A DNA stretch of 64,000 bases from positions 62,001 to 126,000 of the forward strand of contig NZ_BBJU01000012.1 of assembly GCF_000739935.1 (NCBI RefSeq), written 5' to 3'. The translations under genes were made by a program, and so were the position numbers. Positions 1 through 64,000 of the stretch are shown piece by piece (position 1 is the first letter of the stretch; the number at the start of each line of letters is the position of its first letter). This DNA comes from Agrobacterium rubi TR3 = NBRC 13261 (lineage in GTDB: Bacteria; Pseudomonadota; Alphaproteobacteria; Rhizobiales; Rhizobiaceae). The notes beneath the pieces are model-generated. The model did not search any database and was not told the origin of the DNA. It saw only the letters and a list, made by a program, of their open reading frames with translations.

Positions 1-120
1 CTGCGCTGGCGTGCTGCCGACGAAACGCGCTGCCTCGACCTGGCCCTTCAGCCGCTCATCGGCAAGATCGGCCCTGAAGACGTTCAGGCGGCGGTCTAGG
101 TTGGTGTCTGCAAGCGTCAT
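1..120 (-). CDS. N-terminus of a probable NlpC/P60 (C40) peptidase, cut by window edge
   Basis: Only the first 40 codons lie in the window; the gene runs off its left edge. The translation begins MTLADTNLDRRLNVFRADLA and continues with an EAARFVGSTPAQ-like stretch. This resembles the start of rhizobial NlpC/P60 proteins with an SH3-like domain (a DRRLxxxRxDLAD opening followed by RFVxG), which are predicted cell-wall hydrolases. No catalytic residues can be seen, so the product is inferred from the N-terminus alone. A GGGA ribosome-binding site sits about 9 bases before the ATG. The gene lies 18 bases after the MarR gene on the same strand and is probably cotranscribed with it. Confidence 0.5.
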   Translation of the reverse strand, partial: MTLADTNLDRRLNVFRADLADERLKGQVEAARFVGSTPAQ

Positions 121-138
121 CGTGTTTCGTCCCATACC

Positions 139-483
139 CTAAGCTTTGCGCGCCTGATCGATAATCAAATCGCCGAATTTTTCCAGATAAAGCGCACCCG
201 ATACGGTTCTTTTTATGACGACGTTGCGGCGGTCGCGAGGGTCGCGCTCTCGCTCCACGAGGCCCATGGCACCCATACTGTCCAGCGCCCGAGTGATGAC
301 GGGTTTGGTGACGCCGAGTACCTGTGCCAAGCCTCGCACGGTGTGCGGTGGCGGCACGAGATAGATGTGAAGCAGGATGGCCATCTGCCGCGCGGTCAGA
401 TCGGGCGCGTCCTCTTCAACTTGCGCCAGCACAACCCGGTGCCACAGGCTCAGCGCTTGCGATGGGGACAATTCGACAGGCAC
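139..483 (-). CDS. MarR-family transcriptional regulator
   Basis: A winged-helix DNA-binding protein of about 114 residues. The core runs from ELSPSQALSLWHRVVLAQ through the recognition-helix part LGVTKPVITRALDSMGAMG to the wing RERDPRDRRNVVIKRT, typical of MarR. The open frame extends upstream to 675, but that extension reads like non-coding DNA and contains several perfect inverted repeats. A GTG at 481-483 has a GGAG ribosome-binding site six bases upstream, so it is chosen as the start. An alternative is a frameshifted N-terminus: an MRENRPPEDQPN stretch sits in the neighbouring frame just upstream. The ligand and targets are unknown. The gene is followed by the partial C40 peptidase gene. 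Confidence 0.75.
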   Translation of the reverse strand: MPVELSPSQALSLWHRVVLAQVEEDAPDLTARQMAILLHIYLVPPPHTVRGLAQVLGVTKPVITRALDSMGAMGLVERERDPRDRRNVVIKRTVSGALYLEKFGDLIIDQARKA

Positions 484-557
484 GTCCGGCTCCGTTCGGT
501 TGGTCTTCAGGCGGTCGGTTTTCCCGCATCTTCGCGCAAACCGGTGAATAAAAACAA

Positions 558-619
558 AACTGCCGCCAACCCGACGGCATGTCGGTGATGACGGCAGTTG
601 AAAGCTCTTTGAGAGCTTT
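558..619 (-). promoter_or_regulatory. Nested inverted repeats upstream of the MarR gene
   Basis: Two adjacent perfect palindromes precede the chosen MarR start. The first pairs AACTGCCG with CGGCAGTT and encloses a second repeat, CCGAC with GTCGG around GGCAT. The next is AAAGCTCT-ttg-AGAGCTTT. They may be autoregulatory operators, as MarR proteins often bind palindromes near their own promoter, or 5' leader hairpins. The role is inferred; only the symmetry is seen. Confidence 0.45.
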
Positions 620-713
620 GTGTCCCCTCTGGACTTGAAGACAACCATGCATGAAGCATGCCAGTTGAAATTCAAATCGAAACATCAGCAAATTCAGCCA
701 TCGAAAAACGATA

Positions 714-741
714 AAGCCCCGGCACGATGATGCCGGGGCTT
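714..741 (-). terminator. Intrinsic terminator after the DUF475 gene
   Basis: A perfect 11-bp stem (AAGCCCCGGCA with TGCCGGGGCTT) around a 6-base loop. Read on the minus strand it is followed by TTTATCGTTTTT. It lies about 80 bases past the stop of the DUF475 gene. Confidence 0.8.
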
Positions 742-820
742 AATTTTTAATCGCTTATAAGCAAATCGCTTCAATTTAAGCCGTTCGTCCATTGAAAGGA
801 CAAGAGGCCAAAAATAGAGC

Positions 821-1927
821 TTATGCGACGGGTCCGTGGCCGGATGCCGTTTCGCGGGCTCGTTCGCGCTTGTTGTAGCGGATCGACGACCACAGCGAGA
901 TACCGATGAGGGTCGCGCCGCCTAGACCGGTGATGACTTCCGGAATGTGGACGAGGCTTTGGACATACATGATGACCGAGAGGATGAGGATGGCATAGAA
1001 GGCACCATGCTCGAGATAGCGGTATTCCGCCAGCGTTCCCTTTTCGACCAGCATGATGGTCATCGAGCGCACATACATGGCACCGATACCAAGACCGATG
1101 GCGATGATAAAGAGGTTGGAGGTCAGTGCGAAGGCACCGATGACGCCATCGAAGGAGAAGCTGGCATCCAGCACTTCGAGGTACAGGAACGCGCCGAAGC
1201 CGCCCTTTGCCGCACCTTCCAGCACCTGCTGGCTGCGGTCCAGAATGCCGCCGAGAACTTCGACCAGAAGGAAGGTCAGCAGACCCCAGATCGCAGAACT
1301 GAAGAAGACATTGGCTGCTTCCGGTCCCAGTGCTGGATTGTCGCTACCGGCGATGATGCGCGAAAAGACCAGCATGACGATGAGAACGAAGGCGATCTCG
1401 ATGCCCTTGATGGAGGAATAGGTCGCGATCTTCTCTTCGAACCAGCGTACCCAGTGAACCTCTTTTTCGTGGTCGAAAAAGAAGCTGAGACCCACCATCA
1501 TCAGGAAGGTGCCGCCAAAGGCTGCGATCGGCAGATGCGCGTCCTTCATGATCTGCGCATAGCGATCCGGCTCGGTCGCGGCCATAACCATGGCAGTCCA
1601 CGGACCGACATTGGCCGCGATGACGACGATGAGCAACGGGAAGACGATACGCATGCCGAACACGGCAATGAGAATGCCCCAGGTCAGAAAGCGATGCTGC
1701 CATTCCGGCGTCATGTCTTTCAGCTTGTTGGCGTTGACGATGGCGTTATCGAAGGACAACGATATCTCAAGCACGGCCAGAACAGCACAGATGAAGAAGA
1801 TCGTGGCCGTACCGCTGACGGTACCGGTCATCTGCCAGCCGAGATAGCCGCCAAGGATGAGGCCGACGACCGTGACGATAAAGGCCCATTTGAAATAGGT
1901 GAGTGTGGATTTTGTTGTCGGTGTCAT
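821..1927 (-). CDS. DUF475 / TerC-like integral membrane protein, putative metal exporter
   Basis: A polytopic membrane protein of 368 residues. It carries two related acidic membrane motifs: LEISLSFDNAIVNA near residues 54-67 and LEVLDASFSFDGVIGA about two thirds along. This duplicated FDN/FDG signature is that of the DUF475/TerC superfamily, whose characterised members export or handle metal ions such as manganese. The substrate here is inference. Two starts are possible; the ATG at 1925-1927 is preferred because AGGGAG lies seven bases upstream, while the GTG directly before it is too close. A strong terminator follows. The transcript would have an unusually long, hairpin-rich leader (separate entry), which suggests RNA-level control. 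Confidence 0.8.
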   Translation of the reverse strand: MTPTTKSTLTYFKWAFIVTVVGLILGGYLGWQMTGTVSGTATIFFICAVLAVLEISLSFDNAIVNANKLKDMTPEWQHRFLTWGILIAVFGMRIVFPLLIVVIAANVGPWTAMVMAATEPDRYAQIMKDAHLPIAAFGGTFLMMVGLSFFFDHEKEVHWVRWFEEKIATYSSIKGIEIAFVLIVMLVFSRIIAGSDNPALGPEAANVFFSSAIWGLLTFLLVEVLGGILDRSQQVLEGAAKGGFGAFLYLEVLDASFSFDGVIGAFALTSNLFIIAIGLGIGAMYVRSMTIMLVEKGTLAEYRYLEHGAFYAILILSVIMYVQSLVHIPEVITGLGGATLIGISLWSSIRYNKRERARETASGHGPVA

Positions 1928-2289
1928 CACAGGTCTCCCTTGCGCGCTGGGCGAGCGGGAAAACGGGGATCAGGCATGGCACAAAGCGCACGCATGGAAT
2001 GCATGGTCAGATTTTTCATGGGTTTAAATCCGCCGGCGTCATAAGCAGGCGGTACCGACATCGCGAGAGCGCCGTAAAACTCTCGCCAGAGGGGCCCGGC
2101 ACCAAAGTTCGGTTCCCAAGTCCCGATGTCAGGGGATTGGGAATGCCTTTGTTAGTCTCTCAAGTTCGTGATCGCGTCAAGGTGAAAGTTGTCTTTTGCG
2201 GCTTCCGTCTCCAGGTCGAGCTCGCATTTCAGCACTTTTGCAAACAAAAAGTTGCATTGTGCCTGTAAGGATCGCCCAGCAGCGCTGCC
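1928..2289 (-). promoter_or_regulatory. Long structured 5' leader/promoter region of the DUF475 gene
   Basis: This 362-base gap lies between the DMT exporter stop and the DUF475 start. Read on the minus strand it holds a TTGACG -35-like box (2175-2180), then three hairpins: TTCCCAATCCCC with GGGA..TGGGAA (about 2105-2145), GCGAGAG with CTCTCGC (about 2060-2086), and CCGCC with GGCGG (about 2028-2053). About 100 unstructured bases then lead to the start codon. I could not match it to the yybP-ykoY manganese riboswitch core, so the class is unknown. The upstream 100 bases (2180-2289) show no clear element. Confidence 0.4.
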
Positions 2290-3219
2290 CTAGACGAGGT
2301 CCTCTACCGGCGGACGTAACGATTTTGCCTGCCTGCGCTTGAGCGCATTTTCGCGAAAAAAGATGTAGAGACCGGCGAGCACGATCAGCCCGGCACCGAT
2401 GACGATGCTCGTCTGCGGTATGTCGCCGAAAATCAGCCATCCGAAGACCACGGCCCATAGCAGCAGCGTATATTGCAGCGGTGCAACGGTTGCGGCATCG
2501 GCAAGCTTGAGCGCGCGATTGACCAGCACATGCGCTGTCATGGCGACGATACCGAGAAGAGCAAGCAGGAACAGGTCGAAGCTGGAGTGCAACGGCACCC
2601 AGCCCGATGGTGCCAAGGCAATGGCAACGGCACCCGCAAGTGCTGCACCGACAACCTGCCAGAAGGCCAGGACAGTGTCGGGTGTGTTTCTCAGCTGGCG
2701 TCCCGACAGCATCATGAAGGCGAAGGCCGCACTTCCCAGAACCGAAAACAGCGCCGCCGATGTGAGCGACGCGGAGCTGGGCTGAAGAGCGATCAGCACA
2801 CCGACAAAGCCGATGGCAATCGCCGTCCAGCGCCGCCAGCCGACTTTTTCACCCAACAGAAACGGCGAAAGGGCTGCTACATAGATGGGGGCTGCCAGCC
2901 AATAGGTCATGACATCCGCCAGCGGCAGAGCCGCTACGGCAAAGTAGAAACAGAAGAGTTCAGCCGTCGAGAAAAACACGCGCGCCGCCTGCAAGACGGG
3001 ACGCTCGACACGCACGACATTCCGCAACCCCGTCCGCAACAGAATGGGCAGAAGCACAAGGATGGCTGCGGCGCTACGCAACAACACGACCTGGCCGAGG
3101 CTATAGGTGGCGACCAGCCATTTTCCCATTGCATCATTCAAGGCAAACAACAGCATGCCAAGCAACATGACGGCAACGCCCAAACCCGTGGGTGACAGCT
3201 GGCGGAGAAATTTGGGCAT
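2290..3219 (-). CDS. DMT-family (EamA) transporter
   Basis: A membrane protein of 309 residues with about ten hydrophobic segments arranged as two EamA repeats. The first has the typical LFALNDAMGKWLV and RSAAAILVLLP stretches. The second ends in GxxLIVLAGLYIFFRE. Such proteins export amino acids, nucleobases or other small metabolites; the substrate cannot be read from the sequence. The open frame begins at 3288, but the ATG at 3217-3219 (MPKFLRQLSPTG) fits the family and has AGGAG about 11 bases upstream. It is transcribed toward the DUF475 gene but is separated from it by the long leader, so it is probably an independent unit. Confidence 0.8.
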   Translation of the reverse strand: MPKFLRQLSPTGLGVAVMLLGMLLFALNDAMGKWLVATYSLGQVVLLRSAAAILVLLPILLRTGLRNVVRVERPVLQAARVFFSTAELFCFYFAVAALPLADVMTYWLAAPIYVAALSPFLLGEKVGWRRWTAIAIGFVGVLIALQPSSASLTSAALFSVLGSAAFAFMMLSGRQLRNTPDTVLAFWQVVGAALAGAVAIALAPSGWVPLHSSFDLFLLALLGIVAMTAHVLVNRALKLADAATVAPLQYTLLLWAVVFGWLIFGDIPQTSIVIGAGLIVLAGLYIFFRENALKRRQAKSLRPPVEDLV

Positions 3220-3349
3220 GTGTTTGTAAACTCCTGGACAGCCTTGATTCTGCAAGCATCCACGCCAAGTCAAGCCCATCGAAAACACACTTTAGAGCAC
3301 ACGCAGGTTCTACCCCGAAAAAACGGCGACATCGTCTGCCGCAATAACC

Positions 3350-4234
3350 TCATGCGGAAAATATCTGCCGTTCGCGAGTGACGATGTCCTGCAGAAACTG
3401 CACGACGGTTCTGACCCGCGCGAGCTGGCGGGCGTTTTCATGAAAAGCGGTCCAGTAGGACCGGCGGATCATGACATCGGGCAGGATGCGTATGAGGTCC
3501 TGATCATTGCGGGCAATGTAATCGTGCAGGATGCCGATGCCCGCACCAGAGCGCACGGCCTCGGTCTGGCCGATGGCGCTGGATATTTCGAAGCTCGCAT
3601 TCCAATCGCGCATGATTTCGCCGGTGTAGTTCAACGACGGCGAAAAGATGAGATCTTCAACATAACCGATCCGGCGATGCAGTTTGAGCGCCTCGACAGT
3701 TTCAGGCGTCCCATTCTCGCTCAGGTAGGATTTCGAAGCGTAGAGACCCAGCGAATAATCTGTCAGTTTGGATAAGACCAGCCTGCCCTGCTCGGGCCTC
3801 TCAATCGTTATGGCAATGTCCGCTTCGCGCTGAGACAGCGAAAAAGAGCGGGGCACCGGAACAAGCTCGATCTTGAGTTCTGGATGTAGCGATATCAGCG
3901 CGCCGAGGCGTGGTGCCAGAAACGAAACACCAAAACCGTCAGGGGCACCGATCCTCACGGTTCCGCTGATCGCGGCATCGCTGCGTCCAAGACTTGCCTG
4001 AACCGCCAGCATCTCGGCTTCCATACGTTCTGCCGATATCAGAAAACGACCACCATCTTCCGTCAATTCACAGCCGTTGGTGCGGCGGGTAAAAAGCCGG
4101 GTCTTGAGTGCTTCCTCCAGGGATGTCAGCCGCCGGGACAATGTCGCGTGGTTCAGGCCGAGACGTTTCGAGGCCGCAAGGATTTGGCCCGTGCGCGCAA
4201 CAGCAAGGAAGATGCGGACGTCATCCCAGTTCAT
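3350..4234 (-). CDS. LysR-family transcriptional regulator
   Basis: A 294-residue LysR protein. Residues 1-60 form the winged helix-turn-helix, with ILAASKRLGLNHATLSRRLT as the DNA-reading part and LEEALKTRLFTRR as the family dimer-linker start. The remainder is the periplasmic-binding-protein-like effector domain. Its ATG overlaps the TGA of the upstream monooxygenase-like gene (ATGA), so the two are translationally coupled. They are divergent from mmsA, the arrangement LysR regulators often use to control a neighbour. The HTH with LNHATLSRR resembles the LysR subgroup of single-gene pathway regulators. Effector and targets are unknown. Confidence 0.88.
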   Translation of the reverse strand: MNWDDVRIFLAVARTGQILAASKRLGLNHATLSRRLTSLEEALKTRLFTRRTNGCELTEDGGRFLISAERMEAEMLAVQASLGRSDAAISGTVRIGAPDGFGVSFLAPRLGALISLHPELKIELVPVPRSFSLSQREADIAITIERPEQGRLVLSKLTDYSLGLYASKSYLSENGTPETVEALKLHRRIGYVEDLIFSPSLNYTGEIMRDWNASFEISSAIGQTEAVRSGAGIGILHDYIARNDQDLIRILPDVMIRRSYWTAFHENARQLARVRTVVQFLQDIVTRERQIFSA

Positions 4235-4545
4235 GGCTTGCTACGCAAAATTACGGGTTCCACATCGGTCAACGTGAGCGACGTCACCATTGCCGCCGTG
4301 GCTGCCTTGTATTTGAGAAAATGTGGCGTCTTTAAATGGGCCTCATAGGCCGCAGGGCTGGCGTAGATTTCAAGGATACGGATTTTTTGCGGGCAATCCT
4401 TTATTGCAACAGCATTCAACGAGATCACGCCTTCTTCCAGACGGACCGACGCCTCGATTTCCTCGGCCAGCAATTCGCGATAGGCATCCAGATGAAGCGG
4501 ATCGATTTCGATGTCCGCCATTCTGACGACAAGGTCTTGATTCAT
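4231..4545 (-). CDS. Antibiotic biosynthesis monooxygenase-domain (ABM) protein
   Basis: A small protein of 104 residues with the ferredoxin-like ABM fold: a first strand DLVVRMADIEIDP, a helix with YRELLAEEIEASVRLEEGVISLNA, then ILEIYASPAAYEAHLKTPHFLKYK. This order is typical of YgiN-type quinol monooxygenases and related dimeric enzymes. Substrate unknown. The open frame starts at 4572, but ATG 4543-4545 (MNQDLVVRM) has an AGAG-type site about nine bases upstream and fits the fold better. The stop overlaps the LysR start. The pair may handle a reactive aldehyde or quinone, but this is only inference. Confidence 0.75.
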   Translation of the reverse strand: MNQDLVVRMADIEIDPLHLDAYRELLAEEIEASVRLEEGVISLNAVAIKDCPQKIRILEIYASPAAYEAHLKTPHFLKYKAATAAMVTSLTLTDVEPVILRSKP

Positions 4546-4637
4546 CGATTTGCTCTCTGTTCGGTTATCCATCGACGCATGAGCGTCCAGCCTTGGACTT
4601 TAATTTACGCACAACGGCTTCTTATGTCAGCTCATTG

Positions 4638-4649
4638 ATTTGTACAAAT
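4638..4649. promoter_or_regulatory. Perfect 12-bp palindrome in the abm-lysR / mmsA divergent promoter region
   Basis: ATTTGTACAAAT is perfectly symmetric and lies 45-56 bases before the mmsA start codon, between the two divergent units. It is a candidate operator for the adjacent LysR protein or another regulator. LysR sites usually contain T-N11-A, which this does not strictly match. Confidence 0.35.
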
Positions 4650-4693
4650 TGAAGTGCAATGGTTTGCCATCAGAAAAATCAGGAGGAACATCC

Positions 4694-6190
4694 ATGAAAC
4701 AGATCGGTCATTTCATTGACGGCAAGCAGGTGGCTGGTACCAGCGGTCGCACATCCAATGTCTACAATCCGGCAACCGGAGAAGTGCAGGCAACGCTTTC
4801 TCTGGCAAGCGATGCGGAAATTCTGGCCGCCGTTGAAAGCGCCAAGGCTGCGCAGCCGAAGTGGGCGGCCACCAATCCGCAGCGCCGGGCGCGCGTGTTC
4901 TTCAAATTCGTTGAGCTGCTCAACCAGAACATGGACGAGCTGGCAACGCTGCTCTCCAGCGAGCATGGCAAGACGGTCGAGGATTCCAAGGGCGATATCA
5001 TTCGCGGACTTGAAGTCTGCGAATTCGTCTGTGGCATTCCGCATCTCTCCAAGGGCGAGTTTACCGAAGGTGCGGGTCCTGCCATCGATATGTATTCCAT
5101 CCGCCAGCCTGTCGGCATCGGCGCTGGCATTACGCCGTTCAACTTCCCCGGCATGATCCCGATGTGGATGTTTGCGCCAGCCATTGCCTGCGGCAACGCC
5201 TTCATCCTCAAGCCTTCCGAGCGCGATCCATCGCTCCCGATCCGTCTTGCAGAACTGATGATAGAAGCTGGTCTTCCCGCTGGCATCCTCAATGTCATCA
5301 ATGGCGACAAAAGCGCGGTTGACGGCATTCTGACCAACCCGGATATTGGCGCGATCTCGTTTGTCGGCTCCACACCGATCGCCCGCTATGTGTATGGCAC
5401 AGCAGCGATGAACGGCAAGCGCGCACAGTGCTTCGGTGGTGCCAAGAACCACATGATCATCATGCCGGATGCCGATCTCGATCAGGCCGTCAGCGCCTTG
5501 ATGGGTGCCGGTTATGGTTCCGCTGGCGAGCGCTGCATGGCGGTGTCCGTTGCCGTTCCCGTGGGCGAAGAGACGGCGAACCGTCTGGTCGAAAAGCTCA
5601 TTCCACAGATCGAAGCACTGAAAATCGGCCCTTATACCGATGACAAGGCTGACATGGGTCCGCTGGTCACCAAGGAAGCTCAGACCCGCGTTCAAGGCTT
5701 GATCGATAGCGGTGTGGAACAGGGTGCGAAGCTGCTGGTCGATGGCCGCAATTTCAAGCTTCAGGGCTATGAAGACGGCTATTTCGTTGGCGGCTGCCTG
5801 TTCGACAACGTGACTACCGACATGGATATCTACAAGCAGGAAATTTTCGGGCCGGTTCTCTCTGTCGTTCGCGCCAAGAACTACGAAGATGCGCTCGACC
5901 TGCCGATGAAGCATGAGTATGGCAACGGTGTTGCGATCTTCACCCGCGATGGTGATGCCGCCCGTGATTTTGCCAGCCGCATCAATATCGGCATGATCGG
6001 CATCAACGTGCCGATCCCGGTTCCCTTGGCCTACCACTCCTTCGGCGGCTGGAAGGCTTCGAGCTTCGGCGATCTCAACCAGCACGGCACGGATTCGATC
6101 AAGTTCTGGACGAAGACCAAGACGGTCACGGCCCGCTGGCCTTCCGGCATCAAGAGCGGTGCGGAATTCGTCATGCCGACGATGAAGTAA
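4694..6190 (+). CDS. mmsA: CoA-acylating methylmalonate-semialdehyde dehydrogenase
   Basis: An aldehyde dehydrogenase of 498 residues. The catalytic cysteine is C281 in GSAGERCMAVS. The cofactor region has TPFNFPGMIPMWM (147-159) and FVGSTPIARYVY (223-234). The motif FGGAKNHMIIMPDAD replaces the usual glutamate-bearing loop and marks the CoA-dependent MMSDH subfamily. These enzymes convert methylmalonate semialdehyde to propionyl-CoA and malonate semialdehyde to acetyl-CoA, in valine, beta-alanine or inositol catabolism. The ATG at 4694 has an AGGAGG site eight bases upstream; an upstream in-frame ATG at 4640 is rejected. A strong terminator follows. Confidence 0.95.
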   Translation: MKQIGHFIDGKQVAGTSGRTSNVYNPATGEVQATLSLASDAEILAAVESAKAAQPKWAATNPQRRARVFFKFVELLNQNMDELATLLSSEHGKTVEDSKGDIIRGLEVCEFVCGIPHLSKGEFTEGAGPAIDMYSIRQPVGIGAGITPFNFPGMIPMWMFAPAIACGNAFILKPSERDPSLPIRLAELMIEAGLPAGILNVINGDKSAVDGILTNPDIGAISFVGSTPIARYVYGTAAMNGKRAQCFGGAKNHMIIMPDADLDQAVSALMGAGYGSAGERCMAVSVAVPVGEETANRLVEKLIPQIEALKIGPYTDDKADMGPLVTKEAQTRVQGLIDSGVEQGAKLLVDGRNFKLQGYEDGYFVGGCLFDNVTTDMDIYKQEIFGPVLSVVRAKNYEDALDLPMKHEYGNGVAIFTRDGDAARDFASRINIGMIGINVPIPVPLAYHSFGGWKASSFGDLNQHGTDSIKFWTKTKTVTARWPSGIKSGAEFVMPTMK

Positions 6191-6208
6191 CACCGACTGA
6201 GATACCAG

Positions 6209-6238
6209 GCGCCCTCAATTCGTTGAGGGCGCTTTTTA
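6209..6238 (+). terminator. Intrinsic terminator of mmsA
   Basis: GCGCCCTCAA with TTGAGGGCGC around four bases, followed by TTTTTATT, 18 bases after the mmsA stop. It separates mmsA from the convergent upp gene. Confidence 0.9.
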
Positions 6239-6242
6239 TTGT

Positions 6243-6872
6243 TTATTTCGTACCGTACATGCGATCGCCCGCGTCACCCAGACCGGGCATGATGTAACCC
6301 TGCTCATTGAGATGGCTGTCGATGGCAGCGGTGTAGATGGGCACATCCGGGTGTGCTTCGCGGAAGTTCTTGATACCCTCAGGTGCGGCAAGCAGGCACA
6401 GGAAACGCATGTTCTTGGCGCCGCGCTCTTTCAGCTTTTCGACGGCCGCAATCGAGGAATTGCCGGTTGCCAGCATGGGGTCCACGACGATGGTAAGGCG
6501 GGCATCGAGGTTCTCAGGCGCCTTGAAATAGTATTCCACCGCCTCCAGCGTATCGTGGTCACGATAGACGCCGACATGCGAAACGCGAGCGGACGGCACC
6601 AGCTCAAGCATTCCCTCTAAAAGACCATTGCCGGCGCGCAGAATGGAGGCGAAAACCAGTTTCTTGCCTTCCAGCACGGGCGCCTCGATGGTCTGCATCG
6701 GCGTTTCGATGGTCTGCATCGTCATTTCCAGATCCCGCGTTACTTCGTAACACAGCAAGGTTGAAATTTCGCGCAGCAGACGCCGGAAACCGGCAGTCGA
6801 CGTTTCCTTCTTGCGCATGATGGTGAGTTTGTGCTGCACGAGGGGATGAGCGATAACGGTGACGCCGTCCAT
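6243..6872 (-). CDS. upp: Uracil phosphoribosyltransferase
   Basis: 209 residues, the normal length. It converts uracil and PRPP to UMP in pyrimidine salvage. The PRPP-binding motif is [12 protein letters not shown] at residues 129-140, the [12 protein letters not shown] loop is at 77-88, and the uracil-binding end [13 protein letters not shown] closes the protein. The start [16 protein letters not shown] matches the family. It lies 101 bases downstream of add on the same strand and is probably the last gene of a deoB-add-upp salvage unit. Odd detail: residues 52-65 contain a near-perfect repeat, MQTIETP then MQTIEAP, also visible as a 21-base repeat in the DNA. Confidence 0.95.
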
Positions 6873-6973
6873 GAAGCTGGCCTTTTCTTTTATCTATGAT
6901 GTCTCTGTATTTCACCGAATGAGCGGCTTTCGCAAGACCGGAAGCGCATTTTGCACCTCCGTTCCCGCCCGAT

Positions 6974-7963
6974 TTATGCTGCTTCAGACTGCGCATCCAG
7001 CTTGGCAAGCAGGGTCGCGCGCGTGTCCTCATCCACAAAAGCGGCCTCGATCGAGGTACGGGTCATCGCATTGATCTGCGCATCGCTGAAGCCGAAGGCA
7101 TGGCGGGCGATCTCATACTCCTGCGCCAGCGAGGTGTGGAAGAACGGCGGATCATCCGAACTGATGCAGACGCGCACGCCCGCATCGCGAAGGCGCTTCA
7201 AGGGGTGGCTTTCAAAATCCGGGTAGACGTTGAGTGCAATGTTGGAACCGGGGCAAACCTCCAGCACCGTGCCGAGGTCCACCAGCCGCGCAACCAGTGC
7301 ATCGTCCTCGATGGCGCGCACGCCATGGCCGATCCGCTGCGGTTTGACGAGATCGAGCGCATCCGCCACGCTGAACGCGCCGCAGACTTCGCCCGCATGG
7401 ATGGTGAGCCCAAGCCCGGCATCACGGGCAATATCGAAGGCACGGGCATAATCCGCCACGCGGCCCATGCGCTCTTCGCCTGCCATGTTGAAGCCTGTTA
7501 TTAGCGGGTGCTTGACGCGCGCCGCATATTCCGCAGCGGCAATGACGCTTTCCGGGCCGAAATGGCGCTCGCCTGTCACGATGATGCGGGCTTCGATGCC
7601 GGTCTTTTCCTTGGCCGCCGCAATGCCTGCGGCGATCCCAGAGAGATAGGCATCCGCGCCTAAGCCGATGCGGTCGCCGTGATCGGTCGAAACGATGAGT
7701 TCGCTGTAGATGGTGTTTTCACCGGCCAATTCGGCCAGATAGGTTTCCGCCAAAAGCGCGTAGTCTTCTTCCGTCTTGAATACCTGAGCCACCGCATCAT
7801 AGCAGCGGATGAATTCAGCAAAATCCGTCCAGATGTAAGCGCCATCGCGCAAAAAACCGCTGCTGTCTATGCCGTATTTCTGTGCCTGCTGTGCCACCAG
7901 CGCAGGTGGAGCTGCACCTTCCAGATGGCAATGTATCTCTGCTTTCAACAAATGCGACGTCAC
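6974..7963 (-). CDS. add: Adenosine deaminase
   Basis: 329 residues. Metal ligands H11 and H13 sit in the HCHLEG motif. HAGEVCG provides the third histidine and catalytic glutamate, IGHGVRA a further active-site histidine, and SSDDPPFF the C-terminal aspartates. The enzyme hydrolyses adenosine or deoxyadenosine to inosine compounds; some family members prefer adenine, which cannot be excluded. The start is GTG at 7961-7963, six bases after a GGAG site, and it overlaps the deoB stop (GTGA). Translational coupling to deoB fits a nucleoside salvage role. Confidence 0.9.
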
Positions 7964-9180
7964 ATGAAACTCCTGCCGTGGCGGCCCGTGGGTATGCTGA
8001 GATGGGAGGCGATGCTTTCGCCGATATCGGCAAAGGATGAGCGAATACCAATGTTACGTTCACGAATGCCGGGGCCGAAGGCCATGATCGGCACGCGCTC
8101 GCGGGTGTGGTCCGTGCCGCGCCATGTCGGGTCGCAGCCATGGTCAGCTGTGAGAATGGCGATATCACCCGGCTGCATCTTGCGGTGAATTTCCGGCAGA
8201 CGGGCGTCGAAGGCTTCAAGTGCCGCGGCATAGCCCGCCACATCGCGGCGGTGGCCATAGATCATGTCGAAATCAACGAAATTGGTGAAGACGAGATCGC
8301 CGTCTTCGGCCTCTTCCATCGCCTGCAATGTCGCATCCATCAGCGCGTCATTGCCATTGGCCTTGATAACGCGGGTAACGCCCTGATGGGCGTAGATATC
8401 GCCGATCTTGCCGATGGCGAGCACCTTGCGGTCCCTCTCTACCAGGCGGTCGAGCAAAGTCGGCTCCGGTGGCAGAACGGAAAAATCGCGGCGGTTGCCG
8501 GTCCGCTCAAAGGTCGCGGCGGTTTCGCCGGTAAAAGGCCGGGCGATGACGCGACCGATGTTCAGCGGATCGACCAGTTTGCGCACGGTTTGGCAAAAGG
8601 CGATCAATCGCTCCAGCCCGAAATGCTGTTCATGCGCGGCGATCTGGAAAACAGAGTCCGAGGATGTATAACAGATGGGCTTGCCGGTTCGGATATGGTC
8701 TGCGCCGAAGCGGGCAATGATCTCAGTACCGGATGCATGGCAATTGCCGAGAATGCCCGGCACTTCACCCTGCTCGCAAATGGCCGCGACGAGTTCGGGA
8801 GAGAAAGCATCGCCTTCCGTCGGGAAGTAACCCCAGTCGAACCGAACCGGCGTGCCTGCAATTTCCCAATGGCCAGATGGTGTGTCCTTGCCCTTCGACA
8901 CCTCACTGGCGCAACCGTGAATGCCATAGATGCGTTCCGGCGGCTCCATGCCAGCAGGCGCCTCACCGCTGGAAAGCTGGGCGATGTTCAAAAGGCCAAG
9001 CGCCGACATGTTCGGCAATTTTAGCGGCCCGGAGCGCAGGCCCGCACGATCCGCAGCACCGGCCGCACAGAATTCGGCGATATGGCCCAGCGTGTTCGAA
9101 CCAAGATCGCTATAGTCTTCAGCATCCGGCGCGCCACCTACGCCGAAGGAATCGAGAACGAGAAGGAAGGCTCGTGCCAT
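7960..9180 (-). CDS. deoB: Phosphopentomutase
   Basis: 406 residues, alkaline-phosphatase superfamily. The N-terminal metal site is [20 protein letters not shown] (D10 first), and the C-terminal site is [18 protein letters not shown]. The enzyme interconverts ribose/deoxyribose 1- and 5-phosphates, linking nucleoside breakdown to sugar metabolism. It is first in the deoB-add-upp unit and overlaps add by four bases. The ATG at 9178-9180 has only a weak GTGGTGA-type site. It lies just 10 bases past the U-tract of a strong hairpin that ends the surf1 transcript, so little room remains for a separate leader. Confidence 0.95.
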
Positions 9181-9190
9181 ACGTCACCAC

Positions 9191-9215
9191 AAAAAGCGCG
9201 GCGCAAAGGGCCGCG
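9191..9215 (-). terminator. Intrinsic terminator after surf1, directly before deoB
   Basis: On the minus strand CGCGGC pairs with GCCGCG and is followed by CTTTTT. It ends 10 bases before the deoB start codon. It may end surf1 transcripts, or act as an attenuator for deoB-add-upp. Confidence 0.65.
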
Positions 9216-9266
9216 ATAACAAACGAGTGATATAATCACCGCGAGAGAAAAGGTGAAACGCTTTCT

Positions 9267-10058
9267 TTAAGCACTCTCGTGGACGCCTGTGGGCTCGTCC
9301 TTGCGTGCTGTCTTCGGCGCATTCAGATTGCGCGTCACGTACCAGCCCGCAGCAACGACCATGCCCGCCAGAATGTACCATGTGATGGCATAGGACAGGT
9401 GGTTGTTGGGGAAGGTCAGCATGGTCTTGCCACCGATGGGCAGGCCGCCCGGATTGGGTGTCGCATCCGCATCGACGTAGAACGGCGCGGCATTTGCGAT
9501 CTGTTTGGTCAAGGCGATCTGGACAATATTGCGCGAATACCAGCGATCATTCTGCGGATCGTTGGTGCGCAGGAAAAGGCCGCCCGTCTCTGGCGCACGC
9601 ATCAAGCCCACGACGTCGACGCGGCCTTCGACTTCGCCTTGCGGACGTGCGGAAGGTTCGCGCTTGTCGGTGGGGACGAAGCCGCGGTTGACGATGACAG
9701 AGGAGCCATCGTCGCGTTGCAGTGGGGTCAGCACCCAGTAGCCGGGGCCGAGATCGGAGACGGTATAGACCTGAACCTCATCCTGATGACGGAAGGTGCC
9801 GGACAGATGGACGCGGCGGTATTCGTACTGCGATGGGTCGGTCAGAGTGGGCCACTCGCTGGCCAAAGGTGCTTCCACAGGGGCGGCGTGGGCGCGCTCC
9901 TCGACATTGGCAATCAATTCGCGTTTCCACGCCAAGCGGTTCACCTGCCATGTGCCCAGCGCCAGCAGGCAGCCGGTCAGCACAACCGTCATGAGAATGA
10001 CGACGATGGCCGCAGGGCGAATGCCCTTACGCGGCGTGTTTTCATTTTGGATGGTCAT
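9267..10058 (-). CDS. SURF1 family cytochrome oxidase assembly protein
   Basis: 263 residues. There is an N-terminal membrane segment (about 15-36), the family motif LGTWQVNRLAWKRELI, a periplasmic domain with VIVNRGFVP, and a C-terminal membrane segment after NNHLSYAITWYILAG. This is the classical SURF1 layout, with conserved NHxxYAxTWY. SURF1 proteins help insert haem into haem-copper oxidases. The location immediately behind cyoABCD on the same strand fits assembly of that oxidase. The chosen ATG at 10056-10058 (MTIQNENTPRKG) follows a GGGA-type site; the longer frame from 10172 would run through a terminator and is rejected. Confidence 0.9.
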   Translation of the reverse strand: MTIQNENTPRKGIRPAAIVVILMTVVLTGCLLALGTWQVNRLAWKRELIANVEERAHAAPVEAPLASEWPTLTDPSQYEYRRVHLSGTFRHQDEVQVYTVSDLGPGYWVLTPLQRDDGSSVIVNRGFVPTDKREPSARPQGEVEGRVDVVGLMRAPETGGLFLRTNDPQNDRWYSRNIVQIALTKQIANAAPFYVDADATPNPGGLPIGGKTMLTFPNNHLSYAITWYILAGMVVAAGWYVTRNLNAPKTARKDEPTGVHESA

Positions 10059-10077
10059 CGGAGCTTTCCCGCTCAAC

Positions 10078-10112
10078 AAAAAAACCCATGAATCCGCTCT
10101 CCGATTCATGGG
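10078..10112 (-). terminator. Intrinsic terminator/attenuator between cyoD and surf1
   Basis: Minus strand: CCCATGAATC pairs with GATTCATGGG around GGAGAGCG, followed by seven T. A second hairpin, GGCCCGC with GCGGGCC (10137-10157), lies closer to cyoD. The T-run ends only 20 bases before the surf1 start codon. Confidence 0.85.
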
Positions 10113-10181
10113 GTCTTGTGTCTCTCGGAGAGGAGCGGCCCGCTTTTCGCGCGGGCCACCATATTGTTGCAACGGTGCCGG

Positions 10182-10598
10182 TTACGGCATGTTGCGCATC
10201 TGCTCCATGGTCATGGTCGGCATCATGTTCTTGTTCATGTTGTACATGACCCAGAGCGAGCCGACGAGCGTGATCATGACCACAACAAGCGTGAACAGCA
10301 GCGACATGAAGGTCCAGCCGCCCTGCGACTTGGTGTTCATGTGCAGGAAGTAGATCATGTGCACGAACACCTGGATCACACCGAAGATCATGATGACGAT
10401 GACGGTTGTCGTGCGGTTGTCGAGAACATCGCCCATGACCAGCCAGAACGGAATCGCCGTCAGGATGACCGAGAGGATGAAGCCGATCATGTAGCTCTTG
10501 AAGGAGCCGTGATCTTCGCCGCTATCGTGGTGGTGATCGTCGCCATGGGCATGCCCATGACCATGATCGTGGCTATGGTCGTGTGTGTTTGCACTCAT
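10182..10598 (-). CDS. cyoD: Cytochrome o ubiquinol oxidase subunit IV
   Basis: 138 residues with three hydrophobic segments (GFILSVILTAIPFWLVMG; VIVIMIFGVIQVFVHMIYFLHM; LLFTLVVVMITLVGSLWVMYNM) as in CyoD. The first 31 residues hold eleven histidines in an HDHSHDHGHGHAHG pattern, which could bind metal or reflect a rhizobial family trait. The ATG at 10596-10598 is seven bases after a GGAG site; an adjacent GTG at 10601 is too close. Its start overlaps the cyoC stop by one base (TGATG). Subunit IV stabilises the oxidase complex in the inner membrane. Confidence 0.92.
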   Translation of the reverse strand: MSANTHDHSHDHGHGHAHGDDHHHDSGEDHGSFKSYMIGFILSVILTAIPFWLVMGDVLDNRTTTVIVIMIFGVIQVFVHMIYFLHMNTKSQGGWTFMSLLFTLVVVMITLVGSLWVMYNMNKNMMPTMTMEQMRNMP

Positions 10599-11224
10599 CA
10601 CAGAACTCCAACCAGATAGACAAAGGAAAAGACGCCGATCCAGATCACGTCGAGGAAGTGCCAGAACATGGACAGGCAGGTCAGGCGGCGCATGTTTTCA
10701 GGATGCAGGCCGAACTTCTTGACCTGAACCATGAGCGTCACCAACCAGATGACACCGAAAGTGACGTGCAGACCGTGCGTGCCGACCAGCGCGAAGAATG
10801 CGGACAGGAACGCCGAACGCTGCGGTGTCGCACCCTCGTGGATCAGATGGTAGAACTCGTACAGTTCCAGACCAAGGAAGGCCAGGCCGAACAGGCCGGT
10901 GATGGCGAGCCAGATCAGCGTCGTGTTGATCTTCTTCTTCTGTGCCTCCAGCATGGCAAAGCCATAGGTGATGGAGGAGAAGAGAAGGAAACCGGTGTTG
11001 ATCGCCACCAGTTTCAGATCGAAGAGATCAGCGCCGGACGGGCCGGCCGCATAGCTGCGACCGACGACGGCATAGGTTGCAAAGAGCGTTGCGAAGATCA
11101 GGCAGTCGCTCATCAGATACAGCCAGAAACCGATAGATGTACCGTTTTCCGGGTGGTGGTCTTCCTTCAGGTAGAAGACCGGCTTTTCCGCGCCATTGGC
11201 GCTCTGGGCAGGTGCTTGAGACAT
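10598..11224 (-). CDS. cyoC: Cytochrome o ubiquinol oxidase subunit III
   Basis: 208 residues with five membrane segments. Family landmarks are GFWLYLMSDCLIFATLFATYAV, ELYEFYHLIHEGATPQRSAFL, GTHGLHVTFGVIWL (the conserved histidine segment) and the final HFLDVIWIGVFSFVYLVG. It is a core subunit of the haem-copper quinol oxidase. It starts four bases after cyoB ends and overlaps cyoD, as expected in a tightly packed operon. Confidence 0.95.
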   Translation of the reverse strand: MSQAPAQSANGAEKPVFYLKEDHHPENGTSIGFWLYLMSDCLIFATLFATYAVVGRSYAAGPSGADLFDLKLVAINTGFLLFSSITYGFAMLEAQKKKINTTLIWLAITGLFGLAFLGLELYEFYHLIHEGATPQRSAFLSAFFALVGTHGLHVTFGVIWLVTLMVQVKKFGLHPENMRRLTCLSMFWHFLDVIWIGVFSFVYLVGVL

Positions 11225-11228
11225 TCTG

Positions 11229-13232
11229 TTACGCCTGAGTTGCCAGCAGCTTCGTACGTTCTGCTTCGACTTCCGTCACATCCGAAACCGGGATGTAATA
11301 GTCGCGATTGTAATTGAAGGTGTGGGCAATGGAGACACCGATGATGGCCACCAGAGAGACGATTGCCAGCCACCAGATGTGCCACACCAGTGCAAAGCCG
11401 AGGACCACGCTGATCGCGCTGATGATGACGCCTGTGCCGGTGTTCTTCGGCATGTGGATGGGGATGAAGCCATCGACGGGACGTTCGGCACCGTGCTTCT
11501 TCATATGCGCCCAGGCATCGATTTCATGCACGACCGGCGTGAAAGCGAAGTTGTAGGCAGGCGGTGGAGACGAAGTGGACCACTCCAGCGTACGGCCATG
11601 GAAGGGATCGCCGGTGACATCGCGCAGCTCTTCGCGTCGCAGGAAGCTGACGACGAGCTGGATGATGAAGGAGGCAATGCCAAGCGCAATCAGGAACGCA
11701 CCGAAGGCAGCGACAATGAACCATATCTGCAACGAGGTGTCTTCGAACTGGCTGAGACGACGGGTCACACCCATCAGGCCGAGAATATAGAGCGGCATGA
11801 AGGCGAAGTAGAAGCCGATGAACCAGAACCAGAAGGACATCTTGCCCCAGAACGGGTCGAGACGATAACCGAAGGCCTTCGGGAACCAGTAGGCGATACC
11901 GGCCAGAACACCGAAGACCACGCCGCCGATGATCGTGTTGTGGAAGTGGGCGATCAGGAACAGCGAGTTGTGCAGCACGAAGTCGGCAGGGGGAACGGCG
12001 AGCAGAACGCCCGTCATGCCGCCGATGACGAAGGTGATCATGAAGCCCATGGCCCACAGCATCGGCACATCGAAGGTGATGCGGCCCTTATACATGGTGA
12101 AGAGCCAGTTGAAGATCTTCGCGCCCGTCGGGATCGAGATGATCATCGTCGTGATGCCGAAGAACGCATTGACGCTGGCACCGGAGCCCATGGTGAAGAA
12201 GTGGTGCAACCAAACGACATAGGCCAGGATGGTGATGACGACAGTCGCATAGACCATCGACGTGTAGCCGAACAACCGCTTGTTAGAGAAGGTCGACACG
12301 ATCTCGGAGAAGATGCCGAAGGCAGGCAGCACGAGAATGTAGACTTCCGGGTGGCCCCAGATCCAGATGAGGTTGACATACATCATCGGGTTGCCGCCGA
12401 GATCGTTGGTGAAGAAGTTGGTACCAACGTAACGGTCAAGCGTGAGCAGAGCGAGCGTGCCTGTCAGGATCGGGAAGGACGCCACGATCAGGATGTTGGA
12501 ACACAGCGATGTCCACACGAAGATCGGCAGGCGCATCAGCGTCATGCCGGGTGCACGCATCTTGATGATGGTGACAATCAGGTTGATACCCGACAGCGTC
12601 GTTCCAACACCAGCGATCTGCAAGCCCCAGATGTAATAGTCGACGCCGACGCTCGGGCTTCCCTGGATGCCTGACAGTGGCGGATAGGCCAGCCAACCCG
12701 TCTGCGCATATTCACCGATGAACAGCGAGATCATGGTTATGACGGCACCAGCCGTGGTCATCCAGAAGGAGAAGTTGTTGAGGAAGGGGAAGGAGACGTC
12801 ACGTGCGCCGATCTGCAACGGAATGACGTAGTTCATCAAACCGGTGATCATCGGCATCGCCATGAAGAAGATCATGATCACGCCGTGAGCGGTGAAAATC
12901 TGGTCATAGTGATGCGGGTTCAGGTAACCTTCCGAACCGCCCGAGGCAATGGCCTGCTGGAGACGCATCATGACAGCATCGGCAAAACCGCGCATCAGCA
13001 TGACGAGTGCCAGAATGATGTACATGATACCGATCTTCTTATGATCGATACTCGTAAACCATTCTTTCCAGAGATATCCCCAGAGCTTGAAATAGGTGAG
13101 CAGCCCGAGCACGGCTGCACCACCAAGAGCCACGACCGCGAAGGTCACGATCAGAATGGGCTCATGGAAGGGGATGGATTCCCACGTCAGTTTCCCGAAA
13201 AGGAACGACGTTTGATCGGTATTGACGACCAT
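11229..13232 (-). CDS. cyoB: Cytochrome o ubiquinol oxidase subunit I
   Basis: 667 residues. This is the catalytic subunit of the cytochrome bo3-type quinol oxidase, reducing oxygen to water and pumping protons. Haem and CuB ligands are seen in [39 protein letters not shown] and [12 protein letters not shown]. It has about fifteen hydrophobic segments. The ATG at 13230-13232 ([13 protein letters not shown]) has AGAGG five bases upstream; the frame from 13298 is rejected. A 138-base gap with a hairpin separates it from cyoA. Confidence 0.97.
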
Positions 13233-13260
13233 TTTAGCCTCTTGCGATTTTCGGAGTGCC

Positions 13261-13280
13261 GTTCGTCCACCGGGACGAAC
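13261..13280. repeat. Inverted repeat between cyoA and cyoB
   Basis: GTTCGTCC with GGACGAAC around four bases, in the 138-base intra-operon gap, about 30 bases before the cyoB start. No T-run follows, so it is more likely an mRNA-processing or stability hairpin than a terminator. Confidence 0.4.
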
Positions 13281-13370
13281 CGAACATTCCCACGTCATTG
13301 AATCTACGCATCGATCACACCGGTGCGCTCAGAGCAGCACAAACCTGCGCCGCATAAACATTCACTCGGC

Positions 13371-14459
13371 TCAGCCGGCGCTCTTGTCCGCCAAAGGCAG
13401 TTGCGCCTTCTTTTCAGGAAGAGCAGCCGGTTCGAATGTCTGGCCTTCGATGGCAGCCGGTACGGACTGTGGACCCGATGCAACGCCATAGGGCGAAAGC
13501 GGTGTGCAGACCACGGAGTTCAGTGCCTTGGCGATATCGATGCCTTCCTTGCCGCCGCCGCCATTGGCGTCGATGTGCATCATGTCACGCATGCAAAGCT
13601 TGTTGGGCTCGACGCAACGGTTGAGGATCGCGTCGTAAAGCTCTGGATCGACATTGGCGAAATACTGCACGGGCTCGCGTTCGCTGGGCTTGGCGAATTC
13701 GAGATACTCCATGCGGCCGAAGCCCTTGCCGCCGTCTTTTGCCTTGGCAACCCACTGGTCGAATCCTTCCTGGCTCATGCCATGGAACTTGAAGCGCATG
13801 TGCGAGAAGCCGGGACCGGAGAAGTTGGCGGAGAAGCCGTCATAGACGCCTTCCTTGTTGATCACAGCGTGAAGCTTGGTCTGCATGCCGCCCATGGCGT
13901 AGATCTGGCCGGCGAGCGCTGGCACGAAGAACGAGTTCATCGCCGTGGTGCCGGTGATCTTGAAGTTGATGGGAACATCGACGGGTGCGGCAAATTCGTT
14001 GACGCTGCCAATGCCCAGTTCCGGATAGAAGAACAGCCACTTCCAGTCCATCGCCACGACTTCGACCGTGATCGGCTTCATGTCGGCGGTGACCTGGCGG
14101 TCCTGATCGATGCGTTCGATGGGGCGGTAGGGATCGAGACGGTGCGTCGAAATCCACGTCACGGTGCCCAGCATCAGAATGATCGCGACCGGAGCCGACC
14201 AGATGACCATTTCAAGACGCGTGGAGTGGTGCCATTCCGGATCGTAATCTTCGGCCTTGGCGGATGCGCGGTACTTCCACGCAAAGAACAGCGTGAGAGC
14301 CAGAACCGGGACGATGATGAGGAGCATCAAAACCGTTGAGGTGATGATGAGGTCGCGCTGCTGGACGGCAACGTCCCCCGAAGGATTCATCACGACGAGA
14401 TCGCAGCCGCTGAGCAGGAGCACAGACGACAGGGCCAGAAGGGCGGAGGACTTTTTCAT
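13371..14459 (-). CDS. cyoA: Cytochrome o ubiquinol oxidase subunit II
   Basis: 362 residues. A lipoprotein signal ends LLLSGC, with the lipidated cysteine at residue 19. Two membrane segments follow (about 40-62 and 83-105), then a periplasmic cupredoxin domain with EVVAMDWKWLFFYPELGIG. The CuA cysteines of cytochrome c oxidases are absent, consistent with quinol oxidation. A long C-terminal extension after the domain carries RCVEPNKLCMRDMMHIDANGG, as in many alphaproteobacterial CyoA proteins. First gene of the cyoABCD operon. The start ATG at 14457-14459 has a weak ribosome-binding site but is fixed by the signal peptide. Confidence 0.95.
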   Translation of the reverse strand: MKKSSALLALSSVLLLSGCDLVVMNPSGDVAVQQRDLIITSTVLMLLIIVPVLALTLFFAWKYRASAKAEDYDPEWHHSTRLEMVIWSAPVAIILMLGTVTWISTHRLDPYRPIERIDQDRQVTADMKPITVEVVAMDWKWLFFYPELGIGSVNEFAAPVDVPINFKITGTTAMNSFFVPALAGQIYAMGGMQTKLHAVINKEGVYDGFSANFSGPGFSHMRFKFHGMSQEGFDQWVAKAKDGGKGFGRMEYLEFAKPSEREPVQYFANVDPELYDAILNRCVEPNKLCMRDMMHIDANGGGGKEGIDIAKALNSVVCTPLSPYGVASGPQSVPAAIEGQTFEPAALPEKKAQLPLADKSAG

Positions 14460-14777
14460 AAGGGTGCGCACGTTTTGGGACTCGTACTGTTTTTCATATG
14501 GCCGCGGTATAATTGCCAAACGTCATAAAGGACATGAGGTAGTTTGTCGCGGTGCAACATAACATTTTAGCCGCGGTTATCGCGGCATGCGGAAAAGAGA
14601 AACCGAAAGGTGGAAAGTGACGCATTATCTCATACGATGGCATGTGGGCAAGCCCTTCCTGATATTCTTCAATTGACGCCTTTGAACCCCTGTGTGACAA
14701 TCCGTCGCATAACGTCGGCGAAAGAGGAGCGCCGGTTGTTATGGTCATGGCTTGCCCATACGCAGGAGGGAATTTTT
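14460..14777. promoter_or_regulatory. Divergent cyoA / MFS transporter promoter region
   Basis: A 318-base gap between two divergent units; both promoters should lie here. It is AT-richer near 14500-14580. I see no perfect FNR-type TTGAT-N4-ATCAA site and no convincing -35/-10 pair, so nothing more specific is claimed. Confidence 0.4.
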
Positions 14778-16106
14778 ATGAGTTATACCGATACGGCCTC
14801 GTCCTACTCACCCAACAACGGACCGAACGGCCAGCCGGGCGCGCCCGTCGCTGTCGACCCCGATCGCATTACGATTGCGGTCATTCTGGCCAGAATGACG
14901 GAGTTCTTCGACTTCTTCGTCTATGCCATTGCGTCTGCCCTCGTTTTCCCTCACGTCTTCTTTTCCTTCGTCGACCCCCTCACCGCCACCCTCTATTCCT
15001 TCGCCGTGTTTTCGCTGGCCTTCATCGCCCGCCCCATCGGCTCTCTCCTGTTTCTGCAGATCGACCGTAAATTCGGACGTGCCGTCAAGCTGACGGCAGC
15101 GTTGTTCACGCTCTGTGGCTCCACGATGGCGATCAGCTTCCTGCCATCCTACGCCGATGCAGGCATGATTGCGCCTCTGCTGCTGGCTGTTTTCCGTATA
15201 GGCCAAGGTCTTGGTCTTGGCGGCGCCTGGGATGGTCTGGTCTCGCTTCTGGCGATGAACGCGCCGGAAAAGCAGCGCGGCTGGTATGCGATGATGCCAC
15301 AGCTGGGTGCTGCCATGGGCTTTGGTCTGGCGAGCGCCTTCTTCATCATCTTCACCACCCAGCTTTCCAACCCGGAATTTCTGGCCTGGGGCTGGCGCTT
15401 CCCGTTCTTTGTCGCCTTGGCGCTCAACGTTCTGGCCCTTTTCGCCCGCCTGCGAATGATTGTTACGCCGGAATTCCAGTCCATGCTGCAACAGCATGAG
15501 CTGGAGCCAAAGCCGATGTTCGAGATGCTGCGCAACCAGTCACGTGTCGTCTTCACCGGCGCCTTCGTGCCCTTAGCGAGCTTTGCGCTGTTCCATCTCG
15601 TCACCGTGTTTCCGCTCAGCTGGGTGTCGCTCAATACGACGCAGCGCGTCTCCGACTTCCTGTTCGTGCAATTCGTCAGCGCCATCATCGCGGGCGGTAT
15701 GATCGTCGTATCAGGTGTCGTGTCCGACAAGATCGGTCGCCGCAAGCTGATCGGGATCGCCGCTGCCCTGATCGCGATCTTCAGCTTCATCGCCCCTGTC
15801 CTCCTGGCATCGGGCGATATCGGCCGCTATCTCTTCGTCGTGATCGGCTTTGCCCTGCTTGGCCTGTCTTTCGGACAGTCGGGCGGTGCCCTGGCATCGC
15901 GTTTCACCCGCGAATATCGCTACACCGGCGCGTCGCTTACCTCCGATATCTCATGGTTGATCGGTGCAGGTTTTGCGCCGCTGGTTGCGCTGGGCTTCTC
16001 GTCGAAGTTCGGGCTGTTTGCGGTCGGCATCTATCTTCTGTCGGGTGCCCTGTGCACCATCGTGGCGCTGTATTTCAGCCGCGTGCTGGATATGCCGTCG
16101 GAATAA
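14778..16106 (+). CDS. MFS transporter, metabolite:H+ symporter-like
   Basis: 442 residues with about twelve membrane segments. The RIGQGLGLGGAWDG motif in the first half and the cytoplasmic loop VSDKIGRRKLIG in the second are those of the metabolite:H+ symporter branch (ProP/ShiA/YhjE-like). Substrate unknown; candidates are dicarboxylates, shikimate or other small acids. The ATG at 14778 is preceded by GGAGGG seven bases upstream; upstream in-frame starts from 14610 lack a site. It is divergent from cyoA and ends in a strong terminator. Confidence 0.88.
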   Translation: MSYTDTASSYSPNNGPNGQPGAPVAVDPDRITIAVILARMTEFFDFFVYAIASALVFPHVFFSFVDPLTATLYSFAVFSLAFIARPIGSLLFLQIDRKFGRAVKLTAALFTLCGSTMAISFLPSYADAGMIAPLLLAVFRIGQGLGLGGAWDGLVSLLAMNAPEKQRGWYAMMPQLGAAMGFGLASAFFIIFTTQLSNPEFLAWGWRFPFFVALALNVLALFARLRMIVTPEFQSMLQQHELEPKPMFEMLRNQSRVVFTGAFVPLASFALFHLVTVFPLSWVSLNTTQRVSDFLFVQFVSAIIAGGMIVVSGVVSDKIGRRKLIGIAAALIAIFSFIAPVLLASGDIGRYLFVVIGFALLGLSFGQSGGALASRFTREYRYTGASLTSDISWLIGAGFAPLVALGFSSKFGLFAVGIYLLSGALCTIVALYFSRVLDMPSE

Positions 16107-16123
16107 ATCAGGCATGAATGAAC

Positions 16124-16163
16124 AACAATGCCGCGGGATCGATGATCTCGCGGCATTGTTTTT
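16124..16163 (+). terminator. Intrinsic terminator of the MFS gene
   Basis: AACAATGCCGCG pairs with CGCGGCATTGTT, followed by TTTTT; 17 bases after the stop. It may also serve the convergent TadE-like gene, since the complementary strand carries an A/T-rich tail. Confidence 0.85.
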
Positions 16164-16188
16164 GATCAGACTTGTCCCTAGGCTGAAT

Positions 16189-16770
16189 TCAGCAATCGCT
16201 GCAGATGATTGGCGTCTCTTCGCGCTTGGCAAAGTAGTAATCTCTGCCGATGGTAATCTGTCTCATGCTTGGCGCCGTGTTCGACATGAACATCAGGAGC
16301 GTATGAGGGATCGTCAGTTCGGCGTGGATGAGAAACGCATTGGGCTGCCGCAGATTATCCGGGATCGTCGCGACGGAATTGGCGGGATAGGGTGGCTTGT
16401 TGCTCTGGCTCCACGACCAGCTTATCTTTGCCACCCTGTTGGCATCGACCTGGATGCCGCTGATCTTCAAATCCAGCCCGGTCGTGGCATAGGGAACGAA
16501 AATCGCCGAGGCCACATCGGGCATGGTCCTCAAGTACGCTTTATTAACGGTCACCTGCTGCGACACGAGGTCGGCGATGGTGCCGGCTGCGTGCGTGGCG
16601 CGCTTATAGACGCTGAAGCCGATCGTCAGTTCGAATGCCGTGATATAAAGCGCCAGGAGAACCGGGAAGATAATGGCGAATTCCACCGCGCCCACGCCCT
16701 GGCGATCATGCTTCAACCGCGTGAATATCCGGCCAATCCCGCGCAACGTGTGTTTTGTCTGTCTCATCAT
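16189..16770 (-). CDS. TadE-like pilus assembly protein
   Basis: 193 residues. A short basic N-terminus is followed by the TadE signature RQGVGAVEFAIIFPVLLALYITAFEL, a single membrane segment with the invariant glutamate. A pseudopilin-like periplasmic domain then ends in a Cys-x-x-Cys tail (ICSDC). TadE-type minor pseudopilins take part in Flp/Tad pilus assembly, but no tad export genes are in the window. The start is uncertain: tandem ATGs at 16765-16770 are used because the longer frame would overlap the preceding gene by 29 bases. Second of a two-gene unit. Confidence 0.78.
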   Translation of the reverse strand: MMRQTKHTLRGIGRIFTRLKHDRQGVGAVEFAIIFPVLLALYITAFELTIGFSVYKRATHAAGTIADLVSQQVTVNKAYLRTMPDVASAIFVPYATTGLDLKISGIQVDANRVAKISWSWSQSNKPPYPANSVATIPDNLRQPNAFLIHAELTIPHTLLMFMSNTAPSMRQITIGRDYYFAKREETPIICSDC

Positions 16771-16780
16771 CGTGTCGCGC

Positions 16781-17398
16781 TCACTGGTACGCTTCATTGC
16801 GGAACGCATCTGTTGCGACGATCAGAAAATGGGACGGCATGGACCCGTCTTTCGGGCGAATGTTGGTCAGATAAGGCCGCACGATATCGGCCACCACCTG
16901 CCAACGGTAATAGACACGCAACATATTGATGGTGCTTGGCCCACCCGGTGAAAACTTGAATGTGGACGTATCGAGATCGAAAAACTGGCCGTTCGGCGTC
17001 AACGGGATTGTTTTGGGAATATCGGCGAAGGTGTTGAAGCTGCGCAAATCGATATAGAGCTTTTCCGGCTTCTTGATCTCATCTGTCGAGCAGGTGATCA
17101 GGATCGACACTTCGGCACAAAACAGCTTTCTGAAGTCTTCCTGACTGATGGTGCTGGAAATCTGGCCCGTTCGCAGCTGACGCGCCAACCGGTCCGTTGC
17201 ATTCGTTACCAGTTGCTCACCCATCATCGCCAGAAAGGTTTCAATAATCGCAAAGACGACGAGAAAATAGGGAAGCGCGAGAATGGCAAACTCGATGGCT
17301 GCTGCACCTTCGCGGGAACGCGCAAATCGTCTGGCCAGTAACAATTTTGGAGACAATGCCTGCATCGCGCTTTTACAATCTTCATGACGGGAAAGCAT
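16781..17398 (-). CDS. TadE/TadG-like pilus assembly protein
   Basis: 205 residues. The motif RSREGAAAIEFAILALPYFLVVFAIIETFLAM near residues 28-59 is the TadE membrane anchor with its glutamate. The rest is a periplasmic domain with two cysteines (FCAEVSILITC). It lies 10 bases ahead of a second TadE-like gene, so both are cotranscribed. A usual third partner with a von Willebrand domain is absent. The start may instead be the internal ATG at 17365 (MQALSPK). The upstream 200 bases are AT-rich and presumably hold the promoter. Confidence 0.78.
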   Translation of the reverse strand: MLSRHEDCKSAMQALSPKLLLARRFARSREGAAAIEFAILALPYFLVVFAIIETFLAMMGEQLVTNATDRLARQLRTGQISSTISQEDFRKLFCAEVSILITCSTDEIKKPEKLYIDLRSFNTFADIPKTIPLTPNGQFFDLDTSTFKFSPGGPSTINMLRVYYRWQVVADIVRPYLTNIRPKDGSMPSHFLIVATDAFRNEAYQ

Positions 17399-17606
17399 GT
17401 CTGCCCGAAAGCTTTGTGCCGATGAAGTGTATGGTGGCTTCGTTTAAATTTTGTTGCGCGAAACCCTCGCATTTCCAATATCGTATGATTTTTTAATGCC
17501 GACCCGCGCCTTGGACATCATATCAGTGATTTAGGAAATAATATAAATATTGCCATTGCCGACCAATTACGGGATATTTGCGCAATAGAAAGTTTGACCG
17601 GAGACA

Positions 17607-18410
17607 ATGCCAGCGTGTGAGGTCTCCCCTATTGCCTCGGAGAGAATATTGGCCAGCCTCAATGAAACCGTCGATGGCGGCGCGAAAGAGAAGTCGTCCA
17701 GCGGTCGCTCAGGCGGCTCGCTCGTCAGCCAGACCGCAGATGCACTGCGCCAGACCATTCTGTCTGGCCAGTATAAGCCGGGAGACAAGCTGCCCAGCGA
17801 GGCAGGGCTGACGGAGCTTTACAAAGTCAGCCGCACCGTCGTGCGAGAAGCCGTTGCCGCCCTGCGAGCAGACAAACTGGTGGAGGCGCGTCATGGGGCG
17901 GGCATCTTCGTGCTGGCGCTGCCCACGCAACAGCCACAGCCGTTTCAGGATGTCGATCATGATCGCATCTCCTCCATCATCGAACTGCTGGAACTGCGTG
18001 CCGCCGTCGAAACGGAAGCCGCCGAACTCGCTGCCGTTCGCCGATCGCCCGCGCAGGAAGAAGCAATCATCCGCTGTCTGTCGTCGGTGCAGGCCTGCAT
18101 CGATGCGGGCAGCCCGACCGCGGAGGCGGATTTCAAGCTTCATCTTGCCATAGCTGACGCCACCAACAATCCACGCTTTCGCGAGTTTCTGGAAGTGATG
18201 GGCCAGAATGTCATCCCACGAGCCGCCCTTCGTGCCTCCCAGTCGGAGAAGGCCGCAGCACCTTATCTACAGCAACTTCAAAACGAGCATGACACGATCG
18301 TCCATGCCATTTCCGATGGTGACGCCGCGGCGGCCCGCGAGGCTATGCGCCAGCACCTGAAGGGAAGCCAGCAACGCTACCGCGCCATGCTGCGCCAGGG
18401 CGACCGTTAG
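17607..18410 (+). CDS. FadR-type GntR-family regulator
   Basis: 267 residues. The winged helix covers about residues 39-105: LVSQTADALRQTILSG, PGDKLPSEAGLTELYKVSRTVVREAVAAL and the wing VEARHGAGIFV. The FCD ligand domain follows, with ELLELRAAVETEAAELAA, a DFKLHLAIADATNNPRF metal-site motif and NEHDTIVHAISDGD. FCD regulators usually sense sugar acids or organic acids through a bound metal. It directly precedes a galactarolactone isomerase homologue, so control of sugar-acid use is likely. Start uncertain: the ATG at 17607 has GGAG only three bases away, while a TTG at 17649 has GGAGAG at a normal distance. Confidence 0.85.
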   Translation: MPACEVSPIASERILASLNETVDGGAKEKSSSGRSGGSLVSQTADALRQTILSGQYKPGDKLPSEAGLTELYKVSRTVVREAVAALRADKLVEARHGAGIFVLALPTQQPQPFQDVDHDRISSIIELLELRAAVETEAAELAAVRRSPAQEEAIIRCLSSVQACIDAGSPTAEADFKLHLAIADATNNPRFREFLEVMGQNVIPRAALRASQSEKAAAPYLQQLQNEHDTIVHAISDGDAAAAREAMRQHLKGSQQRYRAMLRQGDR

Positions 18411-18450
18411 TCTTCATCCCCGTTTGCGCATCCAGACCGAAAGGGTTTTC

Positions 18451-19317
18451 ATGACGATCGTCAGAACATTTGAGGGCGACAAGCCCCGTATGGTGATGCC
18501 CAAGGGTGCCATCGACACACAGATGCACATGTATCTGCCAGACTTTCCCGCGTTGGAAGGCGGCCCGCAGTTGCCCGAGGGAACGCCGGGACCTGACGAA
18601 TATCGCCGCCTGATGAAATGGATCGGCATCGACCGCGTCGTCATCACCCAGGGCAATGCCCACCAGCGCGATAACGGCAACCTGATGGCTAGCCTGCGGG
18701 CGATGGGAGATGTGGCGAAAGGTGTCGCAGTCGTCACCCGGGATACCCCGCTCGACGAGATCCAGGAGCTGATCGATGTCGGCGTCGTCGGCGCGCGCAT
18801 CATGGATTTGCCGGGCGGTGCCGTCGATCTCACCCATCTGGAGGAGATCGACAGTATCGCGCAGGAACTCGGGTGGTGCGTCGCTGTTCAGTTCGATGGC
18901 TCCCACATTCTCGACCACGGGGAGCGCCTGGCAGCCATCAAGAGCCGCTGGATTTTCGATCACCACGGTAAGTTCTTCGCAGGCGTCACGCCTGATAGTC
19001 CGCAGGTGGCAGCATTGAAACGGCTGATCGACAAGGGCAATTGCTGGTTCAAATTTGCTGGATGTTACGAATCCAGTCGTTCGGGTGGACCTGACTTCGA
19101 AGATATCGCAGCGGTGGCCCGCGTCATCGCCGACTACGCACCAGACCGCATCATCTGGGGCACCAACTGGCCCCACAACAATGCCAAGACGACAGAAGCA
19201 TACCCTGACGATGCGGACTTGCTGGACACGGTTCTGTCCTGGCTGCCGTCAGACGAAGCGCGCAAAAAGGCGCTGGTGACGAACCCGGAAGAGTTGTTCG
19301 GTTTCGACCCGGTTTGA
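18451..19317 (+). CDS. Amidohydrolase-family protein, D-galactarolactone isomerase-like
   Basis: 288 residues, TIM-barrel amidohydrolase of the COG3618 group. The stretches AIDTQMHMYLPDFPAL, ITQGNAHQRDNGN, ARIMDLPGGAVDL, FDHHGKFF and WGTNWPHN closely resemble, from memory, the Agrobacterium galactarolactone isomerase. That enzyme moves the lactone from the 1,5 to the 1,4 form in oxidative galacturonate breakdown. The related 2-pyrone-4,6-dicarboxylate lactonases are an alternative. The partner genes udh, gci and kdgD are not adjacent. The ATG at 18451 follows AAGGG by five bases; the gene sits 40 bases after a FadR-type regulator and ends in a terminator. Confidence 0.75.
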   Translation: MTIVRTFEGDKPRMVMPKGAIDTQMHMYLPDFPALEGGPQLPEGTPGPDEYRRLMKWIGIDRVVITQGNAHQRDNGNLMASLRAMGDVAKGVAVVTRDTPLDEIQELIDVGVVGARIMDLPGGAVDLTHLEEIDSIAQELGWCVAVQFDGSHILDHGERLAAIKSRWIFDHHGKFFAGVTPDSPQVAALKRLIDKGNCWFKFAGCYESSRSGGPDFEDIAAVARVIADYAPDRIIWGTNWPHNNAKTTEAYPDDADLLDTVLSWLPSDEARKKALVTNPEELFGFDPV

Positions 19318-19330
19318 GCGCGAAGATGAA

Positions 19331-19357
19331 AAGCCCGGCGTGACCGGGCTTTTTTTC
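19331..19357 (+). terminator. Intrinsic terminator of the isomerase-like gene
   Basis: AAGCCCGG with CCGGGCTT around five bases, followed by TTTTTTC; 14 bases after the stop and before the convergent fabI end. Confidence 0.88.
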
Positions 19358-19376
19358 ATTGTATCGGCGTTTCACC

Positions 19377-20183
19377 TTACTCACTGTCAGCAGTATAAAG
19401 CACTTCAAGCGTCGGGATCGAGGTGATGTTGAAACCGCCGTCGACATAGTGACATTCGCCCGTGACACCGCGCGACAGGTTTGACAGAAGATAGAGCGCG
19501 GAACCACCGATGTCTTCGATATCGGGCGTGCGGCGCATCGGTGCGTTCTTCTGGTTCCACGAGAATATGGCGCGCGCATCCGAAATACCGGCACCGGCAA
19601 GCGTGCGAACCGGACCTGCGGAAATGGCGTTGACGCGGATGCCCTTCGGACCATAATCAGCCGCCAGATAGCGCACGGAAGCTTCGAGAGCCGCCTTGGC
19701 GACGCCCATAACGTTGTAGTTGGGGATCACACGCTGAGAGCCATTATAGGTCAGCGTCAGCATCGATCCGCCATCGGTCATCAGTTCGGCGGCACGCTTG
19801 GCAATTTCTGTGAAGGAGAAGCAGGAAATGACCATCGTGCGACTGAAATTTTCGCGCGTGGTGTTGGCGTAGAGGCCTTTCAGCTCGTTCTTGTCGGAAA
19901 AACCAATGGCGTGGACGACGAAATCCAGGGAGCCCCAGCGTTCACGCACCGTCTCGAACAGGGCATCCACCGAGGCGATGTCTTCCACGTCGCAGGGCAC
20001 GATGAAGTCAGAGCCGACTTCAGCGGCCAGCGGCTTCACACGCTTGCCCAGCGCTTCGCCCTGATAGGTGAAGGCCAGTTCCGCGCCCTGAGCCGCCACC
20101 GCCTTGGCGATACCCCAGGCGATGGAGTGGTTGTTTGCGACACCCATGATGAGGCCGCGCTTTCCCTGCATGATGCCGTTCAT
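19377..20183 (-). CDS. fabI: Enoyl-[acyl-carrier-protein] reductase (NADH)
   Basis: 268 residues, short-chain dehydrogenase fold. The cofactor loop is GVANNHSIAWGIAKAVAAQGA, and the catalytic pair lies in YNVMGVAK (Tyr-x6-Lys), typical of FabI. It reduces trans-2-enoyl-ACP in the last step of fatty acid elongation. The start ATG at 20181-20183 (MNGIMQGKRG) is chosen over a TTG at 20189. It is separated from fabB by six bases, in the conserved rhizobial order fabA-fabB-fabI. Confidence 0.93.
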   Translation of the reverse strand: MNGIMQGKRGLIMGVANNHSIAWGIAKAVAAQGAELAFTYQGEALGKRVKPLAAEVGSDFIVPCDVEDIASVDALFETVRERWGSLDFVVHAIGFSDKNELKGLYANTTRENFSRTMVISCFSFTEIAKRAAELMTDGGSMLTLTYNGSQRVIPNYNVMGVAKAALEASVRYLAADYGPKGIRVNAISAGPVRTLAGAGISDARAIFSWNQKNAPMRRTPDIEDIGGSALYLLSNLSRGVTGECHYVDGGFNITSIPTLEVLYTADSE

Positions 20184-20189
20184 GGGCAA

Positions 20190-21413
20190 TTATCCGTTGT
20201 AGCGCTGGAAGACGAGCGTGGCGTTGGTGCCGCCGAAGCCGAAGGAGTTCGACAGAACCGTATCGATCTTGGCATTGTCGATGCGTTCGCGAACGATCGG
20301 CACGCCTTCGAATTCCGGATCGAGCGTTTCGATATGGGCGCTTTTGCCGATGAAGCGCTCCTGCATCATCAACAGACCGTAGATGGATTCCTGCACGCCG
20401 GCTGCACCCAGCGAGTGACCGGTAAGCGACTTGGTCGACTGCACATGCGGGATTTTCGAGCCAAACACTTCACGGATCGCGCCGACTTCCTTGCTGTCGC
20501 CAACGGGTGTGGATGTGCCGTGGGTGTTGATGTAATCGACATCGCCCTTCACCGTTGCCAGAGCCTGACGCATGCAGCGGATGGCGCCTTCGCCAGACGG
20601 TGCGACCATGTCGTAACCGTCAGATGTTGCGCCGTAACCGACGATTTCGGCATAAATCTTCGCGCCGCGTGCCTTGGCATGTTCCAGTTCTTCCAGAACC
20701 AGAACGCCGGCACCACCAGCGATGACGAAGCCATCGCGGTTGACGTCATAGGCGCGCGAGGCGACCGATGGCGTGTCGTTATATTTGGACGACATGGCAC
20801 CCATGGCATCGAACAGGTTCGACATCGACCAGTCGAGGTCTTCATGGCCACCCGCAAACATCACGTCCTGCTTACCCCACTGGATCATTTCAGCGGCGTT
20901 GCCGATGCAGTGCGCCGATGTCGAGCAGGCCGAGGAGATGGAATAGTTGACGCCGTGGATCTTGAACCAGGTGGCAAGCGTTGCGGATGCCGTGGACGAC
21001 ATGGCCTTCGGCACGGCAAACGGGCCGATGCGCTTGGGGCTGTTGTTCTTCAGCGTGATGTCGGAGGCTTCAACGATGGTGCGGGTGGACGGACCGCCCG
21101 AGCCCATGATGATGCCCGTGCGCTCATTGCCGCTGATGACGCTCTCTTCCAGACCGGAGTCTGCAATCGCCTGCTTCATGGCCACATGGTTCCACGCACC
21201 GCCCTGGGACAGGAAGCGCATGGCGCGACGGTCAACCAGATCGGTCGGGTCGAGAGACGGCTTGCCCCAGACCTGGCATTTGAAGCCATGCTCGGCGAAA
21301 TCCGGCGAGAACGAAATTCCCGACTTCGCATCTCTCAGGGACGCTGTCACTTCTTTAGCGTCGTTGCCGATCGATGAAACAATACCGAGGCCGGTGACTA
21401 CAACTCTTCTCAT
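20190..21413 (-). CDS. fabB: Beta-ketoacyl-ACP synthase I
   Basis: 407 residues, thiolase fold. The catalytic triad is visible: the cysteine in [14 protein letters not shown], the histidine in [14 protein letters not shown] and the histidine in [13 protein letters not shown]. FabB condenses malonyl-ACP with acyl chains and is needed for unsaturated fatty acids together with FabA, whose gene lies just upstream. The ATG at 21411-21413 ([10 protein letters not shown]) has AAGG about nine bases away; the extension to 21467 is rejected. Confidence 0.95.
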
Positions 21414-21495
21414 AAAGTTGACCTTTTCTGTGTTTGCCGCGCGATGTGTTGCGAGTTGGGGCGGCATTGGCCACCCGCAACCGAACGATCAGGGG

Positions 21496-22011
21496 TCAGG
21501 CGGTCTTTTCTTTCGACAGGCCGACACGCAGGTCCGACGCTTGATAAATGGTTTCGCCATCGGCCTTCAGCCAGCCATCGGCCGTGCCGAGAACCAGGCG
21601 ACCGCGCATGACGCGCTTGAAATCGATGCCGTATTGCAAGAGCTTTGTTTCAGGGCGAACCATGCCCTTGAACTTCACCTCGCCGGTGGACAGCGCCATG
21701 CCGCGACCTTCTTCACCCAGCCAGCCGAGGAAGAAGCCCGTCAGCTGCCACATGCCATCGAGACCGAGGCAGCCGGGCATGATGGGGTTGCCCTGAAAGT
21801 GGCATGGAAAATACCAGTCATCAGGCGACACGTCGTATTCGGCGCGGATGAAGCCCTTGTCGTGGGCACCGCCGGTTTCGGAGATTTCAGTGATACGGTG
21901 CACCATGAGCATAGGAGGCAGAGGAAGCTGCGCGTTGCCGGGACCAAACAGTTCGCCACGTCCACAAGACAGAATTTCCTCGTAATTGTAGCTCGATTGC
22001 CTCGTTGCCAT
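21496..22011 (-). CDS. fabA: 3-hydroxydecanoyl-ACP dehydratase/isomerase
   Basis: 171 residues. The active-site histidine lies in [20 protein letters not shown], and the catalytic aspartate in the same [11 protein letters not shown] helix. FabA dehydrates 3-hydroxydecanoyl-ACP and isomerises the product, the branch point to unsaturated fatty acids. First gene of fabA-fabB-fabI; divergent from irr across 301 bases, an arrangement conserved in rhizobia as far as I recall. Confidence 0.96.
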
Positions 22012-22312
22012 GTCGTATCCATTTCCCCGTTTACACGCGTTGAAAGACTTCTGTAGAACAAGTTAGGTTCAAAATGAAGCGCCACAAGGGCAACTTGCAT
22101 GTCTGCTTGCCCATGCTTTGTGCCAAAGCTGCCTTAACATGGCGCCCGCATACAGGAAGCGTAAGGCCTGAACCAGAGGAAATTTGCAAAAATCCCCGCT
22201 TTGCAGCCAATTGCCGCGGGCCGTTTTGCCGGAATCTATTGAAAGCTTTGCTCGTAAAAGTTATATGCTTACCAGATTGGGTTTATGCCACCGGTTTTGA
22301 GGCCGCGTTTTT
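22012..22312. promoter_or_regulatory. Divergent fabA / irr promoter region
   Basis: A 301-base gap. The irr side has a good promoter (separate entry). The fabA side shows no clear -35/-10 pair to me. A frame on the plus strand (22074-22316) lacks a ribosome-binding site and is not called. Confidence 0.5.
22239..22267 (+). promoter_or_regulatory. Sigma-70-type promoter of irr
   Basis: TTGAAA (22239-22244), a 17-base spacer, then TATATG (22262-22267). This gives a predicted start near 22274, about 40 bases before the irr ATG. Confidence 0.6.
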
Positions 22313-22732
22313 ATGACATTCGACGCTACACTGGATATCGGAACGAGATTGCGCCGCTTCGGCCTGCGCCCTACACGTCAGCGCGTTGCACTGGGCGATC
22401 TTCTGTTCGCCAAGGGTGACCGGCATCTGACTGTCGAGGAGCTGCATGACGAGGCTGTGAATGCCGGCGTGCCGATTTCGTTGGCCACCGTTTACAACAC
22501 GCTGCACCAGTTTACCGAAGCGGGCATCATCCGCGTGTTGGCAGTCGAAGGTGCCAAAACCTATTTCGACACTAACGTCTCGGATCACCATCACTTCTTC
22601 GTCGAAGGTGAAAACGAAGTTCTGGATATTCCGGTCAACAACCTGGAAATAGGTAACCTGCCAGAGCCACCCGAGGGCATGGAAATCGCCCATGTGGACG
22701 TGGTTATCCGCCTTCGCCGCAAGCGCGGCTGA
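22313..22732 (+). CDS. irr: Iron response regulator Irr (Fur family)
   Basis: 139 residues. An N-terminal winged helix (RLRRFGLRPTRQRVALGDLLF; PISLATVYNTLHQFTEAG) is followed by a C-terminal dimer domain with the triple histidine VSDHHHFFVEGENEVLD. Irr represses or activates haem and iron genes in alphaproteobacteria and is degraded in response to haem. The N-terminal cysteine haem motif of Bradyrhizobium Irr is absent, as in Rhizobium and Agrobacterium Irr. It is divergent from fabA, has a good promoter 40 bases upstream and a GAGG site. RirA lies 1.3 kb further on. Confidence 0.93.
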   Translation: MTFDATLDIGTRLRRFGLRPTRQRVALGDLLFAKGDRHLTVEELHDEAVNAGVPISLATVYNTLHQFTEAGIIRVLAVEGAKTYFDTNVSDHHHFFVEGENEVLDIPVNNLEIGNLPEPPEGMEIAHVDVVIRLRRKRG

Positions 22733-22776
22733 GGCTTTTCTGTCAAAACGCCAAGCTTTAAAGCGTCACGGACCGG

Positions 22777-23826
22777 TCAGTTGGACGGGCCGTCGTTGAA
22801 ACCAACCTCATCCACCAATTCCGACGCTTCTTTCCGATGAGCAGCGATCTCGGTGAGGGACAATGTATCCGGCTTGATCGGCCCGAAATTCTTCACGACA
22901 TCGGATGGCTGCGCGCCCGGTAGAACCGGATATTCGAAGACCTGTTTGGCATAGATTTCTTGTGCCTCGCCCGACGCCAGGAATTCCATCAGCTTCAGCG
23001 CATTGTCCTTGTTCGGGGCATATTTCGTCATTGCGACGCCCGAAATGTTGACGTGGGTGCCGCGGTCGTTGGCGTTGGGGAAGATGACGCGGACGGAATT
23101 GCCCCAGACCTTTTCCTCTGGCTCCTGCTCATTGGTCAGCATCAGGCCGACATAATAGGTGTTGCCGAGCGCGATATCGCATTCACCGGAATAGATGGAT
23201 TTGGCCTGACTGCGGTCGGTTCCGTCGGGTTTGCGGGCCAGATTGTTCTTGAGCGCGGTCAACCATGTGCGTGTGTAGTCCACACCGTGATGGGCAATCA
23301 TGGATGCAAAAAGCGCGATGTTATAAGAGTGCTGGCCATCGCGAATGCAGATCTTGCCCTTCCATTTCGGATCCGCCAGCTCTTCGTAAGTGATATCTTT
23401 CTGGCTGACACGATCCTTGGAGGCATAAACCACACGCCCGCGGGTCGTCAGTCCGAACCACTCACCTTCCGGATCACGAAGATTGGCGGGAATGTCCTTT
23501 TCGATGACCGGGTCGTTCAACACCGGCTGCGTGACCTTGCCTTCCTTGGCTTCGACCAGACGGGCAATATCGACGGTCAGCAGAATATCGGCGGGCGAAT
23601 TGACGCCTTCGGCCTGAATGCGCTCGACCAGTCCCTTGTCCAGAAACAGCACATTGGCTTCGATGCCGGTTTCCTTGGTGAAGGCGTCGAGCAGCGGCTG
23701 GATGAGTTCTGGCTGGCGATAGGAGTAGACGTTGACCTCACCACCCGCGAAAGCTGTGGACATTCCACAACTGACAACCGTTGTTGTGGCCGCAATCGCA
23801 TAAAATATCGACTTCACGCTTGCCAT
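22777..23826 (-). CDS. Fe(3+) ABC transporter substrate-binding protein
   Basis: 349 residues. A signal peptide (about residues 1-27, ending AFA) is followed by GEVNVYSYRQPELIQPLLDAFTKETGI and a C-terminal lobe with GNTYYVGLML. The tyrosine-rich site matches the FbpA/FutA ferric-binding family. The ATG at 23824-23826 follows GGAGG by eight bases; the longer frame is rejected. No permease or ATPase gene is adjacent, so partners must be elsewhere. It is divergent from rirA and shares an iron-responsive box with it, which predicts repression by RirA when iron is plentiful. Confidence 0.88.
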   Translation of the reverse strand: MASVKSIFYAIAATTTVVSCGMSTAFAGGEVNVYSYRQPELIQPLLDAFTKETGIEANVLFLDKGLVERIQAEGVNSPADILLTVDIARLVEAKEGKVTQPVLNDPVIEKDIPANLRDPEGEWFGLTTRGRVVYASKDRVSQKDITYEELADPKWKGKICIRDGQHSYNIALFASMIAHHGVDYTRTWLTALKNNLARKPDGTDRSQAKSIYSGECDIALGNTYYVGLMLTNEQEPEEKVWGNSVRVIFPNANDRGTHVNISGVAMTKYAPNKDNALKLMEFLASGEAQEIYAKQVFEYPVLPGAQPSDVVKNFGPIKPDTLSLTEIAAHRKEASELVDEVGFNDGPSN

Positions 23827-23932
23827 GGGAAACGCCTCCGGTAGATTGGATTCTTGAGTTGTTTGTTCATGAATCACGGCAAGCGGTCAACAGGGCAAAT
23901 GAGAGATCGGGATTCTCGCAGAGAATTTTTCA

Positions 23933-23952
23933 TTTCTGGAATTGTTCTAAAC
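23933..23952. promoter_or_regulatory. Iron-responsive (IRO-like) box shared by the iron-binding protein gene and rirA
   Basis: The imperfect palindrome TTTCTGGAATTGTTCTAAAC resembles the rhizobial IRO motif (TTTAGAA-N3-TTCTAAA-like) bound by RirA. It overlaps the -35 of a predicted rirA promoter: TTGTTC at 23942, 17-base spacer, TATATG at 23965. Confidence 0.6.
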
Positions 23953-24000
23953 TAAAATAGCGACTATATGACTCCACATTACAGGAGTTAGGAGACTAGC

Positions 24001-24489
24001 ATGCGTTTGACCAAACAGACCAACTATGCCGTCCGCATGTTGATGTATTGCGCTGCCAATGAAGGCAACCTCAGCCGCATTCCGGAAATTGCCAAGGCTT
24101 ATGGCGTCTCGGAACTCTTCCTGTTCAAGATTTTGCAGCCGCTGAACAAGGCTGGCCTCGTCGAGACCGTTCGTGGTCGCAATGGCGGTGTCAAGCTGGG
24201 CAAGCCTGCCGACAAGATCAGCCTGTTCGATGTCGTCAAGGTCACCGAAGACAGCTTTGCCATGGCAGAGTGTTTCGAAGAGGGTGCCGTGGAATGCCCG
24301 TTGGTGGATAGCTGCGGTTTGAACTCGGCGCTGCGCAAGGCACTCAACGCCTTCTTCGATGTGTTGACGCAATATTCCATCGACGACCTCGTCAAGGCCC
24401 GCCCGCAGATCAGCTTCCTGCTCGGCCTAGAAGACACCATGGCCAAGCGTCGTCCGCCACGGGTCGTGGCAGCCGCTCCCGCTGCCTAA
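24001..24489 (+). CDS. rirA: Iron-responsive transcriptional regulator RirA (Rrf2 family)
   Basis: 162 residues. An N-terminal winged helix (MRLTKQTNYAVRMLMYCA; IPEIAKAYGVSELFLFKILQPL) is followed by the wing GRNGGVKLGKPA. Three cysteines, C91, C99 and C105, in the CFEEG..ECPLVDSC motif are the iron-sulphur ligands of RirA. The protein represses iron-uptake genes in iron-replete rhizobia. GGAG lies six bases before the ATG. An IRO-like box sits over its promoter, predicting autoregulation. A terminator follows. Confidence 0.96.
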   Translation: MRLTKQTNYAVRMLMYCAANEGNLSRIPEIAKAYGVSELFLFKILQPLNKAGLVETVRGRNGGVKLGKPADKISLFDVVKVTEDSFAMAECFEEGAVECPLVDSCGLNSALRKALNAFFDVLTQYSIDDLVKARPQISFLLGLEDTMAKRRPPRVVAAAPAA

Positions 24490-24517
24490 GCCTCAAGCTC
24501 ACTTCGTCAGATTTTCC

Positions 24518-24552
24518 AACCCGCGGACATTGTTCGCGGGTTTTGTGTTTTT
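24518..24552 (+). terminator. Intrinsic terminator of rirA
   Basis: CCCGCG with CGCGGG around nine bases, followed by TTTTGTGTTTTT; about 30 bases after the rirA stop. Confidence 0.8.
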
Positions 24553-24634
24553 AGGCCTCTTGCAGTTGACGGTTGCGCCGTAAAAGGCACAGTTGCATAT
24601 CAAAAGCCTCCCATCCGATTCCCTTTCCGTAAGC

Positions 24635-25672
24635 ATGATGACCAAGCCAGACCTCCAAAGCTTTCTCCTGACAGCCCTCATCGGCAGCATCGGCGCTCTG
24701 GTAGCCTCTCTTATAGGACTGCCAGCACCTTTTCTGTGTGGACCGGCGCTTGCCGTGACGTTGGCGGGATTGTCGGGTTTGCGGCTTTCCGTGCCCCACC
24801 TGCTGCGCAACGCAACCTTCGTCGTCGTCGGCATATCCATGGGAACGAGCGTGACGCCGGAGGTTATCGGTGCTGCCGCAACCTGGCCGCTCAGTTTCAT
24901 CGCTGTGCTGGCAACCGTTGTTGTCTTGCTCTACGTCGCCTACTGGATTTTGCGCGGTTTCGGTTACGACCGCACCACGGCCATGCTGGGCGCCTCACCC
25001 GGCCATCTCAGCTACATCATCAGCCTGACGGCGGAAACCAAGAGCGATTTGGCCACCGTCAGTGTCATCCAGAGCGTGCGCGTTCTAGCGCTGACGCTTG
25101 CCGTGCCGCTTATCGTTGAATATCTCGATCTGATCAGCATCGAACCCGTAATCCTGACGCCGCCGATGACGCCGCTCGTGCTGGGCGCGACGGTCATCGC
25201 TTCGCTTGCCGTCGGATGGGTTTTCATGCGCTGGCGCTTTCCGGCGGCGCTTTTGCTGGGCGGCGTTGCCGTATCGATAGGCATCCACATCACCGGGTTG
25301 ACGAGCGGCGGCGTACCCACCTGGATGAGCCAGCCGACCTATATCATTCTGGGCAGCCTGATCGGCACGCGCTTTACTCGCTCCTCTCTTCGCGACATGA
25401 GAAAGGCGTTCGTGGCAGGCGGGGTGGTAACGGTGGCTGTAATGCTTTTGGCCTGTCTTGCCGCTGTTGCAGTGTCCAACATCACCGGCGTTCCCCTCAA
25501 CGCCGTTATGATCGCCTTTGCGCCCGGCGGTCTGGAAACCATGGCGGCCATGGCTGTGATGATGCATGCCGATACGGCCTATGTAGGCTCCCACCACGTT
25601 CTGCGCCTGTTGTTTTTATCCGTGCTCATGCCGCTCGTCATGGGCAAGGATGCGCGCAGAAAATCCGACTGA
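24635..25672 (+). CDS. AbrB-family membrane protein (PF05145)
   Basis: 345 residues with about ten membrane segments in two repeats, each containing a GPALAVTLAGL or GGVAVSIGIHITGL-like glycine-rich stretch. The motif MLGASPGHLSYIISLTAETK in the first half and AFAPGGLETMAAMAVMMHAD in the second are the signature of the family once labelled putative ammonia monooxygenase. True function is unresolved; it may be a regulator or transporter. Two tandem ATGs at 24635 and 24638 are candidates; neither has a clear ribosome-binding site. Confidence 0.82.
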   Translation: MMTKPDLQSFLLTALIGSIGALVASLIGLPAPFLCGPALAVTLAGLSGLRLSVPHLLRNATFVVVGISMGTSVTPEVIGAAATWPLSFIAVLATVVVLLYVAYWILRGFGYDRTTAMLGASPGHLSYIISLTAETKSDLATVSVIQSVRVLALTLAVPLIVEYLDLISIEPVILTPPMTPLVLGATVIASLAVGWVFMRWRFPAALLLGGVAVSIGIHITGLTSGGVPTWMSQPTYIILGSLIGTRFTRSSLRDMRKAFVAGGVVTVAVMLLACLAAVAVSNITGVPLNAVMIAFAPGGLETMAAMAVMMHADTAYVGSHHVLRLLFLSVLMPLVMGKDARRKSD

Positions 25673-25684
25673 AGCGGCGATATG

Positions 25685-25725
25685 CTCGCTTCAATTTAGC
25701 GAGTGCGCATAAATTGAAATGCGCA
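25685..25725 (+). promoter_or_regulatory. Mutually exclusive hairpins between the AbrB-family and osmF genes
   Basis: CTCGC pairs with GCGAG (25685-25703) and TGCGCAT with ATGCGCA (25704-25725). Alternatively TTCAATTTA pairs with TAAATTGAA across both. It may be a terminator without a U-tract or an attenuator-like switch in the osmF leader. The pairing is seen; the role is inferred. Confidence 0.4.
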
Positions 25726-25829
25726 TGCAACCTTTCGCTCTCTTTTCCGTTACCGCCTACTGAATTGGGGACTGTCGCAGCGCGACGAAAATGCCCCTTG
25801 ATCGACCCCTTTTGTATCGGAGATGCCTG

Positions 25830-26741
25830 ATGAAGCGTTTGATGAAACTCACCGGCGCGGGGCTCGCGCTTGCACTCTACGCATCCATCGCACAGGCGCA
25901 GGTCGTCGTTTCATCCAAGATCGATACGGAAGGCTCCGTGCTTGGCAACATCATCATGACTGTGCTGAGCAAGAACGATATCGAAACCACGGACCGCATT
26001 CAGCTGGGCGCAACCCCGGTTGTGCGCAAGGCGATCACCGCAGGCGAGATCGACATCTACCCCGAATATACCGGCAATGCCGCCTACTTCTTTGAAAAGG
26101 CAGACGACCCGCTCTGGAAGGACGCCGCGAAGGCCTATGAGGAAGCCAAGACGCTGGACTTCGATGCCAACAAGATCGTCTGGCTGACCCCGTCTCCGGC
26201 CAACAACACATGGGGCATCGCCATCCGCAAGGACGTGGCCGAGAAGAATAGTCTGAAGACGCTGAGCGAATTCGGAAAATACATCGCAGATGGTGGTCAG
26301 GTCGTGCTGGCGGCATCTTCGGAATTCGTCAACTCAGCGGCTGCGCTTCCCGCATTCCAGAAGACCTATGGCTTTACCCTGAAGGCCGACCAGCTCATCA
26401 CGCTTGCCGGTGGCGATACCTCGGCAACGATCGCAGCGGCGGCCAACCAGACCAACAACGTCAATGCTGCCATGGTCTATGGCACCGACGGTGGCATTGC
26501 TCCATCCGGTCTCGTGGTGCTGGAAGACGACAAGAAGGTTCAGCCGGTCTATCAGCCAGCGCCCATCGTCCGCGAAGAAATTTTGAAAAGGCACCCGGAA
26601 ATCGAAACGCTGCTCAAGCCCGTCTTTGAAAAGCTCGATCTCACGACGCTTCAAGAGTTGAACGGTCGCGTGCAGGTGGGTGGCGAACAGGCGAAGACCG
26701 TTGCGCTGGACTTTCTGACGAAAAATGGCTTCGTGAAATAA
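25830..26741 (+). CDS. osmF: OsmF/YehZ-type ABC substrate-binding protein
   Basis: 303 residues with a signal peptide ending SIAQAQ. The mature part starts VVVSSKIDTEGSVLGNII and carries EIDIYPEYTGNAAYFF, the OpuAC-type quaternary-amine binding fold. Members bind glycine betaine, choline or related osmolytes, sometimes with low affinity. The ATG at 25830 follows GGAG by seven bases. It leads an operon in the same order as the E. coli yehZ-Y-X-W set. Confidence 0.85.
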   Translation: MKRLMKLTGAGLALALYASIAQAQVVVSSKIDTEGSVLGNIIMTVLSKNDIETTDRIQLGATPVVRKAITAGEIDIYPEYTGNAAYFFEKADDPLWKDAAKAYEEAKTLDFDANKIVWLTPSPANNTWGIAIRKDVAEKNSLKTLSEFGKYIADGGQVVLAASSEFVNSAAALPAFQKTYGFTLKADQLITLAGGDTSATIAAAANQTNNVNAAMVYGTDGGIAPSGLVVLEDDKKVQPVYQPAPIVREEILKRHPEIETLLKPVFEKLDLTTLQELNGRVQVGGEQAKTVALDFLTKNGFVK

Positions 26742-26750
26742 GGGGCCGCT

Positions 26751-27932
26751 TTGCAACGCGCCCAGCACTGGTCCCTTCCAAGATACGATAAGGTCGGAGC
26801 GCTGATAGCAGCGCTGCTTGCCTATGCGCTTCTGGCGCTGCCCTTTGCGACGTTTCGGGCCAACCGTATCGTTCAAGGTGAGGTTCGCAGCGTTCTGAAT
26901 GCCCTGCCTGCGCAATGGGCCTATGCGCTTTTCGCGATTGTCGGCATCGCCATCTGCGTTGCATTTTTTCGCGGCGACACGCGTGTCAGGCTGGGCACAG
27001 CTCTGATCGGTCTGGCAGCTCTTGCACTGGCGATCGGCGGTGCCGCATCTCATCTCACGCCCGAAGGCAACACCTACGCACGCGTTTCGCCTGCCAGTGG
27101 CTTCTGGCTGCTGGCTGCAGGTTTGATCCTGCTGGCGACGGACGCGATTGCGCGGCTCAACCCGCGCCCGGCAACGCGGGTTCTGCTGTTGTGTCTGGCG
27201 CTGGGAGTCATCGCTGTGACACTTCTGTCCGGGCAGTGGGACGGGCTGTCCGTCATGAAGGAATATGAAAGCCGACGCGACATCTTCTGGATGGAAGCTG
27301 CTCGCCACGTGCAGCTTGCCATCGGTTCGCTCTTTTCGGCAACGCTCGTCGGCATCCCGCTGGGCGTACTCTGCTACAAGGTCGACAGCTTGCGCGCCGG
27401 GGTGCTGAACAGCCTCAACATCGTCCAGACCATTCCTTCCATCGCCCTGTTTGGCCTGCTGATCGCGCCGCTGGGATGGATCGCCGCCAACATCCCTGGC
27501 GCATCCGACCTCGGTATTCGTGGCATCGGCATGGCGCCGGCCTTTGTCGCGCTGTTCTTGTATTCGCTGCTGCCCGTGGTCTCCAACACGGTCGTTGGGT
27601 TGAATGGCGTATCGAACGCGGTACGCGAGGCGGCGCGCGGGCTTGGCATGACGGCGAGTCAGAGGCTCTTCAAAATCGACTTTCCCTTGGCGCTACCCAT
27701 CATTCTCACCGGCATTCGCATCGTTCTCGTCCAGAATGTCGGCCTTGCCACCATTGCAGCCCTGATCGGCGGCGGCGGGTTTGGTGTGTTCGTGTTTCAG
27801 GGCATCGGCCAGACAGCAATGGATCTCGTTCTGCTTGGCACCATCCCGACCGTCATCTTAGGCTTTACCGCTGCCATCCTCTTGGATGCCGTCATCGAGA
27901 GCAATCTGTTCAACAAAGGAAGCAGGGCATGA
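26751..27932 (+). CDS. yehY: ABC transporter permease, YehY-like
   Basis: 393 residues. An N-terminal region with about five membrane segments is followed by a binding-protein-dependent permease domain with LGVLCYKVDSL and the EAARGLGMTASQRLFKIDFPLA loop that contacts the ATPase. The extra N-terminal half distinguishes YehY from YehW. The start is TTG at 26751, ten bases after the osmF stop, with AGGGG five bases upstream. The stop overlaps the ATPase start (ATGA). Confidence 0.87.
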   Translation: MQRAQHWSLPRYDKVGALIAALLAYALLALPFATFRANRIVQGEVRSVLNALPAQWAYALFAIVGIAICVAFFRGDTRVRLGTALIGLAALALAIGGAASHLTPEGNTYARVSPASGFWLLAAGLILLATDAIARLNPRPATRVLLLCLALGVIAVTLLSGQWDGLSVMKEYESRRDIFWMEAARHVQLAIGSLFSATLVGIPLGVLCYKVDSLRAGVLNSLNIVQTIPSIALFGLLIAPLGWIAANIPGASDLGIRGIGMAPAFVALFLYSLLPVVSNTVVGLNGVSNAVREAARGLGMTASQRLFKIDFPLALPIILTGIRIVLVQNVGLATIAALIGGGGFGVFVFQGIGQTAMDLVLLGTIPTVILGFTAAILLDAVIESNLFNKGSRA

Positions 27933-28867
27933 TCGAGGTCGAGCATCTGACCAAAAACTATGACGGCTCGACAGTGGTGGACGGTGTATCGCTGACGATC
28001 GATGCCCGTAGCATCACCGTCATCGTCGGCACGTCGGGCTCCGGCAAGACGACGCTTCTGCGGATGATCAACCGTCTGGTCGAGCCGACATCCGGCATTA
28101 TCCGCATCGACGGACAAAATATTCTGGATATGCCCGGCTATCAGCTTCGCCGCAGCATCGGCTACGCCATTCAGGGCCATGGGCTTTTTCCACACCGCAC
28201 CGTGGCGCAGAACATTGCCACCGTTCCTGAACTGATCGGCTGGGACCGTTCCCGGATCGATGCCAAAGTGACCGAACTTCTGGAGCTATTTCAGCTCGAT
28301 CCGTCCGTTTACGCAAACCGCTTTCCCAACGAGCTCTCTGGCGGCCAGCAGCAGCGCGTCGGTGTGGCGCGTGCGCTGGCGGCCGAGCCGAATATTCTCC
28401 TGATGGACGAGCCCTTCGGCGCGCTGGACCCGATCATCCGCGCCAAGGCGCAGGACGATTTGCTGGCGATCCAGAAAAAACTTGGCGTTACCATCGTGCT
28501 CGTGACCCATGATATGGACGAAGCCTTTCATCTGGCCGACCGCATAGCCGTGATGGACAAGGGCAAGATCGTCCAATACGGCAAACCCGCCGAACTGGTG
28601 CGCAAACCGGCGACGGATTTCGTGCGCACCATGATTGGCGAGCGGGAAAGACCGCTGCGGCTGCTATCGGTCGCAACCGTCGGCGAGATCGTGGAGCCGG
28701 GAGAGGCAGAGGGCGAGCCTTTGCCCGCCACGACCAGCCAGCGCGATGCGCTGTCGGCCATGCTGTGGACCGGGCGCGACTCACTGCCCGTAACCGGACC
28801 GGATGGACAGGCGGCAGGGCGTATTCGCCGCGAGGTCTTGCTGCACAATGCGGCGGGGTCTGTATGA
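27929..28867 (+). CDS. yehX: ABC transporter ATP-binding protein, YehX-like
   Basis: 312 residues. Walker A GTSGSGKTT near residues 35-43, signature LSGGQQQRVGVARAL, Walker B ILLMDEPFGALDP and the switch histidine in THDMDEAF. A short C-terminal extension contains part of a CBS-like region (AMLWTGRDSLPVTGPDGQAAGRI), as in betaine ATPases. It energises the osmF importer. Overlaps the genes on both sides by four bases. Confidence 0.92.
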   Translation: MIEVEHLTKNYDGSTVVDGVSLTIDARSITVIVGTSGSGKTTLLRMINRLVEPTSGIIRIDGQNILDMPGYQLRRSIGYAIQGHGLFPHRTVAQNIATVPELIGWDRSRIDAKVTELLELFQLDPSVYANRFPNELSGGQQQRVGVARALAAEPNILLMDEPFGALDPIIRAKAQDDLLAIQKKLGVTIVLVTHDMDEAFHLADRIAVMDKGKIVQYGKPAELVRKPATDFVRTMIGERERPLRLLSVATVGEIVEPGEAEGEPLPATTSQRDALSAMLWTGRDSLPVTGPDGQAAGRIRREVLLHNAAGSV

Positions 28868-29604
28868 CAAAGCGGCTTGGTCCTTTTCTGCTGGCCGTAC
28901 TCAGCCTCTTGCTCATCACCTTCCTTGTGAAGCCAGAGCTTTTCGAGCCCGTGTTCAAGCCTCTCGTCCAGACCAATGCCGCGGCCATCTACATACAGGC
29001 CAATCTTCTATCGCTGACGCTGTCTCATCTGGCCACGGTGGCTATTGCGACGGGCGCCGCCATCATCATTGCCGGGACGCTGGCCATTCTCGTCACCCGA
29101 CCTTTCGGGCGGGAATTCCTGCCGCTGTCGCGCAGTATCGTCAATATCGGCCAAACCTTTCCGCCTGTCGCGGTGCTGGCGCTTGCCGTGCCGATCATGG
29201 GTTTTGGCGAGAAGCCGACGCTGATGGCGCTGTTTCTCTATGCCCTGCTGCCGATCTTCGAAAATACCATCACCGGCCTCACCACCCTTCCGCCTGCCAT
29301 TGTCGAAGCGGCGCGTGGGTCTGGCATGACCGGCTTCCAGCGCCTGTGGCGGATCGAACTGCCGCTCGCCCTCCCCGCCATTCTCGCGGGTGTCAGGCTC
29401 TCTGCCGTCATCAGCCTGTCCACCGCCACCATCGGCTCGACGGTTGCGGCACGCACTCTGGGCGAAGTCATCATTGCCGGGCTGCAATCCAACAATCTTG
29501 CGTTCATTCTTCAGGGCGGTCTGATCGTCGCAGCCCTTGCCGTGCTGATCCATAGCGGGCTATCCATGCTGGAGGCAAAGGCGGCCCGGCGTGCGGGCTA
29601 CTGA
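28864..29604 (+). CDS. yehW: ABC transporter permease, YehW-like
   Basis: 246 residues with about six membrane segments and the permease loop EAARGSGMTGFQRLWRIELPLA. The ATG at 28864 overlaps the yehX stop (ATGA); the frame extending to 28765 lies inside yehX and is rejected. This completes an osmF-yehY-yehX-yehW importer with two different permeases. Confidence 0.9.
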   Translation: MTKRLGPFLLAVLSLLLITFLVKPELFEPVFKPLVQTNAAAIYIQANLLSLTLSHLATVAIATGAAIIIAGTLAILVTRPFGREFLPLSRSIVNIGQTFPPVAVLALAVPIMGFGEKPTLMALFLYALLPIFENTITGLTTLPPAIVEAARGSGMTGFQRLWRIELPLALPAILAGVRLSAVISLSTATIGSTVAARTLGEVIIAGLQSNNLAFILQGGLIVAALAVLIHSGLSMLEAKAARRAGY

Positions 29605-29684
29605 TTTGTGAAGAGAAAAGATGTCCACCCGATAGCGTCATGCTGTAGACGGATGAAGATCGAATTTGAAATGCAGAGGTCATC

Positions 29685-30188
29685 GTGAAACAGGCAATCA
29701 TCATCATGGGTGTCAGCGGCTGCGGCAAGTCTACCGTTGGCGAAGAACTGGCCGAACGGCTGGGCATTCCCTTCATGGAGGGTGACAAGCTTCACCCGAC
29801 CTCCAATGTCGAAAAAATGGCCGCGGGAACGCCGCTGACCGACGAGGATCGCTGGCCGTGGCTCGATCTCGTCGGGGCTGAACTGCGCAAAGGATTTGAA
29901 GCAGGTGGCATCGTCGTTTCTTGCTCTGCCCTCAAGAGGACCTATCGCGACCGCCTGCGTGGCGCCTGCGGCGGCCCCTTGGCCTTCGTCTATCTCGAAG
30001 GCAGCGAAGCGCTTCTGACCGAACGCATGGGGGCGCGCACCGGCCACTTCATGCCGCTGTCGCTGCTCAAGACACAGTTGGCCACGCTGGAAGTGCCAAC
30101 CGGCGAACCCGGCGTCGTCACCGTCAGCATCGACGCCACGCCGGACGAGATCACCGAGAACGCCTTGAAGGGACTCTCCGCGTTATAG
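29685..30188 (+). CDS. gntK: Gluconokinase
   Basis: 167 residues. The P-loop GVSGCGKS lies near residues 9-16, followed by GDKLHPTSNVEKMAAGTPLTDEDRWPWL, the gluconate-binding stretch, and SCSALKRTYRDRLR. It phosphorylates gluconate to 6-phosphogluconate. The start is GTG at 29685 with AGAGG five bases upstream. It stands alone, convergent with the puuB-like gene across a repeat element. Confidence 0.94.
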   Translation: MKQAIIIMGVSGCGKSTVGEELAERLGIPFMEGDKLHPTSNVEKMAAGTPLTDEDRWPWLDLVGAELRKGFEAGGIVVSCSALKRTYRDRLRGACGGPLAFVYLEGSEALLTERMGARTGHFMPLSLLKTQLATLEVPTGEPGVVTVSIDATPDEITENALKGLSAL

Positions 30189-30234
30189 GTTTTCACGCAA
30201 AACCGCTTCACACTTTTGCTGGAATTGCTCTAAA
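30188..30234. repeat. Rhizobial intergenic mosaic (RIME-like) palindromic element
   Basis: GGTTTT pairs with AAAACC around CACGC, followed by GCTTCACACTTTTGCTGGAA and TTGCTCTAAA. This string matches the frequent Rhizobium/Agrobacterium intergenic element (AGAGCAATTCCAG...AAACCGC-type) as I remember it. It fills the gap between two convergent genes and may terminate both. Confidence 0.65.
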
Positions 30235-31531
30235 CACCCAGCCTGTCGCGAAGTCCGTACCACCATGCGCCGAGCATGGTCAGCGGCACGCGGAATGTCT
30301 TGCCGCCGGGGAACGGATAGTTCGGCAGCGACGACCAGACATCGAAGCGTTCCGCATGCCCCGCAACCGCTTCACCCAAAATCTTGCCCAGCAACTGCGT
30401 GGTCGTAACCCCATGGCCGCTATCGCCATGCGAAAAATAGACGTTGGGTGACAGCCGCCCGATATGCGGAATACGCGTCAGCGTCAGCGCAAAGTTGCCG
30501 CTCCATGCAAAATCGATCTTGGTATCTTTCAATTGCGGGAAAGTTCTCAGCATATTGGGGCGGATGACGCTGGTGAGGTCAGCGGGATCGCTGCCGCCAT
30601 AACCGATACCGCCGCCATAGAGCAGGCGGTTGTCGGAGGTGCGGCGGTAATAATCGAGGATGTAATTGGCATCTTCAACGCAGTAATTGGCAGGCAGGAG
30701 ATCTTCGATCAGAGCCGCATCCAGCGGCTCCGTCGCCATCACCTGGCTCGATACCGGCATCATCCGCTCGCCGATTTCCGGCAGGAGACCGCCGAGATAG
30801 GCGTTGCCGCAGACCAGAACATATTTAGCCGCGACCTTGCCTTGCGCCGTTCTCACGACCGGGTTCGTGCCCTGCTCGACGGCGATGACGCGCGAGTTTT
30901 CGAAGATGCGCCCACCAAGGCTTTCAATCGCCGCCGCTTCGCCCAACACATAGTTCAACGGATGAATATGCCCGCCGAAGCGGTCGATCATGCCGCCAGC
31001 ATAGCGATCCGACTTCACGTATTTGCCCACCTCGGCCTTGGAGACCATTTCAAGACCGGTATGGCCGTGCTTTTCCCAATTGGCCTTGTTGGCGGCCATC
31101 TCGGTGATCTGCTTGGGCGTGAACGCCGCGAAGAAACCGCCATCGACCAGATCGCAATCGATCCCGTATTTCGCGACTCGGTCGCGGATGATCTGTCCGC
31201 CTTCGAGCGACATTGCGCCTAACTGCGCCGCCTTCTGCGCGCCGTAGCGCCGGGCAATCGTGTGAAGATCGCGGCTATAGCCGTTGACGATCTGGCCACC
31301 GTTGCGCCCGGACGCGCCGAAGCCGACCCGCTCACCTTCCAAAACGATGACGGAGAACCCCTTTTGCGCTAGCTCCAGTGCTGCCGACAGGCCGGTGAAC
31401 CCTGCGCCGATGATGCAGACATCCGCATCCTGATCACCCTGAAGCGCGGTGCGAACGGTCTTGGTGTTGGCGGACGCCGCGTACCATGACGTGGTGTGGC
31501 CGGGATTTGGAGTGTCAGTCACGTTCGCCAT
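30230..31531 (-). CDS. puuB: FAD-dependent oxidoreductase, gamma-glutamylputrescine oxidase-like
   Basis: 433 residues, DAO fold. The FAD-binding motif IIGAGFTGLSAALELAQKG begins near residue 40; GASGRNGGQIVNGY and the C-terminal YFSHGDSGHGVTTTQLLGKILGEA complete the flavin site. This group includes PuuB, which oxidises gamma-glutamylputrescine. The glutamine-synthetase-like puuA homologue immediately upstream, one base apart, supports that role. No other puu genes are present, so related amine oxidases remain possible. Confidence 0.78.
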   Translation of the reverse strand: MANVTDTPNPGHTTSWYAASANTKTVRTALQGDQDADVCIIGAGFTGLSAALELAQKGFSVIVLEGERVGFGASGRNGGQIVNGYSRDLHTIARRYGAQKAAQLGAMSLEGGQIIRDRVAKYGIDCDLVDGGFFAAFTPKQITEMAANKANWEKHGHTGLEMVSKAEVGKYVKSDRYAGGMIDRFGGHIHPLNYVLGEAAAIESLGGRIFENSRVIAVEQGTNPVVRTAQGKVAAKYVLVCGNAYLGGLLPEIGERMMPVSSQVMATEPLDAALIEDLLPANYCVEDANYILDYYRRTSDNRLLYGGGIGYGGSDPADLTSVIRPNMLRTFPQLKDTKIDFAWSGNFALTLTRIPHIGRLSPNVYFSHGDSGHGVTTTQLLGKILGEAVAGHAERFDVWSSLPNYPFPGGKTFRVPLTMLGAWWYGLRDRLGV

Positions 31532-31532
31532 C

Positions 31533-32894
31533 TCACACCGTCCTGATATATGCGTCGTATTCGACGTCGGTTACGCGTAGGGAAAATTCGGAGAGTTCCT
31601 GCTGTTTGCAAGCTGAATATAGCGTACGATATTTCTGCCCGAAGGTTGCGTAGGCAAAACTTGAACGGGTAAAGCGCTGAAGCGCATAATCCCAGTTGGT
31701 CGGCAGCGGCTCATGGTTGATGGCGTGGCTGTCGCCGGAGATCGCGCCACCCGGCTGGCGCTTTTCCTTCATGCCGGCAAGGGCGGCACTGAGGATCATG
31801 GCCAGCACCAGATAAGGGTTGGTGTCGGCACCGGCGACGCGGTGTTCGATACGGGTCGCCGGCTTGCTGGCGACGATGACGCGCACGGCGGCGGAGCGGT
31901 TGTCGATACCCCAGGAGGCATAGGTCGGCGCGTGTTCGCTAGGGCGCAGGCGACGATAGGAATTGGCATGCGGCGCAAACACCGCCATGCTCTCTCCCAT
32001 ATTTTCCAGGAGGCCGCCGACGGAATGCATCAGCGCTTCGGACGGGCCGTTTTCGCCCGCATAGATATTGTTACCGTCTCTATCCAGCATGGAAAAATGC
32101 ACATGCATGCCGTTGCCCGCCTGCATGCCATAAGGCTTGGCCATGAAGGTGGCATCGAGATCGTGCTTGCGCGCCACGCCCTTGACGATGCGCTTCAGGA
32201 ACACGGCATCATCCGCCGCGCGAAGGGCATCCGGCACATGGTTGAGGTTGATTTCATACTGGCCAGGACCGTTTTCGCGCAACGTCGTGTCAGCCCCGAC
32301 ATTCTGCGCCCGACACGCCGTCGAGATGTCGTGAAAGACGCCCTCGAAATCCTGCAATTCGGAGATGGAGAGAACCTGCGTCTGGCCGGTATGCCAGCGG
32401 CCCTCACGGCTGCGCGGTGGACGCACGGGGTCGAGCGCGGAGCGAACAGGATCGATCAGATAGAATTCGAGCTCTGTGGCCACGACCGGCGTCAGCCCGC
32501 GCCGGGTAAATCCTGCCAGAACCTGCGCCAGCACATTGCGCGGATCGCCGTAGAAGCCATTGCCATCAGGGTCTTTCATGGCCAGCAGCACCTGCGCCGT
32601 GGGACGCCCCAGCCACGTCACCCGTGACAGCGTTTCTGGAACGGCAAAGCATAGACCATCGGGGTCGCCAGTACCCTCGGCAAGGCCGGCTGCGTTGACG
32701 TCACGGCCCCAGATATCCAGCGCGTAGACGGAGCGCGGCACGGCCATGCCTTTTTCCAGCACATCGATGGCACGTTCACGCGGTATCCATTTTCCGCGCG
32801 GCACGCCGTTTACATCGATGACAAAGGCTTCAAGAATTTCAATATCGGGGTTTTCTTCGAAAAATCTTTTTGCGTAATCAATATCGACCATCAT
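31533..32894 (-). CDS. puuA: Glutamine synthetase family protein, gamma-glutamylputrescine synthetase-like
   Basis: 453 residues. Type III-like glutamine synthetase fold with ATELEFYLIDP, ENGPGQYEINLNH, GNGMHVHFSMLDRDG and DNRSAAVRV as metal, glutamate and ATP sites. It lacks the adenylylation loop of GlnA. The adjacent oxidoreductase suggests the gamma-glutamylation pathway of polyamine use rather than ammonia assimilation. Two tandem ATGs at 32889-32894; GGTGA lies a few bases upstream. Confidence 0.8.
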   Translation of the reverse strand: MMVDIDYAKRFFEENPDIEILEAFVIDVNGVPRGKWIPRERAIDVLEKGMAVPRSVYALDIWGRDVNAAGLAEGTGDPDGLCFAVPETLSRVTWLGRPTAQVLLAMKDPDGNGFYGDPRNVLAQVLAGFTRRGLTPVVATELEFYLIDPVRSALDPVRPPRSREGRWHTGQTQVLSISELQDFEGVFHDISTACRAQNVGADTTLRENGPGQYEINLNHVPDALRAADDAVFLKRIVKGVARKHDLDATFMAKPYGMQAGNGMHVHFSMLDRDGNNIYAGENGPSEALMHSVGGLLENMGESMAVFAPHANSYRRLRPSEHAPTYASWGIDNRSAAVRVIVASKPATRIEHRVAGADTNPYLVLAMILSAALAGMKEKRQPGGAISGDSHAINHEPLPTNWDYALQRFTRSSFAYATFGQKYRTLYSACKQQELSEFSLRVTDVEYDAYIRTV

Positions 32895-33069
32895 TCACCA
32901 GCAGGTTGTTTCATCTTCGGTTCGCGGCAGAGTCGCTAACGGAAAGCATCCACAAGCTGATAAAGTATATATCGCGCCGTCATGATGACATCACGCCTCA
33001 TTGTTTTCCACGTTCTCGTTGCATCGTACGTGGGCTGGCCCAAGAAGGCCAGCATGTTCTTGAAAACGC

Positions 33070-34719
33070 CTACTCGCTGATCGCTGCCGTCTTGACGGCT
33101 TCGATGTTGAAAGCCGCCGCCATGAGCGCGCGCGTATAGTCTTCCTTCGGCGCTTCGAAGATCGACTTTGCCGGGCCGCTTTCCACCACCTTGCCGTGGC
33201 GCATGACGATCATGTCGTTGGCCAACGCTTTGACGACCTTGAGGTCGTGGCTGATGAAGAGGTAGGCGAGATCGTGCTTGGCTTGCAAATCCCGCAGCAG
33301 GTCCACCACTTGCGCCTGCACGCTCATATCGAGCGCAGAGGTGGGCTCGTCCAGCATCACGAAGCGCGGTTTGAGTACCATGGCGCGAGCAATGGCAATT
33401 CGCTGCCTCTGGCCGCCGGAAAATTCGTGCGGAAAGCGCCAGCGGGTGGCGGTATCGAGGCCTACCTCGTCCAGTGCCTGCGCCACGCGCCGGTCGCGTT
33501 CATCCGCAGACAGCGATTTTTCATGCACCCGCAGACCTTCGGCGATGATCTCACCCACCGACATGCGTGGGCTCAGCGAACCATAGGGGTCCTGAAACAC
33601 CACCTGAAGCCGGTTTCTCAGCGGCTTCATCATCGCATAGGAATATCCATCGATGGACTGGCCGATAAAGCTGATGCGCCCCTTGGACGAGATCAGGCGC
33701 GACAGCGCTAAGCCCAGCGTCGTCTTGCCAGAACCGGATTCGCCAACGACGCCCACCGTCTGACCGGCGCGCAATGTGATATCGATGCCATCCACCGCCT
33801 TGACGTGATCCACCACCTTGCGCATCAGCCCGGCCTTGATCGGGAACCAGACCTTGATGTCATCTCCCTGCATGACAACGGGCTTGCTGCTATCGGACAG
33901 CGGCGGCTCGCCCTTGGGTTCGGCGGCCAGAAGGTGGCGGGTATAGGCGTGCTGCGGATCGGTGAAGACCTGCTCGACCGTGCCGGTCTCCACGATCTTG
34001 CCCTTGGTCATCACGCACACACGGTCTGCGAATTTGCGCACGATGCCAAGATCATGGGTGATGAACAGCATGGACATATCATGCTGGTTCTTTAAATCGC
34101 CCAGCAGTTCCAGGATCTGCGCCTGCACCGTCACGTCGAGGGCCGTCGTCGGTTCGTCGGCGATCAGCAGTTTCGGACGGTTGGCAAGTGCCATGGCAAT
34201 CATCACGCGTTGACGCTGGCCACCGGAAAGTTCGTGCGGATAGGCTTTTAGCCGCTTTTTAGGCTCGCGAATGCCGACCTGCAACAGCAGCTCCAGCGTC
34301 CGCTTGCGCGCCTCAATGCCGGTAATGGCCTGATGAAGCTCAAGGATTTCGCCAATCTGCCGCTCGATGCTGTGCAGCGGATTGAGCGAGGTCATCGGCT
34401 CCTGAAAGATCATGGTGATGTCGTTGCCGCGCACCGCGCGAAGCTCGCGCATTGAGGCGTTGAGCAAATCCTTGCCTTCGAACAGGATTTGACCTGAGGG
34501 ATGGCTGGCCGCAGGATACGGCAGCAGCTTCAAAATGGAATTCGCCGTTACCGATTTGCCCGAGCCCGATTCGCCCACCAGCGCCACGATCTCGCCGGGC
34601 ATGATATCGAACGACACATGATCGACAGCCACGCTCTCCTTGCCACCCTGATGAAAGGCAACGGAAAGATCGCGGACGGAGAGAAGGGGAGCGGTCATCG
34701 TATCCCTTACGGCACTCAT
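33070..34719 (-). CDS. yejF: Peptide/oligopeptide ABC transporter, fused ATP-binding protein
   Basis: 549 residues with two ABC domains. The first has Walker A GESGSGKS near residues 45-52 and signature LSGGQRQRV; the second has GESGSGKTT and FSGGQRQRI. Each has its Walker B ([24 protein letters not shown]). The family takes up peptides and, for YejABEF, microcin C-like compounds. The ATG at 34717-34719 overlaps the yejE stop (ATGA). Last gene of the yejABEF-type cluster. Confidence 0.92.
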
Positions 34720-35858
34720 CGGAATGTCTTTCTCGGATCGAAGGCATCGCGCACCGCTTCACCGACGAAGATCAGCAGGGACAGCATGATGGACATGGTG
34801 AAGAAGGCTGTGAGCCCTAGCCACGGGGCCTGAAGGTTGTTCTTGCCCTGCGCGATCAGTTCCCCCAGCGAGGGAGAGCCGGGCGGCATGCCGAAGCCGA
34901 GGAAGTCGAGCGAGGTGAGCGTCGTGATCGAGCCCGAGAGGATGAAGGGCAGAAACGTAAGCGTCGCGACCATGGCATTGGGCAGCAGGTGACGGAACAT
35001 GATGGTGCCGTTGCCGACGCCAAGCGCGCGCGCGGCATTGACATATTCGAAGTTGCGGGCACGTAGAAACTCGGCGCGCACGATACCGACGAAGCCGACC
35101 CAGGAGAACAAAAGCATGATGCCCAGCAACACGAAGAAGCCGGGCGGCAGGATGGCTGCGATGATGAGCAGGATATAGAGCACCGGCATGGACGACCAGA
35201 TCTCGATGAAACGCTGCATCAGAAGGTCGGTCCAACCACCGAAATAGCCTTGCACCGCACCGGCGCTGACACCGACGATGGCCGAGGCGATGGTGAGCGC
35301 CAAGCCGAACAGCACGGAGATACGGAAGCCGTAGATAACACGGGCAGCCACGTCGCGCGCCTGATTGTCGGTGCCCAGCCAGTTGAGATTGCCCAGCGTG
35401 CAGCCGGGATCAGCTGCGCCTTGCGGGTAACCGGAGCAACGTTCCTGCGCATCCATCAGCCAGAACGGTGCCGTGGGTGCCGAATGCGGAATGTTCGAAT
35501 TGACCGTCTGGTAGGAATAGCGGATCGGCGGCCAGATCATCCAGCCATTGGCGTTGATTTCATCCTGAATGAAGGAGGATTTGTAATCCGTCTGGGCCAG
35601 AAAGCCGCCGAATTTCTCTTCGGGGTAATCCACCATGACAGGCACCAGAATCTCGCCCTTGTAGGAGGCAATGATCGGTTTGTCATTGGCCAGAAACTCG
35701 GCAAAAAGGCTGAGACCGAATATCAAAAGGAACAGCCAGAAGGACCAGTATCCACGGCGGTTAGCCTTGAAATTCTGCCAGCGCCGCACGCTTGTCGGCG
35801 AGAAGAACGGGCGCTTCTGTGGCGCAGCTTCGACGCTTGTCGGTTTGGTCACGGTCAT
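34716..35858 (-). CDS. yejE: Peptide ABC transporter permease, YejE-like
   Basis: 380 residues. The N-terminus carries the long insert before the first permease helices (SPTSVRRWQNFKANRRGYWSFW), then a periplasmic loop with WPPIRYSYQTVNSN. The C-terminal permease loop is ARALGVGNGTIMFRHLLPNA. The ATG at 35856-35858 follows GAGGG by eight bases; the adjacent GTG is too close. One-base overlap with the yejB stop. Confidence 0.92.
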   Translation of the reverse strand: MTVTKPTSVEAAPQKRPFFSPTSVRRWQNFKANRRGYWSFWLFLLIFGLSLFAEFLANDKPIIASYKGEILVPVMVDYPEEKFGGFLAQTDYKSSFIQDEINANGWMIWPPIRYSYQTVNSNIPHSAPTAPFWLMDAQERCSGYPQGAADPGCTLGNLNWLGTDNQARDVAARVIYGFRISVLFGLALTIASAIVGVSAGAVQGYFGGWTDLLMQRFIEIWSSMPVLYILLIIAAILPPGFFVLLGIMLLFSWVGFVGIVRAEFLRARNFEYVNAARALGVGNGTIMFRHLLPNAMVATLTFLPFILSGSITTLTSLDFLGFGMPPGSPSLGELIAQGKNNLQAPWLGLTAFFTMSIMLSLLIFVGEAVRDAFDPRKTFR

Positions 35859-36946
35859 CACACGTCCCTCCGCTCGAAGTCGATGCGCGGATCGATCCAG
35901 GTGTAGATCATGTCGGAGATGAGGCTGACGACGAGGCCCATCAACGAGAAGATGAACAGGGTGCCGAACACGATGGGGTAATCGCGGTTGACGACCGAAA
36001 GATAACCGAGCCTTCCCAAGCCATCTAGCGAGAAGATGTTTTCGATCAATAGCGAGCCGGTGAAGAAGGCCGAAATGAAGGCACCGGGGAAACCGGCGAT
36101 GACGATGAGCATAGCATTGCGGAAGACGTGGCCGTAGAGAACCTTGCGCTCCGACAGGCCCTTGGCGCGGGCCGTGACCACATATTGCTTCTTGATTTCA
36201 TCGATGAAGGAATTCTTGGTCAGCAGCGTTGTGGTGGCGAAAGCCGAAAGGACGAGCGCGGTGAGCGGCAGCGCCAGGTGCCAGAAATAGTCGATGATCT
36301 TCTGCCACCATGTCAGTTCAGCAAAGTTATCCGAGGTCAGCCCTCGCAACGGAAACCAGTCGAAGAACGAACCACCGGCAAAGACGACGATGAGAAGAAT
36401 GCCGAACAGGAAGCTCGGCACCGCATAACCGACGATGACGATTCCCGATGTCCAGACATCGAATTTCGAGCCATCCGAAACGGCCTTCTTGATGCCGAGC
36501 GGAATGGAAATGGCATAGGAGATGATCAATATCCAGAAGCCCAACGAGATCGAGACTGGAAGCTTGTCGATGATGAGGTCGATGACGGAGGAATTGCGGA
36601 AGAAACTGTCGCCGAAATCGAAGCGGATGTAATTCCACATCATCTCAAGAAAGCGGGTGAGCGGCGGCTTGTCGAAACCGAACTGCTTTTCGAGCTTGGC
36701 AATCAGGTCCGGATCGAGCCCCTGCGCGCCACGATATTTCGAGCCGCTTTCATCCACCCCACCACCCATGAGGTCTCCACCGCCGGATAGTCGGTCAGAC
36801 GCGCTGTCGCCGGAGCCGGATAGCTGGGCAACGACCTGCTCGACCGGACCGCCTGGTGCAAACTGGATGACGAGGAAGGAAATGCCCATGATGCCGATGA
36901 TGGTCGGTATCATCAGAGCCAAACGCCGCAGAATATAAGCTCCCAT
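35858..36946 (-). CDS. yejB: Peptide ABC transporter permease, YejB-like
   Basis: 362 residues. The first segment, [34 protein letters not shown], is the classical start of a DppB/OppB permease. A long periplasmic insert carries a glycine/serine-rich stretch ([16 protein letters not shown]). The permease loop is [20 protein letters not shown]. Ribosome-binding site weak. It lies 145 bases downstream of yejA on the same strand. Confidence 0.92.
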
Positions 36947-37091
36947 CAGGCGCGTCCCAGCATGGCAAGAGGCTCGGTTTTCATCGGCTTCGTCAAACCG
37001 TTTCCTTTCGGGCCTGCGGTAAAGACCGCAGGCGTCGTGATTCGTAATCGCTCATGTGAATCAAGGCTTGCCTTATAAAGCAAGGCCCGCG

Positions 37092-38936
37092 TTATTTTCC
37101 GGCGTTTGCAGACCACCAGGCACCTGGGAAACCGATCCCGTATTCAGGAAGGTTTTCCGGCTGCACCAGCGTGTTCCAGTGAGCGAGAAACATCTCACCC
37201 TTGTAGAATTGCGGGATGACGTAATGGTTGAACAGAAGGACCCTGTCGAGCGCTCTTGCCGCGGCAACCTGCTCATCACGATTGGGTGCCAAGATAATCT
37301 TTCTAACCAAGGCGTCCACTGCCGGATTCTTGATGCCAGCCAGATTACCGGACCCCTGACGATCCGCAGCAGCCGATCCCCAGTAATCAGCTTGCTCATT
37401 TCCAGGATTGGGCAAAGTTACCCACAATTTGATCACGACATCGAAATCAAAGCTGCGCTGACGGTTGGTGTATTGCGAGGCGTCCACAGTGCGGATCGTA
37501 GCATTGATGCCGATTTTCTTCAGGTTCTGTACAAACGGCAGAATAGTGCGTTCCATACCAGCGGAATCGCTGAGCAATTCGATGGAGAGTTGTTCTCCGG
37601 TCTTGGCATTCACCATGCGGTTACCGCGAAGTTCATAGCCCGCTTCCTTCATAAGCCGGACTGCCTCACGCAAGTTGTCACGTTGCTTGGCCGGGTCGCC
37701 CCCCACAGGATTGCGATACTCCTGCGTGAAGACTTCAGGCGGAACCTGATCCTTCAGCTCCTGCAATACCTCCAGTTCACGGCCCGTTGGAAGGCCGGAG
37801 GATGCAAGCTCGCTTCCCATGAAGAAGCTGTTGATGCGGGTGAAGCTTCCATAAGCCAGCGTTTTGTTCAGATCCTCGAAATCGAAGGCATAGTTGAGAG
37901 CTTGTCGTAGCTTGGGATTTTGGAATTTCTCCCGGCGCTCATTCGGAACCATGGCCTGCATGATCCCTATCGACCGATAGATATTGGGAAGCTCTTCCTT
38001 CTTGATGCGTCCGTCTTTGACTGCGGGGACATCGTAACCTGTAACCCAGCGACTGGACGACTGCTCCTGCCAGAAGTCTATGTTTCCTGACTTGAACGCT
38101 TGAAACTGCACCTCTTGATCGGCGAAGAACGCGTAGGTGATGGTTTTGAAATTGTTCTGGCCGACATTGACGTTGATGTCCTTGCCCCAATAATCGTCGC
38201 GTCGTTCATAGGTGATTGTAGAGCCCGGGTTGACGCTGGTGATCTTGTAAGGACCAGATCCCATAACGGGCTCCAAAGTGCCGCGAGAAATATCGCGCGG
38301 TTTGCCGTCCGGTCCATTTCCCTCCCACCAGTGTTTGGGCACAATCGCCAACTGACCCACGATTTGCGGCAATTCCCGATTTCCTTTTTCATCGAATGAA
38401 AAGGTGACGTCTCGCTCCCCCGTTACTTCCGCTTTCACCACGTGGGCGTAAACGGTGGCCATCTGCGGACTGAGGTCCTTTGACTTTTCGAAACTAAAGA
38501 CAACGTCTTCAGGCATCACCGGCTTACCATCCGCCCATTTCGCCTCTTTGCGCAGACGGAATGTCGCCTTGGAAATATCATCAGGAAAGCTGACCCCCTC
38601 GGCAAGAAGACCGTAGGAAGAGGATAACTCCTCTTCGGATGACTGGAAAAGCGTGTCGAAAACCACAGCTATACCTGTGCCAACTTCGCCCTTCACCAGG
38701 ACAGGATTGAGCGTGTCGAATGTCCCGGTCGTAGACATCCGCAACGTCCCACCCTTGGGCGCGTTCGGGTTCACATAATCGAAGTGCTTAAAGCCATTTG
38801 GATGTTTCAACTCACCGACGGTTGAAATTCCGCTGCGCCAGTTTTCGCTGTCTTGAGCCCGTGCCGCTATCGGCGCGATCACGCATGATAGCGCAGCCAG
38901 AGCGAGCACACCGGATTTCAACTTTGCCAATGCCAT
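37092..38936 (-). CDS. yejA: Extracellular peptide-binding protein, YejA-like
   Basis: 614 residues with a signal peptide (MALAKLKSGVLALAALS... ending ARAQ). The SBP_bac_5 fold is shown by GGTLRMSTTGTFDTLNPVLVKGE, FRLRKEAKWADGKPVMPEDVVFSFE and PVMGSGPYKI. It delivers oligopeptides to the YejBEF permease. The ATG at 38934-38936 is chosen because it opens the signal peptide; AAGGA lies about ten bases upstream. Divergent from mepA. Confidence 0.92.
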   Translation of the reverse strand: MALAKLKSGVLALAALSCVIAPIAARAQDSENWRSGISTVGELKHPNGFKHFDYVNPNAPKGGTLRMSTTGTFDTLNPVLVKGEVGTGIAVVFDTLFQSSEEELSSSYGLLAEGVSFPDDISKATFRLRKEAKWADGKPVMPEDVVFSFEKSKDLSPQMATVYAHVVKAEVTGERDVTFSFDEKGNRELPQIVGQLAIVPKHWWEGNGPDGKPRDISRGTLEPVMGSGPYKITSVNPGSTITYERRDDYWGKDINVNVGQNNFKTITYAFFADQEVQFQAFKSGNIDFWQEQSSSRWVTGYDVPAVKDGRIKKEELPNIYRSIGIMQAMVPNERREKFQNPKLRQALNYAFDFEDLNKTLAYGSFTRINSFFMGSELASSGLPTGRELEVLQELKDQVPPEVFTQEYRNPVGGDPAKQRDNLREAVRLMKEAGYELRGNRMVNAKTGEQLSIELLSDSAGMERTILPFVQNLKKIGINATIRTVDASQYTNRQRSFDFDVVIKLWVTLPNPGNEQADYWGSAAADRQGSGNLAGIKNPAVDALVRKIILAPNRDEQVAAARALDRVLLFNHYVIPQFYKGEMFLAHWNTLVQPENLPEYGIGFPGAWWSANAGK

Positions 38937-39119
38937 AAAGCGACGGTCCTTTTCGTTTTCATTGCCGTGCACCATAAGACAAACATTGGCAAAATATAGG
39001 GGATTTGGGTCACAAGCCGTTTACGCCGTGAAAATCGGCCAAACATGCTTTCACCAAATTCGCGTTCCAGCGTAATATTTCCAACAGAATCATTTCAAGC
39101 ATCGCAGGCGGCGGACGAT

Positions 39120-40178
39120 ATGGAAAAAATGGCAAGAGGCGTGGGCAAGGCATCACTCCTGGCACTTTCGATGATGTCCATGCTGGCGACAGATGCGGTT
39201 TCCGCCTTTGCGCAGGATGGTCCGGCCAAGCAGGTCTTCGGCAACATTGCTCTACCGTCGGCCGGTCCCTCCGCCTCTTACGGTTCCTATGCCAAGGGTT
39301 GCCAATCGGGTGCTGTGGCGCTGCCGACTGAGGGGCAAGGCTTTCAGGCCATGCGCCTTTCCCGCAATCGTCGCTGGGGCCAGCCGCAGATGATTTCCTT
39401 TATCGAGCGGTTCGCGCAGGATGCCCAGAAGATCGGCTGGCCCGGCCTTCTGATTGGCGATATCTCGCAGCCGCGTGGTGGACCCATGCTGACGGGCCAT
39501 GCCTCGCACCAGATCGGTCTCGATGCCGACATCTGGTGGCGTCCCATGCCAGATCGCATCATGAGCGCCGAGCAGCGCGAAAGCACGCCCTTCATCTCCA
39601 TGCTCGACAAAAGCAAATTCCTGACGGTGGATGATCGCAAATGGTCGCCCCTCAATGCCAAGCTGGTGATGATGGCGGCGAGCTATCCGCAGGTGGAGCG
39701 CATCTTCGTCAATCCGGCCATCAAGCAGAAGCTGTGCCAGACATGGACCGGCGACCGCACCTTCATGGGCAAGATCAGGCCGATCTACGGCCATGACGAG
39801 CATTTCCATGTGCGTCTGGAATGCCCGCCCGGCGCGACAAACTGCAAGCCGCAAGCACCCGTGAGCGCTGGCGATGGCTGCGACAAGTCGCTGGCATGGT
39901 GGTTTACCAAGGAGCCTTGGGCGACACCGAAGAAAGACCCGAATGCCAAGCCACCGAAGCCGCCGCGGCCGATGATGGTGTCCGATCTGCCGAAAGCCTG
40001 TGCGGCGATCGCGGCGGCTCCCTCGGCAGGCAGGGCAAATGTCGCGGCTCAAAACTCCTACGCGCCGTCTGCGCCGTCGTCCCAGGCACAGGACATCGTT
40101 CCGCAATCGTCCAGATCGGGCGTGCCTATGCCGCCTGCGGATGTACCGCGACCATCGTCCCGCCCGTCTTCGAATTGA
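39120..40178 (+). CDS. mepA: Penicillin-insensitive murein endopeptidase
   Basis: 352 residues. A signal peptide ends near SAFAQ. The catalytic zinc site is formed by GHASHQIGLDADIWWRPMP and YGHDEHFHVRLECPPG, the MepA/LAS metallopeptidase signature. The enzyme cuts D-Ala-mDAP crosslinks in peptidoglycan. The last 90 residues are a proline/serine-rich low-complexity tail after the KPPKPPRP stretch, which is longer than in E. coli. The start is ATG 39120 or 39129; both have a GGA-type site. Confidence 0.9.
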   Translation: MEKMARGVGKASLLALSMMSMLATDAVSAFAQDGPAKQVFGNIALPSAGPSASYGSYAKGCQSGAVALPTEGQGFQAMRLSRNRRWGQPQMISFIERFAQDAQKIGWPGLLIGDISQPRGGPMLTGHASHQIGLDADIWWRPMPDRIMSAEQRESTPFISMLDKSKFLTVDDRKWSPLNAKLVMMAASYPQVERIFVNPAIKQKLCQTWTGDRTFMGKIRPIYGHDEHFHVRLECPPGATNCKPQAPVSAGDGCDKSLAWWFTKEPWATPKKDPNAKPPKPPRPMMVSDLPKACAAIAAAPSAGRANVAAQNSYAPSAPSSQAQDIVPQSSRSGVPMPPADVPRPSSRPSSN

Positions 40179-40274
40179 CGAAGCCCGGCTTTCCAAACGG
40201 TGTGAAATTGCGGTAGAAGGCTTCAAATCGATTTAGAAAATGCGATCTGAACAAGGCTGGGGCGCAGACACCAT

Positions 40275-40658
40275 ATGACGGGGCAACGCTGTATCGCATT
40301 GATCGCGCATGACCAGAAGAAAGACGACATGGCGGATTTCGCCCGTCGGCATCAGGCCGCCCTGTCGCAATTCAGGATCGTTGCCACCGGTACCACCGGC
40401 GGGCGTGTGCAGGATGCCTGTCCGGGCTTGAACGTCGTGCGCCTGAAAAGCGGCCCGCTGGGCGGCGATCAGCAGATCGGCGCGATGATCGCGACGGGCG
40501 ATGTGGACATGCTGATCTTCTTCATCGATCCCTTGTCTTCCCTACCCCACGACGTCGATGTCAAGGCTTTGACACGCCTAGCGACCGTCTATGACATTCC
40601 CATGGCCTTGAACCGCGCCACGGCCGAACAGCTGACCGATTTTCATTCGACACATTGA
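40275..40658 (+). CDS. mgsA: Methylglyoxal synthase
   Basis: 127 residues. The motifs GTTGGR (39-44), [15 protein letters not shown] (59-73) and [18 protein letters not shown] (82-99) hold the catalytic aspartates (D65, D95) and phosphate-binding residues. The enzyme turns dihydroxyacetone phosphate into methylglyoxal, an overflow bypass of glycolysis. It sits 24 bases before glk, so sugar-phosphate metabolism genes are grouped here. Confidence 0.93.
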
Positions 40659-40682
40659 TTTCAGGGCCATCCAGGAGCAGCG

Positions 40683-41699
40683 ATGACCAAGCAGAACGAC
40701 ACACTTTCCTTTCCGATTCTCATCGGAGATATCGGCGGCACCAATGCGCGCTTCTGCATTCTGCCGGATGCGAACGCCGAACCCACCCAGCTGACCAGCG
40801 TCAAGACCGCCGATTACGCGTCGATCGATGATGCGATCCAGAATGCGGTTTTGAACCACACCGCCTTGCTGCCGGTGTCCACGATCCTTGCTGTCGCCGG
40901 TCCGATCGAGACCGACGAGATACCGCTGACGAACTGCCACTGGGTCGTCAAGCCGAAGGAAATGCTCGTCAATCTCGGCCTCAAGGACGTGATCGTCATC
41001 AACGATTTCGAAGCGCAGGCTCTGGCCATTGCGTCGCTTGATGGCGACAACAGAGAAACCATCGGCCCTCACAATCCGGATATGACGGCTTCCCGTGTCG
41101 TACTCGGGCCCGGCACCGGGCTTGGCGTCGCAGGCCTGGTTTACGCCCGCAACATGTGGTTTCCGGTTCCCGGTGAAGGCGGCCATGTCGACATCGGCCC
41201 GCGCAGCGCACGCGACTATCAGGTGTTTCCGCATCTCGACGCCATCGAAGGGCGTATCGCAGGCGAGCAAATCCTGTGCGGACGCGGGCTCGTCAATCTC
41301 TACCGCGCCATTTGTAAGGCAGATGGCATAACGCCAGTCTTTTCCGATCCCGCAGACGTAACGGCCAAGGGCCTGAGCGCCGAAAACCGGGAAGCCAAGG
41401 AAACTCTGTCTTTGTTCAGCACCTATCTCGGCCGCATCGCGGGCGATATGGCGTTGATCTTCATGGCGCGTGGCGGTGTTTATCTGGCCGGTGGCATCTC
41501 GCAGAAAATCATTCCCGCCTTACGACTGCCGGAGTTTCGCGCCGCGTTCGAAGACAAAGCGCCGCACAAGGCTCTCATGCGCAGCATTCCCACCCATGTC
41601 GTCACCCACCCGCAGGCGGCCTTGGCCGGACTTTCGACCTACGCCCGCACGCCGTCCGATTTCGGCCTGACATTGGATGGACGGCGCTGGCAGGCGTGA
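40683..41699 (+). CDS. glk: Glucokinase
   Basis: 338 residues. ATP/sugar-binding motifs [12 protein letters not shown] near the N-terminus, [36 protein letters not shown] and [12 protein letters not shown] match bacterial Glk of the COG0837 type. It phosphorylates glucose to glucose 6-phosphate. AGGAG lies five bases before the ATG. It follows mgsA closely and may be cotranscribed. Confidence 0.95.
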
Positions 41700-41784
41700 G
41701 TGCCACGTCGGCACTGGTCAAAACCCGCCCGAATGGCTATAGACGCCCGTTGAAGAGGCGGCTTGCCCGTCTAAACCGCACAAG

Positions 41785-43581
41785 GTGGATGAACGTTTGA
41801 AGACCGCCAAGACAAAAAAGACCGTGGATTCCGAAACGATCACCGCAGTCCTGAAGCGCATTTTTGCAGAAAACGCCCGTGATCATCTTTCCGGCTACGC
41901 TTTTGCAATTCTCTGCCTTCTGGCCGTTGCGGGAACCACGGCGTTCACCGCCTGGATCATGGATTCCATTATCAACGAGGCCTTCGTCAACCGACGCGCC
42001 GACCTCGTCTGGATCATCTGCCTGTCCATTTTCGCGGCCTTCTTCCTTCGCGGTCTGGCAACCTACGGCCAGTCGGTCGCGCTTTCGAAAATCGGCAACA
42101 ACATCGTTGCCCGTTATCAGAAGCGTTTGTATTCGCATCTCATGACGCTGTCGGTGGGTTATCTCAGCGAGTCCCGCTCCGCGCATCTGGCAGCGCAGGT
42201 CAGCCAGAATATCGGCGGCATCCGCGATGTCATGAACCTGACCGTGACGACGGTTGCCCGTGATCTGCTGACATTCATCGCGCTTGTTGCGGTGATGATC
42301 ATCAAGGATCCGGTTCTTTCGATCGTCATCGTCTTCATCGTGCCGCCATTGGTTCTGGGTCTGCGCTACATCTCCAAGCGACTCCGCAGCGCCACGCGCG
42401 ACGCGGTGATCCTCAACAGCCGTGTGCTGGGTGCCATGCAGGAGACATTGCAGGGCATCGCCATCGTCAAAGCCTTCACGATGGAAAAGCAGTTGGAAAG
42501 CCGTGTCGATGCGGTGATCGATTCCGCTGAATGGCGCGCAAATCGCATCGCCCGACTGACCGAAAAGAGTGCACCTCTTACGGAAACCATTGCAGGTCTC
42601 GCGGTATCGGGCGTTTTGGGCTATGCGGCCTATCGCGCCATTTACGACAATGTTCCCCCGGGTGCATTTTTTGCCTTCGTCACAGCGCTTCTTCTGGCTT
42701 ATGATCCGGCACGTCGCCTTGCCCGCGTTCAGATTTCGCTGGAGCGCGCGGTCGTCAATGCACAAATGATCTACGACATCCTCGACATGGAACCTGTCCA
42801 GCGTCAAAAGGTCGACGCAAAGCCGTTGATTGTTTCCAATGCAACGGTGGAACTGCGTGACGTGGTGTTTTCCTACAAGGACGGCGGCCCGATCCTGAAG
42901 GGTGTCAGCTTCATTGCCGAAGGGGGCAAGACGACGGCTCTGGTTGGCCCGTCCGGTGCCGGCAAGTCGACCATCATCAACCTCATTCCGCGCTTTTACG
43001 ATCCAAGCGGCGGCGCCATTTTGATAGACGGCCAAAACATTGCCGATGTCACGACCATGTCCGTGCGCCAGAACCTCGCTTATGTCTCGCAGCAACCCTA
43101 TCTTTTCGAAGGCACGATCCGCGACAATATTCGCTACGGTCGTCCCGAAGCAACGGATGCCGAAATCGAGGAAGCAGCAAGGCTTGCCTTTGCGCATGAC
43201 TTCATCCTCGCACAGCCGCAGGGCTACGAGACTCCGGTTGGCGAAAACGGCATGACGCTCTCTGGCGGTCAACGGCAGCGCCTGTCGATTGCCCGCGCGC
43301 TTGTTCGCAATGCGCCGATCCTGCTGCTGGACGAAGCCACATCGGCGCTCGACACGGAATCCGAAGCCGTGGTGCAGAAGGCGCTCGATACCGCCATGAC
43401 GGGTCGCACGGTCATCGTGATTGCGCATCGGCTTTCAACCGTGGTCAAAGCCGACAAGATCGTGGTCATGAATGAAGGCCTGGTGGTTGAAGAAGGCGTT
43501 CACGAGACGCTTGCACGCCAGGAAGATGGTCTTTACGCTCGCCTCAACAATCTTCAGGCAACGGGTGTGCGTGGCCTTTGA
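41785..43581 (+). CDS. ABC exporter, fused permease and ATP-binding protein
   Basis: 598 residues. The N-terminal half has six membrane segments of the type 1 exporter fold. The C-terminal ABC domain carries Walker A GPSGAGKSTIINLIPRFYDP, the Q-loop YVSQQPYLFEGTIRDNIRYG, signature [15 protein letters not shown] and Walker B ILLLDEATSALD. It resembles MsbA-like lipid exporters; the substrate is not known. Start uncertain: GTG at 41785 gives the longest protein, while TTG at 41797 has an AAGGTGG site before it. Confidence 0.88.
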   Translation: MDERLKTAKTKKTVDSETITAVLKRIFAENARDHLSGYAFAILCLLAVAGTTAFTAWIMDSIINEAFVNRRADLVWIICLSIFAAFFLRGLATYGQSVALSKIGNNIVARYQKRLYSHLMTLSVGYLSESRSAHLAAQVSQNIGGIRDVMNLTVTTVARDLLTFIALVAVMIIKDPVLSIVIVFIVPPLVLGLRYISKRLRSATRDAVILNSRVLGAMQETLQGIAIVKAFTMEKQLESRVDAVIDSAEWRANRIARLTEKSAPLTETIAGLAVSGVLGYAAYRAIYDNVPPGAFFAFVTALLLAYDPARRLARVQISLERAVVNAQMIYDILDMEPVQRQKVDAKPLIVSNATVELRDVVFSYKDGGPILKGVSFIAEGGKTTALVGPSGAGKSTIINLIPRFYDPSGGAILIDGQNIADVTTMSVRQNLAYVSQQPYLFEGTIRDNIRYGRPEATDAEIEEAARLAFAHDFILAQPQGYETPVGENGMTLSGGQRQRLSIARALVRNAPILLLDEATSALDTESEAVVQKALDTAMTGRTVIVIAHRLSTVVKADKIVVMNEGLVVEEGVHETLARQEDGLYARLNNLQATGVRGL

Positions 43582-43605
43582 ACCCGATAGCATGAGCGAG
43601 GCAGC

Positions 43606-44436
43606 ATGAGCGGCGATGGCATAAAACTGGTGGTGGTGGGTGCGGCCGGTCGTATGGGACAGACGCTGATACGGCTGATCCACGAAACGCCGGGCGTTCA
43701 GCTTCATGCGGCGGTCGAGCGCGAAGGCTCTCCCTTTATCGGCCGTGATGCCGGCGAGCTATCGGGCCTTGGCCCCATCGGCATTGCTGTGACCGGTGAC
43801 GCCCTTGCCGCCTTTTTGCATGCGGAAGGTGTCATCGACTTTACCTCGCCTGCTGGAAGCGTCGGTTTTGCAGGCCTTGCGGCCCAGGCCCGGATTGTTC
43901 ATGTCGTCGGTACGACGGGCTGTCCGCCGGATGACGAGGAAAAGTTTCAAGCCGCCGCCCGGCATGCCCGCATCGTCAAGTCGGGCAATATGAGCCTCGG
44001 CGTCAATCTGCTCGGCGTATTGACCCAGCAGGCGGCAAAGGCGCTAGACGCCCAGGCCTGGGACATCGAAATCCTCGAAATGCACCATAAACACAAGGTT
44101 GACGCGCCGTCCGGCACCGCCCTGCTCTTGGGGCAGGCAGCGGCGCAGGGTCGCGGCATCGACCTTGCCGCAAAATCCGTGCGCGTTCGGGATGGTCACA
44201 CCGGCCCGCGCGAGGGCGGCACGATTGGTTTTGCCACGCTGCGCGGCGGCTCTGTTGTCGGCGATCACTCGGTAATTTTCGCAGGCGAAGGCGAGCAGGT
44301 TACGCTCTCGCACCACGCCGCAGACCGGACCATCTTTGCCCGCGGCGCCATCGCTGCCGCCGTCTGGGCGCATGGTCAAAAGCCCGGCCTTTATTCCATG
44401 CTGGACGTTCTGGGTCTGGCTGAAGACGATCACTAA
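43606..44436 (+). CDS. dapB: 4-hydroxy-tetrahydrodipicolinate reductase
   Basis: 276 residues. The cofactor loop [13 protein letters not shown] is near residues 9-21. [11 protein letters not shown] and [19 protein letters not shown] carry the catalytic histidine and lysine. It makes tetrahydrodipicolinate for lysine and diaminopimelate synthesis. gpmA follows 19 bases later. The later pathway genes dapD and dapE lie 13 kb downstream in the window. Confidence 0.96.
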
Positions 44437-44455
44437 CCTCTGGAGAGACATTGAT

Positions 44456-45091
44456 ATGAGCGGAACCCTCGTCCTCGTTCGTCACGGCCAAAGTGACTGG
44501 AACCTCAAGAACCTCTTCACCGGTTGGCGTGATCCGGACCTGACGGAACTTGGCATTCAGGAAGCCAATGCGGGCGGCAAGGCACTTGCCGATTACGGTA
44601 TCAAATTCGATATTGCCTACACATCATCGCTGATCCGCGCGCAGCGCACCTGCCAGATGGTTCTGGACAATGTCGGCCAGTCCGACCTTGAGACGATCCG
44701 CGATGAAGCTTTGAACGAGCGCGATTACGGCGATCTCTCCGGCTTGAACAAGGATGATGCGCGTAAAAAATGGGGCGAAGAGCAGGTCCATATCTGGCGC
44801 CGTTCCTACGACATTCCACCGCCAGGCGGCGAAAGCCTGCGCGATACCGGCGCCCGCGTCTGGCCCTATTATCTCACCGAGATTCTTCCACGCGTGTTGC
44901 GCGGCGAAAAGGTGCTTGTGGCAGCCCACGGTAATTCTTTGCGATCGATGGTGATGGTTCTGGACAAGTTGAGCAAGGAAGAAATCCTGAAACTCAATCT
45001 CGCGACCGGCGTTCCCATGGTCTACAAGCTGAACGCCGACTCAACGGTCGCATCCAAGGACGTTCTGGGCGATATGTCTGCCGCCCACTGA
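44456..45091 (+). CDS. gpmA: 2,3-bisphosphoglycerate-dependent phosphoglycerate mutase
   Basis: 211 residues. The phosphohistidine motif is [18 protein letters not shown] near residues 6-23; [20 protein letters not shown] and [12 protein letters not shown] complete the active site. It interconverts 3- and 2-phosphoglycerate. The ATG at 44456 follows GGAGAG; the longer frame inside dapB is rejected. It ends 91 bases before a small convergent gene. Confidence 0.96.
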
Positions 45092-45104
45092 CGCAGAAAT
45101 GAAA

Positions 45105-45136
45105 AGAGCGCCCTCCACTTCATGTGGACGGGCGCT
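45105..45136 (-). terminator. Terminator of the 31-residue membrane protein gene
   Basis: A strong hairpin (GAGCGCCC-TCCAC with GTGGA-CGGGCGCTC, one bulge). On the minus strand it is followed by TTTTCATTTCT; on the plus strand there is no T-run. It therefore ends the small minus-strand gene and may also block gpmA read-through. Confidence 0.7.
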
Positions 45137-45182
45137 CGATACGCTGCAAAATTCAAGCTGTTGCATTTACTGAAGCATAACA

Positions 45183-45278
45183 TCAGAAATTGCGGTGTTC
45201 GCCAAACCAGTAAGCGCAAAATACTGTCGAACCTGCAAAAACAGCGAAGAACGTCGCGATAAGAATTCCGATTTCCAT
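45183..45278 (-). CDS. Small single-pass membrane protein, 31 residues
   Basis: The translation begins MEIGILIATFFAVFAGSTVF and ends in a short polar tail, AYWFGEHRNF. One membrane helix (about residues 4-23) with an aromatic/charged end is clear. AGGAG lies nine bases before the ATG, and a good terminator follows, so the unit is complete. It resembles in size small oxidase or transporter subunits (CydX, CcoQ, KdpF), but I see no diagnostic residues for any of these. It is convergent with gpmA. Confidence is fair for being a gene and low for function. Confidence 0.62.
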   Translation of the reverse strand: MEIGILIATFFAVFAGSTVFCAYWFGEHRNF

Positions 45279-45562
45279 GATCGTTTACTCCTAGCATCCT
45301 CTAAAAATCTACAAGTACAACGCGCGATGCTTGAAGAAGTTTCATTGTCTGTCTGATTGGCCGTCGTCGCGGCCCGCCGCGTTGTCTGCCACAGGCGCCA
45401 GAAACAGAAAAAAGAGCGAACAAAAGCCTCTGCTTTTGCGATATTTCACAAAGCATCATCATTCCGTCATGCAGAGATAATAATCCGCAGTGATCGCCTT
45501 GAAAATACGAGGCACATCCGTTCAGAATGCCGTTTGATCATTGATAATCGAAAGTGCGACCC

Positions 45563-46285
45563 GTGCGCTACGCCATCTATTTCACGCCTGCCAAGGACGA
45601 TGCCCTCACCGAAACGGCATCGCGGTGGCTCGGGCGACATGCATTCACCAACATAGAGTATGATGACCACGCTGCTTACGCCGATTTGACCGCAGAGCCG
45701 CGCCGCTACGGTTTTCACGCCACGCTGAAGGCACCCTTCGAGCTGTCCGCTGATTGCAGCGAGGCCGATCTTCTGGCCGCGTTCGGAACCTTTGCCAGCA
45801 AGCATCAGGCGTTTGATATTCCCAACGTCGTCATCGGCACGCTCGGCCCCTTTTTCGCTATTGTGCCGGACAGCATGCATGAACCGCTTCAGGATTTCGC
45901 CGCAGACGCGGTCAGCTTTTTCGAACCTTTCCGTGCACCCTTGTCCGACAACGATATTGCACGGCGCAAGCCGCAAAATCTGACGGAAAGCGAAAGGCAG
46001 AACCTGTCGCGCTGGGGCTATCCCCATGTCATGGAGGATTTTCGCTTCCATATGACACTGACCGGCCCCGTGCCGGAAAACGACCGTGCGGAAGTGGCCA
46101 GTGTTCTCAAACGCGAGTTCGCCGCCTTCATCGATCGCCCTTTGCCTATCTCAGGGCTTGGGCTGTTCGTTGAACGGTCACGCGGAGAAGGATTTACCGT
46201 CCACACTTGGCTGCCGCTTACCGGATCAGCCGAACAGACGCACGGCGCTGACAGCGCCCACGACACGAAAGATCGACGCCCATGA
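45563..46285 (+). CDS. DUF1045 family protein, predicted 2H phosphoesterase of phosphonate metabolism
   Basis: 240 residues. Two H-x-T-L motifs, FHATLKAPF and FHMTLTGPV, about 110 residues apart are the hallmark of 2H phosphoesterases. The DUF1045 family is commonly linked to C-P lyase clusters. The GTG at 45563 (MRYAIYFTP) matches the usual N-terminus; another GTG at 45554 is possible. The stop overlaps the phnM start (ATGA), indicating coupled translation. A hydrolytic role on a cyclic phosphate is inference. Confidence 0.85.
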   Translation: MRYAIYFTPAKDDALTETASRWLGRHAFTNIEYDDHAAYADLTAEPRRYGFHATLKAPFELSADCSEADLLAAFGTFASKHQAFDIPNVVIGTLGPFFAIVPDSMHEPLQDFAADAVSFFEPFRAPLSDNDIARRKPQNLTESERQNLSRWGYPHVMEDFRFHMTLTGPVPENDRAEVASVLKREFAAFIDRPLPISGLGLFVERSRGEGFTVHTWLPLTGSAEQTHGADSAHDTKDRRP

Positions 46286-47418
46286 CCGAACATGTGTTTT
46301 CCAACGCCCGCATCGTTCTCGAAGACGAGATCATCGACGGTTCCGTTCTCGTTCGAGATGGCCTGATCGTTGATATCAGCGACGGCGCGGCACGCGCAGG
46401 CGAGGATATGGAGGGAGATTTTCTGATCCCCGGTCTGGTCGAACTGCACACCGACCATCTGGAACAGCATTACTCCCCGCGCCCCGGCGTTACCTGGAAC
46501 AAGATCGCCGCCATTCAGGCGCACGATGCGCAGGTCGCGTCATCCGGTATCACCACGGTTTTCGATTGTCTTCGCCTCGGCTCGGATGAGGATGGTGGCT
46601 TTGCGAAAGGTGAAATGCGCGACATGGCAGATGCCATCGAGCGCGCCCAGAGCGAAAACCGGCTGCGTGCCGACCACCTGTTGCACCTGCGCTGCGAAGT
46701 GGCAGCCTCTGACGTTCTGGATCATTTCGAAGATTTCGAAAACGATCCGAAGGTGAAGCTGATTTCCCTGATGGATCACTCCCCGGGTCAGCGCCAGTTC
46801 CAGACCATGGAGCAATACATCATGTTCTATCAGAAGAAGCGCGGCCTCAGCGACGAGGTCTTCAAGGCCTTCGTTGATCGCCGCGTCTCGGCATCGAAGA
46901 AATACTCCGCCCAGCATCGCGACGTTCTGGCTGCCCGCTGCGCCGAACGTGGCATCACCATTGCAAGCCATGACGACGCGACGGATGCGCATGTGGAAGA
47001 GGCCATCGGCCACGGTGTAAAGCTTGCGGAATTCCCGACCAGCGTCGAGGCCGCCAAGGCATCGCACAGTGCCGGCATGAGCGTTTTGATGGGCGCGCCG
47101 AACATCGTTCGTGGCAAATCCCATTCCGGCAATATCGCAGCGCGGGATTTGGCCGAACTCGGCGTCCTCGATGTGTTGTCATCGGATTACGTTCCGTTCA
47201 GCCTTCTCTACGCACCGTTCCTGCTGGTCGATCAGGTCGAAGGCATGACGCTGCCCAAGGCGCTGTCGATGGTTACATCGACGCCTGCGCGCACCGTCAG
47301 CCTGGATGACCGTGGCCGCATAGCGCCGGGGCTGCGCGGCGATCTGGTGCGCGTTCACCGCGACGACGACGTGCCCGTCGTTCGCTCCGTCTGGCGGCAA
47401 GGCAGGCGTGTTGCATGA
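46282..47418 (+). CDS. phnM: Alpha-D-ribose 1-methylphosphonate 5-triphosphate diphosphatase
   Basis: 378 residues, amidohydrolase barrel. The metal motif HTDHLEQHYSPRPGVTWNK near residues 56-74 is specific to PhnM; DHSPGQRQF and ASHDDATDAHVEEA follow. It removes diphosphate from the phosphonate-ribose intermediate of the C-P lyase pathway. Overlaps DUF1045 and phnN by four bases each. phnGHIJKL are not next to it. Confidence 0.94.
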   Translation: MTEHVFSNARIVLEDEIIDGSVLVRDGLIVDISDGAARAGEDMEGDFLIPGLVELHTDHLEQHYSPRPGVTWNKIAAIQAHDAQVASSGITTVFDCLRLGSDEDGGFAKGEMRDMADAIERAQSENRLRADHLLHLRCEVAASDVLDHFEDFENDPKVKLISLMDHSPGQRQFQTMEQYIMFYQKKRGLSDEVFKAFVDRRVSASKKYSAQHRDVLAARCAERGITIASHDDATDAHVEEAIGHGVKLAEFPTSVEAAKASHSAGMSVLMGAPNIVRGKSHSGNIAARDLAELGVLDVLSSDYVPFSLLYAPFLLVDQVEGMTLPKALSMVTSTPARTVSLDDRGRIAPGLRGDLVRVHRDDDVPVVRSVWRQGRRVA

Positions 47419-48017
47419 GTGAGAGTTCGCCACAGCGCTCCCATCCGGCATCATGCCCCCGCGGCATCATGATCGTGGTGGTGGGACCCAGCGGCGCTGG
47501 CAAGGATACGCTGATGCAGTTTGCCGCAGCGCAACTCGGCGAGACGCAAAAGCTGCACTTCGTGCGCCGTGTCATCACCCGAGACCATGATGCAGGCGGC
47601 GAAGACCACGACGCGGTGAGCCAGGACGAGTTCGACCGGCGACAACAGGCGGGGGACTTCTGCGTCTCATGGCAAGCACATGGCCTAAGCTACGGCATTC
47701 CGGTATCGGTGCTGGACAGGCTGAACCAGGGCAAAATTCTCATCGCCAATGGCTCGCGCTCGGCGCTGGCGCATTTCAAGGCGACATTTCCATCCCTGAA
47801 GGTCATCAACATCGTCGCGACACCGGAGGTGTTGGCGCAACGGCTGGAAAGCCGCGGGCGTGAAAACCGCGAGGACATCCTACGGCGGCTTCAACGCGGC
47901 TCCATCGAGGTCTGCGGCGATTTCGATGTGACCACAATCGACAATAGCGGTGCGCTGGAGCAGTCCGGCAGAGCGTTGGCGGACGTCCTTGAAGAACAAA
48001 TCCGCCGTTACAGTTGA
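47415..48017 (+). CDS. phnN: Ribose 1,5-bisphosphokinase
   Basis: 200 residues. The P-loop VVVGPSGAGKDTLMQFAA and a guanylate-kinase-like core (RVITRDHDAGGEDHDAVSQDEF; SWQAHGLSYGIP) define PhnN. It phosphorylates ribose 1,5-bisphosphate to PRPP, salvaging the sugar after C-P lyase. Overlaps phnM by four bases. Its stop codon abuts the stop of the convergent dehydrogenase gene with no base between. Confidence 0.92.
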   Translation: MSESSPQRSHPASCPRGIMIVVVGPSGAGKDTLMQFAAAQLGETQKLHFVRRVITRDHDAGGEDHDAVSQDEFDRRQQAGDFCVSWQAHGLSYGIPVSVLDRLNQGKILIANGSRSALAHFKATFPSLKVINIVATPEVLAQRLESRGRENREDILRRLQRGSIEVCGDFDVTTIDNSGALEQSGRALADVLEEQIRRYS

Positions 48018-49007
48018 TTACAGCGCGTTGATTTCGGCCAATATATCGTCGTCGATGACAATGCCGTTTTCCAGCGAGTGCTTGCGGACGCCCTGACTGC
48101 GACGGCCCGGCAGACGCGCATTCTCCTGCCCCTCGATTTCGCGGGCCATCAACGCCACGCGCTTGGCCAAGACGTCGTCTCCGGCAATGAGCGGATCGAT
48201 GGCGATGATGGTGTGGCCCAAAGAGGGTGCCGTTCCCGTATCGTCCAGAAGAGACGAAGCCTGAAAGCCGAAATTTCCGCCGGTCAAACCTGCGGCCATG
48301 ACCTCCACCATCAGCGCCAGCGCAGCTCCCTTGGCCTCACCCGCTGGTACCATGGTGCCGTTGATGGCCTCGTTCGGATCGGTCGTCGGTTTTCCAGAGG
48401 CATCCAATGCCCAGTCATTGGGGATTTCGGCGCCCTTCTGGCGGGCGGCCATGATCTTTCCGCGCGCGACCTTGGACAGAGCAAGGTCGATGACCAGCGG
48501 ATCGGCACCGTCCACGGGTGCTGCGAACGCAATCGGGTTGGTACCGTAAAGCGGCTTGATGCCGCCCCATGGCGCCATCGACGCAGGCGCATTGGCCACC
48601 ATGAAAGCGACAAGCCCTTGCTCTGCGAAGCGCTCGACCGTTAGCGCCATGACGCCAGCATGATGCGACCGACCGATGACGGCGAGCGCTATGCCCTGCT
48701 CACGGGCAATATCAGGAAGCTGATCGACGGCAAGATCAATAGCCGGATAAGCATATCCATGGTGCGCATCGATGGAGAAGACGGCGGGGCGAATGCGCGT
48801 CGCGACCGCGACCGCCTTGGCATCCACTTTTCCAACGCGCAGCTGCGCGATGTAAACCGGAATGCGCCTGAAGCCGTGGCCACTTTGCCCGGCCGCCTCG
48901 GCCGCCACAAGCGCTCGGGCAACCGAACGCGCCGTGGCTGGCAACACGCCATCCTTTTCGAAAATGGAAGAAACGAAGTCTTCCGCCTGCTCAATGCTGA
49001 ATTTCAT
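48018..49007 (-). CDS. Malate/L-lactate dehydrogenase-family oxidoreductase
   Basis: 329 residues, Ldh_2 (YlbC/ComC/DlgD) fold. Family marks are EAAGQSGHGFRRIPVYIAQL, GRSHHAGVMALTVERFAEQGLV, NAPASMAPWGG and YGTNPIAFAAP. Members reduce 2-oxoacids such as delta-1-piperideine-2-carboxylate, ureidoglycolate or sulpholactate; the substrate is not evident. Ends flush against phnN. Start ATG 49005-49007. Confidence 0.85.
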   Translation of the reverse strand: MKFSIEQAEDFVSSIFEKDGVLPATARSVARALVAAEAAGQSGHGFRRIPVYIAQLRVGKVDAKAVAVATRIRPAVFSIDAHHGYAYPAIDLAVDQLPDIAREQGIALAVIGRSHHAGVMALTVERFAEQGLVAFMVANAPASMAPWGGIKPLYGTNPIAFAAPVDGADPLVIDLALSKVARGKIMAARQKGAEIPNDWALDASGKPTTDPNEAINGTMVPAGEAKGAALALMVEVMAAGLTGGNFGFQASSLLDDTGTAPSLGHTIIAIDPLIAGDDVLAKRVALMAREIEGQENARLPGRRSQGVRKHSLENGIVIDDDILAEINAL

Positions 49008-49091
49008 GGTGTCGAATGCTTCCTGATGAGACGACAGCCCTACCTCAATCCTGCGCGAACAAAAAGTCCAATCGCCTGAAATTCAGGACAA

Positions 49092-50021
49092 TCACTGCAT
49101 CACAATTCTCACCTGGAACGATGTTTCCGCGCCCTGCGGAGGTTCAGACACCGAGGCACGTTCGATTGCACTCAAGACCTTGCTGTCGATCTGCGCATCG
49201 CCGGTGGAACTGAGGATACGTGCTCTGCCGATGGAACCGCCCGCATCGACGCTGAACGCAACCGTGACAGCCGTTCCCTTGTCACCGACCCTGGCCACAC
49301 GACGGGAGACGGCAGAGCGCACCTTCGAGTTCCACTTGGCAGGCGATGCGGATGACGAAAACAGCCCGGAGCTGGTCTTGGGCGCGGCCGTGCGATTGGA
49401 CTGCGTCGTTTCCGATCTCGCGGCCTGTCTGGCTTCCGATGGTGGTGGTGCGGTCTTGCGTTCGGCCTTCTTCTTGTCGGGCTGCTCTTTCTTCTCCACC
49501 TGCTTTTCAACAGGCGGTGGCGGTGGCCGCAGCATAGGCAACGGCACCTCGACATTTTCGAGCTCGGCCATTTGCTGCTGCTGAACGGGGTCGACCTCTT
49601 CCACAGGCGGTGGCGGCTCTTCCGGCAAGGGCTCGGCTACTTCCGGCGGCGGCTCGGGCATGGGTTCAGGCAATGGCTCCGGCGGCGGCGGTGTTTCCTC
49701 GGCAACCGGTTCCGGCGGTGGCTGGGCTGGCTCTTCCGGCGGGACGTCCTCTACCTTTTCAGGCTCGACGCTCTTGACCTCTTCGGTATCGACGACATCG
49801 TTGGCCTCCACCGTTTCTTCGGTGTTGACTGCCTGCGGAAGTGCGGCCAGCTCGATCATGATGGCAGCGGGCGGTCCGCCATCCGTGGGCGGTTCCGGCG
49901 GTTGCTGCAACAGGTAATAGGCGGCACCGGCATGCACCGAGATCGTCAGCACGGCAGCCGTCGTCCACAGGGCCACCTCTCCCAGCCGGGAGCGTCCGGT
50001 GCGAAAAGTGGTTTCATTCAT
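49092..50021 (-). CDS. tonB: TonB-family energy transducer
   Basis: 309 residues. There is one N-terminal membrane helix with the functional histidine (H30, TISVHAGAAYYLL). A long proline/glutamate-rich periplasmic spacer (about 45-150) and a lysine-rich stretch follow. The C-terminal domain has SRRVARVGDKGTAVTVAFSV, GSIGRARILSSTG and a final FQVRIVMQ, a compact TonB fold. It couples the proton gradient to outer-membrane receptors. ATGA overlap with exbD. Confidence 0.9.
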   Translation of the reverse strand: MNETTFRTGRSRLGEVALWTTAAVLTISVHAGAAYYLLQQPPEPPTDGGPPAAIMIELAALPQAVNTEETVEANDVVDTEEVKSVEPEKVEDVPPEEPAQPPPEPVAEETPPPPEPLPEPMPEPPPEVAEPLPEEPPPPVEEVDPVQQQQMAELENVEVPLPMLRPPPPPVEKQVEKKEQPDKKKAERKTAPPPSEARQAARSETTQSNRTAAPKTSSGLFSSSASPAKWNSKVRSAVSRRVARVGDKGTAVTVAFSVDAGGSIGRARILSSTGDAQIDSKVLSAIERASVSEPPQGAETSFQVRIVMQ

Positions 50022-50527
50022 GGAGCCACTCCACTGGGCGCTGGCGCGCCCGATGGTGCTGTCTGCGGCTGAGCGGATGGAGCAGGTGCTCCGGGCTGGC
50101 CGGCAGCCGCCGCATTTTCAAGGCCCACAAGGGCGATCTTGAGGTAACCGCTATCGCGCAGCATGTTCATGATTTCCATGAAGTGCCCATAATCCACCGC
50201 CTTGTCGGCGCGCAGGAAAATGCGGGTGTCCTTTTTGCCGCCAGTGCGCGCATCGAGGCTTGCCGTCAGCGCTTCGCGCGCCACCGCGTCGTTACCAAGA
50301 TTGAGCGACAGGTCGTCCTTGACCGTCAGGTAAAGCGGCTCTTCCGGACGCTCTGCGGGCTTGGCGCTGGAGGCCGGCAGATCGACGTTCACATCCACCG
50401 TGGCCAATGGTGCCGCCACCATGAAGATGATCAGCAGAACCAGCATCACGTCGATGAACGGCGTGACGTTGATCTCATGGTTTTCGGAGAGCTCGTCTCC
50501 ACCGCTTTCGCGAATACCGCCAGCCAT
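50018..50527 (-). CDS. exbD: Biopolymer transport protein ExbD
   Basis: 169 residues. One membrane helix with the essential aspartate D26 in NVTPFIDVMLVLLIIFMVAAP. The periplasmic domain follows, with IFLRADKAVDYGHFMEIMNMLR. The last 35 residues are proline/alanine/glycine-rich and look disordered. It forms the ExbB-ExbD motor. Spaced two bases from exbB. Confidence 0.94.
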   Translation of the reverse strand: MAGGIRESGGDELSENHEINVTPFIDVMLVLLIIFMVAAPLATVDVNVDLPASSAKPAERPEEPLYLTVKDDLSLNLGNDAVAREALTASLDARTGGKKDTRIFLRADKAVDYGHFMEIMNMLRDSGYLKIALVGLENAAAAGQPGAPAPSAQPQTAPSGAPAPSGVAP

Positions 50528-50529
50528 GA

Positions 50530-51642
50530 TCAGCGCCCCACGAGAGAGACCGCAGGCTTGACAGCGCTGCCCGGCGGAATGCGGCGGAAATCGAGGTCAC
50601 GGCTGACGAGACGTTCGACACCGGCGGCGACATCGGCCAGCAGGTGGCGATAGCCGGTGATCGAGCGGGCAAACACGTTGTAAATCACCACGGCAGGGAT
50701 AGCGGCGACGAGGCCGATAGCGGTTGCCAGAAGCGCTTCGGCGATACCGGGTGCCACGACGGCAAGATTGGTCGTCTGCGATTCCGAGATGCTGATAAAC
50801 GAGTTCATGATGCCCCAGACCGTACCAAACAGGCCTACGAAGGGCGAGACCGAACCGATGGTCGCCAGAACGCCCGTGCCGCGCGACATGCGACGACCTG
50901 CGTGGGTTTCGATGCGGCCGAGAACGGAGGACACACGTTCCTTGATGCCGCCGCCGTCGGTGTGCTCCACCACGGCGTCGGACAGCTGCATTTCATGGGT
51001 CGCCATGCGCAACATCAGCGCGCCGGGGCCACCCTTCTTTTCTGAGGCTTCCGTGGCTTCCGCCAAGGTCTTGGCCTTGTGGACGATCTTGAGCGTGGAC
51101 CGCGCACGAATACGTGCGCCCGCCAGTTCGATGGTCTTTGCGACCCAGACTGTCCAGGTGATGAGCGACGCAAGCGCCAGCCCGATCATCACACTCTTGA
51201 CCACCCAATCAGCGGCCATGAACATACCCCATGGGGACAGGTTGTGCGGAATATCCGTACGTTGCTCGGGTGTGGCAGCTTGCGGAGCGGCTGGCTCTGC
51301 CAGAGTAGGCTGAAGCGGCGGCTCAGTGGCTGCACCCGGCGCGGGCTGCTGCTGGGCGGATGGCGTTACCGGTGCCTGGCTTGCAGGTTCCGTGCTTGGA
51401 GGTGCCGGGGCAGGCTGCGGCTCTGCGGGCTGCACCTGTTGTGGCTGGGCAGGCGCTGGCGGCGCGACAGTCTGCGCTTCCGAGGCGGGTTCGGTGGCCG
51501 GGGCTGGCGGCGGCGTCTGGGCAAAAGCTGCGCTCACACCAAGGCAGGCGAGCAGCGGCAGCATGATGGCGGCAGACCTGCACCGCTTGCTCCACACAAC
51601 ATGGGAGTTTGACGAAGGGGTCAATGTTTCACGTACCATCAT
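50530..51642 (-). CDS. exbB: TonB-system energiser ExbB with long proline-rich N-terminus
   Basis: 370 residues. A cleavable signal (MLPLLACLGVSAAFAQ region) precedes about 85 residues of proline/alanine/glutamine-rich sequence. The ExbB/MotA domain then begins at WGMFMAADWVVKSVMIGLAL and ends with VSPFVGLFGTVWGIMNSFI and EALLATAIGLVAAIPAVVIYN. This extended form is common in alphaproteobacteria. Tandem ATGs at 51637-51642 follow GGGA. Order exbB-exbD-tonB. Confidence 0.93.
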   Translation of the reverse strand: MMVRETLTPSSNSHVVWSKRCRSAAIMLPLLACLGVSAAFAQTPPPAPATEPASEAQTVAPPAPAQPQQVQPAEPQPAPAPPSTEPASQAPVTPSAQQQPAPGAATEPPLQPTLAEPAAPQAATPEQRTDIPHNLSPWGMFMAADWVVKSVMIGLALASLITWTVWVAKTIELAGARIRARSTLKIVHKAKTLAEATEASEKKGGPGALMLRMATHEMQLSDAVVEHTDGGGIKERVSSVLGRIETHAGRRMSRGTGVLATIGSVSPFVGLFGTVWGIMNSFISISESQTTNLAVVAPGIAEALLATAIGLVAAIPAVVIYNVFARSITGYRHLLADVAAGVERLVSRDLDFRRIPPGSAVKPAVSLVGR

Positions 51643-52024
51643 GTTAATCCCGGATCTCGTAACAAGCGTCGATTTTGACAACCACAATCCGCATCTCTCA
51701 AAAAATCTCGGATGCAAACGTGCCTGTCGCCTCGCTAACAAAGTTGAGTAGAAAGGACAACTAATACATCGGAGAAATATGATCTGTAAACTCTTCTTTA
51801 TGCAAAAGACGAGCGAGAAGGAGCATCCACCTGCCGCAAACGGCAGAGATTACGACACGAGTGCACGACCTTTGTCAGCCGGTATCGCAGGGATAAGACG
51901 GTCTGCGGTAGAAAAACCAGCATCGCGTGACCGTGGTTGAAATCCTTAATCTGCGGCGCTTAAACTCGGCTTTCGTTCCGGACTGGGCACGTGGCCCACG
52001 TCTAAACATCCCTTGCGAGACCCC
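51643..52024. other. Intergenic region between exbB and the DUF1275 gene
   Basis: A 382-base gap that should hold the exbB promoter and the DUF1275 promoter. I see no clear IRO or ICE iron box. It contains one possible short frame (51779-51940). TTTTGACAA at about 51672 is a -35-like string. Nothing else stands out. Confidence 0.4.
51779..51940 (+). CDS. Possible small ORF, 53 residues
   Basis: An ATG four bases after GGAG opens a 53-codon frame beginning MICKLFFMQKTSEKEHPPAA. It is basic, without a membrane helix or recognised motif. It does not show the HemP/HmuP signature that a gene next to TonB genes might have. Codon use is not distinctive. It may be chance. Confidence 0.2.
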   Translation: MICKLFFMQKTSEKEHPPAANGRDYDTSARPLSAGIAGIRRSAVEKPASRDRG

Positions 52025-52738
52025 ATGACCAGACAGAGACGCCGCACCATCATCCGCGTCAGACGCACGGTAACCGGCATTGCGCTGGTTGCCGCACTTT
52101 CGTTTATCGCGGGAATGACGGATGCGATCGGCTTGAGCCTGTCGGGCGATTTCGTGTCCTTCATGACGGGAAACACGACGCGCGCAGCACTCTCCCTCCA
52201 GTCAGGCGATCTTGGCCATGCCGCCACCCTGCTGCTTGCCGTGCTCACCTTCGTTGCGGGCAATGCGGGCGGCATCGTCGTTGCCCATACCACCGACAGA
52301 CGGCTTTTCACGGTCCTGTGCGCCGTCAGTCTCGTCATGGCCTTGGCCGCCCTGTTGCAGACGCAAGGCATGACACTCAGCCAGTTCTATCTCGTCGTCT
52401 TTGCCATGGGCATGATCAATGCTGCGGTGGAGCATGTGGAAGGCCTGCCCATCGGCCTTACCTATGTCACCGGCGCGCTCTCCCGCTTCGGGCGCGGCAT
52501 TGGCCGTTTCATTCTGGGCGAGCGCAAGCTGGACTGGACCATCCAATTGGTGCCGTGGCTAGGTATGGTCATGGGCGCGATTTCAGGGGCCATTCTCGCG
52601 CGGTTTGTTCCCGGCTTTGCGCTGCTGATCGTCAGCCTGCTGGTTTTTGCGGTGGCACTCGTCAGCCTGGCTATGCCGCGTTCGCTCAGCCGCCGGTTTC
52701 AGTCCAACGTGGTCAAACACACTAGCCGACGGACATAG
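52025..52738 (+). CDS. DUF1275 (YoaK) family membrane protein
   Basis: 237 residues with about six membrane segments. The motifs SFIAGMTDAIGLSLSGDFVSFMTGNTTRAAL near the N-terminus and GLPIGLTYVTGALSRFGRGIG in the middle are the DUF1275 signature. Function unknown in the family. The ATG at 52025 has a weak site. It ends two bases before the stop of the next, convergent gene. Confidence 0.85.
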   Translation: MTRQRRRTIIRVRRTVTGIALVAALSFIAGMTDAIGLSLSGDFVSFMTGNTTRAALSLQSGDLGHAATLLLAVLTFVAGNAGGIVVAHTTDRRLFTVLCAVSLVMALAALLQTQGMTLSQFYLVVFAMGMINAAVEHVEGLPIGLTYVTGALSRFGRGIGRFILGERKLDWTIQLVPWLGMVMGAISGAILARFVPGFALLIVSLLVFAVALVSLAMPRSLSRRFQSNVVKHTSRRT

Positions 52739-52740
52739 GG

Positions 52741-53214
52741 TTACTTGGCGGAAATCGTCACGAACTTCGTGCCGCGCACGCGCACGGTCATCACGCAGGG
52801 TTCGGTGTCCGTGCGCTCGCAAAAGCGCGGATGCATCTTGAACTCGAACACCATGTTGCCGAAACGCTGAACAAAATCGTAACTGTAGATCGTGGCGGTG
52901 GCGATCATCAGATAGCCGCCCTCCTTGACCTGCACATAGAAATTGTAAGGGCAGCCATCGTCGTTGCAGGCGCGCGCCTTTTCACCATCGCAGGTCAGTT
53001 CGCCGCGGTTGGTCACGGCATCCACCAGCCCGTCATTGTTGATGTCGAGCCGGGTGACAAAACCCTCGCCGAATTCCGCCACTTTGCACTCCTGGCGAAA
53101 ATGGTCCTTCTCGTAAATCTCGGGGTCGCTGACCAGCTGCTGCTGGGCCTGCGCCATCATCGGAACGGCCAGAAAAACCAGCGATTGAAGCGTAACGAAG
53201 AGAAGGCGTCTCAC
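52741..53214 (-). CDS. Small exported protein with a calcium-loop-like motif
   Basis: 157 residues. A signal peptide (RRLLFVTLQSLVFLAVPMMAQA) starts from GTG 53212-53214, with AAGGA seven bases upstream. The mature part has six cysteines and the stretch RLDINNDGLVDAVTNRGEL, which looks like a calcium-binding loop (D-x-N-x-D-G). A frame extending upstream to 54021 overlaps a clear gene on the other strand and is rejected. Function unknown; the mature domain resembles conserved alphaproteobacterial secreted proteins. Confidence 0.75.
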   Translation of the reverse strand: MRRLLFVTLQSLVFLAVPMMAQAQQQLVSDPEIYEKDHFRQECKVAEFGEGFVTRLDINNDGLVDAVTNRGELTCDGEKARACNDDGCPYNFYVQVKEGGYLMIATATIYSYDFVQRFGNMVFEFKMHPRFCERTDTEPCVMTVRVRGTKFVTISAK

Positions 53215-53349
53215 GGCATTTTCCTTTGGGTCTGTTTCCGCTATGGATGCGGCAGCATTGGGCATGTCAGTTTTGATCCGGCGGTGGATCATATCGGGCG
53301 GTCCTTGCGTGACACTGACCGCGCGCAAACATTCGAGGAGCGCCTGCCC

Positions 53350-53985
53350 ATGACCCTTCTGGCTTTTCTCGATTATGCCGGCGTTGCAGTGTTTGCTGCG
53401 ACCGGCGCGCTTGCGGCATCGCGCAAGCAGCTGGATTTCATCGGCTTTCTGTTTTTTGCAGCCGTCACCGGCATCGGTGGCGGAACGCTGCGCGATCTGG
53501 TGCTGGGCCGTGCGCCGGTCTTCTGGGTGGTCAACCCGACCTATATTCTCGTCTGCGTCGTCATCGCAGCGCTGGTCTATCTCACCGCCCACCTGCTGGA
53601 ATCGCGTTACCGCCTGTTGATCTGGCTGGATGCCGTCGGTCTGTCGGCCTATTGCGTGATGGGAGCCGCCAAGGGCCTGGCCGTCACCGGCTCGCCCACG
53701 GTTGCCATCGTCACCGGCACCATGACGGCGACTTTCGGCGGCGTGTTGCGTGATATTCTGGCGGGCGAACCGTCCGTCTTGTTGCGTCCAGAGGTCTATA
53801 TCAGTTGCGCTTTGGCGGGCGCCTGCGTCTTTACCGCAGCGCACGCCATCGGCCTGCCGCTTCTCGTGGCGTCCGCTGCCGGTGTTCTCACCGCCTTTGC
53901 CATCCGAAGCGGCGCGCTGATTTTTGGCTGGACCTTTCCGCGTTATCACCCCCGCCCCGGCAGACCGCCCGAAGACGTGATGTAG
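53350..53985 (+). CDS. TRIC-type / UPF0126 (YadS) membrane protein
   Basis: 211 residues with seven hydrophobic segments. Two repeats carry GIGGGTLRDLVLG and FGGVLRDILAGE, the paired glycine-rich motifs of the family, which includes prokaryotic TRIC cation channels. The start ATG at 53350 follows GGAG by about nine bases. It is divergent from the exported-protein gene, with a 135-base promoter region between. Confidence 0.85.
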   Translation: MTLLAFLDYAGVAVFAATGALAASRKQLDFIGFLFFAAVTGIGGGTLRDLVLGRAPVFWVVNPTYILVCVVIAALVYLTAHLLESRYRLLIWLDAVGLSAYCVMGAAKGLAVTGSPTVAIVTGTMTATFGGVLRDILAGEPSVLLRPEVYISCALAGACVFTAAHAIGLPLLVASAAGVLTAFAIRSGALIFGWTFPRYHPRPGRPPEDVM

Positions 53986-53997
53986 GGCACATGCAAA

Positions 53998-54015
53998 AGG
54001 CGCCCGTGGGCGCCT
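53998..54015 (-). terminator. Intrinsic terminator of hsp20-DUF1150
   Basis: AGGCGCCC with GGGCGCCT around two bases. On the minus strand it is followed by TTTTGC; it lies about 25 bases past the DUF1150 stop and between convergent genes. Confidence 0.65.
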
Positions 54016-54040
54016 CGACATGCTCTATTGAAAGACTTTC

Positions 54041-54298
54041 TCAGTGCACGCTGATGGTGCGCAACTCGTCTTCCGCAGCCTTGAAGAAGGTGCTGGAGCG
54101 GTTGTCCGTCAGAAGGATCGGCGTGCCATCGGCACCGAACAGCGCCCACAGATCAAGGCCGGGATCGATTTTCGGGGCTTCAGGGAAACAACGGTTCACT
54201 TCCTCGGCGCGCATCTTTCTGATGTATCCGACTTCGCCTGCACCGATGTGAGCCAGCTGTGACATCGTCAAACGGGCGTGCGCTTCTTTCAAGAGCAT
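54041..54298 (-). CDS. DUF1150 family protein
   Basis: 85 residues. The core LTMSQLAHIGAGEVGYIRKMRAEEV and LDLWALFGADGTPILLTDNR match DUF1150, a small alphaproteobacterial family. Function unknown; usually found next to hsp20 genes, as here. The ATG at 54296-54298 follows GGAGG by seven bases. It is 60 bases downstream of hsp20 and probably cotranscribed under heat control. Confidence 0.85.
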   Translation of the reverse strand: MLLKEAHARLTMSQLAHIGAGEVGYIRKMRAEEVNRCFPEAPKIDPGLDLWALFGADGTPILLTDNRSSTFFKAAEDELRTISVH

Positions 54299-54358
54299 AT
54301 TTCGGCCTCCAGATTCTTCAGACGCCGTCATGCGGTGGGTCGCTTGGCGTGCAGAATC

Positions 54359-54784
54359 CTATTGTGAAACGGAAATGTTAATTTTTTTCACCACGCTGGA
54401 GATTTCCGGCCGTGTGAGATCAATCGACAAGAGCCCATTGCGCAGACGCGCATCATTGACCTGCATGCCATCCGCGAGCACGAACACCCGTTGGAACTGC
54501 CGCGCGGCAATACCACGATAAAGATAGTCCTTCGCATCCTGTTCCTGCTGGCGTCCACGGATGACGAGCTGATTGTCAGCCGTCGTCACCTCCAGATCGT
54601 CTTCGGAAAAACCAGCGACCGCAATGGTGATCCGCAGGCGCTCAGGACTGTTTCCCTCGGCTGCCAGGCGCTCGATATTGTAGGGGGGATAACCGTCATT
54701 CGCCTTTGCCATGCGCTCCAGCGTTTTTTCCATAGCGTCGAAACCCAGCATCAACGGGTGCGTGAATGGTGTCATGCGGCTCAT
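54359..54784 (-). CDS. Small heat shock protein Hsp20/IbpA-like
   Basis: 141 residues. The alpha-crystallin domain spans about residues 38-125: YNIERLAAEG, LRITIAVAGFSEDDLEVT, LVIRGRQQ, YRGIAARQFQRVFVLADGMQV and NGLLSIDLTRPE. It holds unfolded proteins under heat stress. AAGGA lies nine bases before the ATG. The leader carries a ROSE-type thermometer that would mask this site at low temperature. Confidence 0.93.
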   Translation of the reverse strand: MSRMTPFTHPLMLGFDAMEKTLERMAKANDGYPPYNIERLAAEGNSPERLRITIAVAGFSEDDLEVTTADNQLVIRGRQQEQDAKDYLYRGIAARQFQRVFVLADGMQVNDARLRNGLLSIDLTRPEISSVVKKINISVSQ

Positions 54785-54890
54785 CTGTTTCAGTCCTTGT
54801 ATCCAAGCGACGATCGTCTGCCCCGTTTACGGCGGCATGCCTTCATATGGGAATATGCGGTTTGCAACGCAAGAACGGCACGACGCGAAA
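54785..54890 (-). promoter_or_regulatory. ROSE-type RNA thermometer in the hsp20 leader
   Basis: On the minus strand UCGCUUG-GAUA-CAAGGA (54794-54810) forms a hairpin in which the UYGCU motif pairs with the AGGA ribosome-binding site, with the middle G bulged. This is the ROSE signature. Further hairpins upstream (CATAT-tccc-ATATG; GCC-g-CCG-taaa-CGGGGC) fit the multi-stem ROSE layout. The core match is clear; the rest is inferred. Confidence 0.75.
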
Positions 54891-54966
54891 AGTCTGAACC
54901 GCCGCGTGCTTGACAAGGCTCCGAAACAGGCTTGAAAAGGCGTGTCATAGAAAAAACAGGACGATC

Positions 54967-55911
54967 ATGGCCGAGCGCAGAAAAATCATCATCGACACCG
55001 ACCCGGGACAGGACGACGCAGCTGCCATCATGCTGGCCTTGGCGAGCCCGGATGAAATCGAAGTTCTCGGTCTGTGTGCCGTTGCGGGCAACGTGCCGCT
55101 GAAGCTGACCAGCCGCAACATTCGCATCATGCTGGAACTGTGCAACCGCACCGAAATCCCTGTTTACGAGGGCTGCGAGCGCCCGCTGATCCGCGCGCCG
55201 ATTACCGCCGAGCACGTTCATGGCAGCACCGGGCTGGACGGCCCAACCTTGCCGGAGCCTGTTCTCGAAGAGCAATCGCAAAACGCCATCGACTTCATCA
55301 TCGAAACGATACGCCGTGAGCCGGAAGGCACGATCACGCTCTGCACGCTGGGTGCGCTGACCAACATCGCCACCGCCTTGCAGAAGGCGCCCGATATTGC
55401 ACCGCGCGTGAAAGAACTGGTGCTGATGGGTGGTGGCTTCTTCGAGGGCGGCAACATCACGCCTGCTGCGGAATTCAACATCTATGTCGATCCGCAGGCC
55501 GCCGACATCGTGTTCCGCTCCGGCATTCCCCTGGTCATGATGCCGCTAGACGTGACGCACAAGCTGCTCACCACCAAGGCCCGCGTTGCCGCCATCCGCG
55601 ATATCGGCACCCGTCCGGCGATTGCCATGGCGGAGATGCTGGAGTTTTTCGAACGCTTCGACGTGGAGAAATACGGCTCCGACGGCGGTCCACTGCATGA
55701 CCCGACCGTGATCGCCTATCTCATCAAGCCGGAGCTATTCGATGGCCGCGATTGCAATGTCGAGATCGAAGTGAATTCCGAACTCACCATCGGCATGACG
55801 GTTGTCGACTGGTGGAAGGTGACAGGCCGGGCGCCCAATGCCCGCGTGATGCGCGATGTGGATGCGGATGGGTTCTTTGCGCTTCTGACGGAGCGTTTTG
55901 CGCGGATTTGA
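54967..55911 (+). CDS. Inosine-uridine preferring nucleoside hydrolase family protein
   Basis: 314 residues. The N-terminal DTDPGQDDAAAI binds calcium; AEFNIYVDPQAADIVF and the C-terminal HDPTVIAYLI complete the IU-nucleoside hydrolase site. It splits nucleosides to base and ribose. The ATG at 54967 follows AGGA by five bases. It is divergent from hsp20 and followed by a long palindromic repeat. Substrate range unknown. Confidence 0.93.
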   Translation: MAERRKIIIDTDPGQDDAAAIMLALASPDEIEVLGLCAVAGNVPLKLTSRNIRIMLELCNRTEIPVYEGCERPLIRAPITAEHVHGSTGLDGPTLPEPVLEEQSQNAIDFIIETIRREPEGTITLCTLGALTNIATALQKAPDIAPRVKELVLMGGGFFEGGNITPAAEFNIYVDPQAADIVFRSGIPLVMMPLDVTHKLLTTKARVAAIRDIGTRPAIAMAEMLEFFERFDVEKYGSDGGPLHDPTVIAYLIKPELFDGRDCNVEIEVNSELTIGMTVVDWWKVTGRAPNARVMRDVDADGFFALLTERFARI

Positions 55912-55921
55912 TTCTCTTCTT

Positions 55922-56036
55922 CCGTCACCCCGGCCTTGAGCCGGGGTCCAGTGCGATCAAGTCCTTGATCGCAAAAGCCTCTTGTCGCCGCGCAGACGCG
56001 CGGCGGCTGGATCCCGGCTCAAGGCCGGGATGACGG
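55922..56036. repeat. 115-bp nested palindromic intergenic repeat
   Basis: The outer arms CCGTCACCCCGGCCTTGAGC and GCTCAAGGCCGGGATGACGG are nearly perfect inverted copies. Inside lie two further hairpins: GCGATCAAG with CTTGATCGC, and GCCGCGC with GCGCGGC. This is a well-known type of alphaproteobacterial repetitive extragenic palindrome. It sits between convergent genes and may act as a terminator. Confidence 0.85.
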
Positions 56037-56056
56037 TGGCAAAGCAGTGCCTTCAC

Positions 56057-56917
56057 TCAAAGCTCGTAAAAATCCGCAACAACCTTCCACGCATCCTCAG
56101 CTGTTTCGCAGAAATGCAGCAGCTCCATATCATCAGGCGCAATGGTGCCGAAATCGGCCAGCGCTTCGAAATTGATGATCGAGCGCCAGAAGGCTTCACC
56201 GAACAGGATGAGCGGGATGGGGGCCATGCGCTTGGTCTGGATCAGGGTCAGCGTCTCAAACAGCTCATCCATGGTACCGAAGCCGCCGGGAAACACCACG
56301 ACCGCCTTGGCGCGCATCAGAAAATGCATCTTGCGGATGGCGAAATAGTGGAAGTTGAAGCTGAGTTCCGGCGTCACATGCGGATTGGGTGCCTGCTCGT
56401 GCGGCAACAGAATGTTGAGCCCGATGGACGGCGCACCGGCTTCCGATGCACCGCGGTTGCCCGCTTCCATCACGCCCGGTCCGCCACCCGTCATCACGAC
56501 ATATTCGCGGTGATCATGCTTTTCGGATTCGCCGGCGCAGAGTTTAGCGAACTTGCGGGCCTCGTCATAATAAACCGAGGCCGCTTCCAGGTTCTTCCTC
56601 TGCGTTTCGTTGCGCGCCGCCCAGGCATTGCCGCCCGGCTCGGGAATACGCGCACCGCCAAACAGCACGACGGTGGATTTGATGCCGCGCTCGGTCAGGA
56701 TCATTTCCGGCTTCATCAGTTCCAGTTGCAGCCGGATGGGGCGCAACTCTTCGCGGCATAGAAAATCGGTATCGGCATAGGCCAGACGATAGGACGGCGA
56801 GGCCGATTGCGGGGTTTTGGGCAGGCCGTCTGCCTGCTGCTTGTCATCCGAGCTGGATTTCAAAGGGTCCCAGACACCGTCCTTGCGCCGCAACTTGCCG
56901 TTTTTCAGTTTTGCCAT
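56057..56917 (-). CDS. LOG-family (TIGR00730) Rossmann-fold protein
   Basis: 286 residues. The motifs GGGPGVMEAGNRGA and PGGFGTMDELFE near residues 145-210 are the LOG (cytokinin-activating/AMP nucleosidase-like) signature. The protein was formerly called lysine decarboxylase. In bacteria such proteins hydrolyse nucleotide 5'-monophosphates. The first 85 residues form a lysine-rich extension. The ATG at 56915-56917 follows AAGG by seven bases. Divergent from dapD. Confidence 0.85.
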   Translation of the reverse strand: MAKLKNGKLRRKDGVWDPLKSSSDDKQQADGLPKTPQSASPSYRLAYADTDFLCREELRPIRLQLELMKPEMILTERGIKSTVVLFGGARIPEPGGNAWAARNETQRKNLEAASVYYDEARKFAKLCAGESEKHDHREYVVMTGGGPGVMEAGNRGASEAGAPSIGLNILLPHEQAPNPHVTPELSFNFHYFAIRKMHFLMRAKAVVVFPGGFGTMDELFETLTLIQTKRMAPIPLILFGEAFWRSIINFEALADFGTIAPDDMELLHFCETAEDAWKVVADFYEL

Positions 56918-56973
56918 GTCCATGCCTTTCGTATAGCTGCGCCAAATCACATTGACGCCCTTGAAACACTCGC

Positions 56974-56984
56974 TTAGAGCAATT
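56974..56984. repeat. Short copy of the AATTGCTCTAA element
   Basis: TTAGAGCAATT repeats the end of the RIME-like element at 30223-30233, in inverted orientation, 72 bases before dapD. It may be a remnant or chance. Confidence 0.25.
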
Positions 56985-57055
56985 GACCATGTCCGGCCAG
57001 CGGTGCGGATGTTTCCCTGTATGTGACGATAGTCAGCGAAGTTTAAGGAATTCTC

Positions 57056-57910
57056 ATGAGCATCTCGGATCTTGGCTCCCTTGAAACAATCATCGAAACC
57101 GCATTCGATAATCGCGACAGCGTCAATATATCGACCAAGGGCGAAATTCGCGATGCCGTCGAAACCTCGCTGAACCTGCTGGATAGCGGCCAAGTGCGCG
57201 TTGCCGAAAAGCAGGCCGATGGCAACTGGACCGTGAACCAGTGGCTGAAGAAAGCCGTGCTGCTCTCCTTCCGTCTCAACGATATGGAGATCGTCACCGG
57301 CGGCCCCGGCGAATCCACATGGTGGGACAAGGTGCCCTCCAAATTCGAAAACTGGGGCGAAAACCAGTTCCGTGCCGCAGGTTTTCGCGCGGTGCCGAAT
57401 GCGGTCGTGCGTCGCTCTGCCTACGTTGCCAAGAACGTCGTTCTGATGCCGTCCTTCGTCAATCTCGGTGCTTACGTCGATGAAGGCACCATGGTCGACA
57501 CTTGGGCAACCGTTGGCTCCTGCGCGCAGATCGGCAAGAACGTGCACCTGTCCGGCGGCGTCGGCATTGGTGGCGTGCTTGAGCCGCTTCAGGCTGGCCC
57601 GACCATCATCGAAGACAATTGCTTCATCGGCGCGCGTTCGGAAGTCGTTGAAGGCTGCATCATCCGCGAAGGTGCCGTTCTGGGCATGGGCGTGTTCATC
57701 GGCAAATCCACCAAGATCGTGGACCGCGCCACCGGCTCGATCACCTATGGCGAAGTTCCGCCTTACTCCGTGGTCGTTGCTGGCACCATGCCGGGCAAGC
57801 CGTTCCCGAATGGCGAGATGGGCCCGAGCCTCTATTGCGCCGTGATCGTCAAGACCGTCGATGAGAAGACCCGTTCCAAGACCGGCATCAACGAGTTGCT
57901 GCGCGATTGA
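57056..57910 (+). CDS. dapD: 2,3,4,5-tetrahydropyridine-2,6-dicarboxylate N-succinyltransferase
   Basis: 284 residues. A left-handed beta helix is built from hexapeptide repeats such as [31 protein letters not shown] and [33 protein letters not shown]. It succinylates tetrahydrodipicolinate in the lysine/diaminopimelate pathway. AAGGA lies six bases before the ATG. dapE follows 14 bases later. Confidence 0.97.
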
Positions 57911-57924
57911 TAAAGTAGACACCC

Positions 57925-59118
57925 ATGCACGCCACCGATCCCGTCGCCAATCTCGCCGCCCTCATCCGTTGCCCGTCGGTGACACCAGCGGAAGGTGGAG
58001 CGCTTACGCTGCTCGACACGCTGCTGACGCCACTCGGCTTTGCGGTGGAGCGGGTGATGGCGACGGAAGAGGGAACCCCTGACGTCGAAAATCTCTACGC
58101 CCGGCTGGGCGATCAAGGCCCGCATTTGATGTTTGCAGGCCACACGGATGTCGTGCCTGTGGGGGACGAGACCGCCTGGAGCCACCCGCCTTTTGCCGCC
58201 GAAATTACAGATGGTGAGATGTTCGGGCGCGGTGCAGTGGATATGAAAGGCGGCATCGCCTGCTTCGTTGCGGCCATCGCCCGCCATATCGAAAAACACG
58301 GGAAACCCCAAGGCTCCGTATCCTTCCTCATCACCGGCGATGAAGAGGGACCATCCATCAACGGCACCTCCAAACTTCTGGAATGGGCCGCCGCCAAGGG
58401 CGAGACATGGAATGCCTGCGTGGTGGGGGAACCCACCAACCCTGATCAGCTTGGCGACATGATCAAGATCGGTCGCCGCGGCTCGCTGTCTGGCCGCATC
58501 GTCGTCCATGGCGTGCAGGGCCACGCGGCCTATCCACATCTGGCTGACAATCCCATTCGCGGTCTGCTGCAACTGACCCAGGCGCTGATGGATCCGCCCT
58601 TCGATACCGGCACGGATAATTTCCAGCCATCCAACCTCGAAGTCACGACCATCGACACCGGCAATGCGGCCACAAATGTCATCCCGTCCAAGGCGACGGC
58701 TGCCTTCAACATCCGTTTCAATGATACATGGACGGCAGAGACGCTACGCGCCGAAATTATCCGCCGTCTGGACGAGGCAGCTGCTGATGGCGCGTTGCGC
58801 CCAGGACGCTCACCGGTCACATACGACATCATCTGGGCCGACCGCCCATCCCACGTTTTCCTGACCCGCAACAACGCGCTCATCTCCTCGCTGTCGGGTG
58901 CAGTCGCAGAGGTCACCGGCAACGAACCCAAGCTATCGACAACCGGCGGCACGTCGGATGCCCGTTTCATCAAGGATTACTGCCCGGTGGTGGAATTCGG
59001 CCTCGTCGGCCAAACCATGCACATGGTGGACGAGCGCGTCGCCGTTGCGGACTTGGAAACGCTGACCCGTATCTACGAGGTCTTCATCGAACGCTGGTTT
59101 GACCATGCCGTCGCTTAG
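57925..59118 (+). CDS. dapE: Succinyl-diaminopimelate desuccinylase
   Basis: 397 residues, M20 metallohydrolase. The metal sites are [16 protein letters not shown] and [22 protein letters not shown] holds the catalytic glutamate, and the dimerisation lid carries [18 protein letters not shown]. It releases succinate from N-succinyl-LL-DAP. It overlaps the following membrane-protein gene by 14 bases. Confidence 0.97.
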
Positions 59119-59719
59119 CGATGCGACGCGCAGTTTGAGAGGTCTTTGGTTGCTGGGACGCGGCAACCAAGAAGGCATGCAGGCTTTTGATACATCGATT
59201 GTTAGCGTAGCACGGTCGTTTGTTGCGATAATCTGGTCGCTTCCGGCAATCATCGCCTACTTAATCTTTCAAAGACTGGAATTTCTCACTGAAATGCCGG
59301 ATGCCGATCAAGGCAGCGTCGGGTTCTACGCCAAAGTTGGCGCAATCGAAGCCTTAGCCCTCATCGTAACGCCGCTTCTGATTTTTCTGTGTGTTCCGCT
59401 GTTGAGAATAAACCTATCGGCAGGCGCACTGATCGTCATCACGAATTGGTTTCTGGTCCCATCAAACTACCTGTCAGTCGCGATTATTTATCTCGCATAT
59501 CTCTTGGATCAGGCAGACAATTTGAGTTCGACAATCTCTCTTGTTGTGCTTTCTTCAGGATTTCTTTTTCTCGCCGCATGGCTCTGGACTGTCTTGAGAA
59601 CCGCAAGTGGCGCGCATGCATGGCAAATCCTTTGCCTGCTCGTTCTAACACTCGCACCGCAGTATGTGATCAACACCGCTCTCGCGAGTTTTCTAGAGGT
59701 ATCCACTGCCTATGAATAG
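59105..59719 (+). CDS. Hypothetical membrane protein, first of two tandem paralogues
   Basis: 204 residues with five or six hydrophobic segments. It opens with [20 protein letters not shown], sharing RGLWLL and an ARSF...WSLPA segment with the next gene, but is much more AT-rich and diverged. No known domain is recognised. Translation starts inside the end of dapE with a weak site, suggesting coupling. Function unknown; a role in cell-envelope biology is only a guess from the dap neighbours. Confidence 0.7.
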
Positions 59720-59745
59720 ATTTGCGGTTAGTACACAGGAACATC

Positions 59746-60342
59746 ATGCCTTCGTATAACGAGATAACCCTCTACGTCAGAGGCCTGTGGCTGCTGTTTC
59801 TGGGCGATCCGGCGGGTGGGCGGTTGCTGGATCTGACGGATCGGGGCGTGGGGCGGTCATTTTATGCGGCGCTCTGGTGCCTGCCGTCCATGGCGCTGTC
59901 CTGGTACTGGTGGCATGAAGCCTATGTTTCCGTGCTGCCGAAGGGTGTCGGCACCGGCGCCATCTTCTTCCTGCGGCTGGCCATGGTCGAGGCCATCTGC
60001 TGGATGGTGCCGCTGATCCTCATCGGGTTTCTGCTGGTGGCATTCGGTGCAAGACAAAAGTTTCCCGCCCTCGTCGTCGTCGCCAACTGGCTATCGCTGC
60101 CATTTTCCTATGCCTATGCCACGCTGATCCTGATCGCGTTACTAGTGCCATCCCTGCAGGGGCTGGTCGCGATCCTGTGGTTTTCGCTGTTGCTGGCGCT
60201 GGTCTTCAGCTTTTCGCGCATCGTCAAATTCTTCGTGCGGGACCAGCCGCTGTTGGTCGCCGCACTCGTCATGACGCTGCTCATTCCCGGCATGATCCTG
60301 TCGGAAGTGCTGCAACGCTTTCTGGGCGTCTATCCGAGCTGA
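59746..60342 (+). CDS. Hypothetical membrane protein, second of two tandem paralogues
   Basis: 198 residues with about five membrane segments (WCLPSMALSWYWW; FLRLAMVEAICWMVPLILIGFLL; LVVVANWLSLPFSYAYATLILIALL). It starts MPSYNEITLYVRGLWLLFLG and is GC-rich like the rest of the window, unlike its tandem copy. The ATG at 59746 follows AGGA by five bases. Its last 13 bases overlap the convergent arsC end. Function unknown. Confidence 0.78.
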   Translation: MPSYNEITLYVRGLWLLFLGDPAGGRLLDLTDRGVGRSFYAALWCLPSMALSWYWWHEAYVSVLPKGVGTGAIFFLRLAMVEAICWMVPLILIGFLLVAFGARQKFPALVVVANWLSLPFSYAYATLILIALLVPSLQGLVAILWFSLLLALVFSFSRIVKFFVRDQPLLVAALVMTLLIPGMILSEVLQRFLGVYPS

Positions 60343-60749
60343 CACCTATCGGGTTGCACAACCTCGCCATCTTCCTTTGTGAAGCTACCGATGCTGCCAT
60401 CGGCCAGAATCTCCAGCACCAATTCCGATGGCCGGCAAAGACGCGCGCCCTTGTCCGTCACCACGATAGGCCGGTTCAGGAGGATCGGATGCGCTTCGAT
60501 GGCATCCAGCAAGGTATCATCACTCAAGCTCTCGTCCGAAAGGCCAAGCTCCGCACAGGGCGTGCCTTTTTCCCGCAGAAGGCCGCGCAGCGGCACACCG
60601 ATCTTTTCAGCCAGAGACACGATCTCGGCACGCGATGGCGGCGTCTTCAGATATTCGATGATGACAGGTTCTTCGCCCGATTGGCGGATCATGGCCAGCG
60701 TGTTGCGCGAGGTGCCGCAGGCGGGGTTATGATAAATCGTCACCGTCAT
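60330..60749 (-). CDS. arsC: Arsenate reductase (glutaredoxin-type)
   Basis: 139 residues. The catalytic cysteine lies in [14 protein letters not shown] near residues 7-20, and the arginine in [15 protein letters not shown]. The glutaredoxin-coupled ArsC family reduces arsenate to arsenite. No arsenite exporter or ArsR is near, so it may serve another thiol-linked reduction (YffB-like proteins are an alternative). It overlaps truA by 23 bases. Confidence 0.88.
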
Positions 60750-61533
60750 TGTTCGTCTCCGTTCTGGGCAGGCGCTGCGGTATCACATCGGGATAATCGA
60801 CCTGCATGAAATAGAGCCCGTCCGGCGGGGCGACAGGGCCACAGGCCTTGCGGTCACGCGCCTCGAGTGCCGCCTTCACGTCTTCAACTGTCATGCCGCC
60901 ATCACCGGCCAGTTTCAGCGTGCCGGCAAAGGAGCGGATCTGATTGTGCAGAAAGCTTTGTGCCGTCGCGCGGATCTCGATCAGGTCGCCGTCGCGCGTC
61001 ACATCCAGTCGGTCGAGCGTTCTGACCGGGCTGTTGGCCTGGCAATGCACGGAGCGGAAGGTTGTAAAATCATGCCGACCGACCAGCATCTGGGCCGCCG
61101 CATGCATGGCCTCATGGTCGAGGTCCTTCGATACCCACCAGGCCCGCTTCTGTTCCAGAGCCAGCCGGGATTTGCGGCAGATGATGCGGTAGAGGTAGTG
61201 ACGGCGCAGTGCTGAAAAGCGCGCGTCGAAATCCTCTGTTACTGCTTCCACGTCCAGAACCGAGACTGCCTCGCCCGCCATGGCCAGATGCGCGTTCAGT
61301 GCGTTGCGCAGCTTGTAGGGCTCCCAGGCGCGGGTGAGATCGACATGCACGACCTGTCCCTTGGCATGAACGCCAGAGTCGGTGCGGCCCGCGCCGCGAA
61401 AGCTTACCGTCTCTGTCGTCAGCGACAGCACGGCGGCTTCCAACGCGCCTTGCACGGACGGACCATTGGTCTGGCGTTGCCAGCCGAAATAGGGGGAACC
61501 ATCATATTCGACGGTCATGCGGAAGCGTGGCAT
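60727..61533 (-). CDS. truA: tRNA pseudouridine(38-40) synthase
   Basis: 268 residues. The catalytic aspartate lies in [18 protein letters not shown], and the second conserved stretch is [21 protein letters not shown]. It modifies uridines at positions 38-40 of tRNA anticodon stems. Overlaps the fmt stop by one base (TGATG) in a def-fmt-truA group typical of rhizobia. Confidence 0.96.
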
Positions 61534-62468
61534 CAGCCGAGCCTCGTCCCGACAGCGACGGGAGTGCCGCGCAGAAAATCTTGAGCCAACATCGGCTTGC
61601 CGCCCGCCTTTTGCAGACGCAGCAGCCGCACCGCGCCGCTACCGCAAGCGATGGTCAGGGCACCGTCCAGAACGGAGCCCGCCTCGCCCATGCCGCTCGC
61701 CAATTCGGTTTCCAGCACCTTCACACGCTCGGCCTTGCCGCCGATCTGCATTTCGAACCATGCGCCCGGAAAGGGCGAGAGGCCGCGAATGTGATTGTGC
61801 ACATCCTGGCTGGACCAGGAAAAATTGATGCGGGTTTCGCCTTTGTCGATCTTAGCTGCATAGACAACGCCCTCCTCCGCCTGCGGTGTCAGCGGCAAGT
61901 CATTATCTTCCAGCTTCAGCATCGCCTCACGCATCAGCCGCGCACCCGCCAGCATCAGGCTGTCATGCAATTCGCCAGCCGTCATGTTCGAGGTAATGGT
62001 GACCTTTGCCGTCAGCGCCACAGGGCCAGTGTCCAGCCCCTTTTCCATCTGCATCACCATCATGCCGGTTTCGGTATCGCCAGCCATAATCGCGCGCTGA
62101 ATGGGGGCAGCGCCGCGCCAACGCGGAAGCAGCGAAGCGTGACCATTGTAGCAGCCAAGACGGGTGCCGTTCAAAATGTCTTCCGGCAACAGCAGGCCAT
62201 AGGCGACGACGACCGCAACATCCGCATTGAAAGCCTTGAATTCCGCCCTGTCTTCTTCCGCTTTGAAATTCAGCGGCGTCAGCACAGGAATGCCGAGCAG
62301 TTCTGCTGCCTGATGCACGGGTGATTTCTGGAGATCGAGCCCGCGGCGACCGCCGGGTCGGGGTGGCTGCGTGTAGACGGCGGCGATCTTGTGGCCCGCA
62401 TCGACCAGCGCGCGTAGGGTGGGAACGGAAAATTCCGGCGTTCCCATGAAAATGATGCGCAGTGCCAT
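61533..62468 (-). CDS. fmt: Methionyl-tRNA formyltransferase
   Basis: 311 residues. [19 protein letters not shown] opens the formyltransferase domain; [19 protein letters not shown] carries the catalytic histidine, and LDTGPV the aspartate. The C-terminal OB domain follows. It formylates initiator tRNA. The ATG at 62466-62468 (MALRIIFMG) follows GGCGAG. 51 bases after def. Confidence 0.96.
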
Positions 62469-62519
62469 GCTCGCCCCCTGCCCTGTCGCCCGATCTGCCA
62501 ATGCTTGTAGACAGGCAGA

Positions 62520-63032
62520 TCAGATTTTTGCGCGGGCCGCTTTGGTGAATTTCTTGATGACCATATCCCGTTTCAGGCGGGAAATGTGGTCGATGAACAG
62601 AACACCGTTGAGATGGTCCATTTCATGTTGCAGGCAGGTCGCCAAAAGGCCGTCGGCCTCCACCGTCTGCTTTTTGCCATCGCGATCGATATAGCCAACC
62701 GTCAGCGAAGCCGGTCGCTCCACCTCGGCGTAATAGTCGGGGATGGACAGACAGCCCTCCTCATAGGCCGAGACATCGTCCGACACTTTGAGGATTTCCG
62801 GGTTGATGAACACAACCGGATTGCGGTCTTCGTCTTCGCGCGAGATGTCGATGACCAGCATGCGGCGCGGCACGCCGATCTGGATTGCGGCAAGGCCGAT
62901 GCCCGGCGCATCATACATCGTGTCCAGCATGTCGTCAGCCAGACGCGTGATCTCCGCATCCACCTGTTCGATGGGCTTGGATTGCTGGCGCAGCAGTGGA
63001 TCAGGCAAAATAATAAGAGGTTTGATCGTCAT
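62520..63032 (-). CDS. def: Peptide deformylase
   Basis: 170 residues. Three motifs are complete: [20 protein letters not shown] and HEMDHLNG (metal histidines and glutamate). It removes the formyl group from new proteins, paired with fmt just downstream. The ATG at 63030-63032 follows GGGGAA. Divergent from rmuC. Confidence 0.97.
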
Positions 63033-63181
63033 GGCTTCCCCATAACGCATCTCATCTTTGGAGGAAACAAAAAATAAAGGCCAATATTAGCGACATGAGC
63101 AGCGGCAAATGGGACTCATTTACGCCTCAGAAATGTTCTTGTTTTGATCTGACGAATCACACGAAATCTGTTAGATTTGGC

Positions 63182-64000
63182 TATGAACATCGATCTTAAT
63201 GCGCTTGGTACGACAGCTTTCAGTCTCGGCAGCCTCCAGATATCGGTTGGCGCTCTCCTCGGCATTCTCATTGCAGGCTGTCTGGTGGCTGCGGCGTTCG
63301 TATGGCGCAAACCGCCAGCCAACGATCAATCACGTGACGAAATCACCGAGCTTCTCAGAACCCAGTCGGAACTGCATGGACGCATCGCCGCCATGACGGA
63401 AAGCCTCAGCGCCCGCCAGAACGAGATGAGCCAGACGCTGAACGACCGGCTGGATGGCATGTCGCAGCGCATCGGCACCACTTTGACGGAGCAGACCCGC
63501 TCGACGCACGAAAATCTCAGTAAATTGCAGGAACGCCTCGCCGTCATCGATGCCGCGCAAGGCAATATTCAGGATCTGGCCAAGGACGTCATCGGCCTAC
63601 AGGCCATTCTCAACAACAAGCAGACGCGCGGTGCCTTTGGCCAAGCACGTATGGAAGCGCTGATTGCCGACGCCCTGCCCTCGGGTTCATACAGTTTGCA
63701 GCCCACACTTTCGAACGGCTTTCGGCCTGATTGCACCATCAGAATGCCGAACAATGCACCGCCACTGGTCATCGACGCCAAGTTTCCGCTGGAAGCCTGG
63801 AATGCGCTGAAGGCCGACGATACGCCGGAGGCCAAACGCACCGCCACCCAGCAGTTCCGTCGCGATATGGAAGTGCATATCCGCGATGTCGCCGACAAGT
63901 ATCTGATCTCCGGCGAAACCCAGGACACCGCCTTTATCTTCGTGCCTTCGGAATCGATCTTTGCCGATATTCATCAACACTTCGAAAATCTGGTACAGCG
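63182..64000 (+). CDS. rmuC: DNA recombination protein RmuC, cut by window edge
   Basis: 273 codons are present; the frame is open at the right edge. It begins MNIDLNALGTTAFSLGSLQI with one membrane helix (about residues 21-39). A coiled-coil region (about 50-140) follows, then the RmuC nuclease-like domain: ARMEALIADALP, RPDCTIRMPNNAPPLVIDAKFPLEAW and TAFIFVPSESIFADIHQHF. RmuC limits recombination at inverted repeats. Divergent from def. Confidence 0.93.

Follow-up and report, generated by a model that had tools for sequence, protein, structure and literature searches.

The window, a 64,000-nucleotide stretch of Agrobacterium rubi TR3 = NBRC 13261 (NZ_BBJU01000012.1, 62,001-126,000; coordinates below are window positions), carries on its minus strand a gene for a membrane protein that matches DUF475 (Pfam PF04332, E 4.4e-104) and also TerC (PF03741, E 7.2e-21). 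Ahead of the gene stand three hairpins (P0, the composite P1/P2 and P3) and a short upstream reading frame (uORF) that runs into its start (Table 1). The original prediction of a structured leader with three hairpins before a DUF475/TerC-type gene is borne out, both by these hairpins and by the two Pfam matches.

Layout of the DUF475 leader and its upstream reading frame

Table 1. Features of the DUF475 leader, listed 5' to 3' along the minus strand
Feature	Position	Strand	Basis
-35-like CTTGAC, putative promoter	2181-2176	-	same spacing in 32/34 DUF475 leaders
-10-like AGACTA, putative	2158-2153	-	inference
Transcription start, predicted	near 2146	-	deduced from the putative promoter
P0 hairpin TTCCCAATCCC-CTGACATC-GGGACTTGGGAA	2143-2113	-	fold z -4.09
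terC RNA, Rfam RF03067, model positions 1-59	2107-2046	-	covariance-model match
P1/P2 unit of terC RNA	2103-2051	-	fold and covariation
P1 5' strand GGTGCCGG	2103-2096	-	covariation set
Internal-loop strand GCCCCTCTG, nearly invariant, with first P2 base	2095-2086	-	conservation
P2 hairpin GCGAGAG...CTCTCGC	2086-2063	-	fold and covariation
GATGTC, nearly invariant: internal-loop GATG and P1 top	2062-2057	-	conservation
P1 3' strand TCGGTACC; final two bases common to P3	2058-2051	-	folding comparison
P3 hairpin CCGCCTGC...GCCGGCGG, over most of the uORF Shine-Dalgarno-like GGCGGA	2052-2030	-	fold z -2.87
uORF, 30 codons, MKNLTMHSMRALCAMPDPRFPARPARKGDL; stop TGA at 1929-1927	2019-1927	-	overlap conserved in relatives
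AAGGGAGACC within uORF, possible own Shine-Dalgarno of DUF475	1941-1932	-	inference
DUF475 (TerC superfamily) membrane protein, 368 aa	1927-821	-	Pfam

Among 200 dinucleotide shuffles, none folds as well as P0 and one as well as P3 (z values in Table 1), and 20 equal P1/P2 (z -1.37); the 253-nt leader as a whole has an unexceptional folding energy (z -0.67; 57 of 200 shuffles). A scan of 1850-2350 found no intrinsic terminator. A terminator-like hairpin at 713-742, AAAGCCCCGGCACGATGATGCCGGGGCTTA, separates the DUF475 end from a MarR-type gene. A published list of genes lower in a vaccine strain than in the strain compared with it includes one for DUF475 (PMC6382750).

Of the 32 DUF475 leaders that contain GGCGG (two of 34 are without it and were set aside), 31 have a uORF whose stop overlaps the start of DUF475, in the registers TGATG/TAATG or ATGA, the window using TGATG; in the sole exception the uORF ends 2 nt ahead of the start codon. 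Most of the 32 leaders belong to one genus, with L079, L146, L150, L169 and L176 coming from outside that draw. These uORFs span 26-43 codons, and their peptides are widely divergent. Differences counted by codon position (357/367/543 and 507/678/695) show a third-position excess so modest that the peptide is not clearly under selection. The overlap argues strongly that translation of the uORF and of DUF475 would be coupled, and it makes ATG 1927 the likely start codon over GTG 1930; a role specific to the peptide is weakly suggested.

Identity, conservation and gene contexts of the terC RNA

The covariance model of terC RNA (RF03067) matches the leader over its full length, sequence and both helices included, scoring 64.7 bits where the gathering score is 39.9 (E 6e-11), and no other Rfam family matches 1700-2400 at E≤10. 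The DUF475 start lies 118 nt past this match on the same strand. The leader had been called unclassified and possibly a new RNA; neither label stands, as the scan returns a known family, already named and with three copies in this genome. To our knowledge the function of terC RNA is not known, and it counts as an orphan candidate RNA, reportedly from a study that put forward 224 candidate RNAs in 2017. A literature search by title and abstract opening gave, among the matches listed, none about bacterial terC RNA.

Besides the window copy, this genome holds one terC RNA before a small ORF (L002) and one before a TerC/Alx protein (L003). At the former (L002:1500-1900, contig C56) the frame of the small ORF is broken by TAG after 39 codons; in a relative (L238) the same protein family has its frame open there. 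In L002, GATGTCGG of the terC RNA could pair with CCGACATC immediately 3'. Across the class, RF03067 occurs in 52 of 385 genomes (51 over the cut-off) and in 39 of 277 genera. It is present in 42 of 61 relatives, among them all 37 genomes of the genus (this one counted), each of these with at least two copies.

For the conservation analysis, 240 loci yielded 223 instances, 209 of them unique; 27 loci had no instance passing the string-and-stem filter (long P2 loops and similar). Covariation was read from 68 non-redundant sequences with a P2 loop part of at most 24 nt. In these, P2 pairs four to seven each occur as four Watson-Crick types (fifth pair: CG 21, GC 16, TA 12, AT 11), and P1 pairs -4 and -5 have changed on both sides; 22 sequences lack P1 pair -3, and over half lack the pairs past -6. 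GG/UC, GCCCCUCUG and GAUG show almost no variation. The internal loop, GGGCCCCUCUGG / GAUGUC, is exact in the window and in 194 of the 209 unique instances, a figure that overstates the invariance of the core in part of the set, since 119 contigs, of which L142-L180 make up 39, were picked by an exact core pattern that contains this loop. The pattern excluded the helices, save the bases adjoining the core. Covariation among relatives, originally put forward as one way to check the leader, is found in the P1 and P2 pairs, and the alignment shows terC RNA to be a covarying two-helix RNA with a nearly invariant internal loop.

Several loci carry two copies. Divergent terC RNA pairs, 97-151 bp apart, lie at 1489503-1489712 of G039:C2, 2785-3024 of G127:C157, 125403-125616 of G128:C9 and 110510-110776 of G395:C17; Rubellimicrobium roseum (L101) has a pair on the same strand. 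Both genes of such a pair may carry the leader. The contig that bears the terC RNA and TerC gene of L118:2713-2754 is labelled as a metagenome bin of Acidobacteria, by transfer or by mis-binning.

Downstream genes were grouped as BLAST clusters of ORFs starting at most 450 nt past the RNA, with one representative of each scanned against Pfam (three for TerB). TerC-superfamily proteins follow in 127 of the 209 contexts: TerC/Alx in 65, DUF475 in 34 (a count inflated by same-genus sampling) and YjbE-type TerC in 28. Two terC RNA protein types match the NCBIfam families R_switched_Alx and R_switched_YjbE above cut-off. Next come DUF4112 (13), a 103-aa protein without a Pfam match (9), Zn-ribbon TFIIB (6), TerB (5, of which 3 were scanned), Bax1-I (4), YegS kinases (3), carbonic anhydrases (3) and a 126-aa protein (2). 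Single contexts hold DUF465, MrpE-like, DUF533, CitMHS, cation P-ATPase and ExoD proteins, and in one a weak DUF465 match (below cut-off) is followed by nhaA as second gene; as the start of some ORFs is over 150 nt away from the RNA, a given ORF may not be the one under its control. The remaining 30 of 209 contexts are truncated or without assignment. In L234 the gene of the 103-aa protein has behind it, at +356, an ORF that resembles the ExoD ORF at +164 in L236. By this survey the family also stands before DUF4112, TerB, Bax1-I, carbonic anhydrase and ExoD genes and an nhaA operon, which is new here. That several of these are pH or cation genes is no more than suggestive; the pH-type genes occur one to few times each among the 209 contexts.

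Placement of the putative promoter and pairing around the Shine-Dalgarno region

A possible promoter had also been predicted. The promoter-like CTTGAC/AGACTA is there, and a promoter scan of 1850-2350 called no sigma-70-type site, so the window promoter rests on conservation: 32 of 34 DUF475 leaders, a good share of which come from one genus, have CTTGAC about -92..-70 from the core. From this placement the transcript should begin before P0, and the window promoter would lie upstream of all three hairpins. The rest of the family is arranged differently: among 175 non-DUF475 leaders 124 have CTTG at -53..-38 of the core, against 0 of 34 DUF475 leaders, and moving the window 60 nt upstream as a control finds CTTG in 12 of 208 (all leaders). 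At this near-fixed distance the predicted transcript start of the non-DUF475 leaders adjoins the RNA.

A two-block EM promoter model of 183 leaders gave CTTGAA-N15/16-CCYANNT; it was seeded with CTTGAC/CTATAT and so was not blind, and the CTTG position counts are independent of it. This consensus is close to published sites, CTTGAA-N15-16-CCTATAT for RpoH1 (PMC4843759) and cTTGaa-N16-CgATaT for R. etli sigma-32 (PMC4167512), and groES of this genome has a similar CTTGAC-N16-CCTATCT. Sigma-70 and RpoH sites are reported to overlap in such bacteria (PMC3616915), which makes RpoH a putative assignment. The window itself does not have the RpoH (sigma-32) type CTTGAA-N15-16-CCTATAT at the leader start, its CTTGAC lying far upstream.

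The extra hairpin of the DUF475 leaders, P0, has a loop GACATC(G) that is the complement of (C)GATGTC in the terC RNA. GACATC is present in 20 of 32 distinct DUF475 upstream segments (19 with GACATCG) and missing from 12; mostly it sits in a hairpin loop, and the stems differ among leaders. Loci L242-L245 were left out of this count, having been fetched by a pattern that requires GACATC and that occurs in 6 of 397 genomes from the order. It is possible that the P0 loop contacts GAUGUC or competes for it. A wider pairing of GAUGUCGG with a downstream CCGACAUC was rejected as a family trait: it is enriched at z -4.5 (other probes -0.8 to -2.2), with GACATC in 7 of 156 leaders against 2.4 expected, and is at most a lineage feature.

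Downstream of P1, the tract that follows the helix was compared with the Shine-Dalgarno region in 58 leaders. The duplex energy is -7.36 against -6.41 ± 0.27 when permuted (p 0.001), for bases 2-14 and a 20-nt window, the best among ten tract/window settings. The p values were 0.006 and 0.09 for bases 0-8, 0.001 and 0.002 for bases 2-14, 0.002 and 0.001 for bases 3-18, and 0.12 and 0.016 for bases 5-18; for bases 8-20, with the tract shifted eight bases beyond P1, the effect is reversed (0.997 and 0.979). Stricter redundancy cuts gave p 0.004, 0.035, 0.020 and 0.007 at n=49, 35, 23 and 17, and two control tracts stayed flat at these cuts. In the DUF475 group P3 is present and nearly invariant, and the covariation comes from the 58 other family leaders. 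In those leaders the comparison shows a post-P1 tract covarying with the Shine-Dalgarno region, a predicted sequestering stem P3 that overlaps P1; the overlap in the window is 2 nt.

Two further pairings were tried and dropped. In a broader test the P1 3' strand (TC and seven bases) is flat against the next ~90 nt (-8.416 versus -8.413), which gives no support to a general alternative pairing there, and the invariant CCCCUCU fails as a specific anti-Shine-Dalgarno, since 16S-like and reversed probes also favour target over control sites. For the region after P1, RNAalifold returned no structure from MAFFT alignments, which were too poor. L033, L017 and L026 have GGACCGCATCGGG after P1, running on to CGATGC...GGTCC, as a second hairpin that uses the P1 3' strand, and related GGACCGCATCGGG starts follow P1 in L025, L070 and L141; the second hairpin of the first three is perhaps a different expression platform.

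A folding model of 63 leaders places Shine-Dalgarno openness at 0.40 with P1 and P2 enforced, 0.21 with P1 blocked and 0.22 when free; it is higher in the enforced than in the blocked state in 47 leaders and lower in 7. For the 32 DUF475 leaders the values are 0.26 versus 0.15. In the window the model gives the uORF Shine-Dalgarno no opening (0.07 when free, 0.06 when P1/P2 are enforced, 0.16 when P1 is blocked).

Candidate signals and relation to known leaders

We tentatively propose, with confidence a little short of even, that the terC RNA leader is a translational switch gating DUF475 through the coupled leader peptide. A signal would stabilise the internal loop so that P1 retains its outer bases; P1 holding these would weaken the overlapping P3 and open the ribosome site (ON), and P3 would hide that site when the signal is absent. 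The site hidden in the window would be the Shine-Dalgarno of the 30-codon uORF, and the overlap between the uORF stop and the DUF475 start is proposed to couple translation of DUF475 to that of the uORF. The switch is probably tuned by P0, which would contact GAUGUC or compete for it.

As for the signal, the gene contexts, among them nhaA, MrpE-like, ExoD, carbonic anhydrase and TerC/Alx, lean weakly toward alkaline pH or another cation or envelope stress over Mn alone. Mutants in exoD of a rhizobium are described as alkali sensitive (PMC1403797), and the E. coli alx leader is reported to respond to alkaline shock and Mn (PMC9603457); in the searched text of an S. meliloti RpoH1 pH-stress paper the words exoD, terC and alkaline are absent (PMC2976971). 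A pH or cation signal is reasonable but unproven, and, with each pH-type gene appearing in one or a few of the 209 contexts, is a lead only. Extended further, terC RNA might be the sensor of an unrecognised alphaproteobacterial regulon for alkaline pH and cation stress, in which RpoH-type transcription supplies the message and the RNA gates translation. On this somewhat unlikely proposal, an RNA of 45-60 nt would gate TerC proteins, Na+/H+ antiporters, ExoD and carbonic anhydrase along with small DUF465/DUF4112/TerB proteins, and the rhizobial DUF475 branch would add a P0 kissing hairpin and the coupled leader peptide.

Mechanisms other than a translational switch would share parts of this evidence. 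The small internal loop hardly varies, many leaders have less than 45 nt from motif to chosen start codon, and the RpoH-like promoters at near-fixed distance would put the transcript start at or near P1, as would suit a 5'-terminal stabiliser or protein-binding site that acts via mRNA decay or a trans-acting factor and involves no ligand switch. We consider this unlikely, as the P3/Shine-Dalgarno covariation and the uORF coupling indicate translation, and DUF475 leaders have ~45 nt and another hairpin ahead of P1. An RNA thermometer, combining RpoH-type transcription with a hairpin melted by heat to expose the Shine-Dalgarno, would draw on the same promoters, on the groES resemblance and on the sites hidden by P3; such a device does not need a near-invariant internal loop, and with RpoH-like spacing in 0 of 34 members of the DUF475 branch it is quite improbable. 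Very improbable indeed is an attenuator in which P3 or a later hairpin terminates transcription: leaders such as L033 and L017 do have a second hairpin built on the P1 3' strand, but terminator-like sites are absent from 1850-2350 and the generic pairing test of that strand was null.

Manganese needs separate weighing, as terC RNA could be another Mn2+ riboswitch, unrelated to the known one, by which Alphaproteobacteria switch on Mn exporters of the TerC type. Its TerC-superfamily contexts (127 of 209) and the two R_switched families would fit, as would reports that E. coli Alx and MntP are under Mn/alkaline riboswitches (PMC9603457) and that a Vibrio terC lies behind yybP-ykoY and is Mn-induced (PMC13274385). 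The yybP-ykoY core is missing here, as originally predicted: 1700-2400 has no match at E≤10, and the genome has none to RF00080 under filters stricter than E≤10, which again suits a second Mn sensor. Of 372 genomes drawn from the class, 54 show yybP-ykoY at E≤0.001 (40 of them above its cut-off), and these 54 include 24 of the 52 terC-RNA genomes (16 over cut-off, 8 under). The Fisher value for this association, 1e-9, is approximate, given two class draws (385 and 372 genomes) and matches taken at E≤0.001. The RNAs thus co-occur, and terC RNA as a replacement for yybP-ykoY was rejected. The best five class matches to yybP-ykoY (L247-L251) all precede genes for GDT1 divalent cation/proton antiporters, and two of these genomes (G263 and G231) carry terC RNA as well. 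With nhaA, carbonic anhydrase, ExoD, DUF4112 and YegS kinases also a poor fit to Mn export, a second Mn2+ riboswitch is rather unlikely, and Mn alone as the signal is mildly disfavoured. Metal sensing, as first suggested for this leader, is no more than a candidate: many genes behind terC RNA are not metal exporters, but the TerC-superfamily share of the contexts leaves a metal signal some probability.

The window leader is a member of a known family that here also has P0 and a coupled uORF, and its proposed mechanism is translational. The question is broadened from a plain Mn riboswitch to pH and cation stress, and the gene list, promoter position, P3 and uORF coupling offer concrete, cheap tests of signal and direction. 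With RF03067 it shares sequence, both helices and a place before a TerC-superfamily gene; P0 with its GACAUC loop, P3 and the coupled uORF are additions outside the 59-position model. The yybP-ykoY Mn2+ riboswitch (RF00080) is reported to precede TerC/Alx-family genes in other bacteria (PMC13274385, PMC9603457). It is a leader switch, as is proposed for the terC RNA of the window, but gives no covariance-model match there, and its best five class matches stand before GDT1 genes. The E. coli alx leader, a yybP-ykoY member, is by covariance model of a different family from terC RNA; its aptamer is larger, and we know of no coupled uORF of the window kind in it. Its likeness to the window leader lies in the gene and perhaps in the stimulus, as it is reported to control a TerC/Alx protein whose output is raised by alkaline pH (PMC9603457).
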